Shown piece after piece: positions 1-64,000 of a DNA stretch of 64,000 nt; position 1 is the stretch's first letter, and every line of letters begins with the position of its first letter. Below the pieces are notes generated by a model. It saw only the letters and a list, made by a program, of their open reading frames with translations, was not told the origin of the DNA and did no database searches. The position numbers and the translations under genes were made by a program. Origin of the DNA: Geobacteraceae bacterium GWC2_55_20. GTDB lineage: Bacteria; Desulfobacterota; Desulfuromonadia; Geobacterales; Pseudopelobacteraceae. The stretch lies in contig MGZK01000004.1 in assembly GCA_001802125.1 (NCBI GenBank), positions 16,130-80,129 of the forward strand, written 5' to 3'.

Positions 1-755
1 GGCAGCGGAGAGCCCGAATAGCGGCGGGCCTGCGAGCCGCTTACCAGCTGCGCCACATGCAGATGCCCGAGGGCCAGATAGTCGAAGCAGTCCGGAAAGA
101 TGTCGGCCCGCACCTGGCCGAGAGTGCCCACGTACAGTTCCCGTACGCCATCTCCCTCCACGGTACGGCCGCCGCTGGTGAAAAGGTGACCCATGGCGAC
201 GATCGGCAGGTTCCCTCCCAGCCCGGCGCGTCTGGCAACGGCCGCTTCGCCCACCTGCCGGTAATGATCGCGGATGCCCTCCACCAGCTTGCGCCCCTTG
301 TCTTCAAAAGTCTCCCCGGCCTCGGCCCGGCGGATGTCCCGGTCGCGCAGATAGGGAACGGCGCAGACGATCAGCTGCGGCCGGCCCTGGGCATCGTCAA
401 GCAGCACCAGTTCATCCCCGGCCTCGGCCATGCAGCCGACCACGTGGACATTCAGGAAGCGCAGCACCTCGCGGGGAGCGTTCAGGAGCGACGGGGAATC
501 GTGATTGCCGGCAATGACCACCACGTGCCGGCAGCCCGCGCCGGCGCAGCGGCAGAGGAAGCGGTAGTATAGCTCCAGCGCCCGGTTGCTGGGGGTGCCG
601 TTGTCGAAGACATCCCCCGCGATCAGCAGCGCCTCGATCCCCTCGGAGCTGATGCAGTCGATCAGCCAGTCGAGAAAACGCTCGAACTCCTGGTAGCGTT
701 TGCGGCCATACAGCGCCCTGCCGATATGCCAATCCGATGTGTGCAGGATTTTCAT
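1..755 (-). CDS. sbcD: Exonuclease SbcD / Mre11-type metallophosphoesterase, 3' end off window
   Basis: Reverse complement from ATG at 755 reads MKILHTSDWHIGRALYGRKRYQEFERFLDWLIDCISSEGIEALLIAGDVFDNGTPSNRALELYYRFL...VVIAGNHDSP...ALGHLHVAQ. Has DxH, GDVFD, GNHDS and GHLH motifs. Missing from the ORF track because no stop lies in the window. Confidence 0.92.
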   Translation of the reverse strand, partial: MKILHTSDWHIGRALYGRKRYQEFERFLDWLIDCISSEGIEALLIAGDVFDNGTPSNRALELYYRFLCRCAGAGCRHVVVIAGNHDSPSLLNAPREVLRFLNVHVVGCMAEAGDELVLLDDAQGRPQLIVCAVPYLRDRDIRRAEAGETFEDKGRKLVEGIRDHYRQVGEAAVARRAGLGGNLPIVAMGHLFTSGGRTVEGDGVRELYVGTLGQVRADIFPDCFDYLALGHLHVAQLVSGSQARRYSGSPL

Positions 756-960
756 CAGTTTTCTGTTCCTCTGTTGCAACCGTACTTCAAGCAGCGAGTC
801 TCATATAAACTTATTGCAGCGATTTTTGCTCCATTTTTCATATCCGCAAATTTCAGATCATAACCGATTTGTAAATTCATCCGGAATTGCGGTGCAGTAC
901 CGAAGTAACAACAAGCCTTCAAAGGGTTCCGGTTCATCCGACGATTGATCCATATGGTTC

Positions 961-1233
961 TCAGGCGGCGTTTTTCAGTTCCTCCCGAATCACCTGTCGC
1001 AATACTTCCGCGATCGGTTTTTCAGGAACAAGTTGTTTGCGCAGCAGTTCATTCAAAACGGTCTGGTATCCTTTGTTTTCAGCTTCGCCACGGGCTTTAA
1101 GCCACTCCACAACGTCATTATCAAGATAGGTTGTGATGCGGGTTTTACCCTTGGTGTTTTCAGACTGAAGTTTGGCAAGGTGCGGGACATCCTTTGCCCG
1201 TTTGGCATTGCTGAAATCATATTCCTTGCGCAT
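961..1233 (-). CDS. brnA: BrnA-type antitoxin
   Basis: 90 aa: ...KTRITTYLDNDVVEWLKARGEAENKGYQTVLNELLRKQL (RHH-like), directly downstream of and overlapping a BrnT-like gene. Confidence 0.85.
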   Translation of the reverse strand: MRKEYDFSNAKRAKDVPHLAKLQSENTKGKTRITTYLDNDVVEWLKARGEAENKGYQTVLNELLRKQLVPEKPIAEVLRQVIREELKNAA

Positions 1234-1492
1234 AGCTGGCTTCCTCTCTGCCTGTTGGTTTACGGGCCGATATAATTCGGATGGTCACTTCGTCCGGCAA
1301 GGCATAACAGACTGTGATGAGACGGATGCTGTTACTCATGCCGATCATAATGAAGCGCTGTTCTCCTTGCGCGTTCGGGTCCTCATCAACAAGCGCCATT
1401 GGGTCAAGGAGGCAAGTAGCCGCCTCGTCAAAGGTAACCCGGTGTTTTTTGAAATTGCTTACGGCTTTGTTGTTATCCCAGATGATCTTCAT
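1217..1492 (-). CDS. brnT: BrnT-type toxin (RNase-like)
   Basis: 91 aa: MKIIWDNNKAVSNFKKHRVTFDEAATCLLDPMALVDEDPNAQGEQRFIMIGMSNSIRLITVCYALPDEVTIRIISARKPTGREEASYAQ; typical BrnT W-D-x-N-K, KH-x-V-x-F-E/DEA and R-I-I-S-A-R-K motifs. Confidence 0.88.
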   Translation of the reverse strand: MKIIWDNNKAVSNFKKHRVTFDEAATCLLDPMALVDEDPNAQGEQRFIMIGMSNSIRLITVCYALPDEVTIRIISARKPTGREEASYAQGI

Positions 1493-1497
1493 AATTA

Positions 1498-1527
1498 TTT
1501 ATACATACCTTATACATATACAGTCAA
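1498..1527 (-). promoter_or_regulatory. Candidate brnTA promoter (TTGACT-18-TATAAA) with ATACATA direct repeats
   Basis: Minus strand: TTGACT gtatatgtataaggtatg TATAAA taattATG. The -10 lies about 5 nt from the brnT ATG. Confidence 0.45.
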
Positions 1528-1563
1528 ATACAAATCGCGGCTATCACTGATATTAAGCAATAA

Positions 1564-2604
1564 AGCAAGCCTGAACACCCCAAATATGTTTTTTTCTATT
1601 TACTCTCTGAAAGGCAGACCTTTATTGAACTTGGTCAAGGGGGAGCACAACCTAATATCAGTCAGGAAATAGTCAGAAAACATCCAGTCCCTCTCCCTCC
1701 CCTCAACGAACAACGCCGCATTGTGGCCAAGCTTGAAGAAGTGCTGGCAAAGGTGGACGCCAGTCTGAAGCGACTGGCAAAGATTCCGGTCATCCTCAAG
1801 CGTTTCCGTCAGGCCGTGCTGACTGCTGCCTGCTCCGGGCGGCTGACGGCGGATTGGCGGGAGGAACGTGGCATTGGAGAAGGTGAGGAGTTGCCGGAAG
1901 GGTGGAACTGGATTCTATTGGATGATGTTTTACCGAAAGGTGGAATATTTGACGGTCCATTTGGATCAAATCTCAAATCTTCTGATTACACTGACACAGG
2001 TGTTCAAGTCATTCGTTTGGAGAATGTTGGACATTTGAGATTCAATTTTGAGAAAGAGACTTTCGTCAGTTTACAAAAATATGAAACCCTCAGAAGGCAT
2101 ACTGTCGGCGGAAATGACATCATTTTTGCCTCATTTATTTCTGAAGAGGTTCGTGCCTGTTTACTTCCCAAATTGGCGACCAAATCAATAGCCAAAGCAG
2201 ATTGTTTCTGTCTGCGTCCAAATAACAATATTGACAGGCAATATCTTGTTTATCAGCTTGTTACCCAAGAATCTTACAATCATCTTGTTGAGCAAATACA
2301 TGGAGTCACACGCCCCAGAATTAACACAACTCAGCTCCGGAAATTACCAGTAAGGTTTTGCTCTCTCCCCGAACAACAAGAAATCGTCCGTCGCGTCGAA
2401 TCCTTCTTCTCCCTCAGCGACCAGCTCGAAACCCGCTACATAAAGGCAAAAACCCACATAGACAAGCTCACCCAATCCATCCTGTCCAAGGCATTTCGGG
2501 GCGAACTGGTGCCGCAGGATCCGAACGACGAACCGGCCTCGGTACTGTTGGAGCGAATCCGAAGCCAGGAAAAACCCATCGCCTCCGTTCGAAGGAATAA
2601 GTAG
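1564..2604 (+). pseudogene. hsdS: Type I restriction specificity subunit HsdS, 5'-truncated remnant
   Basis: In-frame translation from 1564 (SKPEHPKYVFFYLLSERQTFIELGQGGAQPNISQEIVRKHPVPLPPLNEQRRIVAKLEEVLAKVDASLKRLAKIPVILKRFRQAVLTAACSGRLTADWRE...) is the end of TRD1, the conserved helix and a complete TRD2. TAA at 1561-1563; no N-terminal TRD1 and no hsdM/hsdR in the window. Confidence 0.85.
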
Positions 2605-3601
2605 TGGACACCCTCTACCGCCATTGGCTGATTTGATTCTGCGTATGATCCCCCGTCGGGTACGTATTTCGACAACTGAAATTCGTGAGCGCCTGAAGTC
2701 CGAGTATGGCATCGAAACCACTCTACGTACCGTTCAACGAGACCTGATCACATTGGAGGCGAGCGAGTTTCCCCTTGAATGCGATGATAATCGACCTGCG
2801 GGATGGTGTTGGCGTAAGGACGCAACCGCCTTTGATATCCCCAATATGGACCCGGTTACTGCTCTAACCTTCAAACTGGCAGAAAAACATATTACCAGAA
2901 TGATGCCTCATGGAGTAATTAGCGCTCTTAAACCATATATCAAAGCCGCTGATGAACGTCTAAAACTGACAAAAGAATCAACCCTGTCACGCTGGCCTGA
3001 TAAGATAAGGGTTGTTACCCGCAACCTGGCCATGATACCGCCTGTAGTGACTGAAGATGTCACCGATTCCGTCTATTCGGCATTGCTGGAGGAGCGACGA
3101 TTCAAAGCCGATTACCGTACAATGACCGGCAGAAAGAAGACATACGAAGTAAACCCATTGGGTATGGCGTTTGTAGATGGCCTGACATACCTGATTGCAT
3201 CGTTGAATGAGCATCAAGATCCGGTGTTGTTGCTACTCCATCGTATCCTGAAGATAGAGTTGCTGAATAAACCCGTATCAGTGCCAGCTGACTTTGATCT
3301 TGACGCTTACATAGCAAGAGAGTTGACTTTCCCGGTAGGCGGGCCAATACGCCTTGTGATTAAGTTTGGAAATAAGGAAGACATAATAAGGCTGGAGGAA
3401 GCTCCCATTTCTGTAGATCAGAAAATTACCTTACGGGAAGATGGTGCATTTGAATTGACCGCCACCGTTGAAGATACATTACAGCTCCATTGGTGGCTGC
3501 GGGGATATGGGGAACGGGTAGAAGTTGTTGCGCCAAAGGGGTTGAGGCACAAATTTGTAGAAATTGCTGCACAGATGTCCACAATGTATATGGCGAAATA
3601 A
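2604..3601 (+). pseudogene. WYL-domain HTH transcriptional regulator with apparent N-terminal frameshift (ORF-track version 2624..3601)
   Basis: HTH (STTEIRERLKSEYGIETTLRTVQRDLITLEA) plus a WYL-family C-terminal half. GTG at 2604 gives VDTLYRHWLI* then +2 to LILRMIPRRVRIST; TGATT duplicated at 2629-2638. Confidence 0.7.
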
Positions 3602-3647
3602 TATCTTTTGAAAACCGTTGCCGGTCAAGTAGTTGCCGGCATAATTG

Positions 3648-4427
3648 TCACATCAGCAGTCTGGTCAAAAAATAATCGGCGATCAGGATCAGCATGAATG
3701 AGAGCACCACCGAGCGGGTGGTGGAGATGCCGATGCCCCTGGCCCCGCCGGAGGTGTTGAAGCCGACGTAGCAGGAGATCAGCGAGATTATGCCGCCGAA
3801 GACGAAAGACTTGGTCAGGCCGATCACGATCTCGGCCGGCTTGAGCGCTATTCGCAGCGAATCCACATAGGTGCCGTAGGATATGAACAGGCGCGGGTGC
3901 AGGTGACTGATAATCGCGCCGCCGGCGATGCCGACGCAGTCGGCGTAAACCGTCAGGATCGGGACGCAGATCAGTCCGGCGATTAGGCGTGGCATGGCCA
4001 GGTAGCGCACCGGATCGATGTCCAGGGTCTTGAGCGCGTCGATCTCCTCGTAAACCTTCATCACGCCGATTTCGGCCGCCATGGCGCTGCCGGCGCGTCC
4101 GGCCACCAGGAAACTGGTCATCACCGGTCCCAGCTCCCGCACCATCGAAAAACCGACGACACTGCCGATGATATCCTGCGTGCCGTATTTGGCCAGCTCA
4201 ATGCCGGTCTGCAGCGCCAGCACCATGCCGACGAAGAAGGCCATCACCGAGGCCACCGGCACGGTTTCATAGCCGATAATCGCGGCCTGGGCAAAGATCG
4301 CCGGCAGGTTGCGGGGGATCTCGCGGCAGGAGACAACCGTGCGCCACAGCAGCGTCAGCACTTCTCCGATGATCCGCAGACCGTATATCAACCTGTTGCC
4401 GATGAATTCCAGCGGTGTCGCAATCAT
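3648..4427 (-). CDS. mlaE: MlaE family ABC transporter permease
   Basis: 259 aa with MlaE signatures (ELGPVMTSFLVAGRAGSAMAAEIGVMKVYEEIDALKTLDIDPVRYLAMPRLIAG). Confidence 0.93.
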   Translation of the reverse strand: MIATPLEFIGNRLIYGLRIIGEVLTLLWRTVVSCREIPRNLPAIFAQAAIIGYETVPVASVMAFFVGMVLALQTGIELAKYGTQDIIGSVVGFSMVRELGPVMTSFLVAGRAGSAMAAEIGVMKVYEEIDALKTLDIDPVRYLAMPRLIAGLICVPILTVYADCVGIAGGAIISHLHPRLFISYGTYVDSLRIALKPAEIVIGLTKSFVFGGIISLISCYVGFNTSGGARGIGISTTRSVVLSFMLILIADYFLTRLLM

Positions 4428-4470
4428 ATTATTTCTTTCCTGCCCCCGCTAAACGGGAATGCACTTTGAT

Positions 4471-5778
4471 TCACTGCTCGCCCGCCACACCCGATGCCCA
4501 CTCGTAGTTGACTCGCGCCACGCGGTAGTCGCGCTGCGCCCGGGCCAGATTGCTCCTGGCCTGGAGCAGGTTCAGCTGCGCATCCTCAACCTCCAGCCGG
4601 ATCTTGACACCATACTCATACCCTTTTTCCGCCATCTGCACAAGCCGTTCCGCCTGCCGGACCGTTCCGGAGACCGCTTCGTAGACCTCGGCGGCCTCGC
4701 GCAGCGCGTAAGCGGCCTCGCGTACCTCCAGCGCGATCGAATCCAGCAGCCTGGTTTCCTCGATCTGCCTGGTGCGCAGATCGCTCCTGGCCTGGGCAAC
4801 TTTTCCGCTGCTCCTGAAGCCGTCAAAGAAGGGGAAGGACAGGTAGACCCCCACGCTCCAGGCGGCGCCGTCGGCAGTCCGGTTCGGACCCGGTTCATCC
4901 AGGCTGGTCCAGTGCCAGCCGCCACCTCCCTTCAGGTCCAGCCGTGGTTTGTTCTCGGCGTTGGCAATGGTTACCAGTTCTTCATAGACACCGATTCGCA
5001 GCCGCAGATCTGCCAGTTCCGGGCGCTGCTTGCCGGCGGAGAGCAGCGCCTGCTCGTAGGTTTCGGGCGTCGGCCGATCGGCCGACGGCATCTCCAGGGA
5101 ACCCACCACATCCACCTCTTCCGGTCCCAGCGCCAGCAGGAAACGCAGCCGTTCGCGTGCGATGCGGATGGCGTTGTCGCTGCGGATGACTTCGGGACGG
5201 GCGTTTTCCGTCGCCACTTCGGCCGCCAGCACGTCATAGTCGGTGGCCACACCGGCCGCATATTTGCGCCTGGCTTCGTCCAGATGGCGGACTTTCTGGG
5301 ATTGATTTTCCAAAGCCAGGTTGTGCAGTTCACGCGCCAGCAGGATGTCGTAATAGCCGGCCGAAACGTCCCGATAGGCGGCCTGGCGGTAGAGCCGCAG
5401 CTGCTGGTCGGCGGTTTTAAGGCCGTACTCGGCGGCCCGGATCGCGGCGTTGATCTTGCCCCAGGTGTAGAGCGGCTGTGAAAGCGTCAGATCGATCAGG
5501 CCGTTGTACTGGCGCGGGGCGATGCCCATCAGCGCCTGCTGGCTCTGATCCCGGGAAATCCCGGCCGAACCGTTCAGGGAGAGCTGCGGCAGTGCCGCCG
5601 AGCGCTCTTCCACGTATTTGCCCTGGACGTACTTGGCATATTCACGGGCCTTTTCGATGTCGCGATTTTTCTCCATCGCCAGCGACAGGGCCTGCTCCAG
5701 GGTCAGCGTGCGCGCCTCGCTCCGGCAAAGCGGCAGCAGCGTCAACCCGAAAACGGCAATTACTATCAACAATCTCAT
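4471..5778 (-). CDS. TolC family outer membrane efflux protein
   Basis: MRLLIVIAVFGLTLLPLCRSEARTLTLEQALSLAMEKNRDIEKAREY...; signal peptide and OEP repeats. Start trimmed from 5841 to 5778. Confidence 0.9.
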   Translation of the reverse strand: MRLLIVIAVFGLTLLPLCRSEARTLTLEQALSLAMEKNRDIEKAREYAKYVQGKYVEERSAALPQLSLNGSAGISRDQSQQALMGIAPRQYNGLIDLTLSQPLYTWGKINAAIRAAEYGLKTADQQLRLYRQAAYRDVSAGYYDILLARELHNLALENQSQKVRHLDEARRKYAAGVATDYDVLAAEVATENARPEVIRSDNAIRIARERLRFLLALGPEEVDVVGSLEMPSADRPTPETYEQALLSAGKQRPELADLRLRIGVYEELVTIANAENKPRLDLKGGGGWHWTSLDEPGPNRTADGAAWSVGVYLSFPFFDGFRSSGKVAQARSDLRTRQIEETRLLDSIALEVREAAYALREAAEVYEAVSGTVRQAERLVQMAEKGYEYGVKIRLEVEDAQLNLLQARSNLARAQRDYRVARVNYEWASGVAGEQ

Positions 5779-7538
5779 TTTAATGGTTCTCCTTGTACAA
5801 GCACGGCCCGGCGCCGGCCGCGCACCGAGTTGACCAGCCACAGTTCATCGGCCCGTTGCAGATCTTCGGGATACAGCAGCTTCTCCGTAATTTCTCCCCG
5901 CTCCAGCAGCTCTTCCCGCAACACTCCCGGCAGCAGACCGCTGTTGAGCGGCGGGGTCAGCCAGCGGCCGTCCTGCTTTATCACCAGCGTATGGTAACTT
6001 CCCTCGGTCACTTCGCCGCGCTCATTCAGAAACAGCACTTCGTCACAATCGCTGCGGGCCGCGCGGGCTTGATCCAGCAGTTCGCGGCGGGTGGTCTTGT
6101 GATAGCGGAACGGGTCTTGCGAATCGACCGTCAGCGGGCTGATGGCCAGACGCAAACTGGATGCGTCCTCTTGCAGAGCTTCGGATGAAATCCGCAGCGT
6201 GCCGTCCGCCGCCAGCAGCAGACGGAGCTTGCAGAGGCCCGAAGTTTCGCCGGCATGCTGCAGCAGCAGTTGGCGCGCCTTCTCCGGATCGAAAATGAAT
6301 CCGAAATATTCAGCCGATGCCGCCAGGCGCGCCAGATGACGCTCCAGCAGCGTACAGGCGCCGTCCTGGCAGCGCAGCGACTCGATCAGCTGGAAATCCT
6401 GGTCTTTGGTGTTGACGAAGGCACCCTTGTTCAGGCATTCGGCCAATTCGTGCCGGGGCTGCGAATCCCAGGTGATGCCGCTCCCCACCCCCAGCGACAG
6501 CCTTCTATTGTGACGGTCCAGCAAAAGGGTGCGGATCGCAACCGAGAAGAGCGCCTCGCCTCCCGGCGCAATGCAGCCGATCGCGCCGCAGTAGACTCCA
6601 CGCGGCACCCCTTCCAGGCCGGCGATGATCTCCATGCTGCGCCGTTTGGGCGCTCCGGTGATCGAGCCGCAGGGGAACAGGGCTCGCAGGATGTCCGTCA
6701 ACCGGGTCGCTTGCCTGAGCCGGGCGGAAACCGTGGAGGTCATCTGGTGCAGGCTGGGGTAGGTCTCGATATCGAAGAGCGACTCCACCGCGACCGAGCC
6801 GGTCTCGGCCACGATGCCCAGGTCGTTGCGCAGCAGATCGACGATCATCAGGTTTTCGGCCCGTTCCTTGGGATTTTCCCGCAACCGCCGGACGGCCTCG
6901 CTATCCTCGACCGCTGTTCTGCCGCGTGGGGCGGTTCCCTTCATCGGGCGGGTCGTGATTTTTCCATCTTTGAGGGAGAAGAACAGCTCCGGCGAGGCCG
7001 AGACAACAGTGAAACGCCCGCTGTCGATGTATGCGCAGAACGGCGCCCGCTGACCGCGCCCGATGCGGGCGTACAGTGCCAGCGGGTCGCCGCTGAAATC
7101 TCCCTGCAACTGGAAGGTGTGATTGACCTGGTAGCAGTCGCCGGCGGCGATGTAGTCACGGATTCGCTCGATATCGGCGGCGTAACGCTCCGCTTCCGGC
7201 GCTTGCCCCAGCGCTGTTTCGGAAGTGTCCGCCTGCGGCAGTCCGTCGCCGGAGGGTACGGACTGCCTTTCGCGGAAGATGGCGAACCAGACCAGTGGCA
7301 ACCCCTCCATGGGCGGCCTGGAGGGGAGATCCGGGTTGAGCGCCGCGGCAGCTTCGTAACAGATGAAACCTGCCGCATACATGCCAGCATCCGTGGCCGC
7401 CTGCAGCGCGTCCATCGCCTCGGCGAGCCGGTCCGGGGTGCTTGCCTCGACGGTTCCGGTGTATCCGCTGAAGCGCCAGGACGAGCCGAACCCGTGGCCG
7501 CCGAAGGAATCCAGCAATACCAGGGGAGTATCAGGCAT
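5775..7538 (-). CDS. pabB: Fused aminodeoxychorismate synthase component I / aminodeoxychorismate lyase (PabB-PabC)
   Basis: Chorismate-binding domain (GSITGAPKRRSMEIIAGLEGVPRGVYCGAIG) followed by aminotransferase class IV domain (DEVLFLNERGEVTEGSYHTLVIKQDGRWLTPPLNSGLLPGVLREELLERGEI). Confidence 0.92.
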   Translation of the reverse strand: MPDTPLVLLDSFGGHGFGSSWRFSGYTGTVEASTPDRLAEAMDALQAATDAGMYAAGFICYEAAAALNPDLPSRPPMEGLPLVWFAIFRERQSVPSGDGLPQADTSETALGQAPEAERYAADIERIRDYIAAGDCYQVNHTFQLQGDFSGDPLALYARIGRGQRAPFCAYIDSGRFTVVSASPELFFSLKDGKITTRPMKGTAPRGRTAVEDSEAVRRLRENPKERAENLMIVDLLRNDLGIVAETGSVAVESLFDIETYPSLHQMTSTVSARLRQATRLTDILRALFPCGSITGAPKRRSMEIIAGLEGVPRGVYCGAIGCIAPGGEALFSVAIRTLLLDRHNRRLSLGVGSGITWDSQPRHELAECLNKGAFVNTKDQDFQLIESLRCQDGACTLLERHLARLAASAEYFGFIFDPEKARQLLLQHAGETSGLCKLRLLLAADGTLRISSEALQEDASSLRLAISPLTVDSQDPFRYHKTTRRELLDQARAARSDCDEVLFLNERGEVTEGSYHTLVIKQDGRWLTPPLNSGLLPGVLREELLERGEITEKLLYPEDLQRADELWLVNSVRGRRRAVLVQGEPLK

Positions 7539-10500
7539 GCTTGCCTTTCCACTTCCGTTTCAGCCAGTTCCCCAGGTCGTCCATCAGCGTGTACATGACC
7601 GGCACCACCAGCAGGGTCAGCAGGGTCGAGGTCAACAGGCCCCCTACCACCGCCCGGGCCATGGGGGCGCGCATCTCGGCGCCGGCGCCGATGGCCAGGA
7701 AGAGCGGCAGCATGCCGAAGATCATCGCCAGCGTCGTCATGATGATCGGCCTCAACCGGGTGCGTCCAGCCTCGATCACCGCCTCGCGGCGCGGCTTGCC
7801 GTCCCGGCGCTGCAGCACTTTGGCGTAATCCACCAACAGGATCGCATTCTTGGTTACCAGCCCCATCAGCATGATCAGGCCGATCAGCGACATGATGTTG
7901 ACCGTGTCGCCGGTCAGTTTGAGCATGCCGGCCATGCCGACGATCGAGAGCGGCAGCGAAAGCATGATAGCGAAAGGCTCGAAGAACGATTCGAACTGGG
8001 CCGCCAGGATCAGGAAGACGAACACCACCGCCAGCAGCAGCGATTCGCCCATGTAGCCGAAAGACTCGGCCATGTCCTCCGCTTCTCCGGACAGGTCGAT
8101 CGAGTAGCCGGGCGGCATGTTGATCTTTTTGGCAGCGGCCTCCACATGCTTGACGGCGGTGCCGATCGGCAGGTCGTCCAGATTGGCCGACACCGTGATC
8201 TGGCGGGCCAGGTCGCGGCGGTTGATCTCGGTCGGGCTGGCGGCCACCACCGTGCTGACCAGGCTGGCCAGCGGCACCAGCTTGACGCCGCCGCTGTCGT
8301 CCGCGACCGAGATCTTCAGGTCGGCCACCTGGGCCGGATTCTGGCGCATCCTCTCCGGCAGGCGCACGCGGACATCCACGGCATCGCCATCCTCATCCTC
8401 GTAGGTGCTGATGGCTTCGCCCCCCACCAGACGCCCCAGTGAGCCGACTATGTCGTTGGTGGTCACGCCGGCCGAGAGAGCCTTTTCCCGGTCCACCCGC
8501 AGCCGGTATTCGGGAATGTCATGCTCCAGCGTCACCGCCAGATCGACGATTCCGGGCGTCTTGTACAACTCTTCCTTCAACTTCTGTCCCAGTATTTTCA
8601 ACGTGTTGAGGTCATCGCCCTTCAGGTTGACGTTGAGCGGTTTCTGCGCCCCGCCGATCTGCCCGACCTCCTCGATCGAGAAGGTTATGCCGGCAATGCC
8701 GCGGAATCTCTCACGCACAACCCTCTGCAGCTCAAACTGGTTCCGTTTGCGTTCGTTGCGCTCCCTGAGCTTCAGGTAAAGCAGCCCGTCCCGCACGGTG
8801 CCGTTGTCTCCGGCACCGATCGTGGCGTAGGTATGGTCGATCTCCGGGATGTCTTTCAGGGCTGCCAGGATTGCGTTCAGCCTGTTCTCGGTTTCGGCCA
8901 TGCTGGCGTCCGGGGCTGTCTTGAAGGAGACCTGGAACTCGCCCTTGTCGTAGAGCGCCATGAAGGAGGATTCCAGGGTGCTGAAGAGCACGAGGCCGGC
9001 CACGAAGGATGCCAGCGCCAGTGCCATCACCGACTTGCGGTGGTCCAGAGCCCAGCCGATGGCAAAGCGGTACTTGTCGGCGGTGACATCGAACCATTGG
9101 TTGAAGCGTTCCAGCAGCCTGGCGATACCTTTGCGCTGCCCCTTCAAATGGATCGACGGGTCGTTCCAGCGCGATGAAAGCATCGGATCCAGCGTGAAGG
9201 AGACGAACAGCGAGACCAGCACGGCAAAGGCTACGCTGATGCCGAACTGGTAGAAGAAACGCCCGACGATGCCCTTCATGAAGGCCACCGGGATAAAGAC
9301 CGCGATGATCGACATCGAGGTGGCGAAGACCGCCAGGCCGATCTCGGAGGTGCCGAAGCGCGCGGCCTCCATGTGGTCCTTGCCCATTTCCAGGTGGCGC
9401 ACGATGTTTTCGCGCACTACAATCGCGTCGTCGATCAGCATGCCGATCGCCAGCGAGAGCGCCATCAGAGTCATCACGTTCAGGGTCATGCCCAGGGCGT
9501 ACATGATGATGTAGGCCGAGATGACCGAGATCGGCAGCGTCACGCCGGTGATCACCGTGGAGCGCCAGGAATTGATGAAACAGAACACGATCAGCACGGT
9601 CAGGATGCCGCCGATGATCAGCGTGTCCTTGACGTCGGTCAGCGAGTCGCGGGTCATGATCGTGCCGTCGCGCACCATGGTCAGGGTCACGCCCGGCGGC
9701 AGTTCCTTCTGCACCTTGAGCATGGTCTTTTTGACGTTGTCAACCAGCTCGACCTCGTTGCCGCCCGACTGTTTGTATATATCCAGGCCGATGGCCGGTT
9801 GGCCGTTGACCAGTGCCAGCTTGCGTTTTTCCTCGGTGCTGTCGGAAACCGTGGCCACCTCTCCCAGCGGTATCGCCCTGTCGCCCCGTTTGGCGATGGC
9901 CATGCCGCGATATCCTTCGGCGCGGTCCGGCTTGCCGTCGATCCGCATCGGATACTCGGAAGTTCCCTTGGTCAGACGTCCCAGCGGAGTGTTGGTGTTT
10001 TCGGACCTGATGCCGGCCACGACCTCGTTGACCCCCAGCCCCAGGCTGTCCAGGCGCACCGGGTCCAGCTCCACCCTGATCTCGCGCTTGCGGCCGCCGA
10101 CCATGTCAACCTTGCCGACTCCGGCCACGCTTTCGAAGCGTTTCTTGATTTTCTTGTCCACCAGAATCGTCAGGTCACGGGGGGAGAGGGTGTCGGACTG
10201 TACCGCCAGGGCCGCCACCGGCGCGGCGTTGAAGTCCAGTTTCTGGATGATCGGCTCATCGATCCCCTCCGGCAGGTTGCCCCTGATCGAACTGATCTTG
10301 GCGCGCACCTCCTGGGCGCAGTCGTTGACCCGCTGTTCCAGCTGGAACTGGACCATGACCGTGGAAACCCCTTCGCGGGAGGTGGAGAAGACATGCTTGA
10401 CCCCGGCGATCTGGTTGACCGATTCCTCGATGCGCTTGGATACCTCGCGCTCCACGGTTTCGGGCGAGGCGCCGGAAAAAGTCGTTACGATCGAGATCAG

Positions 10501-10629
10501 CGGAAATTCGACGTTGGGAAACATCTCGACCGAGAGGCGTTTGTAGGAGAACAGTCCAAGCGTAACCAGCGCCAGCATCATCACCGTGGCGAAGATCGGG
10601 CGCTTGATGGATGTATTGGAAAGGATCAT
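7531..10629 (-). CDS. RND family efflux transporter permease (AcrB/HAE1-like)
   Basis: 1032 aa: ILSNTSIKRPIFATVMMLALVTLGLFSYKRLSVEMFPNVEFPLISI... and GLIMLMGLVTKNAILLVDYAKVLQRRDG. Confidence 0.96.
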   Translation of the reverse strand: MILSNTSIKRPIFATVMMLALVTLGLFSYKRLSVEMFPNVEFPLISIVTTFSGASPETVEREVSKRIEESVNQIAGVKHVFSTSREGVSTVMVQFQLEQRVNDCAQEVRAKISSIRGNLPEGIDEPIIQKLDFNAAPVAALAVQSDTLSPRDLTILVDKKIKKRFESVAGVGKVDMVGGRKREIRVELDPVRLDSLGLGVNEVVAGIRSENTNTPLGRLTKGTSEYPMRIDGKPDRAEGYRGMAIAKRGDRAIPLGEVATVSDSTEEKRKLALVNGQPAIGLDIYKQSGGNEVELVDNVKKTMLKVQKELPPGVTLTMVRDGTIMTRDSLTDVKDTLIIGGILTVLIVFCFINSWRSTVITGVTLPISVISAYIIMYALGMTLNVMTLMALSLAIGMLIDDAIVVRENIVRHLEMGKDHMEAARFGTSEIGLAVFATSMSIIAVFIPVAFMKGIVGRFFYQFGISVAFAVLVSLFVSFTLDPMLSSRWNDPSIHLKGQRKGIARLLERFNQWFDVTADKYRFAIGWALDHRKSVMALALASFVAGLVLFSTLESSFMALYDKGEFQVSFKTAPDASMAETENRLNAILAALKDIPEIDHTYATIGAGDNGTVRDGLLYLKLRERNERKRNQFELQRVVRERFRGIAGITFSIEEVGQIGGAQKPLNVNLKGDDLNTLKILGQKLKEELYKTPGIVDLAVTLEHDIPEYRLRVDREKALSAGVTTNDIVGSLGRLVGGEAISTYEDEDGDAVDVRVRLPERMRQNPAQVADLKISVADDSGGVKLVPLASLVSTVVAASPTEINRRDLARQITVSANLDDLPIGTAVKHVEAAAKKINMPPGYSIDLSGEAEDMAESFGYMGESLLLAVVFVFLILAAQFESFFEPFAIMLSLPLSIVGMAGMLKLTGDTVNIMSLIGLIMLMGLVTKNAILLVDYAKVLQRRDGKPRREAVIEAGRTRLRPIIMTTLAMIFGMLPLFLAIGAGAEMRAPMARAVVGGLLTSTLLTLLVVPVMYTLMDDLGNWLKRKWKGKHA

Positions 10630-10657
10630 GTCGTTTCAGGTTCCTTGTGGCTTATTG

Positions 10658-11098
10658 CTAGCGTTTGATGATCAGCCAGGCGCCGGAGGCCAGCAGCAGG
10701 ATGCCGAGCGCCCGTAGGGGAGAGAAGGGGACCTGGCGCAGTCCGAAGGCGCCGAAGTGATCCAGCATTGCCCCGGTGATCAGCTGGCCGGTGATTACCA
10801 TCGCCATCACCGCGGTGGTGCCGATGCGTGGGACCGATATGATCGTCAGAGTGACAAAGAACGCGCCCAGAAAGCCGCCGGTCAGCTCCCACCAGGAGGC
10901 GCCGGCGATGCCGCGCAGGCTGCCCTTTCCGGCCGCCATCGTGACGATCAGCAATGCCAGCGTGCCTACGGCGAACGAGATCAGGGAACTTTCAAAGGCG
11001 CCGGTCTTCTGTGCCAGGCGGGCGTTGATCGAAGGCTGTACCGCTATCGCCATGCCGCCGCAAACCATCAGCAGCAGCATCGTAAGATTACTCATCAC
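10658..11098 (-). CDS. DMT superfamily transporter, YdcZ/DUF606-like
   Basis: 146 aa, four hydrophobic stretches, ...GGMAIAVQPSINARLAQKTGAFESSLISFAVGTLALL...WWELTGGFLGAFFVTLTII. Confidence 0.85.
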   Translation of the reverse strand: MMSNLTMLLLMVCGGMAIAVQPSINARLAQKTGAFESSLISFAVGTLALLIVTMAAGKGSLRGIAGASWWELTGGFLGAFFVTLTIISVPRIGTTAVMAMVITGQLITGAMLDHFGAFGLRQVPFSPLRALGILLLASGAWLIIKR

Positions 11099-11660
11099 TT
11101 CCTCCCAGTTCTTTCCAGCGGAAACAATCTACGGTGTGGTCGTTGACCATGCCGACCGCCTGCATCAGGGCGTAGCAGATGGTTGAACCGACGAAGCGGA
11201 ATCCGCGCCGCTTCAGATCCTTGCTGAGCGCATCCGACAGCGGGGTGCTGGCCGGTATGTTGCCGTGCGTTTTCCAGGAGTTCTGAATCGGGCTGCCGTC
11301 CACGAACCGCCACAGGTAACTGTCGAAGCTGCCGAACTCGTTCTGTACATCCAAGAAAGCGCGGGCATTACTGACTGCCGAGGCGATTTTCAGGCGGTTG
11401 CGGATGATGCCGCTGTCTTTGAGCAGTTCGGCCTGTTTCACCTCGTCAAAACCGGCCACAACAGCCGGATCGAATCGCTCGAAGGCGCGCCGGTAACCTT
11501 CGCGCCTCTTGAGAATGGTGATCCAGGAGAGGCCGGCCTGGGCCCCCTCCAGGATCAGGAACTCGAACAGCAGCCGGTCGTCGTGAAGCGGTGTGCCCCA
11601 CTCCAGGTCATGGTAGGCGACATACAGCGGGTCGCTGCCGCACCATCCGCAGCGGATCAT
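11088..11660 (-). CDS. tag: DNA-3-methyladenine glycosylase I
   Basis: MIRCGWCGSDPLYVAYHDLEWGTPLHDDRLLFEFLILEGAQAGLSWITILKRREGYR...DGSPIQNSW...GFRFVGSTICYALMQAVGMVNDHTVDCFR. Confidence 0.96.
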   Translation of the reverse strand: MIRCGWCGSDPLYVAYHDLEWGTPLHDDRLLFEFLILEGAQAGLSWITILKRREGYRRAFERFDPAVVAGFDEVKQAELLKDSGIIRNRLKIASAVSNARAFLDVQNEFGSFDSYLWRFVDGSPIQNSWKTHGNIPASTPLSDALSKDLKRRGFRFVGSTICYALMQAVGMVNDHTVDCFRWKELGGSDE

Positions 11661-12007
11661 GCTAGTCGCTCCCGGATCAGCGCTTTGAGATCGGCGATAT
11701 CGTGGCAGGCATTCAGCTGGTCGGAGTTGATCCAGGGAACCAGAGTGCCGTTTTCCTTTATAAATATTGCCGGCAGGGACGCATCAGTGATGCCGTACCC
11801 GGTCGCGAGTTCGTCGCGGTGCAGGAACTCGAACCCGGCATCCAGCGAATCCAGGAACTCCTTCCACTCGGCCCGCATGCTGAAATTCCCGTAGGTGATC
11901 GCGCACAGGTTACATTCGTAGTTCTCCGGCGAGAAGATCTTGTGGGCGATGTCGGTCAGGGTGTTGAAGACGCCGCTATCGGCGTTGTACACGAAAACGA
12001 TGGTCAT
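11657..12007 (-). CDS. Conserved hypothetical protein (possible thioredoxin-like fold)
   Basis: 116 aa: MTIVFVYNADSGVFNTLTDIAHKIFSPENYECNLCAITYGNFSMRAEWKEFL...; ATGA overlap with tag. Confidence 0.7.
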   Translation of the reverse strand: MTIVFVYNADSGVFNTLTDIAHKIFSPENYECNLCAITYGNFSMRAEWKEFLDSLDAGFEFLHRDELATGYGITDASLPAIFIKENGTLVPWINSDQLNACHDIADLKALIRERLA

Positions 12008-12043
12008 TGGCTTTTCCTCCCGCTATTCGTTTGCTGATGGAAA

Positions 12044-13189
12044 TTAATTCGTTTTTCCGTTGGCGGTCACGCTGTCGCCGTCCTTAAGGTTGAATCCGCC
12101 ACGGGTCACGTACCGTTCGCCGGATCTGATGCCGGATCTGACCTCAATCAGATCGCCGTTGGCTACACCGGTTGCTATCTCTCGTTTTCGTGCCGTACTG
12201 TTTTCAACCACATACATCACCCCTTTTCCGGCGGACAGGTCGAGCGCGGCAACGGCGCTGCGTGGTACCTGCAGCACGTCGGCACGTCTGCCGGTGATGA
12301 TCCGCCCCTTGGCGAACAACCCTCCCTTCAGGGTTTCCGGGACATTGCTCACTTCCGCGATCACCTTCAGTGACCGGTCCGCCGCTGAAAGCTCTGGATT
12401 TATGAACATGATCTTGCCGGTGAAGTTGACTCCTGCTTGGGAATCTACCGTGAATTCTAGCGGTTGGCCCACCTTTATCCGGCCGGAATCCGTGGAGGAT
12501 ACACTGACGGTCAGATTCAGGATCCGGTTGTCGACAATTCTGAAAATCGGCTTGCCCGCGGCTGCATCACTGGCCAGATCACCCACGTTGACGTTCCGCA
12601 GCGCGACTACTCCGTCAATCGGCGCCGTGACCGATCCCTTGGCCCGCCGTGCGATAGCCTGACGTGTCTCTTCTTCGGCCACGCGGATCTGGGCCATGGC
12701 TGAGTCTATTTTTGACTTTGCGGCTTCCCTCTCGGTGCTGGCGTCATCCAGGGCCTGTTGTGTCGCCAGGCCGGATTCTTTCAGTTTGACCAGTCGGGCA
12801 AACTCGCGCTCGGCACGGTTGGCCGCTACACGGGCCTGGGCCAATCCGGCCCTGGCCGCCGCGATGGCGGCCTCGCCCCGTTTGACCTGGGCCTCGGTTT
12901 CGGATACATCGATTCTGGCCAGCGGCTGGCCCTTTTTCACCCGTACCCACTCATTGACAAAGACCTGTTTGACAAGACCGGGTATCTGTGTCTTCACATC
13001 CACCGAGAACTTGGGTTCCAGATTTCCGGTTACCTCAATATATTCGATCATTTCGGCCGGTTTTGCAGTGGAGCTTTCAACCGCGACCGGAGGTTTGGAC
13101 AGCTGCTCCTTGCCTGCTCCGTTTTTGCCGCAGGCACTGATGGTCATGGCAAAAAAAGTTATGGTAACTAAACCAACAGCTCTGTTCAT
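12044..13189 (-). CDS. RND efflux periplasmic adaptor (membrane fusion protein), lipoprotein-type signal
   Basis: MNRAVGLVTITFFAMTISACGKNGAGKEQ...; GLVKQVFVNEWVRVKKGQPLARIDVSETEAQVKRGEAAIAAARAGLAQARV. Start trimmed from 13222. Confidence 0.92.
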   Translation of the reverse strand: MNRAVGLVTITFFAMTISACGKNGAGKEQLSKPPVAVESSTAKPAEMIEYIEVTGNLEPKFSVDVKTQIPGLVKQVFVNEWVRVKKGQPLARIDVSETEAQVKRGEAAIAAARAGLAQARVAANRAEREFARLVKLKESGLATQQALDDASTEREAAKSKIDSAMAQIRVAEEETRQAIARRAKGSVTAPIDGVVALRNVNVGDLASDAAAGKPIFRIVDNRILNLTVSVSSTDSGRIKVGQPLEFTVDSQAGVNFTGKIMFINPELSAADRSLKVIAEVSNVPETLKGGLFAKGRIITGRRADVLQVPRSAVAALDLSAGKGVMYVVENSTARKREIATGVANGDLIEVRSGIRSGERYVTRGGFNLKDGDSVTANGKTN

Positions 13190-13524
13190 TGATAACTCCT
13201 TTGTAACATGGGTCATGCCCATTCCCTGCTACCACATCCAGTGGCCGGACCGGTCGCTTCATATCCGATATTACTATGGATATAATATTTCCATGTTCAT
13301 ATCGTTTTCATCTCTGATCCGTCAAGTCGAATATAACTTTACTAATCTGCTGAATCCGGAATAGCTGTATTCTGCAGCTGAAGCTCACGGCTAAATTGTT
13401 AAGAGGACTGAAAACCGCGAACTCATGGTTTATGGAACGGTTGCTACCTTATTTGGGGTATTGCATGTTGTGAATGGGGTGTAATGTATACACTTCACCA
13501 ATAGTATTTGCGAGGTTCAATAAT

Positions 13525-13541
13525 GATAACAGTATGTTATC
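13525..13541. promoter_or_regulatory. Perfect inverted repeat GATAACA-GTA-TGTTATC, candidate operator
   Basis: 7-bp arms with a 3-nt centre, 69 nt upstream of the AK-rich ORF start. Confidence 0.4.
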
Positions 13542-13609
13542 GCATCTGGCCGAGTTGGCACGCTGACTGCTAACACACGGACAAACATATCCCTTTGGAG
13601 GTTGTACAA

Positions 13610-13849
13610 ATGAAAAAAGTTATGTCCACAATCGTTGCCGCCCTCGTAGCTGTTTCTTTTGCCGCTGTTGCATTCGCTGCTCCTGCTGAGAAGGCTGCCG
13701 CTCCTGCCGCTCCTGCCGCTGCCGCTGCACCTGCTGCCGAAGCAAAGCCGGAAGCAAAGCCTGTTAAGAAAGCAAAGAAAGCAAAGAAAGCAAAGAAAGC
13801 TGCTGTGAAGAAAGAAGAAGCTGCTCCTGCTGCTGCTCCTGCCAAGTAA
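13610..13849 (+). CDS. Small secreted Ala/Lys/Pro-rich low-complexity protein
   Basis: MKKVMSTIVAALVAVSFAAVAFAAPAEKAAAPAAPAAAAAPAAEAKPEAKPVKKAKKAKKAKKAAVKKEEAAPAAAPAK; RBS ggaggt upstream; terminator downstream. Antisense ORFs at 13517-13938 are its shadows. Confidence 0.8.
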   Translation: MKKVMSTIVAALVAVSFAAVAFAAPAEKAAAPAAPAAAAAPAAEAKPEAKPVKKAKKAKKAKKAAVKKEEAAPAAAPAK

Positions 13850-13872
13850 TTCGCTTTTTGCATACAGTACAG

Positions 13873-13904
13873 AAAAGCCGCATCGAAAGATGCGGCTTTT
13901 TTTT
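13873..13904 (+). terminator. Rho-independent terminator
   Basis: AAAAGCCGCATC-GAAA-GATGCGGCTTTTTTTT. Confidence 0.93.
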
Positions 13905-13969
13905 GTGCCGGATATTGTATATAAATGCAAGTTGTCAACGCTGAATAATTTTAGGGGAGTATTTGAAAT

Positions 13970-14860
13970 ATGTCAGATCGTATGGTTCGTGCGTTATGTC
14001 TGTCGGGTGGTATCCGGGTTCTGGCTTGCGATGCCACTGTTTTGGCACGTGAGATATGTCTGCTTCAGGAAACCTCCGCCACGGCAAGTATTGCAATGGG
14101 ACGCGGGCTTGCCGGTGGAGCGCTGCTTGGGGCATTGCTGAAGAGCGGTCAACGGATTGCTCTCAAGTTTGAAGGCAACGGTCCGCTAATTAAACTGCTG
14201 ATCGAAGCTGACAGCGATGGAGCTGTCTGCGGCTGCGCCGGGAACCCGGCTGCCGAGGTTGAGCCACAGAACGGCAGATGGAATGTGGCCGGATTGATCG
14301 GCAAGGCCGGTTTCCTGACCGTATCGAAAGATATCGGAGTCGGCGGGCAACCGTATCAGGGGCTGGTGCAACTGGTCAGCAGCGAGATCGGTGACGATCT
14401 GGCATACTATCTGACCGAATCCGAGCAGACCCCCTCCGCCGTAGGCTTGGGGGCGGCGCTGGACGATAACGGCCGGATCGAGGTTTGCGGCGGCTTTCTG
14501 GTCCAGGCGTTGCCGAAAGCCGACCAGTCCGAGCTGGAAAAGATCATGGAGCGAATCTCATCGGCGCCGCCGCTGTCATCCATGTTGAGCGAGGGTGGCC
14601 CGGAGGGGATTATTCGTGAACTCTTTGGTGACATACCTTATACCGTTCTCGAAACCCACGATATTTTCTTTCGTTGCGGCTGTTCACTTGATAAGGTTGA
14701 ACGAGCCCTGATTACCATGGGTACGAAGGAGCTGACAGATATGCAGGCGGATGATGAGGGTGCAGTGGTTACCTGCGAGTTCTGCCGCAAGACATATCGT
14801 TTTGACAGGGAATGCCTGGGTCAGCTTATAAATCGCGCAGCAGACAAACCGGACAGATAA
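13970..14860 (+). CDS. hslO: Hsp33 redox-regulated chaperone
   Basis: FRCGCSLDKVERALITMGTKELTDMQADDEGAVVTCEFCRKTYRFDRECL: CxC...CxxC zinc site. Confidence 0.95.
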   Translation: MSDRMVRALCLSGGIRVLACDATVLAREICLLQETSATASIAMGRGLAGGALLGALLKSGQRIALKFEGNGPLIKLLIEADSDGAVCGCAGNPAAEVEPQNGRWNVAGLIGKAGFLTVSKDIGVGGQPYQGLVQLVSSEIGDDLAYYLTESEQTPSAVGLGAALDDNGRIEVCGGFLVQALPKADQSELEKIMERISSAPPLSSMLSEGGPEGIIRELFGDIPYTVLETHDIFFRCGCSLDKVERALITMGTKELTDMQADDEGAVVTCEFCRKTYRFDRECLGQLINRAADKPDR

Positions 14861-14862
14861 GC

Positions 14863-15648
14863 GTGCCTACCATACTGTTGACAATTGCATACGACGGCAC
14901 CAACTATTCCGGCTGGCAGGTTCAGCCGAACGGGATAACAATCCAGCAGGTCATGGAAGACGCTCTCGAAAATCTGCTGGGTGAGCGGGTTCAGCTCTGT
15001 TCCTCTGGCCGCACCGATGCCGGTGTGCATGCCAGGGCCATGCCGGCCGCTTTTTATACCGGCAGGGAACTGCCGTTGCGTGCATTTATTGAAGGCACCA
15101 ACCGTTATCTTCCCGATGACATTGCCGTACAGGATGCCCGCCTGGTGCCGGATGGATTCAAGCCGATCAGCTCAGCTGTCTCCAAGCATTATCGCTATAC
15201 AATCTTCAACTCCGCAGTCCGTTCTCCATTGGACCGGCTGTACAGCTGGCAAGTCAGAGATGCGCTTGACCTGCCGGCGATGCTGGCTGCAGCCCGCTAT
15301 TTTGCCGGTACGCATGATTTCGCCGCGTTCCGTGCTTCGAACTGTGTGGCCAAGACCACAACGCGCCGGATAGACTCGATTGAAATCAATCAAGCTGGAA
15401 ACTTTATTGCCATCAATGTGGTCGGGGAAGGTTTTCTGAAGTATATGGTGCGGGTGATGTCAGGAACGCTGGTGGATGTCGGCAGAGGGCGTTTCAAACC
15501 GGAGCATGTTGAACGGTTGTTGCTTGAAGGTGACCGCAAAAAAGCCGGCGTCACCGCGCCGGCTTGTGGTCTCTGTCTGATAAAGGTGCATTACCCTGAA
15601 AATATCGCCGAGCGCGCCCCGCTTATTTCTCCGCCAAGAGCCGTTTGA
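14863..15648 (+). CDS. truA: tRNA pseudouridine synthase A
   Basis: GTG start; VPTILLTIAYDGTNYSGWQVQPNGITIQQVMEDAL...CSSGRTDAGVHARAMPAAF. Confidence 0.95.
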   Translation: MPTILLTIAYDGTNYSGWQVQPNGITIQQVMEDALENLLGERVQLCSSGRTDAGVHARAMPAAFYTGRELPLRAFIEGTNRYLPDDIAVQDARLVPDGFKPISSAVSKHYRYTIFNSAVRSPLDRLYSWQVRDALDLPAMLAAARYFAGTHDFAAFRASNCVAKTTTRRIDSIEINQAGNFIAINVVGEGFLKYMVRVMSGTLVDVGRGRFKPEHVERLLLEGDRKKAGVTAPACGLCLIKVHYPENIAERAPLISPPRAV

Positions 15649-16141
15649 CCAGCTTTTCCATCGCATGGCCCATATCGTCCGAAAAGCCCCGATAGACTTC
15701 GGCAACGTTGCCTTTCTTGTCTATCACGAACATCACCGGCACGGAACGTACGCCGAAGTCCACGGTAGCGTTGTCACCGGCCAATGCCAGGGGGTAATTG
15801 ATACGGAACTCATTGGCAAAACCCTTGACGGCCCGCTCACCATCCTCATCCGCGCTCAATCCCAGGATCTGAAGCCCCTGTTTGCCATATTTGCGGTTCA
15901 TCTCCACCAGGTGCGGTATCGATTGCCGGCAGGGCTGGCACCAGGTCGCGAAGAAATCCACAACCAGAACATGACCGCGGTAATTGTCAAGAGATACCGG
16001 TTGACCTGAAGTGGTGACCACCTTGAAGTTGGGAGCTGGCTGGCCCGGCCTGGGGGCTGCTTCAAGCATGGGCGGCATGAACATCGATGCAGCCGCCAGG
16101 CAAGCCAGCAATAAAAGAATGACAGGTTTTGTGAAGTTCAT
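15623..16141 (-). CDS. TlpA/ResA-like thiol-disulfide oxidoreductase, exported
   Basis: Signal peptide, VVDFFATWCQPCRQSIPHLVEMNRKYGKQGLQILGLSAD; 3' end overlaps truA 3' end by 26 bp. Confidence 0.92.
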   Translation of the reverse strand: MNFTKPVILLLLACLAAASMFMPPMLEAAPRPGQPAPNFKVVTTSGQPVSLDNYRGHVLVVDFFATWCQPCRQSIPHLVEMNRKYGKQGLQILGLSADEDGERAVKGFANEFRINYPLALAGDNATVDFGVRSVPVMFVIDKKGNVAEVYRGFSDDMGHAMEKLVKRLLAEK

Positions 16142-16146
16142 TGCCC

Positions 16147-16476
16147 CTAGAGTGCCTTGGCGATCAGGGCATCTATCTGTGATTTGGGGACCGCGCCGAC
16201 AACCTGATCTACCTGTGCGCCACCCTTGAAGAGGATAATGGTGGGTATGCCGCGTACGCCATATTTGCTGGGAGTGGCCTGGTTTTCATCCACGTTGACT
16301 TTGCCAACCTTGACTTTTCCGGCATATTCATCCGCAATTGCATCTACCAGTGGTGCAATCGCCTTGCAGGGGGCACACCAGGTAGCCCAGAAATCTACCA
16401 GAACCGGTATGTCGGACTGGAGTACCTCGCGATCGAAATTTGCGTCGGTAAACGCCATTACTTTTTCACTAGCCAT
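16147..16476 (-). CDS. trxA: Thioredoxin
   Basis: [66 protein letters not shown]; start trimmed from 16584. Confidence 0.93.
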
Positions 16477-16620
16477 CTTGTTTATCTCCTTTTGGGAATT
16501 ATATCTGTTTTTGAATGATATACCACAAGCTGAAAAAATCAAGTCCAAACTCCTGGCACGGCACGGCGTTGAAAAAGGGGCCACAAGAGAGTATGGTGTG
16601 CAAAACGAAGGGGATCGAAA

Positions 16621-17214
16621 ATGCCGACACTTGCATTAAACATAGACATGCTGGGTAAAACGGCGCTGGTTGTGGGAGGCGGAAGGGTGGCTCTGCGCAA
16701 GGCTCATGCCCTGCTGGCAGCCGGCGCCTCGTTGCGGGTCGTGGCCCCGGAAATATGCCGGGAGCTGGCGGAACTGGCTGCCCGGGGAACTGTCTCCTTG
16801 CGTCTAGGAAACTATGCCCTTGCCGATCTCGATGCTGTATTCTTGGCTGTTGCAGCTACCGATGATGCCGCCGTGAACCGGACGGTCGCCGCTGATGCCA
16901 AAGAGCGCGGGATCCTTGTGATGGTGGCCGATAGTCCGCTGGCTGGAAACTGCACTTTTCCGGCGCTGCTGCGGCGCGGAGATCTGGAAGTAGCCGTCTC
17001 TACCGGAGGGCGCTGCCCGGCTCTGGCAGCTGAAATAAGGGACATTATATCCGGCGTTATCGGTGACGAGTATGGTGCGGTGCTTGAGCAGCTGGCTGCC
17101 GAACGAGAAAAGCTGTTGACGGATGGGAGCGCCAGCACATACAATACACAGGTTTTACGGTCGCTTGCCGGGCGACTGATCGCCGAGATCGCTGAACGCA
17201 AGGATACCGCATGA
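16621..17214 (+). CDS. Precorrin-2 dehydrogenase / sirohydrochlorin ferrochelatase (CysG N-terminal type)
   Basis: [40 protein letters not shown]...[31 protein letters not shown]. Confidence 0.92.
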
Positions 17215-18026
17215 TCCAAATATTTTTCTACCTTACGTTTGCTCTGTACGGCTGTGCCACGGCGGCCTACCTGGTGTACCTGCTGCGCACGACTCCCCAG
17301 GTTGGAACGTGGGCCAACCGGCTGGTGACGGTCGGATTTGCGACCCATCTGCTGTCCATGATCCATCGCTTCAGTTCTTCGGGCTATCTGCCGATCACCA
17401 ATCTGCATGAGTCGCTCTCCTTTTTCGCCCTTACCATCGTGGGTTCCTTTATCCTGTTCGAGCGCAAATACAAGGTGACCATTCTCGGCGCATTCATTGT
17501 CCCTGTTGCCCTGCTGATGGTAATCTCTTCCAGCGTCTTCCCCTCCGCCATCCGCGAATTGAACCCGGCTCTGAAAAGCAACTGGATCTGGATCCATACC
17601 ATCATGGCATTTATCAGCTACGCGATGTTCACAATCGCTTCCGGAGCCGCGGTGATCTACCTGATCCAGCAGCATTTCCTCAAGAAAAAGCGTTTGGGCG
17701 CCCTGTTCCAGAAATTGCCTTCTCTGAATACGCTGGATGATATCAACTACCGTTGCCTGACGATAGGATTTCCACTGTTGACGATTGCGATAATTACAGG
17801 CGCCATCTGGGCCGAAAAAGCCTGGGGAACCTACTGGAGCTGGGACCCCAAGGAAACCTGGTCGCTGATCACCTGGTTCATATTCGCCGCCCTGCTGCAC
17901 AGCCGTCTTACGACCGGCTGGCGCGGCAAGCGCGCCTCGCTGCTGACTATTGCCGGTTTCCTGGTGATGCTCTTCACCTTTATTGGCGTCAGCCTGTGGT
18001 TGCCAGGCCTGCATGCCTACAAATAG
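17211..18026 (+). CDS. Cytochrome c assembly protein CcsA/CcsB (HemX) family
   Basis: Multi-TM with GAIWAEKAWGTYWSWDPKETWSLITWFIFAALLHSRLTTGW (WWD-like motif). Confidence 0.9.
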   Translation: MIQIFFYLTFALYGCATAAYLVYLLRTTPQVGTWANRLVTVGFATHLLSMIHRFSSSGYLPITNLHESLSFFALTIVGSFILFERKYKVTILGAFIVPVALLMVISSSVFPSAIRELNPALKSNWIWIHTIMAFISYAMFTIASGAAVIYLIQQHFLKKKRLGALFQKLPSLNTLDDINYRCLTIGFPLLTIAIITGAIWAEKAWGTYWSWDPKETWSLITWFIFAALLHSRLTTGWRGKRASLLTIAGFLVMLFTFIGVSLWLPGLHAYK

Positions 18027-18048
18027 CCCTTTCAAGGATATAATCTGA

Positions 18049-19350
18049 ATGAATATCATCGTAGTCGGTCTCTCACACAAGACCGCCACAGTTGAAATAC
18101 GGGAAAAGGTGGCCTTCTCGCCCAATCAGATGCAGAAACCTCTGGCCGAACTGGTCGGTTTGGACGGGATAATTGAAGGGGTGATCGTATCAACCTGCAA
18201 CCGGGTTGAAATCTATGCCACAACCCGTGACATTGCCGGTGGAATCGCCCGCATCAAGCGCTTCCTGGCCGATTATCACCGTATTCCGCTCGAATCTCTC
18301 GACCAGCATCTCTACACCCATCATTCCGAAAACGCCATTCGCCATGTTTTCCGGGTCGCTTCCAGCCTCGATTCGATGGTGGTCGGCGAACCGCAGATCC
18401 TGGGGCAGATCAAGACCTCCTATGGATATGCCGCAGAATACAAGTCCTCCGGCATCATATTGAACCGTTTCCTGCACAAGGCCTTCTCGGTTGCCAAACG
18501 GGTGCGCACCGAGACCAAGATTGCCTCCTCGGCGGTGTCAGTTGCCTTTGCTGCTGTAGAACTGGCCAAAAAAATATTGGGTGATCTTTCCGACAAGACC
18601 GTGATGCTGATCGGCGCCGGCGAGATGTGTGAACTGGCTGCCAAGCATTTCCTCAACAGCGGCGCAAGGGGGGTGATGGTCACCAACCGTACCTTTGAGC
18701 GGGCCGAGAAGCTGGCTGAAGAGTTCGGCGGCGAGGCGGTGCGTTTCGAGGAACTGTTTACGCATTTGCATCGTGCCGATATAGTGCTTTCCTCGACCGG
18801 CGCTCCCCATTGCATCATCGGACCCAAGGATGCGGAAGAGGTTGTCAGGCGCCGCAGGTTCAAGCCGATGTTTTTTATCGACATTGCGGTTCCGCGCGAT
18901 ATCGATCCCAAAGTGGACGATGTGGAAAACGCCTATCTGTTCACGGTGGATCACCTGCAGGAGATCGTTCAGGCTAATCTGGCCCAACGCAGCCTGGAGG
19001 CGGAGAAGGCGGAAGAGATCATCAACCAGGAGATCGGCCAGTTTCACAAATGGCTCTCGACACTGGAGGTCACACCCACCATTGTCGCGCTCAGGACCCG
19101 CTTTGACGAAATCCGCAGGGGCGAACTGGAAAAAACCGTCTCCGGTTGGAAGGACCTGCCTCCCGATGCCGAAAAAAGACTGGAAGCGTTGACGATGGCG
19201 ATGATGAACAAGTTGCTGCATGCCCCCACGGCCGTGTTGAAGAAAGCCGGGCAGGGGGGGCGGGTTGACCTGTATGTTGATGCCCTCAGGCAGCTTTTCG
19301 AGCTGGAGTCGCTTCAGCACGATGACCGGGAACTGGAGCTGGAAGAGTAG
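18049..19350 (+). CDS. hemA: Glutamyl-tRNA reductase
   Basis: [24 protein letters not shown]...[14 protein letters not shown]...[11 protein letters not shown]. Confidence 0.97.
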
Positions 19351-20042
19351 TGCGCCTGCCGCCTCTGCTGCCCGCTACCCTGATCAGACGTTACAAGCGT
19401 TTCATGGCGGACGTGATGCTTGCGGACGGAAGTGTCGTCACCGTACACTGTCCCAATTCCGGCAGCATGAAAGGGTGCGCAGTGCCCGGCAGCCCGGTGT
19501 TTCTCTCCCGCAGCCCCAACCCCGTCCGGAAGTATCCCCTCGGCTGGGAACTGGTGCTTGCGGACGGCTTCTGGGCCGGCATCAACACCGGACTGCCCAA
19601 CCGGCTGGTGCGGGAGTCGATCGAGGACGGCACCGTGGCCGAACTACAGGGTTATGCCGGTATCCGCCCCGAGGTGCCGTACGGCGAACACAGCCGCATC
19701 GACCTGCTGCTGGAGGGTACGGCCGGCCGCTGTTTCGTGGAAGTCAAAAACGTCACGCTGGTCGAAAATGGCCGGGCCCTGTTTCCTGACGCGGTTACGA
19801 CCCGCGGGCAGAAGCATCTCCTGGAGCTGATACGGGTGGTTAGAGAAGGAGATCGCGGCGTGATATTCTTCACCGTACAGCGCGGCGACGGAAATTCGGT
19901 CTCGCCGGCCGATGCCATCGATCCGGAGTATGGACGACTTTTGCGTTTGGCTTTGGAGAACGGAGTGGAGGCGCTGGCCTACCGGGCTTTGGTGACTCCG
20001 GAAGAGATCCGCTTGATGGAACGTTTGCCGGTGATTGTGTAA
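19350..20042 (+). CDS. sfsA: Sugar fermentation stimulation protein A (nuclease-like)
   Basis: GTG start; RLPPLLPATLIRRYKRFMADVMLADGSVVTVHCPNSGSMKGC...VEVKNVTL...FPDAVTTRGQKHL. Confidence 0.95.
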   Translation: MRLPPLLPATLIRRYKRFMADVMLADGSVVTVHCPNSGSMKGCAVPGSPVFLSRSPNPVRKYPLGWELVLADGFWAGINTGLPNRLVRESIEDGTVAELQGYAGIRPEVPYGEHSRIDLLLEGTAGRCFVEVKNVTLVENGRALFPDAVTTRGQKHLLELIRVVREGDRGVIFFTVQRGDGNSVSPADAIDPEYGRLLRLALENGVEALAYRALVTPEEIRLMERLPVIV

Positions 20043-20082
20043 AAACGATAGCATGAATTCAAATAATGAAACGGAGAAAAGT

Positions 20083-21021
20083 ATGCCCCCCAAACAGATA
20101 CGCATCGGAACCCGTGCCAGCCAGCTGGCGCTCTGGCAGGCCAACTGGGTCAAATCCGAACTTGAGAAAAAATACCCCGGCATGGAGGTCACGCTGACCA
20201 AGATCAAGACCATCGGCGACAAGATCCTGGATGTGCCGCTGGCCCAGGTGGGTGGCAAGGGGCTGTTCGTCAAGGAGATCGAGGAGGCCATGCTGCGGGG
20301 CGAGATCGATATCGCGGTACACAGCATGAAGGATGTGCCGACCGAATTTCCGGAGGGGCTCGGCCTGCACTGCATTACCGAGCGTGAAGACCCGCGTGAC
20401 GCGGTGATCTCCCGCAATGTCAAATTCGCTGACCTGCCGCAGGGCGCCCGCATCGGCACCAGCGCGCTGCGTCGTCAGGCTCAGCTGTTGAAGGTGCGTC
20501 CTGACCTGGAGATGTGCATCATCCGCGGCAACGTCGAAACCCGTATCCGCAAGCTGACCGAAGACAAGCTGGATGCGGTGATACTGGCCGCTGCCGGACT
20601 GAAACGGCTCGGTTTCACCGAACAGGTGGCCGAATATCTGGACACCGAACTATCGATCCCGGCCATCGGTCAGGGCGCGCTGGGGATCGAGTGCCGTCTG
20701 GCAGACCCGGTCATCACCCAGACGGTCGACTTTTTCAATCACGCCGACACCAGCCACGCGGTGCGGGCCGAACGGGCCCTGCTGAAGCGCTGCGAAGGTG
20801 GCTGCCAGGTGCCGATCGCTGCACACGGGACAGTCAGCGATGGCCAATTGCAATTGGTCGGCTTTATTGCCTCTGTGGACGGCAGTCGTTCGGTGCGCGG
20901 CGAGATCTCCGGCCCGGTGGCCGAGTGCGAGCAGCTTGGAATCAGGCTGGCGGACCAGCTGCTGGCCGATGGAGGCAAAGCCATTCTGGAAGAGGTTTAT
21001 CAGAGGTCGATCGGTGAGTAA
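20083..21021 (+). CDS. hemC: Porphobilinogen deaminase
   Basis: MPPKQIRIGTRASQLALWQANWVKSELEKKYP...; start chosen at the ATG 6 nt after GGAG; ORF-track start is 20035. Confidence 0.94.
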   Translation: MPPKQIRIGTRASQLALWQANWVKSELEKKYPGMEVTLTKIKTIGDKILDVPLAQVGGKGLFVKEIEEAMLRGEIDIAVHSMKDVPTEFPEGLGLHCITEREDPRDAVISRNVKFADLPQGARIGTSALRRQAQLLKVRPDLEMCIIRGNVETRIRKLTEDKLDAVILAAAGLKRLGFTEQVAEYLDTELSIPAIGQGALGIECRLADPVITQTVDFFNHADTSHAVRAERALLKRCEGGCQVPIAAHGTVSDGQLQLVGFIASVDGSRSVRGEISGPVAECEQLGIRLADQLLADGGKAILEEVYQRSIGE

Positions 21022-22531
21022 CGCCATCGTTTATCTGGTCGGCGCCGGCCCGGGCGACCCGGCCCTGATCACGCTACGCGGCGTCGAGTGCCTGAAGCGG
21101 GCCGATGTGGTGGTCTATGACTATCTGGCCAACGAGCTGCTTCTGAATCACGCCCCGGAAGGCGCCGAGCGCATCTACGCCGGAAAGATCGGCGGACGGC
21201 ACAACCAGGACCAGGAGGAGATCAGCCGTCTGCTGGTTGAAAAAGCACTGCAGGGCAAGGTGGTGGTGAGGTTGAAGGGGGGCGATCCCTTTGTCTTCGG
21301 GCGCGGCGGTGAGGAGTGCGAGGCGCTCAATTCAGCCGGGATTCCCTTTGAAGTGGTGCCGGGGGTCACGGCCGCGATCGGTGCCGCTGCCTACGCCGGC
21401 ATTCCGCTGACGCACCGCGATTTCACCGCGTCGGTGGCTTTTGTAACCGGCCAGGAGGGCAAGGACAAGGACGAGTCGGCCATTGACTGGGACCGCCTCT
21501 CGCTGGGGGGCGGAACGGTTGTCTTTTATATGGGAATCACTACCCTCAGGCGCAACATGCGGCGCATGATCGAGCATGGCCGCTCGGCCGACACGCCTGT
21601 GGCCCTGGTGCGCTGGGCGACAACCGTCTGTCAGCAGGTTCTGACCGGTACCATCGCCGATATCGCCGACCGGGCCGAGGAAGCCGGCTTCAAGCCGCCC
21701 GCGATAACCATTGTCGGCGAGGTTGTAACGTTGCGTGAGAAGCTGCGCTGGTATGACAGTCGCCCGCTCTGTGGCAGAAAGATCATCGTTACCCGAGCCG
21801 CCGAGCAGGCCGGCGAGTTTTCGGCAAAACTTATAACACGTGGCGCAACGGTTCTGGAGTGCCCCACGATCCGGCTGGTTGAGCCGGACAACTGGCAATT
21901 GCTGGATGTTGCCATTCGTGAATTGCCGGGCTACGACTGGCTGATCCTGACATCAGGCAATGCGGTACGCTTCTTTTTTCAGCGCCTTGAGTCGCTGGGG
22001 CTTGATACCAGGGCTCTGGCCGGCTGCAAGGTCTGCGCGGTCGGCCCGAAAACGGCCGACGCCTTCAGGATGTTCGGTGTCCGTCCGGATCTGGTGCCCT
22101 CTGATTATAAGGGCGAAGGCATCGTGGACGAGTTTTCCCGATTGGATCTGAAAGGGGCGAAAATACTCTTCCCGAAAGCCGACAAGGCCCGCGAGATTAT
22201 CCCCTGCGAGTTGAAACGGATGGGAGCCCATGTGGACTGTCCGGTGGCCTACCGCAATATCCTGCCGGACAGGTTGCCTCCAGAGGCGCTGTTCGCACTG
22301 GAGAAGCGCTCGGTGGACTGTATCACCTTCACCTCTTCATCCACGGTGCGGAATCTGGCGGCCATGTTGGGTGAGGAACTGCTGCTGGATATGCTGAAGG
22401 GGGTGACGGTTGCATCGATCGGCCCGATCACTTCGAAGAGCTGTCGTGAACTGGGTTTGAAGGTGGACATAGAGCCGTCCGTCTATACACTGGATGCATT
22501 GACGGCCGCTGTGGAGGCTCATTTCAGCTGA
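21014..22531 (+). CDS. Fused uroporphyrinogen-III C-methyltransferase / uroporphyrinogen-III synthase
   Basis: GTG at 21014 overlaps hemC end; VYLVGAGPGDPALITLRGVECLKRADVVVYDYLANELLLNHAP (SUMT) followed by a HemD domain. Confidence 0.93.
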   Translation: MSNAIVYLVGAGPGDPALITLRGVECLKRADVVVYDYLANELLLNHAPEGAERIYAGKIGGRHNQDQEEISRLLVEKALQGKVVVRLKGGDPFVFGRGGEECEALNSAGIPFEVVPGVTAAIGAAAYAGIPLTHRDFTASVAFVTGQEGKDKDESAIDWDRLSLGGGTVVFYMGITTLRRNMRRMIEHGRSADTPVALVRWATTVCQQVLTGTIADIADRAEEAGFKPPAITIVGEVVTLREKLRWYDSRPLCGRKIIVTRAAEQAGEFSAKLITRGATVLECPTIRLVEPDNWQLLDVAIRELPGYDWLILTSGNAVRFFFQRLESLGLDTRALAGCKVCAVGPKTADAFRMFGVRPDLVPSDYKGEGIVDEFSRLDLKGAKILFPKADKAREIIPCELKRMGAHVDCPVAYRNILPDRLPPEALFALEKRSVDCITFTSSSTVRNLAAMLGEELLLDMLKGVTVASIGPITSKSCRELGLKVDIEPSVYTLDALTAAVEAHFS

Positions 22532-22559
22532 AGCTGGCCAATATAGTCGTTAATAACTG

Positions 22560-22586
22560 AAAAGGCCCTGCAGAGCAGGGCCTTTT
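22560..22586. terminator. Bidirectional rho-independent terminator
   Basis: AAAAGGCCCTG-CAGAG-CAGGGCCTTTT between convergent cobA-hemD and ndk. Confidence 0.92.
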
Positions 22587-22609
22587 GTCGTCTGACGGAT
22601 TCGAAACTG

Positions 22610-23023
22610 TTATACCAGTTCCAACGCGCTGAAGAAGTAGGGGATCTCGAAAGCGGCGGTTTCCGGGGCATCGGAACCATGCGAGGAGTTCTCCTCGATG
22701 TTGACGGCGAAATCCTTGCGAATTGTGCCCGGCTCGGCGTTGGCCGGATTGGTTGCGCCCATCAGGGTGCGCCAGTCGGCGATGGCATTTTCCTTCTCCA
22801 GGCAGAGTACGATCACCGGGCTGCGGGACATGAAGGCGCACAGGTCGTTGAAGAAGGGGCGCTCCTTGTGGACATAGTAAAAACCTTCGGCCTGGCCTTT
22901 GCTCAGCTTGATCTTCTTCATGCCGACGATGTTGAAGCCGTTGGCTTCGATCCTGTCCAGAATTTTACCGGCCAGCTTGCGCTCGACTGCATCCGGCTTG
23001 ATGATTGCGAAAGTACGTTCCAT
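22610..23023 (-). CDS. ndk: Nucleoside diphosphate kinase
   Basis: [61 protein letters not shown]; active-site region [12 protein letters not shown]. Confidence 0.96.
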
Positions 23024-23226
23024 GGTGTTTCCTCCGATATGGTTTAAAAAAGTGAACTTTCCAGATAGCACCGCTAATATTTACTTGTCAAGTGATTTAG
23101 CCTCGATTTCGGCCGCACCGTTGCCGCATCAGGTTTCCCATCAATTCCGGCGGCACAAAACTCTCGCTAAAAAATCGGCATATATGTTAAAAGTGACTAT
23201 TCGGCTCTCATGGAAAGGAAATCTGC

Positions 23227-25791
23227 ATGGATTTTACAAAAATGCTGCATAAATTCACCGTGGTTCCTTCACTGACTGATGAACTGGCTGCTCTGCAGCG
23301 CATTGCCTATAACCTGTGGTGGTGCTGGGAGCCGGATGCGATCAATCTGTTCCGTCGCATGGATGCCGACCTTTGGCAGTCAACCCGCCACAACCCGGTC
23401 GAGATGCTGGGCATTCTCCAGCAGACCACGCTGGAGGCGCTCAAATCCGATGAGGGCTTCATGGCTCACCTCAAGATGGTCGATGAAAAGCTCTCCGAAT
23501 ACCTGGAGGATAAGACCTGGTTCCAGAAGCACGCCAACGGTAATTCGAATATGAAGGTGGCCTATTTTTCAATGGAATTCGGCTTGCACGAGTCGCTGCC
23601 GATCTACTCCGGCGGTCTGGGCATTCTGGCCGGAGACCACCTGAAGTCGGCCTCGGATCTGGGCTTGCCGCTGGTCGGAGTCGGGCTCTTATACCGCCAG
23701 GGATATTTCCGCCAATACCTGAATAACGAGGGTTGGCAGCAGGAGTTCTACCCCGAGAACGATTTCTACAACTTGCCGCTGATCTTGGAACGCAACGAAA
23801 ATGGCCAGCCACTGTCGTTTGAGCTGGAGTTCGGCCTCCGCAAGTTCAAGGTGCATATCTGGAGGGTCCAGGTTGGAAGGGTGCCGCTCTATCTGCTGGA
23901 TACCAACCTGGAAGAGAACAGTCCTGAAGACCGTCTGATCACGGCCCAGCTCTATTTCGGCGACAAAGAGATGCGCATGATCCAGGAAATCCTGCTGGGG
24001 ATCGGCGGCATCCGTGCCCTGAGAACGCTCGGCATCATTCCCAACGTCTGCCACATGAATGAGGGGCATGCCGCCTTCCTGGCGCTGGAACGCATACGCC
24101 TGCTGATGGAAAAGCGCGGCATCAAGTTTAGCGAGGCCCGTGAAATCGTGACCGCCGGAAATGTATTCACTACCCATACTCCGGTTGAAGCCGGCATCGA
24201 TCACTTTCCATCCGAGCTTCTGGACAAGTTCTTTGCGCGTTATTTCAGGTCGCTGGGACTGAGCCGTGACGAATTTCTTGGCCTGGGGCGCCAGAACCCG
24301 AAAAATCAGCAGGAGAGCTTCTGCATGGCGGTGTTGGCGTTGAAGCTGGCCGGACATACCAACGGCGTCAGTCAGCTGCATGGCGAGGTTTCGCGCAAGA
24401 TGTGGAAGAACGCCTGGCCCGAACTCCCCGAGGAACAGCTGCCGCTGACTTCGATCACAAACGGCGTGCATACCCGCACCTGGATGTCCAACCATATGGC
24501 CAGCCTTCTGATCCGTTATCTGGGGAACCGCTGGCTGGACGATCCGACCGACCATAGCGTATGGCGCCGCATCTCGAAGATACCCGATGCCGAACTGTGG
24601 AGAACCCAGCAGAGCTGCCGGGAAAAGCTGGTGGATTTTGCGCGCAGGCGTCTCAAGGAACAACTGGTCAAGGTCGGCGCCACAACCAAGGAGATTTCGA
24701 CAGCGGAAGAGGTGCTGGACCCGGAGGTGCTGACCATCGGGTTCGCCCGCCGCTTCGCAACCTACAAACGGGGAACCTTGCTTCTCCGCGACTTGGACCG
24801 GTTGGCCCGCATCCTCAATAATCCGGAGATGCCGGTTCAGTTCATCTTTGCCGGGAAGGCGCACCCGCAGGACCAGGAAGGGAAAGAATTGATCCGGCAG
24901 ATTGTGCAGGCTTCCCATCAGGAGCGTTTCCGGCACCGGATCGTATTCATAGAGGATTACGACATGGAAGTGGCCCGCCATCTGGTACAGGGGGTGGATG
25001 TCTGGCTTAATACACCGCTGCGGCCGATGGAGGCCAGCGGCACCAGCGGAATGAAGGTGGCGTTCAACGGCGGTCTCAACATGAGCATCCTGGATGGCTG
25101 GTGGTGCGAGGGGTATCACGGCAATAACGGTTGGGCCATCGGCAAGGGCGAGGTCTACGAGGACATCGAGTATCAGAACCAGGTTGAGGGGCGTGCGCTT
25201 TACGATCTGCTCGAGAAGGAGGTTGTGCCGCACTTCTACGATCAGGGCAGCGACGGAGTTCCGCGTTCGTGGGTTGCCACGATGAAGGCTTCGATGCAGA
25301 GCCTCTGTCCGGTGTTTTCCACCGACCGCATGGTACAGGAGTATTCGATCCATTCCTATATTCCCGCCTATAGTCAATGGAAGCGGCTTGTGGATGATGA
25401 CATGGCACTGGCCCTTGATCTTGCCCGCTGGAAAGAACGGCTATTCAAACTCTGGCCGCAGGTGCGAATCGAGCAGGCCGTGGCCGATGCCGCCGACGCG
25501 GTGGCGGTTGGCAGTACGATTCCGGTCACTGCCCGTATCGCTCTGGGAGAGCTGGCGGTGGATCAGGTCTCGGTTGAAGTCTATTTCGGAGTGCTGGATT
25601 CCACCGGTAACATTCAGGGCGGCGAAACCGTGACTCTCCGGAATATTAACGACCTGGGTAACGGATTGTACGAGTTCAGCGGAGTCCTGGAATGCCGGTT
25701 CTGCGGCAGGCATGGCTTCATGCTGCGAATAATGCCGCACCACACGATTCTTGGGAACGTATATGAGCCCGGTTATCTGATATGGGGCTGA
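23227..25791 (+). CDS. glgP: Alpha-glucan (glycogen) phosphorylase, GT35
   Basis: 854 aa; [44 protein letters not shown]...[29 protein letters not shown]. Confidence 0.95.
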
Positions 25792-25835
25792 CGGGGCGGC
25801 CGGCCGAAACTTTAATTCAGGATTGGCGAGTATAA

Positions 25836-28061
25836 ATGGCCATGGCAGCAGATATTCAGCAGCAGGTTTTCGACCTGCTTTCCCGTTCATCAAGCGTCTC
25901 CTTTATTACCGCCGATCAGGAGAGCACGGGGCGGATTGCCCTTACTCCCGGTCAGCGGGTGACTGCGGAGGTTATAGGTATGCTGCCGAACAACCGCACC
26001 CAGGTGCGGGTCGGCAACGAGCGCTTCAATCTGGATCTGCCGATGGCGGTCCGTATGGGGCAATCGCTGGAGATGACATTTGTCTCCGAGGATCCCCGCT
26101 CGACCTTTGCCATTGCCCGCCAGGGAGGTGTCTCCCCACCAGTCAGTCTCTCCGATGCGTCCCGCCTGTTGAGCATGCTGATTTCCAGTGAACAGATCCT
26201 TGATCCCAAATTACGCTCATCCCTGCAGAGCATCGGGGACATGTTACGGCGTTCTTCCGGCGAGGCCGGAGTGCTGGCCAATTTGCTGGATGAGGCTCTG
26301 ACGTACGGCGCCTTGCGGGAAGGCGTCAAGGCCGCTCCCAGGGCACCAGAAGATTCGATGCGGGAATCCGGAGAAAGGCGGGCGCCGGCGCAGCAGGGTA
26401 CGCGCCAGCCGACTCCGGATCAAGCCCGGCTCGCGGCTTTCGAGGCCAACGCTTCCCAGATACTCAGGAACATCGCCCGGAATTCGCGTTTCATTCTGAT
26501 CGAAGCGGCCAACCCGCTGCAGACGCCCCTGCCGCTTATGCCGGGTGAAGAAGTCAACGCGGTGGTTGTAGGGACACTGCCCGGGGGACGAACTTTTGTA
26601 CAGGTTGCCGGCACTGCCATGGAGCTGGTCCTGCCAAGGACCGTTGTAGCCGGCGAGCTGCTGCGCCTGACCTTTATCTCGTCACATCCCAAACCGGCTT
26701 TTGCTATTTCCCGCACGCAGCCCGATACCTCGCCCGGTTTCTTGAGCGAGGCGGGACGCTGGCTGAGTGTGCTGGAGCACATTAAAGGAGGGGTGTCAGA
26801 ACAGCAGATGTACGTGCTGGACCGGCTGAACACCGTCTTGAAAAACCTTCCGCCCGATTCTCCGGCATTTACCGCGATATTGGATGAAGCCATTACTTAT
26901 CAGACCGTGATGAAGGCTCAGGCCGGCGCAGAACAGTCAGTCCTGGCGGCGGGGATGCCGCTGGCCGGGCAGGCGACGCCCGCGTCCGGCAACGGAATCG
27001 TTCTGGGTGACGATATGGCCAAATTGCTTCAGGCGGTGATCAAGGGCAACCGTTTGGCGTTGCTGGAGTCACTAAGTCAACAGTCGATGCCTGCCGGACT
27101 AACACCCGGGCAGCAGCTGAAGGGTGAGGTGCTGGCGGCTCTGGGTGGTGGACGGTTTATGGTGCAAGTTGCCGGACAAGTCCTTGAATTTGCGATGCCG
27201 AAAAATATCCGGCGTGGCGATGTAGTCAATCTGTTTTTCATCACGGAAGAACCTCAGCTCACTTTCCTGATGACCCGCTTCGGAAAGCCGGGTGATGCGC
27301 GTGTCAGCGAGACCGGCCGCTGGTTGAGCGGCTTTCTGGGCGAGACTGCGCAAAAAATGCCGCCGCAGGCTGCCATGGGCCTGCTGCGTACGCTGCTCTC
27401 CTCTCCACCGGCCGATGCATCCATGGTCAGCAGAATGCTTCAACAGGGGCTGCGCGAAAGCGGGCTTTTCTATGAATCCCACCTGGCGCGCTGGTTTGGT
27501 GGCGAGTATCGGCTGGATGACATTTTGAAAGAGCCGCAGGGGCGTTTGTCTCCTCGCTTGTCGCTTGCTGGTGAACATCCTCTGGATGTTTCCGCGGATG
27601 CTCTTGCCAGGGCCAGCCTGAAGACCGGTTCGGCGGAAGTAATGGAGGCTGTCTTCAGGAAGGCCGGCAGCAGCATGTCACATGAAGGAATTGCTGATCA
27701 GCGCGCGCTGCCGGCGGTTAATGAACAACTTTCCACACTGCAGAGCGGACAGCATGTATTCCGGGGAGACCTGTATCCGGGTCAGCCGATGGAGTGGCGC
27801 GTTGCCGAACGGGATACACAGCGCAACCGCTCCGGCGCACGAGAGCGTACCTGGGAAACCAGTGTCGATATTAATCTGCCGCGCCTGGGGCCGGTTTCTG
27901 TCCGGCTGGTTCTTGACGGCGCCCGCGTCAGCCTGGATGTACAAGCGGAGAACAGCAGCGCGGTCTCGCTGCTGGATGCCGGCAGGGTGCGTCTGGCTGA
28001 GCAGTTGGAGGCCTCCGGGTTGATTCCGTCAGATATGAACATACGCCATGTCGTCACGTGA
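25836..28061 (+). CDS. FliK-like (hook-length control C-terminal domain) protein with three internal N-terminal repeats
   Basis: C-terminus TWETSVDINLPRLGPVSVRLVLDGARVSLDVQAENSSAVSLLDAGRVRLAEQLEASGL resembles the Flg_hook domain; repeats LTPGQ..V.AEV.G.L.. R.QV.VG....L.LP.....G....FIS..P...FAI.R. Confidence 0.75.
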   Translation: MAMAADIQQQVFDLLSRSSSVSFITADQESTGRIALTPGQRVTAEVIGMLPNNRTQVRVGNERFNLDLPMAVRMGQSLEMTFVSEDPRSTFAIARQGGVSPPVSLSDASRLLSMLISSEQILDPKLRSSLQSIGDMLRRSSGEAGVLANLLDEALTYGALREGVKAAPRAPEDSMRESGERRAPAQQGTRQPTPDQARLAAFEANASQILRNIARNSRFILIEAANPLQTPLPLMPGEEVNAVVVGTLPGGRTFVQVAGTAMELVLPRTVVAGELLRLTFISSHPKPAFAISRTQPDTSPGFLSEAGRWLSVLEHIKGGVSEQQMYVLDRLNTVLKNLPPDSPAFTAILDEAITYQTVMKAQAGAEQSVLAAGMPLAGQATPASGNGIVLGDDMAKLLQAVIKGNRLALLESLSQQSMPAGLTPGQQLKGEVLAALGGGRFMVQVAGQVLEFAMPKNIRRGDVVNLFFITEEPQLTFLMTRFGKPGDARVSETGRWLSGFLGETAQKMPPQAAMGLLRTLLSSPPADASMVSRMLQQGLRESGLFYESHLARWFGGEYRLDDILKEPQGRLSPRLSLAGEHPLDVSADALARASLKTGSAEVMEAVFRKAGSSMSHEGIADQRALPAVNEQLSTLQSGQHVFRGDLYPGQPMEWRVAERDTQRNRSGARERTWETSVDINLPRLGPVSVRLVLDGARVSLDVQAENSSAVSLLDAGRVRLAEQLEASGLIPSDMNIRHVVT

Positions 28062-28320
28062 TGATGAAGGGCGCCGGGCAGCGGCGCTTTCCTATAAGCA
28101 GGGCTATTACGCGCCGGTAGTCGTTGCCAGCGGCAAGGGGGTTGTTGCCGAGGCGATCATTGCCTGTGCCCGTGAGGCCGGGGTTTATGTACACGAGTCG
28201 CCCGAACTGGTCAAACTTCTGATGCAGGTGGATTGCGACCAGTACATACCCCCCGAGTTGTACCGGGCGGTTGCGGAAGTCCTGGTGTGGTTGTATGCGA
28301 TGGAAAATGAAGGTATTTGA
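28048..28320 (+). CDS. FlhB C-terminal-domain-only protein (EscU/YscU/FlhB family)
   Basis: 90 aa: RRAAALSYKQGYYAPVVVASGKGVVAEAIIACAREAGVYVHESPELVKLLMQVDCDQYIPPELYRAVAEVLVWLYAM; aligns with FlhB-CC after the NPTH site. Confidence 0.88.
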   Translation: MSSRDDEGRRAAALSYKQGYYAPVVVASGKGVVAEAIIACAREAGVYVHESPELVKLLMQVDCDQYIPPELYRAVAEVLVWLYAMENEGI

Positions 28321-28342
28321 CTTATAAATGATGGGAGGGACA

Positions 28343-29752
28343 ATGCAGATCAAGTTTGGTACGGACGGCTGGCGCGGCATTATTGCCCGCGATTTCACCT
28401 TTGACAATCTTTCCATTGTGGCACAGGCCACGATGGATTATCTGAACCGGGAAGGGCTGGGGGGCAAGGGTCTGGTAATCGGTTATGATCGCAGGTTCAT
28501 GTCGCGGGATTTTGCCCGCAGAGTGGCCGAAATTGCCGCAGGCAACGGTATCCGTGTGCGTCTGGCGGAAGAGTACGCCCCGACGCCGGCCATTTCCTGG
28601 GCGGTCTGGGAATCGAAAGCCGGCGCGGGCATCATGATCACCGCCAGCCACAATCCGCCGGAGTATAACGGATTCAAGGTGAAAGAAGGTTTTGGCGGAT
28701 CCGCTCTCCCTTCCACCACCAGGATTATCGAAGAAATCGTTGCCTTTAACATTGATAACAGCCGTCGGGTTGTTGCCGTCCCTTATGATGTGGCCGTTGA
28801 CAAGGGCCAGGTCGAGCTGTTCGATCCACGCGAAGGCTATTTCCATCAGATCGCCCGCTATGTCGATCTGGATCTGATCAAAAAGTCAAAAATCGCGGTT
28901 GCGGTGGATCCGATGTATGGCGCGGGCAGCGGCTTCATTGCGCAGTTGCTGCCTGATGTTTATGAAATACACGGTTCAGAAAATCCCGCCTTTGGTGGTC
29001 AGGCGCCCGAGCCGATCGCGCAGCATCTTCAGGAACTGTCCGGATTGCTCAAGAGCGGGAGATACCGGGTGGGGCTGGCCCTTGACGGTGATGCCGACCG
29101 TATCGGCGCGGTAGACGAAAACGGAGACTTCTTTTCATCCCATTGTATCTTCACCGTTATTTTGAGGCACCTGATCGAATATAAGAAACTGACCGGAGCA
29201 GTGGTGAAAACCGTTTCCACGACCCGCATGGTGGATCTTCTGGCCAATAAGTTCGACCTGGAGCTGTTTGAAACTCCGATCGGTTTCAAGCATATCTGCG
29301 AACTGATGCTGGAGCGGGATATCCTGATGGGTGGTGAGGAGTCCGGCGGTCTGGGAGTCAAGGGGCACATACCGGAGCGGGACGGTATCCTGCTTGGCCT
29401 GCTGTTGCTGGAGGCGATGGCGGTCAGCGGCAAGGGACTGAAACAGCTGCTTAATGAAACAATGGACGAAATTGGACATTTTCATTATAGTCGCATAGAC
29501 CGCCGTATCGAAAACGCCGCCAAGGAACTGCTGATTGCAAAACTGCGTTCCCAGCCTCCGCTGGAAATCGATGGCCGGCGGGTAGTGAACTCAAATTTCA
29601 GTGACGGGTTCAAGTTCATATTTGATAACGGCGACTGGCTGCTGATCCGCCCCTCCGGTACCGAGCCGGTATTGCGTTTGTACAGCGAGGCGGGAACTTC
29701 GGACCAGGTTGATCGCTTTTTGCGGGCCGCGGTAACAATTGCCGGAGTGTAG
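28343..29752 (+). CDS. Phosphoglucomutase/phosphomannomutase family protein
   Basis: MQIKFGTDGWRGIIARDFTFDN...GIMITASHNPPEYNGFKVK...LDGDADRIGAVDE...GGEESGGLG. Confidence 0.95.
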   Translation: MQIKFGTDGWRGIIARDFTFDNLSIVAQATMDYLNREGLGGKGLVIGYDRRFMSRDFARRVAEIAAGNGIRVRLAEEYAPTPAISWAVWESKAGAGIMITASHNPPEYNGFKVKEGFGGSALPSTTRIIEEIVAFNIDNSRRVVAVPYDVAVDKGQVELFDPREGYFHQIARYVDLDLIKKSKIAVAVDPMYGAGSGFIAQLLPDVYEIHGSENPAFGGQAPEPIAQHLQELSGLLKSGRYRVGLALDGDADRIGAVDENGDFFSSHCIFTVILRHLIEYKKLTGAVVKTVSTTRMVDLLANKFDLELFETPIGFKHICELMLERDILMGGEESGGLGVKGHIPERDGILLGLLLLEAMAVSGKGLKQLLNETMDEIGHFHYSRIDRRIENAAKELLIAKLRSQPPLEIDGRRVVNSNFSDGFKFIFDNGDWLLIRPSGTEPVLRLYSEAGTSDQVDRFLRAAVTIAGV

Positions 29753-29769
29753 TTAAGGACACTGAACTG

Positions 29770-29792
29770 AATCCGTTACGGATTTTATACGT
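29770..29792 (+). terminator. Weak stem-loop (AATCCG-TTA-CGGATT-TTAT) after phosphohexomutase
   Basis: 6-bp stem followed by a T-rich stretch. Confidence 0.35.
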
Positions 29793-29821
29793 TTATTTAG
29801 GCAACTGCTGTAAATCGGGGA

Positions 29822-29849
29822 TTGCGCCGGCGTAAAATTTGTTTATAAT
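29822..29849 (+). promoter_or_regulatory. Candidate sigma-70 promoter upstream of cheY (TTGCGC-16-TATAAT)
   Basis: Consensus -10 with a 4/6 -35 at 16-bp spacing. Confidence 0.5.
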
Positions 29850-29935
29850 CTACCCGTTGTGCTCTCATGGCCGTTTACATGCTCTGAACGATCACAGCCT
29901 TTAGTAAAATCAAACAACCCGAGGAGGAACACTGT

Positions 29936-30301
29936 ATGGCAAACATTCTGATCGTTGATGATTCATCCACCATGCGCAAAATTATATCCAGGTCACTGCG
30001 TCAGGCTGGTTTGCCGGTTGACGAGATTTTTGAAGCAGCCGACGGCATCGAGGGTTTGGGAGTAATCGCTTCCGGTAAATCGATCCAGCTGATTCTGTCG
30101 GACATTAACATGCCCAACATGGATGGTCTTGAATTTGTCAAGGCAGTGCGCGGAAACGGCAACTCCACGCCGATCGTCATGATTACCACCGAAGGTGGTG
30201 AAGAGATCATCAAGGAGGCCATGTCCAGCGGAGCCAGCGACAGCATCAAAAAACCGTTTACACCTGATCAGCTTCAGGAAAAACTGGGGGGATTGGTATG
30301 A
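29936..30301 (+). CDS. cheY: CheY-like response regulator
   Basis: MANILIVDDSSTMRKIISRSL...LILSDINMPNMDGLEFVK...MITTEGG...IKKPFTPDQL. Confidence 0.93.
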   Translation: MANILIVDDSSTMRKIISRSLRQAGLPVDEIFEAADGIEGLGVIASGKSIQLILSDINMPNMDGLEFVKAVRGNGNSTPIVMITTEGGEEIIKEAMSSGASDSIKKPFTPDQLQEKLGGLV

Positions 30302-30804
30302 GCATGAGCTGGGACATCACAGAATCAACTTCGTTAACCGAGGAACAGCTGGCAAGCTACGTAATATCCGCCACCCAGGATGTGTTCTCGACCATGGTTA
30401 TGATGGACGTTGTTGATGAATTCCCGATGAAGGAGCCGGTCAGCCGTTTCAAGTGCAGCATTACCGGCATGGTCGGCTTTGCCGGTACCTACTCGGGGGT
30501 GATTTCGATCCATTGCCCGGTTGAACTTGCTCTGAAGATAACTTCAAACATGCTCGGCATCGAATGTGATGAAGTCAATGAAGATCTGAACGATGCTATC
30601 GGAGAGATCGCCAACATGCTGGGTGGCAGTGTTAAACAGGTCCTTTCCAAGGGGGGGCTTGATGTCAAACTCTCGATCCCGACCGTGATTTCCGGAGAGG
30701 ACTATACCGTAAACTCGCTTTCAGACAGTGACTGTGTCGTCATTCCGTTCGTCGTTGAAGACCATAAATTGCTGGTCGGACTGACTCTGAAAAAGGAAGA
30801 TTAA
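30298..30804 (+). CDS. cheX: CheX-like chemotaxis phosphatase
   Basis: CheX-fold sequence with LNDAIGEIANMLGGSVKQVLSKGGLDVKLSIPTVISG; ATGA overlap with cheY. Confidence 0.82.
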   Translation: MSMSWDITESTSLTEEQLASYVISATQDVFSTMVMMDVVDEFPMKEPVSRFKCSITGMVGFAGTYSGVISIHCPVELALKITSNMLGIECDEVNEDLNDAIGEIANMLGGSVKQVLSKGGLDVKLSIPTVISGEDYTVNSLSDSDCVVIPFVVEDHKLLVGLTLKKED

Positions 30805-30852
30805 CTCCAGCGCCGCTGGAGTTCAGTGTTGACGAGAACTCGTCATACTGAA
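30805..30852. repeat. Two adjacent inverted repeats in the cheX/CheX-REC intergenic region
   Basis: CTCCAGCG-C-CGCTGGAG (30805-30821) then TTCAGT-GT-TGACGAG-AA-CTCGTCA-T-ACTGAA (30822-30852). Confidence 0.85.
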
Positions 30853-30874
30853 TCCGCACCGGAAGACGAATTGA

Positions 30875-31972
30875 ATGGATGGTTATAAAACTCTATACGG
30901 GATTCTGGAAACTGCACTGAAGCAGGCCGGAGAAGAGAGCGGCATGCTTCTCGGTCAGGAGCTGTCAATCGCGCTTTCAGACTCTCTTGCCACCAGCAAG
31001 GCTTCCTACTTCGGAACCCTGGATGATGGCTGCTTTGTTCTTGGCGTTGATTCCAGCGAGTCATATACCGGCCAGTTCTATCTTGTATTCTCGTTGCGTG
31101 ACGCCATAGTCATGAGCAGTATTCTGCTCGGAATACCACCTGCCCGCATCCAGGAGAAAAAACGGCTCTCGATCATCGAGAACGATGATATCGATGCCTT
31201 CTCCGAAATTGCCAATATGATCAACGGTGCCTTCAACACCGTTTTCCAGGGCTCTCTTCCAAACAAGATTCGTCTTAAGCTGTTATCCCCCAAAAAATAT
31301 ATCCCGGAAATTGATCAATTGAGCGAAGAAGAGCCGCTCCCGGATGGTGAATATCTGATGTTCCGTTCCAAGTTGGAACTTCCGGGACAGGAAATGAACC
31401 ATCTGGATGTAATGATTCCGGTAGCATTGGGCAATATTTACGATCCTCCCCAGGAAATGCCGGAACCCGAGGTCGATACCGGTCTTGCCGGGGGCGCCGG
31501 TGCCGATGGGCAGGATGCTGAATCGGCTGGCGGCGATTCCGGTGCGTCAAAGGCGCCGGGCGACGCGGAGCGGTTAGGCGAAGATGTTGCTGGTGGTATA
31601 GACAGCATCGTTATTCTGGAGGACAACACCGAAGAGAGACAGCAGATTGCAACCCTGGTCGAATTTACCAGATTTCAGATAGTTGAAGGCACCCTCAATG
31701 CCGATATCAAGGAGTTGTTTGCCGGTCGTAACGTGCGATTGGTTATAATCGGTTCACGGGATGCCGACGACCGCGAGTTGGCCGTGTGTATAAAAGTCAA
31801 CGCCCTCTGCCAGGATTCCCCCCCCCCGATAATCATGAGCGCCGAGTGCTGGACCCGTACCGCTGTCTTGAAGGCGCTGAAATACGGGGCCAGGGACATT
31901 ATCATAAAACCTTGCAGCGGTGACGACGTGATTGCCAAGATAAGACGTTACTGCCATTTACCTGCAAACTGA
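30875..31972 (+). CDS. CheX/CheC-like domain fused to a degenerate receiver domain
   Basis: N-terminal SEIANMINGAFNTVF (ExxN-type), linker rich in G/A/D, C-terminal SIVILEDNTEERQQIATLV...VRLVIIGSRDADDREL...ARDIIIKPCSGDDVIAKI. Confidence 0.75.
   Translation: MDGYKTLYGILETALKQAGEESGMLLGQELSIALSDSLATSKASYFGTLDDGCFVLGVDSSESYTGQFYLVFSLRDAIVMSSILLGIPPARIQEKKRLSIIENDDIDAFSEIANMINGAFNTVFQGSLPNKIRLKLLSPKKYIPEIDQLSEEEPLPDGEYLMFRSKLELPGQEMNHLDVMIPVALGNIYDPPQEMPEPEVDTGLAGGAGADGQDAESAGGDSGASKAPGDAERLGEDVAGGIDSIVILEDNTEERQQIATLVEFTRFQIVEGTLNADIKELFAGRNVRLVIIGSRDADDRELAVCIKVNALCQDSPPPIIMSAECWTRTAVLKALKYGARDIIIKPCSGDDVIAKIRRYCHLPAN
31818..31827 (+). repeat. C10 homopolymer inside CheX-REC CDS
   Basis: gatt CCCCCCCCCC gataatc. 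Confidence 0.95.
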
Positions 31973-32076
31973 CGCAAAATGTCACCATTGATAAGTAATA
32001 ATTATCTCCCGCGATTTTCTGCCAATCATATTCCGTTGAAGTATCTGTGCCGTCAAACCGGGGCCTGGGCGGGCTG

Positions 32077-34185
32077 ATGAAAGCTTCGTTAATTTCACAT
32101 ACCGGTTCTCTCCGATCTCCGCTGCCGCTGTTTCCAGTAATTCTCTCAATCCTTTACCTGCTTGTATTTCCTGCAAGTGAAGCAGGGGCATCCATTTCCA
32201 ATCGACTCTACCGTGTTGATATCCGCCCCCATAAAGATTATACCCGCATCATCGTCAGGTTGGCCGAACCGCCGGTCTATAATTTGACGACCATCCCCGG
32301 CAGCCGTATGCGGCTCGTGATTCAGGATACCGGCGGTACGCTGTTCAAGAAATTCAGGCGATATTCCGACCGGAATATCGGTGGGCTTACCTTTTTAAGG
32401 CGGGGAGACAGTCTCCTGATAACATTCCAGGTCGCTCCGTTGGCCGGATACCGTGACCTGTCTCGACCGGATGTCAGCGCAATAACTCTTGATATCGGAG
32501 CGCCGTTCAAGACGAAAATTACCGGCCCTGCTTTTCAGGGGCGCGAAAAAATCTGGAGTGGTGTCGAGAAGCTGGTGAGAGACTTTGATCCGCCTCTCAA
32601 ATCGGAGATCCCTTTTTCACCCACCGACCGGCAGATTCTCAAAAACTTTCTTGACGAAAACGACCAGAAGCTTTTCATGACGGCGGAGGCTGCACTGTAC
32701 CGCGGGCTGCTGTCAGAGGCGGAGGAAATCTTTACCCAGTTTGCGTCTCGCCAGATTCCGGTTCGTCCATTGGCCATGTATCGTCTGGCGGAAACCTGGT
32801 ACAAGCTGCAGAAGTATCCCCAGGCTCTGAGCGCATTTCGTGAAGCGGAAAAATTATGGCCTGCATACCTTGGTTTCAATCCGGGGGTTACGTTTTACTA
32901 TGGTGACAGTATCGCCAGAAGTGGCGACCTGGCCCAAGCGCGGCTCTTGTTGACCGGTCTTGTCGGTCGGCTGGCGGACAAAAAATATGCTCCCGCCCTG
33001 CTGGTGCGACTCGGTGACATTTTATCGCGCCAGGGGCATGACAGGGAAGCGCTGGCCATATATCTGAATGTCGCCGAAAACTTCAAGGACAACAAGGCCA
33101 ATGGAATGGCGTTGATGCGCCGTGCCGATCTTCAGTTTCTGCAGGCTACACCATGGAACTACAGGCCGTTAAGCGCCGCTTATCTGAACGCCTCCCGTCA
33201 GAGTGGTGATTTGGACATGCGCGAGGAGTCCTTGTTCAAGCATGTGTTGCTGGAATCAATCCATGGTGATGCCGGTGAAGCACTGCAGCTCGTGACTTCG
33301 TTCCAGAAAAAGTTTCCGCGTGGAGTCTATGTCGCTGTTATCAGGACCATCAGGGAAGTGCTGGTTGCGGATGTTTATCGAAACACGGCCTGGAGAAAGG
33401 ACCCGTCTTCCCTGGTTCGTTTTGTTGAAGAGCAGCACGACTACCTGTCGGGCTGTGTCGAACAACCGGGATTTCTCAAGACTGTTGCGACCGCATACAG
33501 CGAGTCCGGAAGGCCCATCGAGCTGATCAAGCTGCTTGATTCAGTGGTGGAACGGCAATGGGCGGCTCCCATTGCTCCTGATGTATATCTTGAAATAGTT
33601 GATAACTCTGAGCTGATCGGTGATATGGTCACGGCTGAACGCGCGATAAAAGCATTTTTGCGAATGTTTCCGGCCGACCCGCGCTCGCGCGAGATGACGG
33701 AGCGCCTTGGGGAGGTTTACTTTACCGCGGATAAGCACCAGCAGGTAAAGGAAACCTTGTTGTGGCTGCTCAACAAGGGTGAAAAAGCACGTATTCCGGA
33801 AAGCTATTACCGTTTGGGCCGGTCGCTCTGGACTCTGCAGCTGTATCCCCAGGCATCCAGGGCTATGGACATCTATCTTGCGGCTGCCCCCGTCCGAGAC
33901 TCAAGATTGTTGCCGGACGCTTATTACGTGGCGGTTTCATCCAGGGAAAATACCGGGGATCGAAAAGGCGCATTGAAGTTGCTTGATGCTGCTCTGAAGC
34001 TGGCGGATAACAGGCGCCGCGAAGAATTCATATACAAAAGCGGCGATATCAACCTGCGTGACGGAAATATTTCACGTGCCCGTGCGATGTTTGAACAGTT
34101 GGATAAAAACGGCAAGGACCCCGATTGGCAAAAGCTAGCCCGGCAGGCACTTGCAACCATTGAGACCAAATCCGCAGTTCGTTAG
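32077..34185 (+). CDS. TPR-repeat protein with N-terminal AMIN-like domain, exported
   Basis: ATG at 32077 (ORF track 32047); LYRVDIRPHKDYTRIIVRLAEPPVYNLTTIPGSRMRLVIQDTGG then many TPR-like helices. Confidence 0.8.
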   Translation: MKASLISHTGSLRSPLPLFPVILSILYLLVFPASEAGASISNRLYRVDIRPHKDYTRIIVRLAEPPVYNLTTIPGSRMRLVIQDTGGTLFKKFRRYSDRNIGGLTFLRRGDSLLITFQVAPLAGYRDLSRPDVSAITLDIGAPFKTKITGPAFQGREKIWSGVEKLVRDFDPPLKSEIPFSPTDRQILKNFLDENDQKLFMTAEAALYRGLLSEAEEIFTQFASRQIPVRPLAMYRLAETWYKLQKYPQALSAFREAEKLWPAYLGFNPGVTFYYGDSIARSGDLAQARLLLTGLVGRLADKKYAPALLVRLGDILSRQGHDREALAIYLNVAENFKDNKANGMALMRRADLQFLQATPWNYRPLSAAYLNASRQSGDLDMREESLFKHVLLESIHGDAGEALQLVTSFQKKFPRGVYVAVIRTIREVLVADVYRNTAWRKDPSSLVRFVEEQHDYLSGCVEQPGFLKTVATAYSESGRPIELIKLLDSVVERQWAAPIAPDVYLEIVDNSELIGDMVTAERAIKAFLRMFPADPRSREMTERLGEVYFTADKHQQVKETLLWLLNKGEKARIPESYYRLGRSLWTLQLYPQASRAMDIYLAAAPVRDSRLLPDAYYVAVSSRENTGDRKGALKLLDAALKLADNRRREEFIYKSGDINLRDGNISRARAMFEQLDKNGKDPDWQKLARQALATIETKSAVR

Positions 34186-34259
34186 CCTTCCCGTATCCAG
34201 TCAAAAACCCGACTTAGTCAAAAACATGACGCAATCCGCGCCCGGTATTTACGTCAAAG

Positions 34260-34275
34260 TGGCATAACAATCGCG
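34260..34275 (+). promoter_or_regulatory. Second, weaker sigma-54-like element
   Basis: TGGCATaacaaTCGCG with GG-N10-GC spacing. Confidence 0.35.
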
Positions 34276-34325
34276 ATAGTGTCGGGATATGGCCCTTGGA
34301 AGTAACAGGAGTGGCTGCTGTTTGA

Positions 34326-34341
34326 AGGCATGCTTTTTGCA
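34326..34341 (+). promoter_or_regulatory. Sigma-54 (RpoN) -24/-12 promoter upstream of flgB
   Basis: aGGCATGctttTTGCA: GG-N10-GC spacing, close to TGGCACGnnnnTTGCA, ending about 30 nt before the flgB ATG. Confidence 0.75.
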
Positions 34342-34369
34342 ATCAAATGCGTTCACGTAGGAGGTCACA

Positions 34370-34798
34370 ATGCGAGTGGATGGATTGTTCAGTACTACAG
34401 TTGAGTTGCTTGGAAAAAGTATTGACCTGAGGGCGAAAAACCAGAACCTGATCGCCTCAAATATCGCCAATGCCGAAACCCCCAATTTCATTCCGAAAAC
34501 ACTGGCGTTCGAGGAAGAGCTCCAGGGCGCTCTCAAAAGCGGAAACAGCAGAGGTCCGACGCCAGCAATCACAAACCCGCGCCACATAAACATAGGTGGC
34601 TCCGGTGGCGGGCTTCGGTCGGTTTCAGGCAAGGTTATTGAAACTCCTGCCAAAACTCCTGGAAAAGATGGCAACGCCGTGGAACTTGAAAACGAGATGG
34701 GTAAAATGACTGAAAACCAGGTCATGTTCAATGCCTCGGTGCAGATGCTGACCAAGAAGTTCGAGGGATTGCGGACTGCAATCAGGGAGGGCAAATAA
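34370..34798 (+). CDS. flgB: Flagellar basal-body rod protein FlgB
   Basis: VELLGKSIDLRAKNQNLIASNIANAETPNFIPKTLAFEEEL. Confidence 0.95.
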   Translation: MRVDGLFSTTVELLGKSIDLRAKNQNLIASNIANAETPNFIPKTLAFEEELQGALKSGNSRGPTPAITNPRHINIGGSGGGLRSVSGKVIETPAKTPGKDGNAVELENEMGKMTENQVMFNASVQMLTKKFEGLRTAIREGK

Positions 34799-35236
34799 AT
34801 GGATTTTTTCAGTTCAATAAACGTCAGTTCGTCTGCGCTCTCTGCTGAGCGGACACGCATGAACCTGATTTCCAGCAACCTGGCCAACGCCAGTGCCACA
34901 AGAACCGCCGAGGGTGGTCCATACAAGCGCAAGGATGCCGTGTTCACCTCCACTCCGATGGAGAACCGTTTCGATCGTGCCCTGGACGGTGCTACGGCTC
35001 AACAGGTTCGCCAGGTGGAGGTGTCTCGGATCGTTGAGGACCAGAATCCGCCCCGTATGCAGTACGATCCCGGACATCCCGATGCCGATCCCCAGGGGTA
35101 TGTTGCCATGCCTAACGTGAACGTGGTCGAGGAAATGGCCGACATGATCGGTGCGACCCGTGCCTATGAGGCCAATGTCACCGCAGTCCAGGCAGCAAAA
35201 AGCATGGCGATGAAAACACTGGAAATAGGCAGGTAA
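34799..35236 (+). CDS. flgC: Flagellar basal-body rod protein FlgC
   Basis: MDFFSSINVSSSALSAERTRMNLISSNLANASATRTAEGGPYKRKDAVF...GYVAMPNVNVVEEMADMIGATRAYEANVTAVQAAKSM. Confidence 0.97.
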   Translation: MDFFSSINVSSSALSAERTRMNLISSNLANASATRTAEGGPYKRKDAVFTSTPMENRFDRALDGATAQQVRQVEVSRIVEDQNPPRMQYDPGHPDADPQGYVAMPNVNVVEEMADMIGATRAYEANVTAVQAAKSMAMKTLEIGR

Positions 35237-35272
35237 CTCCCCTAATACATTTTTTTAAAAGAGGAATTTCAC

Positions 35273-35575
35273 ATGGAAATAAGTGCTATCGAAAGTGGAA
35301 TGGGTCTTTCAAAGATCTTTCCCGAGCAGGGCAAAATCAGTTCTTCTTCGACTGCAGAGGGGGCCGGTAAGTTTTTCAGCGAACTCGTCTCCAAAGTAAA
35401 TGACATGCAGGTACAGTCAGATAAATCAATACAGGGGTTGGCAAGTGGGGAAAACAAGAATCTTCATGAGGTGATGATTGCCGTCGAGAAGGCCAGTATT
35501 TCGTTCCAGTTCATGTCTCAGGTCCGTAACAAGGCGCTTGAAGCCTATCAGGAAGTTATGAGGATGCAGGTATAG
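35273..35575 (+). CDS. fliE: Flagellar hook-basal body protein FliE
   Basis: [37 protein letters not shown]. Confidence 0.95.
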
Positions 35576-35680
35576 AGTGGATTTTCATCCCGTGGAGCTT
35601 TCTAAACGTGTTCTATGCCGTGCCGGCATTGATTCCGCGGTAGATTTGCAATTACTCTGAAAGGAACGTTCATTACGCCG

Positions 35681-37261
35681 ATGCCAGAAGGATTACGAAG
35701 ACTTATAGAGCCTTTTATGGCGCTTTCCCCAGGGAAAAGGATGCTCATTGTCGGGGTGGCTTTATTATCATCCGTGGCGTTTGCCGTGCTGATATTTGTA
35801 GCCAACCGTACCGATTACCGCCCGCTTTTTACCAATCTTACCCCTGAAGATGCTGGGGAAATCGTCAAAAAAATGAAGGATAGCAAGGTTCCTTACCAGA
35901 TTACCGATGATGGCAAGGGAATACTTGTTCCTTCCGACAAGGTTTACGATCTGAGATTGACGCTTGCTTCCGAAGGTCTTCCCCAGGGTGGCGGAGTCGG
36001 TTTTGAAATTTTTGACCGGAAAAACTTCGGCATGACCGAGTTTGTGCAGAAGCTTAATTACCAGCGCGCCCTTCAGGGGGAGTTATCCAGGACAATAGCC
36101 CAATTGACCGGTGTTGAACAGGCAAGGGTGCACCTGGTAATACCGGAGAAATCACTTTTCAAGGACAATGAAAAGCCGGCCACTGCCTCGATAGTACTTA
36201 AAATGAAGTCGAATCGCGCACTGCGTGATGCAGAAGTGCAGGGTGTGGTGCATCTTGTGTCATCTTCGATCGAAGGCATGGACCCTGAGCATGTGACCGT
36301 GCTTGACAGCCGGGGGAAAATTCTCAGCAAAGGCGGCAGCAGCGATCCTACCAGTCGCATGACATCGGCCATGCAGGAAACGCAACGAAATTACGAAAAG
36401 AATGTCGAGGAACGGATACAATCCCTGCTTGATCGCATTGTCGGTGGCGGCAAGTCCGTGGCTCGGGTTACTGCTGCTTTTGATTTCAAGCAGGTCGAGC
36501 GGCTTGAGGAGAAGTTCGACCCGGAAAGTATTGCCGTTCGCAGCGAGCAGCGCACCGAAGAAAAAGGGGCATCGACAACAGCCAGCAGTGGAGTCCCCGG
36601 AGTCCAGACTAATCTTGGACGAACGGCCAACGCTGGGGGGGGGACGTCTGGAGGCGGCTCCAAAAACGATGAAACTCTCAACTATGAGGTCAGTCGATCC
36701 ACCGCAAAGATCATTGAGCCGATTGGCGCTTTGAGTAAAATCTCGGTTGCGGTGCTGGTAGACGGCAAATATGAAGCGCCCGCCGCCACCAAGGAAGGCC
36801 AACCGGCCAAGGCAAAATATACCCCCCGCTCTCCTGATGAACTTCAAAAGATTGAGACACTCGTAAAGAGCGCTGTCGGTTTCAACCCTGAGCGAGGCGA
36901 TCAACTGAGCGTGCAGAATATTCCCTTCCAGGAGACCGGAGAGTTCGGTGCAACCGAAACCGTCAAGTGGTGGACAAACCCATTTTTCATGTCTCTGGCT
37001 AAAAACCTGATGATCGGGGTCGGCTTCCTGGCGTTGATCATGTTCGTGATCCGCCCGCTTCTGGCATCGCTCAAAACATCAAGGCCGGCTTCTCTTGAAA
37101 GTTTCGAGCCGCTTGGCGAGGGCAGGGAACAGCTCACCACGACAGAACGTGTGCAGCTTGCCACGCAAATGGCGGAACAGCAAAGTCTGATAGAACAGGC
37201 AAAAAAGGATCCATACCAGGTTGCCCAGATACTGCAAAACTGGGTTGGCGAGGACAAGTAG
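35681..37261 (+). CDS. fliF: Flagellar MS-ring protein FliF
   Basis: YRPLFTNLTPEDAGEIVKKMKDSKVPYQITDDGKGILVPSDKVYDLRLTLASEGLPQGGGVGFEIFD. Confidence 0.97.
   Translation: MPEGLRRLIEPFMALSPGKRMLIVGVALLSSVAFAVLIFVANRTDYRPLFTNLTPEDAGEIVKKMKDSKVPYQITDDGKGILVPSDKVYDLRLTLASEGLPQGGGVGFEIFDRKNFGMTEFVQKLNYQRALQGELSRTIAQLTGVEQARVHLVIPEKSLFKDNEKPATASIVLKMKSNRALRDAEVQGVVHLVSSSIEGMDPEHVTVLDSRGKILSKGGSSDPTSRMTSAMQETQRNYEKNVEERIQSLLDRIVGGGKSVARVTAAFDFKQVERLEEKFDPESIAVRSEQRTEEKGASTTASSGVPGVQTNLGRTANAGGGTSGGGSKNDETLNYEVSRSTAKIIEPIGALSKISVAVLVDGKYEAPAATKEGQPAKAKYTPRSPDELQKIETLVKSAVGFNPERGDQLSVQNIPFQETGEFGATETVKWWTNPFFMSLAKNLMIGVGFLALIMFVIRPLLASLKTSRPASLESFEPLGEGREQLTTTERVQLATQMAEQQSLIEQAKKDPYQVAQILQNWVGEDK
36635..36643 (+). 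repeat. G9 homopolymer inside fliF CDS
   Basis: cgct GGGGGGGGG acgtct. Confidence 0.95.
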
Positions 37262-37310
37262 AATCAAATATATTGAATCACGCTTTTAATAAACTCCACG
37301 CAGGGGCACT

Positions 37311-38303
37311 ATGACCGGTTCAGAAAAAGCTGCAATTCTTTTGCTTTACCTTGGCAATGAGGTAACCTCCAAGGTCTTTGAGCATCTGGATGATACGGAA
37401 ATTAAAAAGATCAGTAAAAGCATGGGACAGTTGGGGCATGTTTCACGCAATACAATCATGGAGGTTGTAAATACTTTTACCGAGGTCATTAACCCGGAGT
37501 CGGGAATATTTTCCCAAGGGGACGAATTTGTTTTGAAAATCCTGGAAAAGGCGCTGGGGCCGGAAAAAGCTCACATGCTGATGGAGGAGTTGCAGGCGTC
37601 CAGTTATGGGGATCTTGTCGATATTCTGGCCAATATGGACTCCAAAACCATCGCCAATTTCCTGTCTCAGGAGCACCCGCAAACCATTGCAGTTATTCTG
37701 GCAAAACTCAAATCAAAACAGACCAGCGAAATAATCAGTCTTTTACCACAGGAGTTGCAGGCCGAAGTAGTTCTGCGAATAGCGGATGTGGAGCAGGTAT
37801 CACCCGAGATTCTCAAGGATATCGACGAGGTTTTGAAGCGCGAGATCAATTCCATGGGAGGTACTCAGCGTTACAAGGTTGGTGGTATCGACAAGGTCGT
37901 GGACATGTTCAATCATTTTGACCGCAGCAAGGAGAAGCAGATCCTTGACAAGCTTGATGTGTTGAGCCCTCCCTTGTCCGAGATAATCCGCAAGCACCTC
38001 TTCACTTTCGAGGATGTTTTTGCGCTTGACGATCGAAGTATCCAGTCCGTAATGCGTGAAGTATCCAATGATACCCTGACTCTGGCGATGAAGACATCTC
38101 CGGACGAGGTCAAGGACAAGATCTTCAAGAACATTTCCAGCCGAGCTGCCGAGATGATCAAGGAAGACCTCGAGGTTATGGGGCCGGTGCGACTGTCCGA
38201 TGTTGAAAAAGCGCAGGGAGAAATCATAAAAATTGTAAGAAAGATGGAAGAGGAAGGCAAAATTGTGCTTGCCGGGCGTGGGAGCGAAGATGTCCTCGTC
38301 TAG
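37311..38303 (+). CDS. fliG: Flagellar motor switch protein FliG
   Basis: MTGSEKAAILLLYLGNEVTSKVFEHLDDTEIKKISKSM...EHPQTIAVILAKL...FTFEDVFALDDRSIQSVMREV. Confidence 0.98.
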   Translation: MTGSEKAAILLLYLGNEVTSKVFEHLDDTEIKKISKSMGQLGHVSRNTIMEVVNTFTEVINPESGIFSQGDEFVLKILEKALGPEKAHMLMEELQASSYGDLVDILANMDSKTIANFLSQEHPQTIAVILAKLKSKQTSEIISLLPQELQAEVVLRIADVEQVSPEILKDIDEVLKREINSMGGTQRYKVGGIDKVVDMFNHFDRSKEKQILDKLDVLSPPLSEIIRKHLFTFEDVFALDDRSIQSVMREVSNDTLTLAMKTSPDEVKDKIFKNISSRAAEMIKEDLEVMGPVRLSDVEKAQGEIIKIVRKMEEEGKIVLAGRGSEDVLV

Positions 38304-39036
38304 GGTCATTAAAGCTGCGGTTCATGATGGCGCCGGTATTTCCGACTTCAGTTTCAAGCAGATAAACTCTGCTGCCGTATCCGCGTCGCTTGAGCCGGGT
38401 TCAGGCGGCTTTGTCCCGATGGATCTTTTCGCCGGAGCAAGCTTTCTGGAACGTAATGAATTGTTACGGGAAGAACCGGAAAATTCAGGACCGCCGGTGG
38501 TTGAAATCACCGAGGACGAACTGAAACAAAAAATCAACGATTCCTTCAACGCCGGTCTGCAGGAAGGCAAAAATCTGACGGAACGCGGGCTTGTCAATGT
38601 TTTTAGAGCCTTGCGCGGGGCCAGCGAGACGATTCATAACCTAAGGGACAAAGTGTTGCGCGAATCCGAGGATGAGCTGATCAATCTTGTGATGCTGGTG
38701 GCCCGCAAGGTTATTATCCGTGAGGTCTCGCAGGATCGTTGCATATTGGCCGATGTGGTGAAAAATGCTCTTGCCGGATTGTCGGCTCGCGAAGAGTTGA
38801 CGGTTCGATTAAATCCGGATGACTATGCCTTGTTGAATTCCGGCAGGGAGGAATGCCTCAAAAAAGAACTTGTCAGTGAGCGTCTGCAACTGAAGGCGGA
38901 TTCCACCGTTGCATCGGGATTCTGCCAGATCGACGCGGCCATGGGAACGATCGATGCCGGGCTTAACGCCCAACTGGAAGCTATTTACCGCAATCTCCTT
39001 GATGAGCGGAGCGCTTCACAGGTTCAGAATGACTGA
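38290..39036 (+). CDS. fliH: Flagellar assembly protein FliH
   Basis: MSSSRVIKAAVHDG...; LINLVMLVARKVIIREVSQDRCILADVVKNALAGLSAREELTVRLNPDDY. Start trimmed from 38263. Confidence 0.9.
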   Translation: MSSSRVIKAAVHDGAGISDFSFKQINSAAVSASLEPGSGGFVPMDLFAGASFLERNELLREEPENSGPPVVEITEDELKQKINDSFNAGLQEGKNLTERGLVNVFRALRGASETIHNLRDKVLRESEDELINLVMLVARKVIIREVSQDRCILADVVKNALAGLSAREELTVRLNPDDYALLNSGREECLKKELVSERLQLKADSTVASGFCQIDAAMGTIDAGLNAQLEAIYRNLLDERSASQVQND

Positions 39037-39054
39037 TACAGGGATAATCCCGAT

Positions 39055-40374
39055 ATGCCCAATGCACGCATCAATCTGAAAAAATACGGCGGTTCAATCG
39101 CATCATCCAAACCGGTCCGGCTGCATGGCAAGGTGACTCAGGTTGTGGGCCTGGTCATCGAGGGATATTGCCCGGACACATCGGTGGGCGCAATCTGTGA
39201 GATAAAACCGTTGGAAGGTGAGCCGATTCCGGCGGAGGTGGTCGGCTTTCGCAACAACAAGACGCTTTTGATGCCGCTTGGAGAGTTGAGAGGAGTGGGA
39301 CTTGACAGCCTGATTTCCGTCAGACGTGACAAAGCCTCACTTGGCGTCGGTCCGCAACTCCTGGGGCGCGTGATTGACGGCTTGGGCAATCCGATTGATG
39401 ACAAGGGACCGATCAGGGTAGAGGAAGAATATCCGATCTATGCCTTGCCGGTCAACCCGATGACCAGACCTCCCATAAGGAAACCCCTTGATCTGGGTAT
39501 CAGGAGTATCAACGGTCTTCTTACCTGCGGCCAGGGGCAACGGGTCGGTATCATGGCCGGATCCGGTGTCGGAAAGTCGACGTTGCTCGGTATGATCGCC
39601 CGTTACACCGAAGCAGACGTGAACGTGATTGCATTGATCGGCGAGCGTGGCCGCGAACTGCGAGAGTTCATAGAAAAGGATCTCCAGGAGCAGGGACTCC
39701 ATAAATCTGTTGTTGTTGTGGCTACCTCGGATCAGCCTCCTTTGGTGCGCATGCGTGGAGCGTATATTGCAACCACAATTGCAGAGTATTTTCAAAAGCA
39801 GGGCAAGAAGGTTCTGCTGATGATGGATTCGGCCACCCGGTTTGCAATGGCCATGCGTGAAGTCGGACTCGCCATCGGTGAACCACCCACTACCAAGGGC
39901 TATACTCCTTCCGTATTTGCCGCGTTGCCGAAACTGCTGGAGCGTACCGGTAATTTTCCGGAAGGAAGCATTACCGCGCTCTATACGGTCTTGGTGGAAG
40001 GCGACGATTTTAATGAGCCGATCTCGGATGCCATGCGAAGCATACTGGACGGGCATATTGTTCTGTCGCGCGATCTGGCAGCCCGCTCCATCTACCCGCC
40101 GATTGATGTCATGGCGAGCACCAGCAGGGTCATGTCCGATGTTACTTCGCGTGAGCATCAGGCTCTGGCGTCAAAATTCAAGGAAGTTCTGGCAACCTAC
40201 CGTCAGTCGGAAGATCTGATCAATATTGGCGCTTACAAGGCCGGCAGTAATCCCGGTATAGATTATGCTATGTCACATAATGCTGACATGCAGTCCTACC
40301 TTAAACAGGCGATTCATGACCCGGTAATGCTGGATGATGCCATCAAGGGTCTCAAAGGTATATTCGACGCATGA
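39055..40374 (+). CDS. fliI: Flagellar export ATPase FliI
   Basis: GQRVGIMAGSGVGKSTLLGMIARYTEADVNVIALIGERGRELREFIEKDL; LLMMDSATRFAMAMREVGLAIGEPPTTKGYTPSVFA. Confidence 0.98.
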   Translation: MPNARINLKKYGGSIASSKPVRLHGKVTQVVGLVIEGYCPDTSVGAICEIKPLEGEPIPAEVVGFRNNKTLLMPLGELRGVGLDSLISVRRDKASLGVGPQLLGRVIDGLGNPIDDKGPIRVEEEYPIYALPVNPMTRPPIRKPLDLGIRSINGLLTCGQGQRVGIMAGSGVGKSTLLGMIARYTEADVNVIALIGERGRELREFIEKDLQEQGLHKSVVVVATSDQPPLVRMRGAYIATTIAEYFQKQGKKVLLMMDSATRFAMAMREVGLAIGEPPTTKGYTPSVFAALPKLLERTGNFPEGSITALYTVLVEGDDFNEPISDAMRSILDGHIVLSRDLAARSIYPPIDVMASTSRVMSDVTSREHQALASKFKEVLATYRQSEDLINIGAYKAGSNPGIDYAMSHNADMQSYLKQAIHDPVMLDDAIKGLKGIFDA

Positions 40375-40403
40375 CCGGGCTTTGCCTTCGGGAGTAAGCC
40401 ATT

Positions 40404-40838
40404 ATGGCAGACAAGTCATTCAAGCTGGAACAGGTTCTGTCCTATCGCGGCGAAATGGAAAAACTCTGCAAACAGGAATTTGCGACTGCCAAGCAGGGAC
40501 TTGAAAAAGCGAACGATGAGCTGCTTCGCGAGGAGGAACATGTCAACGAGTTGACACAGGAGTTCTGTGACCGTCAGCAGGACCTTGACTGTATCGATGA
40601 TATGAGGATGTATTCCGACTTTTTTGCCCGCAAGCGGGAAGAGATCAAGAATCAGAAGGAACGGGTTGAACAGCTGGATCGCGAAATGAATGAACGGCGT
40701 GAAGAACTTTTGGAGGCGACCAAGGACAAGAAGGTGCTTGAGTCACTCAAACAGAAAAAGTCCGATGAGTTTCGTCAGGAGATGTTGCAGAAGGAACGCA
40801 ATTTTCTTGATGAAATATCAATTCAGAAAAAGGTTTGA
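40404..40838 (+). CDS. fliJ: Flagellar export protein FliJ
   Basis: 144-aa coiled-coil protein in canonical position after fliI. Confidence 0.9.
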   Translation: MADKSFKLEQVLSYRGEMEKLCKQEFATAKQGLEKANDELLREEEHVNELTQEFCDRQQDLDCIDDMRMYSDFFARKREEIKNQKERVEQLDREMNERREELLEATKDKKVLESLKQKKSDEFRQEMLQKERNFLDEISIQKKV

Positions 40839-41428
40839 TCATCTTGAATAAGATAAAATCAATATCCGCGGTTGCATTGATCTGTACACTGGGTTGTGGT
40901 CTGACACTGCTTAACTTGCCGCTGGTGTCGTCAAGTTCCGCCGGCCAGGGCGCCGCTCCAGGCAGTACCTCTTCGGAGACCGCCAAGTACTCCTCGTCCG
41001 AAAGTCAGCAACCGGTTAACGCTTCCCGTGCCGCCCGCGAGGAAAAGGCGCTGCAGGATGCCCGTCGCCAGCAGCTGGCCGAAAAGGAAGCTGCCCTGGC
41101 AGCCAAGGAGCTGGAACTGAAAAAACTGAGCGCAAAACTGGAAGCCCAGGTAAAGGCGCTGGAAGATAGTAAAAAAAGACTGGATGATAGTCTCAAGATC
41201 CAGACTGATCAACAGAAGAAAAAGCAGGATGAAAAAATTCAGAAAATGGTCAAGCTGTTCAAAACCATGCGTGGAGAACAGGCCGGAAAGATGATAGACA
41301 CGCTGCGGGAAGACCTGGCAATGACGCTTCTGAGCCGTCTTGACACAAAGACAGTGGCAAAGCTGGCGCCTTTCATAAGCCAGCCGAGGGTTGTAAGGTG
41401 GGTAACTGAAAACCTGCAGGGTAAATAA
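40835..41428 (+). CDS. MotE-like flagellar/motor chaperone (MgtE N-domain-like)
   Basis: N-terminal TM, coiled coil, then MVKLFKTMRGEQAGKMIDTLREDLAMTLLSRLDTKTVAKLAPFISQPRVVRWVTENLQ. Uses a TTG start. Confidence 0.75.
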   Translation: MIILNKIKSISAVALICTLGCGLTLLNLPLVSSSSAGQGAAPGSTSSETAKYSSSESQQPVNASRAAREEKALQDARRQQLAEKEAALAAKELELKKLSAKLEAQVKALEDSKKRLDDSLKIQTDQQKKKQDEKIQKMVKLFKTMRGEQAGKMIDTLREDLAMTLLSRLDTKTVAKLAPFISQPRVVRWVTENLQGK

Positions 41429-41434
41429 TTTCGA

Positions 41435-41468
41435 TTTTATGGACATGTATACTGTCCAATCCATAAAA
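41435..41468. repeat. Nested inverted repeat in fliK leader
   Basis: TTTTATGG-...-CCATAAAA with inner GGACA-...-TGTCC, followed by AAAGGAGGTGA. Confidence 0.7.
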
Positions 41469-41496
41469 AATTCATACAGAAAGGAGGTGAAAAACA

Positions 41497-44400
41497 ATGA
41501 ATGCAGGACAGATGTTTATGAATATGATGTCGGGCGTGACCCAGACGGTTACTCCTGACGCGATGGCAGCAGTACCGCTGAATAAATCCGGCGTAAATTT
41601 TGACAATCTTCTTGGTGAAATACGCATGCAGGCAGATGCGAAGATGGTTGCCAATGTTGACATTGCTGGTGTTTATGCTGTGTCGGAAGAACCGGAGTTG
41701 CCTTCGGAAACTTCCGGAACGGTGGCTGCGCTGAAGTTGGGAACAGCCCGGACTAGTGGTGCTTCTCAAGCTAATGGCGAAATAGTCATGCTTGAAGCGG
41801 CAGCATTGGATACGCTGATTGATGGTTCTTCCGATGCCTTGCCCATCACTCCGGAGATGTATCCAGCTGAGGCGCAAATGGTTTTGGCGGCTTATGCGCA
41901 ATCCAGCATGATTCCGCATGTCAACACTCCGCCCAGTCATGAAGATGACAGCGGACAGAACGTACTAGCCAAGGCTGTCGAAGTTGACCGGTCGGCAACC
42001 AGAACCGGGGCTCAAGTAACGTACCTTTCCGAAGTTGCAGCACCGGAGCAACCGTCTGTTAAGACCGCTGATTTGTCAACATCAGCAAAAGAAACCGCAA
42101 CACAACAGTCAGTACCTGTAATACAGGCAACGGCACGTCAGGAGAATCATCCCATGTCTGCCAATGCTCCAGTCGTGAAATCCTCCGGTCAGAATCAGGC
42201 TGCTGATGTTCAACAGCCAGGCAGAATGCCGTCAGTCAACACTCCGCCAAATCCTGAAGTTGACTCCGTACAGAATGTACTACCTAAGTTAGCCACTATG
42301 GACCAGCTGAAAATTAAAGCCGATGCCCCAGTAACTTCCATTTCCATGGAACAGCTGCAATCACCAGTAATCCAATCGATTGATCTACCCCCCCCCCGGT
42401 TGGAAACTGTAACCCAGGCAGCATCTGTGACAACTGCAAAGCCAGCTGCGCCATATCAAGCTGCAATCTTACCTGCAGTGGAAGTTGCTGCATCTAAACC
42501 TGAAACGGCCCGTCAGGAGAAACCTCTCATGCCGGCCAAAGCTCCTACAGTGGAATTGTCCGAACAGAATCAGGCTGCTCCGCGTCCACAGCCAGGCAGA
42601 ATGCCGTCAGTCAACACTCCGTCCAGTCAAGAAGTTGACTTCGTACAGAACGTACAACCCAAGGCTGCTGTAACCGACCAGCCAATAATTAAAATCGAGG
42701 CCCCCGTAATGTTCCGCACTTCGGAACAGCGGCAATCATCATCAACACAGTCTGTCGAACAGTACTCCCGGACCGTCCATCCAGAGCAACAGACCGCCCG
42801 GCTGGAATCCGTTGCCAGCCCGACGACTGACAGACCGGTTGCCAAGCCTGCCGAACAAACGCACCGTTTCGCAGTTGCAGCACCTGAGCAACCGTTGACT
42901 AATCCGACAGTTATATCCGTATCGGCAAAAGAAACCGCAACACAACAGTCAGCAGCTGTAATAACTGCAAAACCGGCAGAGCCAGCTTCAGCTTCATTCC
43001 ATGCTGTAACGACACCGGTTGTGGAAGTTGCTACAGCGAAGCCTGAAACGGCCCGTCAGGAGAAACCTCTCATGCCGGCCAAAGCTCCTACAGTGGAATT
43101 GTCCGAACAGAATCAGGCTACTCCGCGTCCACAGCCAGGCAGAATGCCGTCAGTCAATACTCCGTCCAGTCAAGAAGTTGACTCCGTACAGAACGTACAA
43201 CCCAAGGCTGCAGTAACCGACCAGCCAATAATTAAAACCGAGGCCCCCGTAACGTTCCGCTCTTCGGAACAGCGGCAACCATCAACAACCCAGTCCGTCG
43301 AACAGTACACCCGTACTGTCCAGCCAGAGCAACAGACCGCCCGGCTGGAATCCGTTGCCAGCCCGACGACTGACAGACCGGTTGCCAAGCCTGCCGAACA
43401 AACGCACCGTTTAGCAGTTGCAGCACCTGAGCAACCGTTGACTAATCCTACAGTCTTATCAGCATCAGCAAAAGAAACCGCAACACAACAGTCAGCACCT
43501 GTAATAACTGCAAAACCGGCAGAGCCAGCTTCAGTTCTATCCCAAGCTGTAACGACACCGGTAGTGGAAGTTGCTACAGCGAAACCTGAAACGGCCCGTC
43601 GGGAAAAACCGCTCATGGCGGCAAATGCTCCAGTTGTGGAACTGTACGGGCAGACACGGGATGCGAATATTCAACAGCCAGACAGAATGCCGTCTGTCAA
43701 CACTCCACCCAGCCATGAAGTTGACACCGTACTACAGAATCAGGAAACAAATGTTGCAGCGGACTTAAATCAGGTTGCAACCGGCCTTCAAACCAAGCCG
43801 AGCAGGGAATCCGCTCCGGTACGAAATGAAGCTGAATCATTATCCAAACCGGTTCTACAGGTTACTCCACTGCACCAGAGTGGATTGGAAACATTCCATG
43901 CCAAAGAGGCCGCCAAACCGGTTGTGCAAGAGACGGCTGTTCCGGAACCACCATCGGAAGTCTCTCAGGAAACGAGATTGCCCAATCGTGCAATCAGCAC
44001 ATCATCTGAGCCTGAGATCGAGTTCACTTTTACTTTGCCCAGGCCGATTACCGTTTCCAAGGCTCATTCTACTGAACCGAGTCGTTTGGCATCCACCAGC
44101 ACCGCTTTGAGGCAACAGATAATATCGCTTGATATTGAACCGTCTCAAAAACAGACTGCTGAATTAGGAACGGTAACTGCATTAAAGTTAGAAACGATAG
44201 TAACCCCAAGCAGTGCAGCAAGAGCGCAGGAAAATGGCAGAACGCCGGAAGCGGTATTGTCATCCGCTACGGAAACGGGCTTGACACGTAAGCTGCACCC
44301 CGAAGTTACCTTGAAAGAAATTGATCCTGGCTCTTCGGTAGCAAAAACCGACGAAACAAACAAGCAGAAAGCCTCTTCGGACTCCCACTCCGGAACGATG

Positions 44401-45153
44401 CAACAGATGGTCGGTAGAGCGGCGATTCAGGCTATCCCGAGTACTGATGGCGAAAACGCCAGGGCAAGTTTATCCCCGTCATCTGCAAAGGGGAATGGGA
44501 CTCCAATTCAAAGTATTGTCCCTTCTGGTGAGGTGATGCAGACCTCGGATGATTCAATGGGCAGTAATGGCGATCAAGCCGGGTCCGGCCCAAAACCGGA
44601 TAATCAGATGTTGGCCCACCAGGTTAATGCACAAACAAAACCGGAAAATCAGCCGGTTGCTTCAGTGCATGGTTCCAGATTCAACCCGGAACAATCCCGC
44701 CAGGATCTTCCGGAGCAGGTTGTGCATCAAGTCCGGGAACGCCTCGGTCAGCACGAGGTAAAAGCCGGGAATCAGCAGATTACATTGACCCTGTCACCGG
44801 AAAATATGGGTGAACTGAAGATGAACCTGAATCTTCAGGGTCAGCGCTTGTCGGTTGAAATCGTGACCGAAAACCGTACCGTGCGGGATGCAATTTTGCA
44901 GCATTCCGATTCTCTCAAGGAAACTCTGGCCCGTCAGAACATAACCGTGGAATCCTTTGATGTTACCACTAATGGTCGTGGTACTGGAAACCCGGGACAA
45001 AACCAGGATGCCTGGAGAGAACTGGCCAGGCAGAAACAGCAGCAATTGTGGGCTTCAACAGGTGGTTATGCCCTTCCGCAGATGAACGTGTCTTTAAACC
45101 CTGCGGCGTATCAGGCAAAAAACGAGCATGCCATGCTCGACATCCATTATTGA
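41497..45153 (+). CDS. fliK: Flagellar hook-length control protein FliK, very long repeat-rich variant
   Basis: 1218 aa; C-terminal QQITLTLSPENMGELKMNLNLQGQRLSVEIVTENRTVRDAILQHSDSLKETLARQNITVESFDV is the Flg_hook domain; strong SD AAAGGAGGTGA. Confidence 0.92.
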   Translation: MNAGQMFMNMMSGVTQTVTPDAMAAVPLNKSGVNFDNLLGEIRMQADAKMVANVDIAGVYAVSEEPELPSETSGTVAALKLGTARTSGASQANGEIVMLEAAALDTLIDGSSDALPITPEMYPAEAQMVLAAYAQSSMIPHVNTPPSHEDDSGQNVLAKAVEVDRSATRTGAQVTYLSEVAAPEQPSVKTADLSTSAKETATQQSVPVIQATARQENHPMSANAPVVKSSGQNQAADVQQPGRMPSVNTPPNPEVDSVQNVLPKLATMDQLKIKADAPVTSISMEQLQSPVIQSIDLPPPRLETVTQAASVTTAKPAAPYQAAILPAVEVAASKPETARQEKPLMPAKAPTVELSEQNQAAPRPQPGRMPSVNTPSSQEVDFVQNVQPKAAVTDQPIIKIEAPVMFRTSEQRQSSSTQSVEQYSRTVHPEQQTARLESVASPTTDRPVAKPAEQTHRFAVAAPEQPLTNPTVISVSAKETATQQSAAVITAKPAEPASASFHAVTTPVVEVATAKPETARQEKPLMPAKAPTVELSEQNQATPRPQPGRMPSVNTPSSQEVDSVQNVQPKAAVTDQPIIKTEAPVTFRSSEQRQPSTTQSVEQYTRTVQPEQQTARLESVASPTTDRPVAKPAEQTHRLAVAAPEQPLTNPTVLSASAKETATQQSAPVITAKPAEPASVLSQAVTTPVVEVATAKPETARREKPLMAANAPVVELYGQTRDANIQQPDRMPSVNTPPSHEVDTVLQNQETNVAADLNQVATGLQTKPSRESAPVRNEAESLSKPVLQVTPLHQSGLETFHAKEAAKPVVQETAVPEPPSEVSQETRLPNRAISTSSEPEIEFTFTLPRPITVSKAHSTEPSRLASTSTALRQQIISLDIEPSQKQTAELGTVTALKLETIVTPSSAARAQENGRTPEAVLSSATETGLTRKLHPEVTLKEIDPGSSVAKTDETNKQKASSDSHSGTMQQMVGRAAIQAIPSTDGENARASLSPSSAKGNGTPIQSIVPSGEVMQTSDDSMGSNGDQAGSGPKPDNQMLAHQVNAQTKPENQPVASVHGSRFNPEQSRQDLPEQVVHQVRERLGQHEVKAGNQQITLTLSPENMGELKMNLNLQGQRLSVEIVTENRTVRDAILQHSDSLKETLARQNITVESFDVTTNGRGTGNPGQNQDAWRELARQKQQQLWASTGGYALPQMNVSLNPAAYQAKNEHAMLDIHY
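42388..42397 (+). repeat. C10 homopolymer inside fliK CDS
   Basis: gatcta CCCCCCCCCC gg. Confidence 0.95.
42502..43735 (+). repeat. 543-bp in-frame tandem repeats within fliK (two full copies plus a partial third)
   Basis: GAAACGGCCCGTC(A/G)GGA... at 42502, 43045 and 43588, i.e. exact 543-bp spacing. Confidence 0.93.
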
Positions 45154-45170
45154 AAGCGAGGTGAGAAAGA

Positions 45171-45833
45171 ATGGTAACCAGTGTAACTTCTACAACCGAT
45201 ACTAGCGCGGCTGCCGCAGCAATGAAAAAATCCTTGGGTATGAACAAGGATGACTTCATGAAGCTTTTTGTGGCGCAGCTGAAATACCAGGATCCGCTGG
45301 CACCACAGGACGCCAGTGCAATGTTGGACCAGCTATCGCAATTGACCCTGGTCGAACAGTCGTACAACACCAACACCGCACTGCAAAACCTGCTGACATC
45401 TCAGAATAACTCGGCAACTATGTCATCGGTGTCGTTCATCGGCAAAGATGTCAAGGCCAATGGCAATGCGGTCCCGTTTGACGGCACTTCGCCCGCCAGC
45501 ATGCAATTCAATCTCTCTGCTCCGGTTGATTCGGCCCAGATCGATATCAGCGATTCAAACGGAAATATTGTCAGGACCATTAGCGCAACCGCACTAAACC
45601 AGGGCGATTCCGCAGTGTCATGGGATGGCCGTGATAACAATGGCAATCTCCTTTCGGCCGGCGCTTACACATTTTCCGTTAAAGGAACCACGGCCGGTGG
45701 ATCAACCGTTTTAGCTACAACCTATACAGCAGGCCGAATCGACGGGGTTTCTCTCGTGGATGGCACTCCCTTGCTGACAATCGGAGCAGCCACAATCTCT
45801 TTGTCCGATGTCATCAGCGTGAAAGGGGTATAA
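45171..45833 (+). CDS. flgD: Flagellar hook assembly protein FlgD
   Basis: SLGMNKDDFMKLFVAQLKYQDPLAPQDASAMLDQLSQLTLVEQ...SWDGRDNNGNLLSAGAYTFSV. Confidence 0.96.
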   Translation: MVTSVTSTTDTSAAAAAMKKSLGMNKDDFMKLFVAQLKYQDPLAPQDASAMLDQLSQLTLVEQSYNTNTALQNLLTSQNNSATMSSVSFIGKDVKANGNAVPFDGTSPASMQFNLSAPVDSAQIDISDSNGNIVRTISATALNQGDSAVSWDGRDNNGNLLSAGAYTFSVKGTTAGGSTVLATTYTAGRIDGVSLVDGTPLLTIGAATISLSDVISVKGV

Positions 45834-45839
45834 CGACAG

Positions 45840-46226
45840 ATGATAGACCAGATATTATTTCCGAATCCGGTCCAACCCGGCAGAACAGAACGTCCGCAGC
45901 CGCAGAAACCATCATCAGGTCAGGTTTCCGACTCGCCGTTCGCAAGGGTGTTGGATCAAAAAACACCGTCACAGGAGGTCAAGTTCTCGCAACATGCTCA
46001 GGAAAGGCTCAGGGCCCGCAATATTACTTTCTCGGCCAATGATCTTGCAAACCTGGAAGGAGCAGTTAACAGTGTCGCCCAAAAAGGCGGTAAGGAATCA
46101 TTGGTAATGATGGGAGACGCTGCGCTGGTTGTCAGCGTAAAGAACCGTACCGTCGTGACCGCCTTGGACAAGATGCAGATGAAAGGCAATGTTTTTACCA
46201 ACATCGATTCAGCAGTGATTATTTAG
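45840..46226 (+). CDS. Conserved flagellar operon protein (TIGR02530-like)
   Basis: VKFSQHAQERLRARNITFSANDLANLEGAVNSVAQKGGKESLVMMGDAALVVSVKNRTVVTALDKMQMKGNVFTNIDSAVII. Confidence 0.88.
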   Translation: MIDQILFPNPVQPGRTERPQPQKPSSGQVSDSPFARVLDQKTPSQEVKFSQHAQERLRARNITFSANDLANLEGAVNSVAQKGGKESLVMMGDAALVVSVKNRTVVTALDKMQMKGNVFTNIDSAVII

Positions 46227-46334
46227 CGAATCAACCATCAGCAGGGCTGGCCCTCCTTGAGGAAGCCCGCGAAGCGCCGACCGATTGACGCGCTTCTCAC
46301 AACCAACTCAAAAAAAATAACAGGAGGCATCACA

Positions 46335-47261
46335 ATGAGTATTACATCAGCGCTTTTTACCGGAGTCAGCGGATTACTTAACAACGCCGAGGGAATGAAC
46401 GTAATCGGCAACAACATATCCAACGTTAACACAATCGGTTTCAAAGGTTCCCGCACACTTTTCTCCGACATGCTTTCCACGCCGACCACCAACCGGTCCC
46501 AGATGGGACATGGTACAACCATCCAGAAGATTGATAATCTCTTTACCCAATCCTCCTTTGAAAGTACCGGCAACGTGACCGACATTGCCATCCAGGGAGA
46601 CAGCTTCTTTGCGCTGGCCGGACCATCAGACCCCAAGGGGACTGCCATTACCGGGGAAAAGGCGTACTATACCAGAGCCGGTGCTTTCAGGCTTACCCCT
46701 GACACAACGGTGGCCCCGCCGGTCGATTTGTATCTTTCAAATCCGGACGGCTATCGCCTGCTGGATACAGCCGGCTTCCCGATAACAGTTCCGGTAGCAG
46801 CCGCTCCGCCGGCTGATACTGACATCATCAAGATTACCGCCATTGACACCGACGGCAAGATATCCATGTTGCGCGGTGACGGCACAGTTGCTTACTACTC
46901 CGCCGTTGCCGGTGTACCGGTCGCCGGCGGTGACACCAATGCGGCAAATGCAACCAGGCTGGCCACTTTGCGGGTTCCCTACCCAGGCGAACTGGAGAAA
47001 TTCGGCGGCACGCTTTTCAAAGCCAATAACCCGGCGACCGGTGTTACCGCTGCAACAGTACTGTACAGCGCTACCTGGAATTCGGCCACCAATCTGCCGT
47101 CACAGGAAAAATTGTTTTCAAATAACCTTGAGCAGAGCAACGTGGATATGGCCACCGAGTTCGTCAAGATGATTCTGACCCAGCGAGCCTATTCGGCCAA
47201 CTCCAAGACCATCACAACCGCGGACGAGATGACCCAGGAAGTATTGAACCTCAAACGGTAA
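46335..47261 (+). CDS. flgE: Flagellar hook protein FlgE, unusually short
   Basis: MSITSALFTGVSGLLNNAEGMNVIGNNISNVNTIGFKGSRTLFSDML...LEQSNVDMATEFVKMILTQRAYSANSKTITTADEMTQEVLNLKR. Start trimmed from 46257. Confidence 0.85.
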   Translation: MSITSALFTGVSGLLNNAEGMNVIGNNISNVNTIGFKGSRTLFSDMLSTPTTNRSQMGHGTTIQKIDNLFTQSSFESTGNVTDIAIQGDSFFALAGPSDPKGTAITGEKAYYTRAGAFRLTPDTTVAPPVDLYLSNPDGYRLLDTAGFPITVPVAAAPPADTDIIKITAIDTDGKISMLRGDGTVAYYSAVAGVPVAGGDTNAANATRLATLRVPYPGELEKFGGTLFKANNPATGVTAATVLYSATWNSATNLPSQEKLFSNNLEQSNVDMATEFVKMILTQRAYSANSKTITTADEMTQEVLNLKR

Positions 47262-47275
47262 TATCGCGTAGCCGG

Positions 47276-47310
47276 GCGGGATGAGTTGAAGATTGCTCAT
47301 CCCGCTTTTT
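47276..47310 (+). terminator. Rho-independent terminator after flgE
   Basis: GCGGGATGAG-ttgaagattg-CTCATCCCGC-TTTTT. Confidence 0.92.
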
Positions 47311-47404
47311 GTTTGCGGCTACAGAAAAACGATGACCGGCGGTAAAACACAGCAACCCGTATCGTGTTTAACTGCTTTATTTAGAATTACTAAATGGGGG
47401 GATT

Positions 47405-50400
47405 ATGCTTTTCTATCGTTCGGTTTATATTTACCTGGCCATCCTGGCACTGGTGTTGGTTGGATCAGTTGGAAATGCCATTTCCAGCACACCGGATACA
47501 ATCGAAACGGTGGCAAGCTTGTCGCCCACGGTGCCCACCGGTGTGGCAACCGATTCCAGTGGAAATATCTACATTGCCGATACCGGGGGCAACAGGGTCA
47601 TCATGGCGACCGCCGCCGGCGCCGCCACCTTGACTGTCGGTACCGGAACAGCCGGATTCACACCCACAACCGGTTACTCCGGCCTGAATACAACCCTTGC
47701 GGACACAACCGTCCAGTTGAATGCTCCGTCCGGAGTAGCAGTTGACGCGAATGGCAACGTATATATCGCGGATACCGGCAATCACCGTATCCACATGATA
47801 GTTGCCGACACGACTACAAAACTGATTACAACTGCAAGCAGGATAATTACCATCGCTGGCAGCGGTATTGCCGGGTTTTCAGGCGATGGCGCGCTTTCGA
47901 ATATTGCCAGTCTGAACAGTCCGACAGGAGTGGCGATTGACGCAACCGGCAATGTTTTCATTGCCGATAACGGCAACTACCGTATCAGGAAGGCGCTTGC
48001 GGTTAAAATTGCCACTACCGGTGTTGTTACATACGGCACGATCAGTACCATTGCCGGAGACGGCAAGGCAACCACCCTGACCGCCTACGGCATAGCCATT
48101 GCCCCCGCCCCTGCCGGAGACCTGTATATTGCGGATTCCGGCAACAACCGCATTGTCAAGCTGGTTGCCAAAAGCGGAGCCCTCGTTGCCCCGGTTACTT
48201 CCGTAACCATAGCCGGAAGCGGAACCGCCGGGTTCTTCGGAGACGGAGGACTGGCTACGCTTGCCCAGTTCAATCAACCGAGTGGTGTTGCCACGGACGG
48301 CAAGGACCTTTATATTGCGGACACGATGAATAACTGTGTCAGGAAGGTATCCCTGACCACCGGAGTCATTTCCACCCGGACCGGCAGTGCTGCTCAGAAT
48401 GCTGCCGTGGTCCCGGTTGCGCCGGTCCCTTCTCTCTCGTATCCAATGGGAATAGGGATCAACTCTGCAGGAACAGTGTACATTGCCGACAGCGGCAATG
48501 ACCTGATTGACCAGGTGTTTGCCAGCGTTTCGGCCATTACCACCGCTTCTCCACCAGGCGGCACCTATTCCACATCCCAATCCGTTACCCTGACAGCCAG
48601 CAAGGCAGCCAACATCAGCTACAAAATCAATAACGGCGCCGCGACCCCCTACACCGGACCCATTACAATTTCGGGACCGGCAACAACGACACTCACTTAC
48701 ACATCGCTTGATGTGGCCAATCATCAGGAAGCCACAAACATAGCTACCTACGTTTTTGATACGGCCGCGCCAACAACGTCGGCCACTATCAACGCCACAC
48801 CTGTCAACGGGGTATTTTATTCCGCCCAATCGGCACTGACAGTCACCTTGACCTCCAACACTCCAACATCGACAATTTACTACACCACCACGGGAACCGC
48901 CCCGGCCGCGGTCGTTACCAACAAATACACTGCGCCATTTAACATTCCCGTAACAAGCGCGCTGACCACGGTTAATGTGCAGTTCTTTGCGGTGGATGCC
49001 GTCGGGAACAAAGAGGTGCTCCAGTCACAAAAATACACCATCGTGGCAATCAACACGACAGCGTCGCCAGCAGGAGGCTCGTACCGAAGCGCACAAGTTG
49101 TAACCCTGGCCTCCAATGATCCCTCCGCAATTATCTACTATACGACGAATGGCACGGATCCCACGATAGCTTCAACCCAGTACAATCCGGCCCTCCACAT
49201 CAACATTGCAGCAAGCACAACCCTGAAATTCCGTGCAAAGGACGCCAACAACAACCTGGAACAGACCAAAACACAAATCTACACGATTGACAGCGTTGCG
49301 CCCACCACCACCGCATCGCCAACCGGAGCATCTTTTGCCACACCACAGACGGTAACACTTACACCGGACGACCTGAACTCAACCATCTACTACACCACGA
49401 CCGGTATTGCACCGACGACCTCTTCGACAAAATACACTGTGCCGATAACCATCAGCAAAACAACTACACTGATGTATTTTGCAATCGATCCGGCCGGCAA
49501 TAAAGAGGTGGAAAGAACTCAAATATACACGATCGATGCCGTGGCGCCGGTGACTACCGCTTCCATTCAAGGAGGAACTTACTCCTCCATTCAATCGGTG
49601 GAACTGGTCAGTGATGACCCAAAGGCGACTATTTACTACACCACTGACGGCTTGGCCCCGACAACATCATCCACCAAATATACAGTGCCTATTTCTATCA
49701 GCAGTACTACAAAACTCCAGTACTTTGCAGTTGATACGGCCGGTAATATAGAGTCGATCAAAGAGCAGAGCTACACCATTGTAACCCTGACAACTACCGC
49801 ATCGCCCAAAGGTGGAATATTTACGACTCAACAAACTGTTGCGCTTTCCGCAAATGGTATCGGAACTACTATATATTTCACGGTTGACGGATCAACTCCA
49901 GTGGTGACAGTTACTAGCCGGTATCCTGAGTTAACAGTCAGTTATGCCGAACCTACACAAGAATATTCTGTGCCAATTGTAATGAATTCAACTACCACGC
50001 TACAATATTTTGCTATTGACGAAAAAGGTGTCATCGAAAGTGTGAAAGCCGAGATATATGTTATAGATTCAGCAAAGCCAACGACCATTGCGACATGCGG
50101 TACTGCTGCCAATACTATAAAACTGACCGCTACCGACGCAGCCGACCTGATGCCTAGAATAAGATATATTGCCAATACAGCTACAAACGGAGGTGCGACA
50201 GCTGCTTACACTCTGGCCGATTACACTGCACAGATCACCTTCGCCAACAACACGATCGTAAAGTTCTTTGCGACAGACGCGGCCGGAAACACCGAATCGA
50301 TCAAGACAGCTTATTGCGCTGATGTGGTGGCTCCCTTGGATACTAATCCGGCCCTGTATCTTGAAACATTGCCGAATGCGGCCATTACTTCAAACGGCAC

Positions 50401-51232
50401 CCTGTTCATCAGAGGAAACGTGGCACCATTTGCAACTGCGACGGTTGATGTTAATGGCACCGTAGTTACTACAAACAGTACCGACGGCAGTTTTTCTCAC
50501 CCATTTACTTTGGTGGTCGGAGCAAATGTTATTACTACCACGGCAGCCGATGGCGTTCCAACTACAACGGACAGCAGAACCATAAACTATATTACGCCTG
50601 GAACCACTCCAACAAACATTACCATTGGAAGCAGCAATGGCGTTATCGGCCATTTCGTGCGAGTACCGATACGCTTTGCAAGCGGGCATCAGGCGGCCGC
50701 GCTGAGTATTGATATCGCCTACGATTCATCTTCTAGCAGGCTTTCCAACCCAAGTGTCGATATAACCGAAGCTGCTGCAGCACTGGGCAAAACTATTAAC
50801 GGGGGAAGCCCCGCTGCGGGAGTTTACCGGATTCTAATCATGGATGATCCTGTGAACACAGATATTCCGTTGCCCCTTCCTGATGGAATTATTGCTTACC
50901 TGTCATTCATGATACCATTTGCTACTACCGCAGGAAGTGAACCACTGGCAGTCATCTCATACTCAGCCACTGATCTGTATGCGGCTGACATGACGGAGAT
51001 GCCGGTATTGCCTGCCATGGACGGCAAGGCCAATGTCGTCTCAAAACCGGGCAACAACATCGGCAGCACAACCGGTGATGCCGCGGCAACCCTCAAGGGT
51101 GTTCAGGATGCGCTTTACATGCTGCTCGATCCGGTTACTCATCCGGTGGATGGTTCGGTGGATCTCAATGCTGACGGAATCGTACAGATCTATGAGCTTC
51201 AGCAGGTTATTAACACATTCATCGGGCTGTAG
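47405..51232 (+). CDS. Large secreted modular protein: NHL propeller, CHB_HEX_C-like repeats, cohesin-like domain, C-terminal dockerin-like motif
   Basis: Signal peptide; NHL repeats (GVAVDANGNVYIADTGNHRI); repeated TTASPxGGxYxxxQxVTLxxxDxxxTIYYTTxGxxPTTSSTKYxxPI; ITIGSSNGVIGHFVRVPIRFASGHQAAALSIDIAYDSSSSRL; VDLNADGIVQIYELQQVINTFIGL. Confidence 0.82.
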   Translation: MLFYRSVYIYLAILALVLVGSVGNAISSTPDTIETVASLSPTVPTGVATDSSGNIYIADTGGNRVIMATAAGAATLTVGTGTAGFTPTTGYSGLNTTLADTTVQLNAPSGVAVDANGNVYIADTGNHRIHMIVADTTTKLITTASRIITIAGSGIAGFSGDGALSNIASLNSPTGVAIDATGNVFIADNGNYRIRKALAVKIATTGVVTYGTISTIAGDGKATTLTAYGIAIAPAPAGDLYIADSGNNRIVKLVAKSGALVAPVTSVTIAGSGTAGFFGDGGLATLAQFNQPSGVATDGKDLYIADTMNNCVRKVSLTTGVISTRTGSAAQNAAVVPVAPVPSLSYPMGIGINSAGTVYIADSGNDLIDQVFASVSAITTASPPGGTYSTSQSVTLTASKAANISYKINNGAATPYTGPITISGPATTTLTYTSLDVANHQEATNIATYVFDTAAPTTSATINATPVNGVFYSAQSALTVTLTSNTPTSTIYYTTTGTAPAAVVTNKYTAPFNIPVTSALTTVNVQFFAVDAVGNKEVLQSQKYTIVAINTTASPAGGSYRSAQVVTLASNDPSAIIYYTTNGTDPTIASTQYNPALHINIAASTTLKFRAKDANNNLEQTKTQIYTIDSVAPTTTASPTGASFATPQTVTLTPDDLNSTIYYTTTGIAPTTSSTKYTVPITISKTTTLMYFAIDPAGNKEVERTQIYTIDAVAPVTTASIQGGTYSSIQSVELVSDDPKATIYYTTDGLAPTTSSTKYTVPISISSTTKLQYFAVDTAGNIESIKEQSYTIVTLTTTASPKGGIFTTQQTVALSANGIGTTIYFTVDGSTPVVTVTSRYPELTVSYAEPTQEYSVPIVMNSTTTLQYFAIDEKGVIESVKAEIYVIDSAKPTTIATCGTAANTIKLTATDAADLMPRIRYIANTATNGGATAAYTLADYTAQITFANNTIVKFFATDAAGNTESIKTAYCADVVAPLDTNPALYLETLPNAAITSNGTLFIRGNVAPFATATVDVNGTVVTTNSTDGSFSHPFTLVVGANVITTTAADGVPTTTDSRTINYITPGTTPTNITIGSSNGVIGHFVRVPIRFASGHQAAALSIDIAYDSSSSRLSNPSVDITEAAAALGKTINGGSPAAGVYRILIMDDPVNTDIPLPLPDGIIAYLSFMIPFATTAGSEPLAVISYSATDLYAADMTEMPVLPAMDGKANVVSKPGNNIGSTTGDAAATLKGVQDALYMLLDPVTHPVDGSVDLNADGIVQIYELQQVINTFIGL

Positions 51233-51251
51233 TAGCTCTTGAAACAATGCG

Positions 51252-51275
51252 TCCTCCGGGGGTAATCCCGGAGGA
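51252..51275. repeat. Stem-loop between the two secreted-protein genes
   Basis: TCCTCCGGG-GGTAAT-CCCGGAGGA, 9-bp perfect arms, no U-tract. Confidence 0.8.
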
Positions 51276-51296
51276 TCTTACAAAGAAAGGAGCAGT

Positions 51297-52280
51297 GTGA
51301 GAATCAACGGAATTGTATACCTTTTGACGTTATTGATTTGCTTTCCGGCGATTGCCGCTCCGACTCTCAACCTTGGCCCGGCCACCGCAAGCGGCACGTC
51401 GGTGTCATTTCCGGTTACGCTTACAAACGTCCAAGGAACTTCCATTTCTGCAATAGAAGCAGATATCATTTTTAACCGTACCTCTGATGTGTTCGCGATT
51501 AAAACGAGCAACGGCTACCCGGTCAGTGCCACTATAGGCGCGGCTGCAGTGGCCGCCGGCAAGCAGATCAGTCAGAGCAGCCCAATGGACGGGATCCTGC
51601 ACATTGTTGTAATAAGTTTTGGAAATACTACTCCGATCCCGGACGGCGTTGTTGCCCAGATTAGTTTTGATATCATTTCGGCAGCCTCCTCAAGTACGGA
51701 ATCATTTGCTATTGTGCCGTCAGCCACTGACCCAACAGGAATTCCAGAAACTATTAGCGGTACCGGCACACCGGCTCCGGCCACCGGGCAACTGGCAGTT
51801 ACCCTAACCGGCAACGGCGTCGGTAGTGTCAATAGCGTCCCTTCCGGAATTGCCTGCATCGGTGGCAGTTGCAGTGCCAATTTTTACCTCGATTCGCTGG
51901 TTACGCTCATGCACGCCGCTTCAACAAGCTCCAGTTTTGTGTCGTGGTCCGGTGATTGCGCGGGAAGTGGCAATTGCGCTGTTTCAATGGGTGTGAATCG
52001 TAGTGCAACAGCTTCTTTTCTTATGAATAATACTGTCAGAGTAGGCGCGATTGACTACGGTACCCTGGTTGAAGCCTATGCCAAAGCTCCCCAAGAATCT
52101 TTAATAAAGGCCGTGGGCGTCACATTTTTTGAAAACCTCGACATGAACCGCGGCATTGCTGTCACTTTTAAAGGCGGTTATGATTCAACCTTTAATAATC
52201 TCGTAGGATACAGCACTATAGATGGGGCATTGACCATCAGCACCGGAAGTTTTACCCCTGACCGACTGATCGTACAATGA
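51297..52280 (+). CDS. Secreted protein with cohesin-like domain and C-terminal repeat-type module
   Basis: GTG start after AAGGAG; signal peptide; APTLNLGPATASGTSVSFPVTLTNVQGTSISAIEADIIFN...; SVNSVPSGIACIGGSCSANFYLDSLVTLMHAASTSSSFVSWSGDCAGSGNCAVSM. Confidence 0.78.
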   Translation: MRINGIVYLLTLLICFPAIAAPTLNLGPATASGTSVSFPVTLTNVQGTSISAIEADIIFNRTSDVFAIKTSNGYPVSATIGAAAVAAGKQISQSSPMDGILHIVVISFGNTTPIPDGVVAQISFDIISAASSSTESFAIVPSATDPTGIPETISGTGTPAPATGQLAVTLTGNGVGSVNSVPSGIACIGGSCSANFYLDSLVTLMHAASTSSSFVSWSGDCAGSGNCAVSMGVNRSATASFLMNNTVRVGAIDYGTLVEAYAKAPQESLIKAVGVTFFENLDMNRGIAVTFKGGYDSTFNNLVGYSTIDGALTISTGSFTPDRLIVQ

Positions 52281-52514
52281 TCTGAAGCTATAAAGCCATG
52301 TAGTCAGGTGTCCGTTTGAAACCGTTGGCATGTCATGGGTCTATGTTCGAAACCGGTTTAAATCACATTACGTTATATCCAATGCCCGCACTTTTTGATA
52401 TAAAGGTGCATTCGACTAATTAAGCAGGCGATTTAGATGGTTGCAAAATAGCGGTTTCCGTTATAGATAGTAGCAGTTTGTTACTTCGATTCATGCAATG
52501 TCGGGAGGAGACAC

Positions 52515-53081
52515 ATGGCCAAGGAAGATCAAGCTCCAGCAGAAGTGGAGGCTGAAGGCGGCGGCAAGAAGAAGATGATCATGATTATCGGCGCAGCCGT
52601 GGTCGTTGCGATAATTCTGGGCGTAGTTGCGTTTATGATGCTTGGCAAGGGCGATAAGAAAACGGCAAAAGAGGGTGACGCAGCCCAGGTTGAAGGGGGT
52701 GGTCACGGCGCAGCTCCGGCGGCGCCAGCCGGCGGCCATGGAGCACCAGCCGCGGGAGGTGCTGCCGCAGGTGGGCCCGCTGCAAACATCTATCCACTGG
52801 AGCCGTTCATAGTCAATATTTACGACGGTCAGGAATTGCGCTATCTCAAGGTAAAGATCGAGCTGGACATGGTTGGTCCGGCCGTCAAGGCCGAGATCGA
52901 GGGCCGGCTTGCACCGATTCGGGACGCGATCCTGGTGCTGTTGAGCGCCAAGACCCTGCAGGATGTTCAGGATGTACAGGGCAAGAATACACTCAAGGAT
53001 GAGATCCTGGGGGCAATTAACAAGCATATCCCGCCTGGCAAGATCGCCAAGGTCTATTTTACTGATTTTGTAGTGCAGTAG
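52515..53081 (+). CDS. fliL: Flagellar basal body-associated protein FliL
   Basis: Single TM, Gly/Ala/His linker, YPLEPFIVNIYDGQELRYLKVKIELDMVGPAVKAEIEGRLAPIRDAILVLLSAKTLQDVQ. Confidence 0.95.
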   Translation: MAKEDQAPAEVEAEGGGKKKMIMIIGAAVVVAIILGVVAFMMLGKGDKKTAKEGDAAQVEGGGHGAAPAAPAGGHGAPAAGGAAAGGPAANIYPLEPFIVNIYDGQELRYLKVKIELDMVGPAVKAEIEGRLAPIRDAILVLLSAKTLQDVQDVQGKNTLKDEILGAINKHIPPGKIAKVYFTDFVVQ

Positions 53082-53089
53082 GTATTGTC

Positions 53090-54079
53090 GTGGCTGCTGC
53101 TGAAAAGATTCTTACAAAAGCCGAAATCGAGGCGCTGCTCAACGCGGTGTTTGACGGTCGCATTGAGCCTGAAAAGGAACTTGCCAAGACCGAAGGCAGT
53201 GTTGTTACCTATGACCTCTTCAATTCGGAGGCTCACAAGGGCTTTGTTCCCAACCTGGATATTATCTATGATAGTTATATCCGTTACAGTCGTGTCACTC
53301 TTTCAAACCGTTTGCGCAAGTCGGTGGAAATAAAGAAAATCGGCGCACGTTCCTACAAATTCGATGATTTCCTGCAAACCCTGCCATCGCCGGTCTGCAT
53401 GGGCATATTTAAAATCGAGCCGCTCAAGGGCGCGGCACTGATATCATTTGACAGTACACTGGTCCTGTCGCTGGTGGACAGCCTGCTGGGGGGCACCGGC
53501 AGCGCAAAAGTCCCGGTTGCCAATCGCATGTTTACTTCAATCGAATTGCGACTGATGGAAAAGATTGTCGGCGATGTGCTACAGGATCTTGAAAAGGCTT
53601 GGGCGCCGTTGTACGCGACCCATATGAACCTGCTGCGGATGGAGATGAACCCGCGTCTCATAAGCATTGTCCCGCCCGAATACCAGATCGTTACCATGTC
53701 GCTCAAACTGCAGATCGAAGACATATCCGGCAATATTATGTTCGCGATTCCCTACATGACCATTGACCCGATCAGGGACAAGCTCAAGGCGGGAATGCAG
53801 TTTGACCTGATGGCGATAGATCCGCAGTGGTCTTCCCGTCTTTCTGCCGAGATCCTGGAAGCGCCGATGGAAACCATTGTCGAGATGGGGAATGCGAGAA
53901 TCACTCTGCGTGAACTTCTGGAACTTGTTCCGGGCGATACGATCATGCTCGACAAGCCCTCATCGGGTGAGATGCTTGTCAAGGTTGAAGGGGTGCCGAA
54001 GTATTTTGGGATACCGGGAATCCGGCACGGCAACAAGGCAATTCAGATCAGCAAGATTTGCAGCAATAGGGGGCAGTAG
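53090..54079 (+). CDS. fliM: Flagellar motor switch protein FliM
   Basis: GTG start; LTKAEIEALLNAVFDG...YSRVTLSNRLRKSVEIKKIGARSYKFDDFLQTLPSPVCMGIFKIEPLKGAALISFD. Confidence 0.96.
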   Translation: MAAAEKILTKAEIEALLNAVFDGRIEPEKELAKTEGSVVTYDLFNSEAHKGFVPNLDIIYDSYIRYSRVTLSNRLRKSVEIKKIGARSYKFDDFLQTLPSPVCMGIFKIEPLKGAALISFDSTLVLSLVDSLLGGTGSAKVPVANRMFTSIELRLMEKIVGDVLQDLEKAWAPLYATHMNLLRMEMNPRLISIVPPEYQIVTMSLKLQIEDISGNIMFAIPYMTIDPIRDKLKAGMQFDLMAIDPQWSSRLSAEILEAPMETIVEMGNARITLRELLELVPGDTIMLDKPSSGEMLVKVEGVPKYFGIPGIRHGNKAIQISKICSNRGQ

Positions 54080-54375
54080 TGAGCAAGCCTGAAAACAATG
54101 AAACGGAACTGGATAAGAAGAACCTCGACTTCATCCTTGATATTCCTCTGCAGGTAACGGTAGAACTGGGACGGACCAAGCTGTTGGTCAAGGACATCCT
54201 GCAGCTTAACCAGGGTGCGGTCGTGGAACTGACCAAACTGGCCGGGGAACCGCTGGATATCTTCGTCAATTCCAAGCTGGTCGCGCGGGGCGAAGCCGTG
54301 GTTGTCAACGAGAAGTTCGGAGTCCGGCTGGTTGATATCGTCAGTCCGAATGAGCGGGTGGAGAAAATACTGTGA
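54079..54375 (+). CDS. fliN: Flagellar motor switch protein FliN
   Basis: LDIPLQVTVELGRTKLLVKDILQLNQGAVVELTKLAGEPLDIFVNSKLVARGEAVVVNEKFGVRLVDIVS. Confidence 0.97.
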   Translation: MSKPENNETELDKKNLDFILDIPLQVTVELGRTKLLVKDILQLNQGAVVELTKLAGEPLDIFVNSKLVARGEAVVVNEKFGVRLVDIVSPNERVEKIL

Positions 54376-54791
54376 AAAGTGCGGCCTCCGCACTCTTTCT
54401 ATTCCTTCCCTCGATTGTGTATGCCGGAGACAGCGCCGGGCACGAATTCAGCTTTCTTGCAAGTTTTCTCCAGATGATCGCAGCTCTTGCGATTGTCATC
54501 GGTCTGATCCTGGTTACCTGGCACTTCTCCGGCAAATTAATGCGGGGCTTGCCGGGAACACACCATCTGTCATCGAAACATATCCGTCTGGTGGAAACCC
54601 GCTATCTGGGTCCCAAAAGAGCCCTGCTGCTGATCGAGGTCGGTGGCGAGTATCTGCTGCTGTCCAGCAGTGATAACCGGCTTAGCCTGATCAAGCAGAT
54701 CGATATGCTGGAAGAAATCGAAGTGATAGAAGAAGAGCGGGAGCAGGGAGCATTTAGCGCGATACTTTCCCGTTTGAGGCAGACCACATGA
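54372..54791 (+). CDS. fliO: Flagellar biosynthetic protein FliO
   Basis: Small TM protein, SSKHIRLVETRYLGPKRALLLIEVGGEYLLLSSSDNRLSLIKQI, between fliN and fliP. Confidence 0.9.
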   Translation: MKSAASALFLFLPSIVYAGDSAGHEFSFLASFLQMIAALAIVIGLILVTWHFSGKLMRGLPGTHHLSSKHIRLVETRYLGPKRALLLIEVGGEYLLLSSSDNRLSLIKQIDMLEEIEVIEEEREQGAFSAILSRLRQTT

Positions 54792-55555
54792 AGACCGGGC
54801 AGACAATAAAAAGATATTTCATGCTTGCGCTGACCGCTCTGCTGGTGCTGGCGGGAGCATTCGCCTATGCCGAGCCCATGCCGATACCGTCGCTGAATAT
54901 AGGTGTCGGCACCGCGACAAAGCCTAATGACGTGGCGGTGACCGTTCAGATCTTCCTGCTGCTGACAATCATGTCCCTGGCGCCCGGACTTCTGATCATG
55001 ACGACCTCCTTTACCCGCATATCGGTGGTGCTTTCATTTCTGCGCACCGCGATGGGTACTCAATCCGCGCCATCCAACCAGGTGATACTTTCGCTTTCGA
55101 TGTTTCTGACGTTTTTCATAATGACCCCGGTCTGGCAGCAGATTAACAAAGAGGCCTACCAGCCCTGGAAGGCCCAGCAGATAACCCAGGAACAGGCCAT
55201 GGAACGGGCAGTAAAGCCGGTCAGAAAATTCATGCTCTCCCAAACCAGGGAAAAGGACCTGGCGCTGTTTGTCAGCCTTTCCAAACTGCCAAGGCCGAAA
55301 AATGCCGAAGAGATCCCGACCCTGACAATCATTCCGGCCTTTATGATCTCCGAATTGCGCACCGCCTTCCAGATCGGATTTCTGATCTATATCCCGTTTA
55401 TCGTGGTGGATATGGTGGTGGCATCGGTGCTGATGTCGATGGGTATGATGATGCTTCCGCCGGTAATGATTTCTTTGCCGTTCAAGATTCTGCTTTTCAC
55501 CCTTGTTGACGGATGGGGCCTGGTGATCGGATCCCTGGTCAACAGTTTCGGCTAG
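54788..55555 (+). CDS. fliP: Flagellar export protein FliP
   Basis: LTIMSLAPGLLIMTTSFTRISVVLSFLRTAMGTQSAPSNQVILSLSMFLTFFIM. Confidence 0.97.
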   Translation: MKTGQTIKRYFMLALTALLVLAGAFAYAEPMPIPSLNIGVGTATKPNDVAVTVQIFLLLTIMSLAPGLLIMTTSFTRISVVLSFLRTAMGTQSAPSNQVILSLSMFLTFFIMTPVWQQINKEAYQPWKAQQITQEQAMERAVKPVRKFMLSQTREKDLALFVSLSKLPRPKNAEEIPTLTIIPAFMISELRTAFQIGFLIYIPFIVVDMVVASVLMSMGMMMLPPVMISLPFKILLFTLVDGWGLVIGSLVNSFG

Positions 55556-55615
55556 ACAACGCCAGACACGGGAAGGCCAGGATATTCAGTTCCTTGTCTT
55601 TGCCAGAGGTATGCC

Positions 55616-55885
55616 ATGACACCCGAATTAGTGGTCCAACTTGCCCGCCGAAGTTTTGAAGCCACCATGCTGCTGGCAGCTCCGTTGCTGATCGCAAGTC
55701 TTGTAATAGGCCTCTTGATAAGCGTCTTCCAGGCGGTAACCTCCATCAACGAGGCCACGCTGGCTTTCGCTCCTAAAATCGTCGCAGTGATGGTTGCCAT
55801 GATCATCTTCTTTCCATGGATGATGAGCTATATGGGCGATTTCACACGAGAAATCTACTCATTTATCGCACTTATGAGGCGTTAG
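55616..55885 (+). CDS. fliQ: Flagellar export protein FliQ
   Basis: MTPELVVQLARRSFEATMLLAAPLLIASLVIGLLISVFQAVTSINEATLAFAPKI. Confidence 0.97.
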   Translation: MTPELVVQLARRSFEATMLLAAPLLIASLVIGLLISVFQAVTSINEATLAFAPKIVAVMVAMIIFFPWMMSYMGDFTREIYSFIALMRR

Positions 55886-55892
55886 CGCTTTC

Positions 55893-56687
55893 ATGTTCCC
55901 GCTGCTCCCCTTTCCGTCTCCCCGCGAAGTCATCTTTTTCATGCTGGTATTAAGCCGTGTCGCCGGTATTTTTGCCGCACTTCCGGTATTCGGAGGAAGA
56001 AGACTGCCGATTCGTATTAAGGTGGTCACGGTTTTTATGATAACGTTGGTGTGTTTTCCAACGCTATCAATTGCAGTCCCGGAAACGCCGACGGATGTTT
56101 TCAGTCTGGGCTTGCTGGCTTTAAGCGAGTTGATGGTCGGACTGACTCTGGCCTTTATTACCCAGATTATTTTTGCCGCGGTCGAGTTCAGCGGCCAGAT
56201 CATCGGCATGCAGATGGGGTTTACGATATCGTCGATAATTGACCCGTCCCAGGGTACTCAGACCCAGATCATGTCGGTGGTTCAGACCCTGTTTGCAACA
56301 CTCATGTTCCTGTCTCTTAATATCCACCACCTATTTATTCGTGCCATCATAGACAGTTTCAGGGTCATACCGCTCGGTGGATGGCATCTGAACGGAGAAC
56401 TGCTGAATTTTTTGATCCAGCGTACCGCCGACATTTTCATCATCGGAATCCGGCTGGCGGCTCCGGTAATGGTGGCACTACTACTTACGACCGTAGCGCT
56501 CGGAATAATGGCGCGTTCCTTTCCGCAGATGAACGTCTTTATGATCAGCATGCCGCTGAATATCGGTTTGGGACTGATAATATTAGGCATGACGCTTACC
56601 ATCTTCTTCCATGTGCTCGAGGTTTCGTTCGGACATCTCAAAGGCCAGATCGATACGCTCTACAGACTTATGGCAAAGGGGGGATGA
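55893..56687 (+). CDS. fliR: Flagellar export protein FliR
   Basis: Multi-TM; FVFSLGLLALSELMVGLTLAFITQIIFAAVEFSGQIIGMQMGFTISSIIDPSQGTQTQIM-type FliR sequence. Confidence 0.95.
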   Translation: MFPLLPFPSPREVIFFMLVLSRVAGIFAALPVFGGRRLPIRIKVVTVFMITLVCFPTLSIAVPETPTDVFSLGLLALSELMVGLTLAFITQIIFAAVEFSGQIIGMQMGFTISSIIDPSQGTQTQIMSVVQTLFATLMFLSLNIHHLFIRAIIDSFRVIPLGGWHLNGELLNFLIQRTADIFIIGIRLAAPVMVALLLTTVALGIMARSFPQMNVFMISMPLNIGLGLIILGMTLTIFFHVLEVSFGHLKGQIDTLYRLMAKGG

Positions 56688-56690
56688 CCT

Positions 56691-57764
56691 CTGGCTGAAG
56701 ATGTAGACAAACACTCCAAAACAGAACAACCCACCGGCAAAAAACTCGATAAGTCACGGGAAAAAGGGCCGCCGCCGATGAGTCAGATGCTGACGTCATC
56801 GCTTACCCTGCTGGTGGGCATCGTCAGCCTCTATATTTTCGGCAGTTTCATGATGGATGGGCTTAAGAAGAGTTCTGTCGACATATTCTCTTCCATGGGC
56901 ACTTTCAAACTGACCGAAGCCAACCTGCATATCCTGATGATTAAGCTGTTCGGTACGATCGTTTTGCTGCTGACGCCGTTGATAATCACGATTATAGCCA
57001 CATCCATGCTTTCAAGCATGATTCAGGACAGCGGCCAGCTGGAATTCCGTATGTCGCGACTGACCGTTGACTTTAGCAAGATCAGTCCGATGAGCGGATT
57101 CAAGCGGCTGTTCAACAAAGATGCCCTGGTGGAGATGGTCAAATCCCTGCTGAAGCTGCTGGTGGTGGCCTGGATTGCCTATCGCGTCATCAGTGATGAA
57201 ATGCAGAACATCACTTTTTTGGCGGAAGCCGACATCCAGGCCATTTTCAGCTTTGTTGGCCATATCGCCTTCAAAATCGTTACCCATACCTGCGGAATCC
57301 TGATTGTTCTTGGCATCCTTGATATGATGTACGTCAAGTGGCGCTATATTGAAAATCTCAAGATGACGAAGCAGGAGGTCAAGGACGAGCGTAAGGAATC
57401 CGAAGGAAACCCGGAGATCAAGGGCAAGATCAAGAGCATGCAGTATCAAATGGCGCGCCGGAGAATGGTAAAAATAGTTCCGATGGCTGATGTGGTCATC
57501 ACCAACCCGACCCATTATGCCGTTGCTCTCAAATATGACCGGCAGAAGATGATCGCGCCGCTGGTGCTGGTCAAGGGTGTGGATGTAATGGCCGAAGCAA
57601 TCAAAAAAATCGCCAGGGAGCATCACATCACGCTGGTGGAAAACCGGTTTCTGGCGCGCGAGCTGTACGACCAGGTAAAGGAGAACGAGCCGATTCCCGA
57701 GTCTCTGTATGCCGCGGTTGCCGAGGTTCTGGCGTATGTCTACAAGCTGAAGGGGAAAACATGA
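56691..57764 (+). CDS. flhB: Flagellar export protein FlhB, probable CTG initiation (ORF-track ATG at 56778 is internal)
   Basis: In-frame 5' extension LAEDVDKHSKTEQPTGKKLDKSREKGPPPMSQML matches the conserved FlhB N-terminus; ADVVITNPTHYAVALKYD autocleavage site downstream. Confidence 0.85.
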   Translation: MAEDVDKHSKTEQPTGKKLDKSREKGPPPMSQMLTSSLTLLVGIVSLYIFGSFMMDGLKKSSVDIFSSMGTFKLTEANLHILMIKLFGTIVLLLTPLIITIIATSMLSSMIQDSGQLEFRMSRLTVDFSKISPMSGFKRLFNKDALVEMVKSLLKLLVVAWIAYRVISDEMQNITFLAEADIQAIFSFVGHIAFKIVTHTCGILIVLGILDMMYVKWRYIENLKMTKQEVKDERKESEGNPEIKGKIKSMQYQMARRRMVKIVPMADVVITNPTHYAVALKYDRQKMIAPLVLVKGVDVMAEAIKKIAREHHITLVENRFLARELYDQVKENEPIPESLYAAVAEVLAYVYKLKGKT

Positions 57765-57798
57765 TTCTTAATCCGCCGTATTCCCGGATAAAGTTGTA

Positions 57799-59016
57799 AT
57801 GCTTTCAGATGCTGCCACGTTACTGAGAGAGCTGTTTCCTCCCCGGCTGCACAGCCGGCTGCTGCTGGTGGGAGGTTCGGTGAGGGACTCCCTGTCGGGA
57901 CTGCCGGTCAGTGACATCGACCTGATCAGCGATATTCCGGAAGAAACCCTGCTCTTGCTGCATTTCCGTCGTGTTGAAGGCAAAACGACCGCTCCGATTT
58001 TCTTCAAAAGTGATCCAGTATTCGGCAAGATAGAAATCACATTACTGCGGAAGGATCAGCAGCTGGAAGATGACTTGCGTCGCCGCGATTTTCGCTGCAA
58101 TGCGGTGGTCATGTCGCTGGACGGATCGATAACTGATCCGCTGGGGGGCGTGCCTGATATCAATCAACGGCGGCTTTTGCCTTGCGGAGCTGCGTCACTG
58201 ACGGATGATCCGATCAGGATCTTCAGGGCCTTCAGATTCGCTGCGGATGGCTGGGAGATCGGGGCGGAGCTGGACGGGATGATCGGTTCCGGAAGTTGGG
58301 ATGAAGCGCTGGCAAAGATACCGGTGGAACGATTTAGCCGCGAGATGATCAAGGCTTTGGGCGGAATATCACCCGAACTGTTTTTTTCGTGCATGCTGAA
58401 ATTCGGAGTTGGCAGATGTTATCTGCCGGAATTGTTCATGATGCAGGACATCCCGGCCGGGCCGCCCGCATATCACGGCGATGCTACCCTGCTCTCGCAC
58501 TCGCTGGCCACATTACAGCGGATGGCCGTCATGAGCGGTGACACGATTGCCCGCCTGGCGGCATTCTTTCACGATCTTGGCAAGTTGTCCACACCCTCGG
58601 AACTGCTGCCAAGGCATATAGGCCACGATATGGCGGGTGTTGAAATGGCGCTGCAACTGGCAATCAGGCTACGTTTGTCCTCATTGCAGCGCAATGCCCT
58701 GATGGCCGCTTCCAGGCTGCATATGACAGGCGCGCGCTGGGTGCAGTTGCGGGACGCCACAAAATTGAAACTGGTTGAGCGTGCCCGCAAGGCGGGAATC
58801 GCGGCATTCTTTCCACAGCTTGTGGCCGCGGACCATGGCAATGAGCACGAGCTTGCCGGATGGGAAACAATGTTGCAGGTAGTCTCGTATCCGGCCACCA
58901 GCCTGGGCCTTGATGCGGCGCAGCTTGAGTCGATGAATGCTCCGGACCGCTCGGCGCTGATTTCGCGAATGCGTCTTCAGATATACAGGCAGCTTGTTTC
59001 ACGGCAAAAGATCTGA
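57799..59016 (+). CDS. CCA-adding enzyme / poly(A) polymerase family with HD domain
   Basis: LLLVGGSVRDSLSGLPVSDIDLIS...DDLRRRDFRCNAVVMSLDGSITDPLGG...DPIRIFRAFRFAA...LAAFFHDLGKLSTP. Confidence 0.88.
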   Translation: MLSDAATLLRELFPPRLHSRLLLVGGSVRDSLSGLPVSDIDLISDIPEETLLLLHFRRVEGKTTAPIFFKSDPVFGKIEITLLRKDQQLEDDLRRRDFRCNAVVMSLDGSITDPLGGVPDINQRRLLPCGAASLTDDPIRIFRAFRFAADGWEIGAELDGMIGSGSWDEALAKIPVERFSREMIKALGGISPELFFSCMLKFGVGRCYLPELFMMQDIPAGPPAYHGDATLLSHSLATLQRMAVMSGDTIARLAAFFHDLGKLSTPSELLPRHIGHDMAGVEMALQLAIRLRLSSLQRNALMAASRLHMTGARWVQLRDATKLKLVERARKAGIAAFFPQLVAADHGNEHELAGWETMLQVVSYPATSLGLDAAQLESMNAPDRSALISRMRLQIYRQLVSRQKI

Positions 59017-59210
59017 TGACGGAATAAGCTCTTGAAGGGGCGGTGCCCCATTCCAGTTCCGGCTTCCGGCAGTCATTTTCAGTTTGTAAAGGACGCGGTT
59101 ACTGATGGGCCGGGCCATGCTTTGCGCTACTTCCGTGCCGCAAGAATTCAGCCTTGCCTGCCTTGTGCAATTCTGTTACTTTCAAAAAAATTACAGGAAA
59201 GTAGACCGTT

Positions 59211-59975
59211 ATGAAGATCACCATTCTGGGGAGCGGAACATCCACCGGGGTTCCAATGGTTGGCTGCACCTGCCGTGTCTGCTCTTCGGATGATCAGCGG
59301 GATAAACGAACCCGTGCCTCGCTTCTGATCCGCCATCACAATCACAACATCCTGGTGGACACCTCCACCGACTTGCGACGACAGGCGCTGCAAAATGCAA
59401 TAACAGGTGTGGATGCGGTCCTTTTCACCCACTCCCATGCCGACCACGTCAACGGCATAGATGATCTGCGCGGTTTTTACTTTTTGCACAAAAAAATAGT
59501 TCCCTGCTTTGCTTCCGCAAGCACTCTCAAAACCTTGCAATCCGGCTTCAAATATATCTTTCAGGAGCACGAGAGTTCGGGTTATGCGCCCCTGCTGGCA
59601 ATCAACGAGATTGACTCTCCTTTTGAGCTTTTCGGTTTGAATATCGTCCCGGTGCCGTTGATTCACGGAAAAACATCCGCACTTGGATACCGGATAGGGC
59701 CATTTGCCTATCTGACCGATTGCAGCGCAATTCCGGATTCATCGCTGCCGCTGCTGGAAGGGCTTGATCTTCTTATCATGGACGGTTTGCGCTGGACCGA
59801 GCATCCCTTTCACTTCAATATTGACGGCGCCGTCGCGGCCGCCCGTCAAATCAAGGCTGCTCGGGTCGTGCTGACCCACCTGACACACGAGGTGGCATAT
59901 TCAGAGAACGGTAAGTTGCCGCCCGGCTTCGAATTTGCATATGACGGCTTGGAATTTGACCTGCCATCAAATTGA
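59211..59975 (+). CDS. MBL-fold metallohydrolase (PhnP/RNase Z-like)
   Basis: MKITILGSGTSTGVPMVGCTCRVCSSDDQRDKRTRASLLI...AVLFTHSHADHVNGIDDLRGF. Confidence 0.92.
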   Translation: MKITILGSGTSTGVPMVGCTCRVCSSDDQRDKRTRASLLIRHHNHNILVDTSTDLRRQALQNAITGVDAVLFTHSHADHVNGIDDLRGFYFLHKKIVPCFASASTLKTLQSGFKYIFQEHESSGYAPLLAINEIDSPFELFGLNIVPVPLIHGKTSALGYRIGPFAYLTDCSAIPDSSLPLLEGLDLLIMDGLRWTEHPFHFNIDGAVAAARQIKAARVVLTHLTHEVAYSENGKLPPGFEFAYDGLEFDLPSN

Positions 59976-59985
59976 GGAGAGAGTA

Positions 59986-61824
59986 ATGCACAAGGACATT
60001 AGACTGCACGGCATGTCTGGTGATCAGACCGAATATTTCGTAATGGTGATAGGTAACGAAGCCTACCAGCGTTATTTCTTCAATATTGTCCAGGAAGAAG
60101 ACCAACTGCGGATATTTTCGCCGGGCAACGAGCTGGTCATCTCGGCGGACGGCATTTCATACCAGGGTAACGGCGGCTATTTTTGCGAATACATGTTCGG
60201 GGTTGACCAGCCTTCCTCCGATCTTGCCAAACCGGATATAATCAACCGGCTTGTCATGTATGGAGCCTGCTCAGATGATGCCGGCAGCGTCCGCTTCAGT
60301 GACCGGACATCCGGCAGTGAAACATTCGATAACATCTTTTTCGAAGGTAACGCGGTCTGTAATTACTTCTTTTTTGTCCATTCCAACCTGCTGTCCCGCA
60401 AGCTGAAAAATCAGCAGGAAGAGCTTGTCAGATGCCTGGGCAAGATATTGAAACGTTCCGAAGCCGTAGGTGATGAACGTGATGACATTCTTATTTCAGA
60501 GATATTTCCTCTGCTTAAAGACGATTCCGCGCAGTTGTTCATCGTCAAGTTGATCAACCGTTACCATCGCGAATATCGCAACCTGTTTCGTAGCCTCTAT
60601 TTCAGAAACAAGAAAATATCGGATGACGATTTTGCCAAGCTGGTCAGCATGGCTTCCAAATATCAAATTGACCGCTATCAGCAGGAACGCATCCGTATCG
60701 ACGTCATGTATCGCAGTCCGGCGAATAAACGCATCGTGGACGAATATCGCAACATTCTGCTGGCGTGCAATTCAAAGGGTGAAATCAGCAACCTGGACAA
60801 CGCCCGCCTGACGAGACTCAAGACCCTTTCGGTTCGCAACAAGATTCCTGGCGCGCTCTTTTACACTTTGGACGAAATGCTCAAGAAGGGTCGCAACCTC
60901 AAGAACAATGAAGAGCGGGATTATATCGCCGCCACCCGTGAAATTCTGGAGGGGATCTTTTTCCGGGAAATCGAGATCGAAAGCCGCATTGATCGTGATG
61001 ACATGCTCAAGCTGATCAAGGCCAAGAAAAAGGCGATGGAGAACCGGGACCACAGTTTTGATCAGCTCATGCTTGACGCCAGCAAGGAGTGTGATGAAAA
61101 GATCCGTGATGGCGCCGATGCGGCGCTCCTGGATGGCTTCTCCTATGTTATTACCTACCTGGACCGCTTCGACAGCGTGTCGAACCTGATCAGTCAGTTG
61201 GCTTTCATGGAAAATGTCAGGATCAATGAGGAGATGTTGCGCGGTTTGTTGGAGCACAAAGCCGCATTTAACAACCTGCATGACGACTGCTTTCATGAGC
61301 TGTTTATCCGGGATCTGTTCGCAAATGCCTACCTGGGTGGCTTTGGCCGGCGGAAGGTAAAGGCGCTGATGGAAGGACTGGTTGCGATTGAGGCGCACTG
61401 GGCTACTATCGAGAATCTGCATCGCCGGCTGAACGAAATCGATCAGGATGAGCGTATCGCAATCGTGCTGTTGGAGCACGTTCGTGACCGTATCCGTAAT
61501 TTTTACTCAAAGTTTACCACCAGGGCCGATCAGGAAGCCTTGCGCCGTGAAGTGATCGAAGAGCTGAAAACCAAAAAGCGCATTACCGCCGATATTCCCG
61601 ACCGGCTTTTCAACGAAACCATTTTCACGATCAAGAAAGAGGCCATGTACCTTCATTCGCTTCTGCCGCAGATCATTGCCGAGCGTAATGACGGATTGCG
61701 GGAGGACTTTCTGGAAAACTCCGGACTGGACCGTTTCTTTGTCGAAGAACTGGAGCGGGAATATTATGAAAAGAACGGCCTGGATATCGAAGACCTGTAT
61801 CAGATCAGGAAAGGTCTGAGCTGA
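59986..61824 (+). CDS. Uncharacterised conserved 612-aa protein (possibly TIGR04442 family)
   Basis: MHKDIRLHGMSGDQTEYFVMVIGNEAYQRYFFNIVQEEDQLRIFSPGNELVISADGISYQGNGGYFCEYMFG...; long alpha-helical C-terminal part. ORF-track start 59935; family name from memory only. Confidence 0.7.
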   Translation: MHKDIRLHGMSGDQTEYFVMVIGNEAYQRYFFNIVQEEDQLRIFSPGNELVISADGISYQGNGGYFCEYMFGVDQPSSDLAKPDIINRLVMYGACSDDAGSVRFSDRTSGSETFDNIFFEGNAVCNYFFFVHSNLLSRKLKNQQEELVRCLGKILKRSEAVGDERDDILISEIFPLLKDDSAQLFIVKLINRYHREYRNLFRSLYFRNKKISDDDFAKLVSMASKYQIDRYQQERIRIDVMYRSPANKRIVDEYRNILLACNSKGEISNLDNARLTRLKTLSVRNKIPGALFYTLDEMLKKGRNLKNNEERDYIAATREILEGIFFREIEIESRIDRDDMLKLIKAKKKAMENRDHSFDQLMLDASKECDEKIRDGADAALLDGFSYVITYLDRFDSVSNLISQLAFMENVRINEEMLRGLLEHKAAFNNLHDDCFHELFIRDLFANAYLGGFGRRKVKALMEGLVAIEAHWATIENLHRRLNEIDQDERIAIVLLEHVRDRIRNFYSKFTTRADQEALRREVIEELKTKKRITADIPDRLFNETIFTIKKEAMYLHSLLPQIIAERNDGLREDFLENSGLDRFFVEELEREYYEKNGLDIEDLYQIRKGLS

Positions 61825-61906
61825 GCGAGTCAGCCGACTTTTCACTGACTGCCACGTGATTATGGACTCTATTTGCCAAATTCCGACCAATCAAGCGAGA
61901 TCCCCT

Positions 61907-64000
61907 ATGAAAACTAGCATAATCCGTTTTGTAACCGCCCTGGTCCTGATTCCTGCCGCTCTTCCGGCTGAGCCACTGCCGCAGAATGCGCCGGTCAATC
62001 CGGAATTTGTGGAATTTGTCGCTCAGACAGCTGTGCCCGCTGTCATGGGTACGACGTCAATAACTGACAGTACGAGACGTACAGGGCAGAGACCTTCTCC
62101 GGTCGATTTTTCACATCTGAAGGGGAAAGGCAGCCTGATCACGTTACCCTATCGCATCGAGCGAGGGGTCTATCCCGTCACGTATGATCTGAGAAGTTTA
62201 GGTAAAGTATCACCTGTGCGTAATCAGGGTGATTGTGGTGCCTGCTGGGCCTTCAGCCCGATGGCATCTCTTGAATCCACTTTGCTGACAGGGGAATCCT
62301 GGGATTTCTCCGAAAATAATCTTAAGAATACCAGCGGCTTTGATTGGGGACATTGCGCCGGCGGCAATGACGACATGGCAATTGCCTATCTGGGGCGCTG
62401 GGGAGGGCCGGTTTCCGAAGCTGACGATCCCTATTCGGTTTCCAGCAACGTCTCCCCCGGCGGACTGACCACGCGGAAACATGTCCAGGAGGTGCTGCAC
62501 ATACCCGATCGCGGAAGTGCGGCCGACAACGACGCCATCAAGCAGGCGCTCACGTTGTACGGTGTCGTGAAAACATCAATGTACATGGATGAATCGCCAT
62601 CGTATTACTCCCAGGCAAACAGCTCCTACTATTACAGCGGGTCAAACGGCACCAACCACGGGGTTGCCATTGTCGGCTGGGATGACAACTACTCCGCCGC
62701 AAACTTTGCCACGACTCCGCCGGGGAACGGGGCCTTTATCATCAAGAACAGCTGGGGCACCTCCTGGGGAGCTGCCGGCTATTTCTACGTGTCCTATTAT
62801 GACACAAAGATCGGCAGCAATAATTATGTCTATACCGCAGAGGCGGCAACAAAATATGCCAGAATCTATCAATACGACCCGTTGGGGCAGATATCCGCTT
62901 ACGGTTACAACTCGACGACCGGCTGGTTTTCAAACATCTTTACCGCACAGAATTATGAAAATGTTGAGGCGGTATCATTCTATACGATGGATATCAACGC
63001 TGCATATGAAGTCTACCTCTACAAGGGGGTAACCGGTGGGGCTCCTCGCAGTGGGACATTGGCGGCCCAGATATCCGGGACAATTCCTTTCCCCGGTTAT
63101 CACACTGTGCCGCTTAATGTCCCGGTCGGAGTTACAGCAGGTGAACGTTTTTCGATTGTTGTTAAAGTAATTAATCCGACTTATAACAGTCCAATCCCAG
63201 CCGAGACTTTTGAAACAGGTTATTCCTCGCAAGCCACCGCAAGTGCTGGTCAGAGTTTTATGAGTTCGAATGGAACTGCGTGGAGTGATGTAACTACAAT
63301 AACAGCGAATGGTAATGTCTGTGTCAAGGCATTCGCATCGCCCAATTCGGTAACCGGTGTCTGCGGTACAGCTAACGGCGGTACATTTACCGTTGCTCCA
63401 GACACCAACCTCTGCTTCAGCGGCCTGGCATCGGCTGTCACCGGAAGCGGGCCATGGCAGTGGAGCTGTTACGGCTCCGGCAGTGGCACCGATGCCAGTT
63501 GTTCGGCAGAGATATTGTCCTATCCGCTCACAGTCGCCATAGCCGGGACCGGCAGCGGTACTATCAACAGCATTCCGGCCGATTTCATCTGCCCGGATCT
63601 GACCGGTGGAAGTCCATGTTCAAAAACATATCCGGTTAATACCGTAATTACCCTCACCGCCATGCCTGATTCAGGCAGTTCTACCTTTACCGGCTGGAGC
63701 GCGACTCCACCCTGTACCGGCACCGGGAATTGTGAAGTTATCATGGATGCTGCCAAGAACGTAACCGCCACCTTTGCGTTGGCGCCTCTGGTTACGGTGC
63801 TGGAGAGACCCGGTATCGAATTCAGCACAATTTCGGCTGCCTATGACGACATTGGTACGGCTGCCGGAAGTACAATCCGGGCACGGGTAAACACGGCGCC
63901 TTTCGGGGATCTGCTACTGAACCGGGATATCGCGATAACACTCATGGGCGGGTTTGATGCGGAATTTTCTTCCGACAACAGCGGCTACAGCAGTATGGGA
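61907..64000 (+). CDS. Secreted papain-family (C1A) cysteine protease with C-terminal repeat modules, 3' end off window
   Basis: MKTSIIRFVTALVLIPAALPAEPLPQNAPVNPEF...VTYDLRSLGKVSPVRNQGDCGACWAFSPMASLES...TNHGVAIVGWDDNYSA...GAFIIKNSWGTSWGAAGYFYVSYYD. No in-frame stop in window, so absent from the ORF track. Confidence 0.9.
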   Translation, partial: MKTSIIRFVTALVLIPAALPAEPLPQNAPVNPEFVEFVAQTAVPAVMGTTSITDSTRRTGQRPSPVDFSHLKGKGSLITLPYRIERGVYPVTYDLRSLGKVSPVRNQGDCGACWAFSPMASLESTLLTGESWDFSENNLKNTSGFDWGHCAGGNDDMAIAYLGRWGGPVSEADDPYSVSSNVSPGGLTTRKHVQEVLHIPDRGSAADNDAIKQALTLYGVVKTSMYMDESPSYYSQANSSYYYSGSNGTNHGVAIVGWDDNYSAANFATTPPGNGAFIIKNSWGTSWGAAGYFYVSYYDTKIGSNNYVYTAEAATKYARIYQYDPLGQISAYGYNSTTGWFSNIFTAQNYENVEAVSFYTMDINAAYEVYLYKGVTGGAPRSGTLAAQISGTIPFPGYHTVPLNVPVGVTAGERFSIVVKVINPTYNSPIPAETFETGYSSQATASAGQSFMSSNGTAWSDVTTITANGNVCVKAFASPNSVTGVCGTANGGTFTVAPDTNLCFSGLASAVTGSGPWQWSCYGSGSGTDASCSAEILSYPLTVAIAGTGSGTINSIPADFICPDLTGGSPCSKTYPVNTVITLTAMPDSGSSTFTGWSATPPCTGTGNCEVIMDAAKNVTATFALAPLVTVLERPGIEFSTISAAYDDIGTAAGSTIRARVNTAPFGDLLLNRDIAITLMGGFDAEFSSDNSGYSSMG

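Follow-up and report, generated by a model that had tools for sequence, protein, structure and literature searches.

In the window analysed here, a 64,000-nt stretch of DNA from Geobacteraceae bacterium GWC2_55_20, the flagellar genes fliR and flhB lie side by side on the forward strand. The fliR open reading frame (55893..56687, +) matches Pfam Bac_export_1 (E 4e-69), ends with ...MAKGG and terminates at a TGA read directly from the sequence at 56685-56687 (+). The junction reads ...ATG GCA AAG GGG GGA TGA CCT CTG GCT GAA GAT GTA GAC AAA CAC TCC, and reading on from the CTG at 56691..56693 (+) gives GCT GAA GAT GTA GAC AAA CAC TCC AAA ACA GAA, which encodes the conserved N-terminus of FlhB. 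Counted from this CTG, which the junctions of relatives and the FlhB tree point to as the start codon, flhB (56691..57764, +) encodes 357 aa. Its membership in the FlhB family (PF01312, Bac_export_2) is indicated by a full-length profile match (residues 9-350, profile 2-335 of 335, E 7e-118) and by the NPTH autocleavage motif in the translation (...VVITNPTHYAVAL...). In the window sequence fliR and flhB share one frame, with 3 nt between TGA and CTG, a stop and a start only a few nucleotides apart as in coupled gene pairs. A previous sequence-only reading had stated that no in-frame ATG, GTG or TTG occurs from the fliR TGA to position 56778, and direct reading of the sequence bears this out. 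The first canonical in-frame codon is the ATG at 56778..56780 (+), codon 30 from the CTG and the start chosen by the ORF finder, which we reject as the true start for the reasons given below. Upstream of the CTG, the last fliR codons AAG GGG GGA double as the ribosome-binding site of flhB, as part of an extended Shine-Dalgarno (SD) sequence, AAAGGGGGGAT, recognized by predicted pairing and conservation at 56675..56685 (+) within the fliR 3' end. In addition, an ATG overlaps the fliR stop (ATGA; 56684..56698, +) and opens another frame that encodes MTSG before a stop; it is not the flhB start.

We examined whether the segment between the CTG and codon 30 evolves as protein. Among 30 sequences of the same genus, the differences at codon positions 1/2/3 were 0.103/0.040/0.479 over codons 5-28 (syn:nonsyn 3.0), and 0.151/0.067/0.476 over the rest of flhB (syn:nonsyn 2.1). 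This divergence pattern indicates that codons 5-28 are translated and under purifying selection, and therefore that FlhB does not start at 56778. An ATG does stand at codon 30 in all 30 genus sequences compared, as would be expected if FlhB truly began there and the conserved upstream part lay outside the protein. However, this explanation is highly improbable given the strong third-position bias of the divergence in codons 5-28, and two further observations argue against it. FlhB proteins from other families of the order begin with ATG (GTG in one case) at nearly the same residue as the CTG or ACG described below, and most other genera of the family have no start codon at codon 30. Specifically, codon 30 encodes Met in the window's genus (g1) and in g9, and Q, K, S, R or T in the other family sequences shown, so that the family does not start FlhB at 56778.

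FlhB sequences were gathered from the window's genus, family and order, and the fliR-flhB junctions were read in 67 family sequences. This set includes a second flhB copy from G020 (L139, G020:C55), which is nearly identical to that of G098, a member of another genus; the contamination of G020 is 9%, and the copy is probably a foreign contig. The set excludes a divergent FlhB (L097, G044:C197) from a genome placed in the family, which has an ATG start and a weak SD and groups with the outgroup, suggesting transfer, a different flagellar system or a misplaced contig. Five genomes of the same genus (G007, G028, G033, G034 and G035; completeness 92-100%) gave no FlhB match, possibly reflecting loss of the flagellum.

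At the position of the CTG, the 67 family junctions carry CTG (35), ACG (29), TTG (2) or ATG (1, in G013), so every codon found there is AUG or one base off AUG, and 64 of the 67 orthologues share CTG or ACG, neither of them ATG, GTG or TTG, at one place. These junctions support the earlier proposal that CTG 56691 is the sole plausible start after the fliR TGA. ACG is restricted to the window's genus; of the eight remaining genera, seven have CTG and g8 has TTG. A near-invariant AAAGGGGGG almost always stands 7 nt ahead of the start codon in the family, the distance from the end of the G run to the start codon being 7 nt in 64/67 sequences. A pattern for the junction matched once and only once in every one of 55 family genomes, and never in the genomes of the order's other families. 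The KGG tail of FliR, present in the family, is absent from those other families, and the AAGGGGGGA tail of fliR is missing there as well. The recurrence in 67 family sequences together with the junction-pattern matches places the CTG junction beyond chance. In the FlhB tree, the start position shows 5 changes among four states; CTG is placed as ancestral in the family, and ACG as having arisen once at the base of g1. The window's own CTG clade (G000, the window genome, with G011 and G024) is nested within the ACG sequences, as is the ATG of G013. Read on this tree, the family seems to have begun with CTG and gained ACG once; the window's clade would later have gone back to CTG, and G013 would have moved to ATG.

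The shared junction length also bears on whether a ATGACCTCGGCT start is concealed by a recent indel or by a mistake in sequencing or assembly. Deleting one base would indeed yield an ATGA overlap, but the same junction length recurs in independent genomes of nine genera, single-contig assemblies included, and a junction shorter by one base was not seen among dozens of independent relatives' genomes. The alignment of fliR/flhB junctions among relatives, which had been proposed earlier as a check, thus rejects a 1-nt indel, and we regard this explanation as having a negligible probability.

A second explanation is that ribosomes read through the fliR TGA to produce a FliR-FlhB fusion. Clostridium has a natural fusion of FliR and FlhB (cited in PMC7064499), and in the window sequence and most relatives these two genes are neighbours in the same frame with one TGA between them. 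Nevertheless, stop codons part fliR and flhB here, and four relatives have tandem in-frame stops before the CTG (TGA TAA in G102 and G103, TGA TAG in G104 and TGA TGA in G046). In G045, fliR ends at TAG and its frame differs from that of flhB. These two observations lead us to reject read-through as a shared mechanism; a read-through fusion should keep one leaky in-frame stop at the junction, and no such conserved stop was found. Moreover, the start position varies only among AUG-like codons, and a published structure places the C-terminus of FliR in the periplasm but the N-terminus of FlhB, with both ends of its membrane domain, in the cytoplasm (PMC7064499). Read-through is accordingly very improbable. 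Among the three options offered by the sequence-only reading, CTG initiation is supported by the 67 junctions, whereas read-through fails on the tandem stops and the G045 frame, and the indel on the shared spacing.

The ATG overlapping the fliR stop offers a further alternative, in which ribosomes start at ATG 56684 and then shift by +1 into the flhB frame. This ATG is kept in 63/67 family sequences (GTG, CTG or a stop in the other four), although GGA is a minor Gly codon (169/1144 Gly codons in flhB). However, it is missing in G045, G098 and the second G020 copy, and the SD directly abuts it with no spacer. The frame that it opens yields no conserved product, its length ranging from 4 to 291 codons, and has no common slip site. 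We consider a start with frameshifting very unlikely, only slightly less so than read-through. The retention of GGA as the last fliR codon may be explained by the pairing of GAU within the SD; for the conserved A of the overlapping ATGA, SD pairing is only a partial explanation. The overlapping ATGA could possibly act as a decoy start or as a landing site for the terminating ribosome.

Pairing between AAAGGGGGGAU and the anti-SD was predicted to comprise 11 pairs with one bulged rRNA base at -13.5 kcal/mol, an energy that, like all SD energies given here, was computed with the near-universal canonical anti-SD, no 16S gene having turned up in the searched genomes, single-contig ones included. 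By the same calculation, all 33 other window genes compared pair more weakly than flhB (best -11.6, median -5.9 kcal/mol). The predicted pairing lies between -15.6 and -11.0 in 67/67 family sequences; for the 29 outgroup sequences, which start with ATG or GTG and come from other families and G044, the median is -3.0. Together with the 7-nt spacing, these values describe a strong SD at a proper distance from the start codon. The extended SD is near-invariant even at the third codon positions of fliR. In g1, the fliR codons further upstream have a mean third-position heterozygosity of 0.48, against 0-0.06 for the last five; neither the CCT nor the third base of the start codon varies. The Thr codons elsewhere in FlhB are mixed (ACC 322, ACG 134, ACA 124, ACT 109), so that ACG at the start in 29/29 cases is not plain codon bias; kinship inflates this count, but neighbouring codons on the same tree do vary. 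In addition, every sequence of the window's genus has U immediately before the start codon. For extended codon-anticodon pairing at chloroplast starts, U is reported to be favoured at -1 (PMC4587860), and it may help the ACG start.

Chloroplasts also provide the precedent for C-to-U mRNA editing, which produces AUG starts there (PMC9845219) and which would, by a single change, make either unusual flhB codon a canonical start (ACG to AUG, CUG to UUG). In bacteria, however, C-to-U start editing has not been observed (PMC9845219), and the edited C would occupy different positions in ACG and CTG. A search for conserved RNA structure around the start found none (the consensus energy was 0 across the family, and about -3 kcal/mol within the genus), which also argues against editing. 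We therefore regard editing as extremely improbable, more so than read-through or frameshifting.

The conserved codon class, the spacing, the SD and the translated N-terminus together point to initiation at the CTG or ACG itself. We propose, with a probability of roughly 0.86, that flhB starts at a near-cognate non-AUG codon, which is served by an extended SD and linked to the fliR stop by coupling. Ribosomes finishing fliR at the TGA, 3 nt upstream of the CTG, would be retained by the extended SD and would then start again, with ordinary fMet-tRNA, at the weak codon lying 7 nt past the G run. Ordinary fMet-tRNA is favoured because only CAT anticodons were found when initiator tRNAs with a changed anticodon were sought by a pattern search and by ARAGORN on seven of the best loci. 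In bacteria, such coupling requires two genes to overlap or to lie very close together, and coupled genes are enriched for those encoding subunits of the same complex (PMC10666635). CUG makes up 0.024% of bacterial starts, and its output in E. coli is about 0.9% of that of AUG (PMC11497404), so a large compensation would be needed; the strong SD and the stop-start coupling would provide it. Non-canonical starts with extended SDs in Staphylococcus aureus reach roughly 10-30% of AUG output (PMC13009471). The weak codon would probably keep FlhB at or below the level of FliR, and initiation at flhB would be expected to be sensitive to IF3. FliR is present in one copy per export gate, FliP5Q4R1 (PMC7064499), which makes the limitation of FlhB near or below FliR a plausible selective reason for the weak start. 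We infer initiation at this codon, coupling, a dosage role and IF3 sensitivity at flhB from its sequence features.

Several known systems share parts of this arrangement. A weak, conserved start codon other than ATG, GTG or TTG, preceded by an unusually strong extended SD at suitable spacing and with low output expected, is also found in infC and in S. aureus ccpN and cvfC1 (PMC13009471). In contrast to flhB, a structural flagellar gene with CTG or ACG that would be coupled to an upstream stop, these genes encode regulators or IF3 and use AUU or AUA with a mismatch at the third base. In Streptomyces, the weak GTC start of sigR likewise serves partner proteins encoded side by side and sets their ratio through IF3 (PMC5472188); repression of sigR by IF3 was established by experiment, whereas at flhB an effect of IF3 is a prediction. 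Pairs translated by termination-reinitiation resemble fliR-flhB in having a stop and a start a few nucleotides apart and products in one complex (PMC10666635), but in typical coupled pairs the genes overlap (ATGA, TGATG) and the starts are canonical, whereas flhB has a 3-nt gap, a CTG or ACG start and an unused ATGA. In the open-licence literature, we found neither a report of an ACG or CTG start for flhB nor one of a conserved bacterial ACG start. Non-canonical starts with strong SDs are already known; it is the genus-wide natural ACG start that was not found in that literature. On balance, we lean towards a lineage-wide ACG start with a middle-base mismatch, kept by selection in about 29 species of one genus, which, with an 11-bp SD in the upstream gene and coupling, would serve to limit dosage at the flagellar export gate.

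As a rule, gene finders recognize no starts other than ATG, GTG and TTG. Consequently, FlhB is possibly misannotated across the family, and its annotated sequences may be cut by about 17-53 residues. If the proposed initiation is correct, conserved use of ACG would add a codon with a middle-base mismatch to the natural start codons of bacteria, and sister species with ACG, CTG, TTG and ATG would form a natural system for studying how the SD and coupling compensate for a weak start, and for asking why a flagellum would limit FlhB.

The 33 window genes were also scanned against six relatives for conserved frames preceding the first NTG. Four further genes were flagged; three of them overlap the upstream gene, and the fourth (35633-37261) is marginal, with an extension only in some relatives. 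Thus, flhB alone stands out among the scanned window genes. Elsewhere in the window, a 93-codon ORF at 28039-28320 matches FlhB in the C-terminal part alone (residues 277-354, at about 43% identity), and a similar separate short FlhB-like copy occurs in most relatives with FlhB. Within the flagellar cluster, a 1220-codon frame at 41491-45153 has matches that begin only after about codon 1005 in 5/6 relatives, its long N-terminal part being aligned in one.
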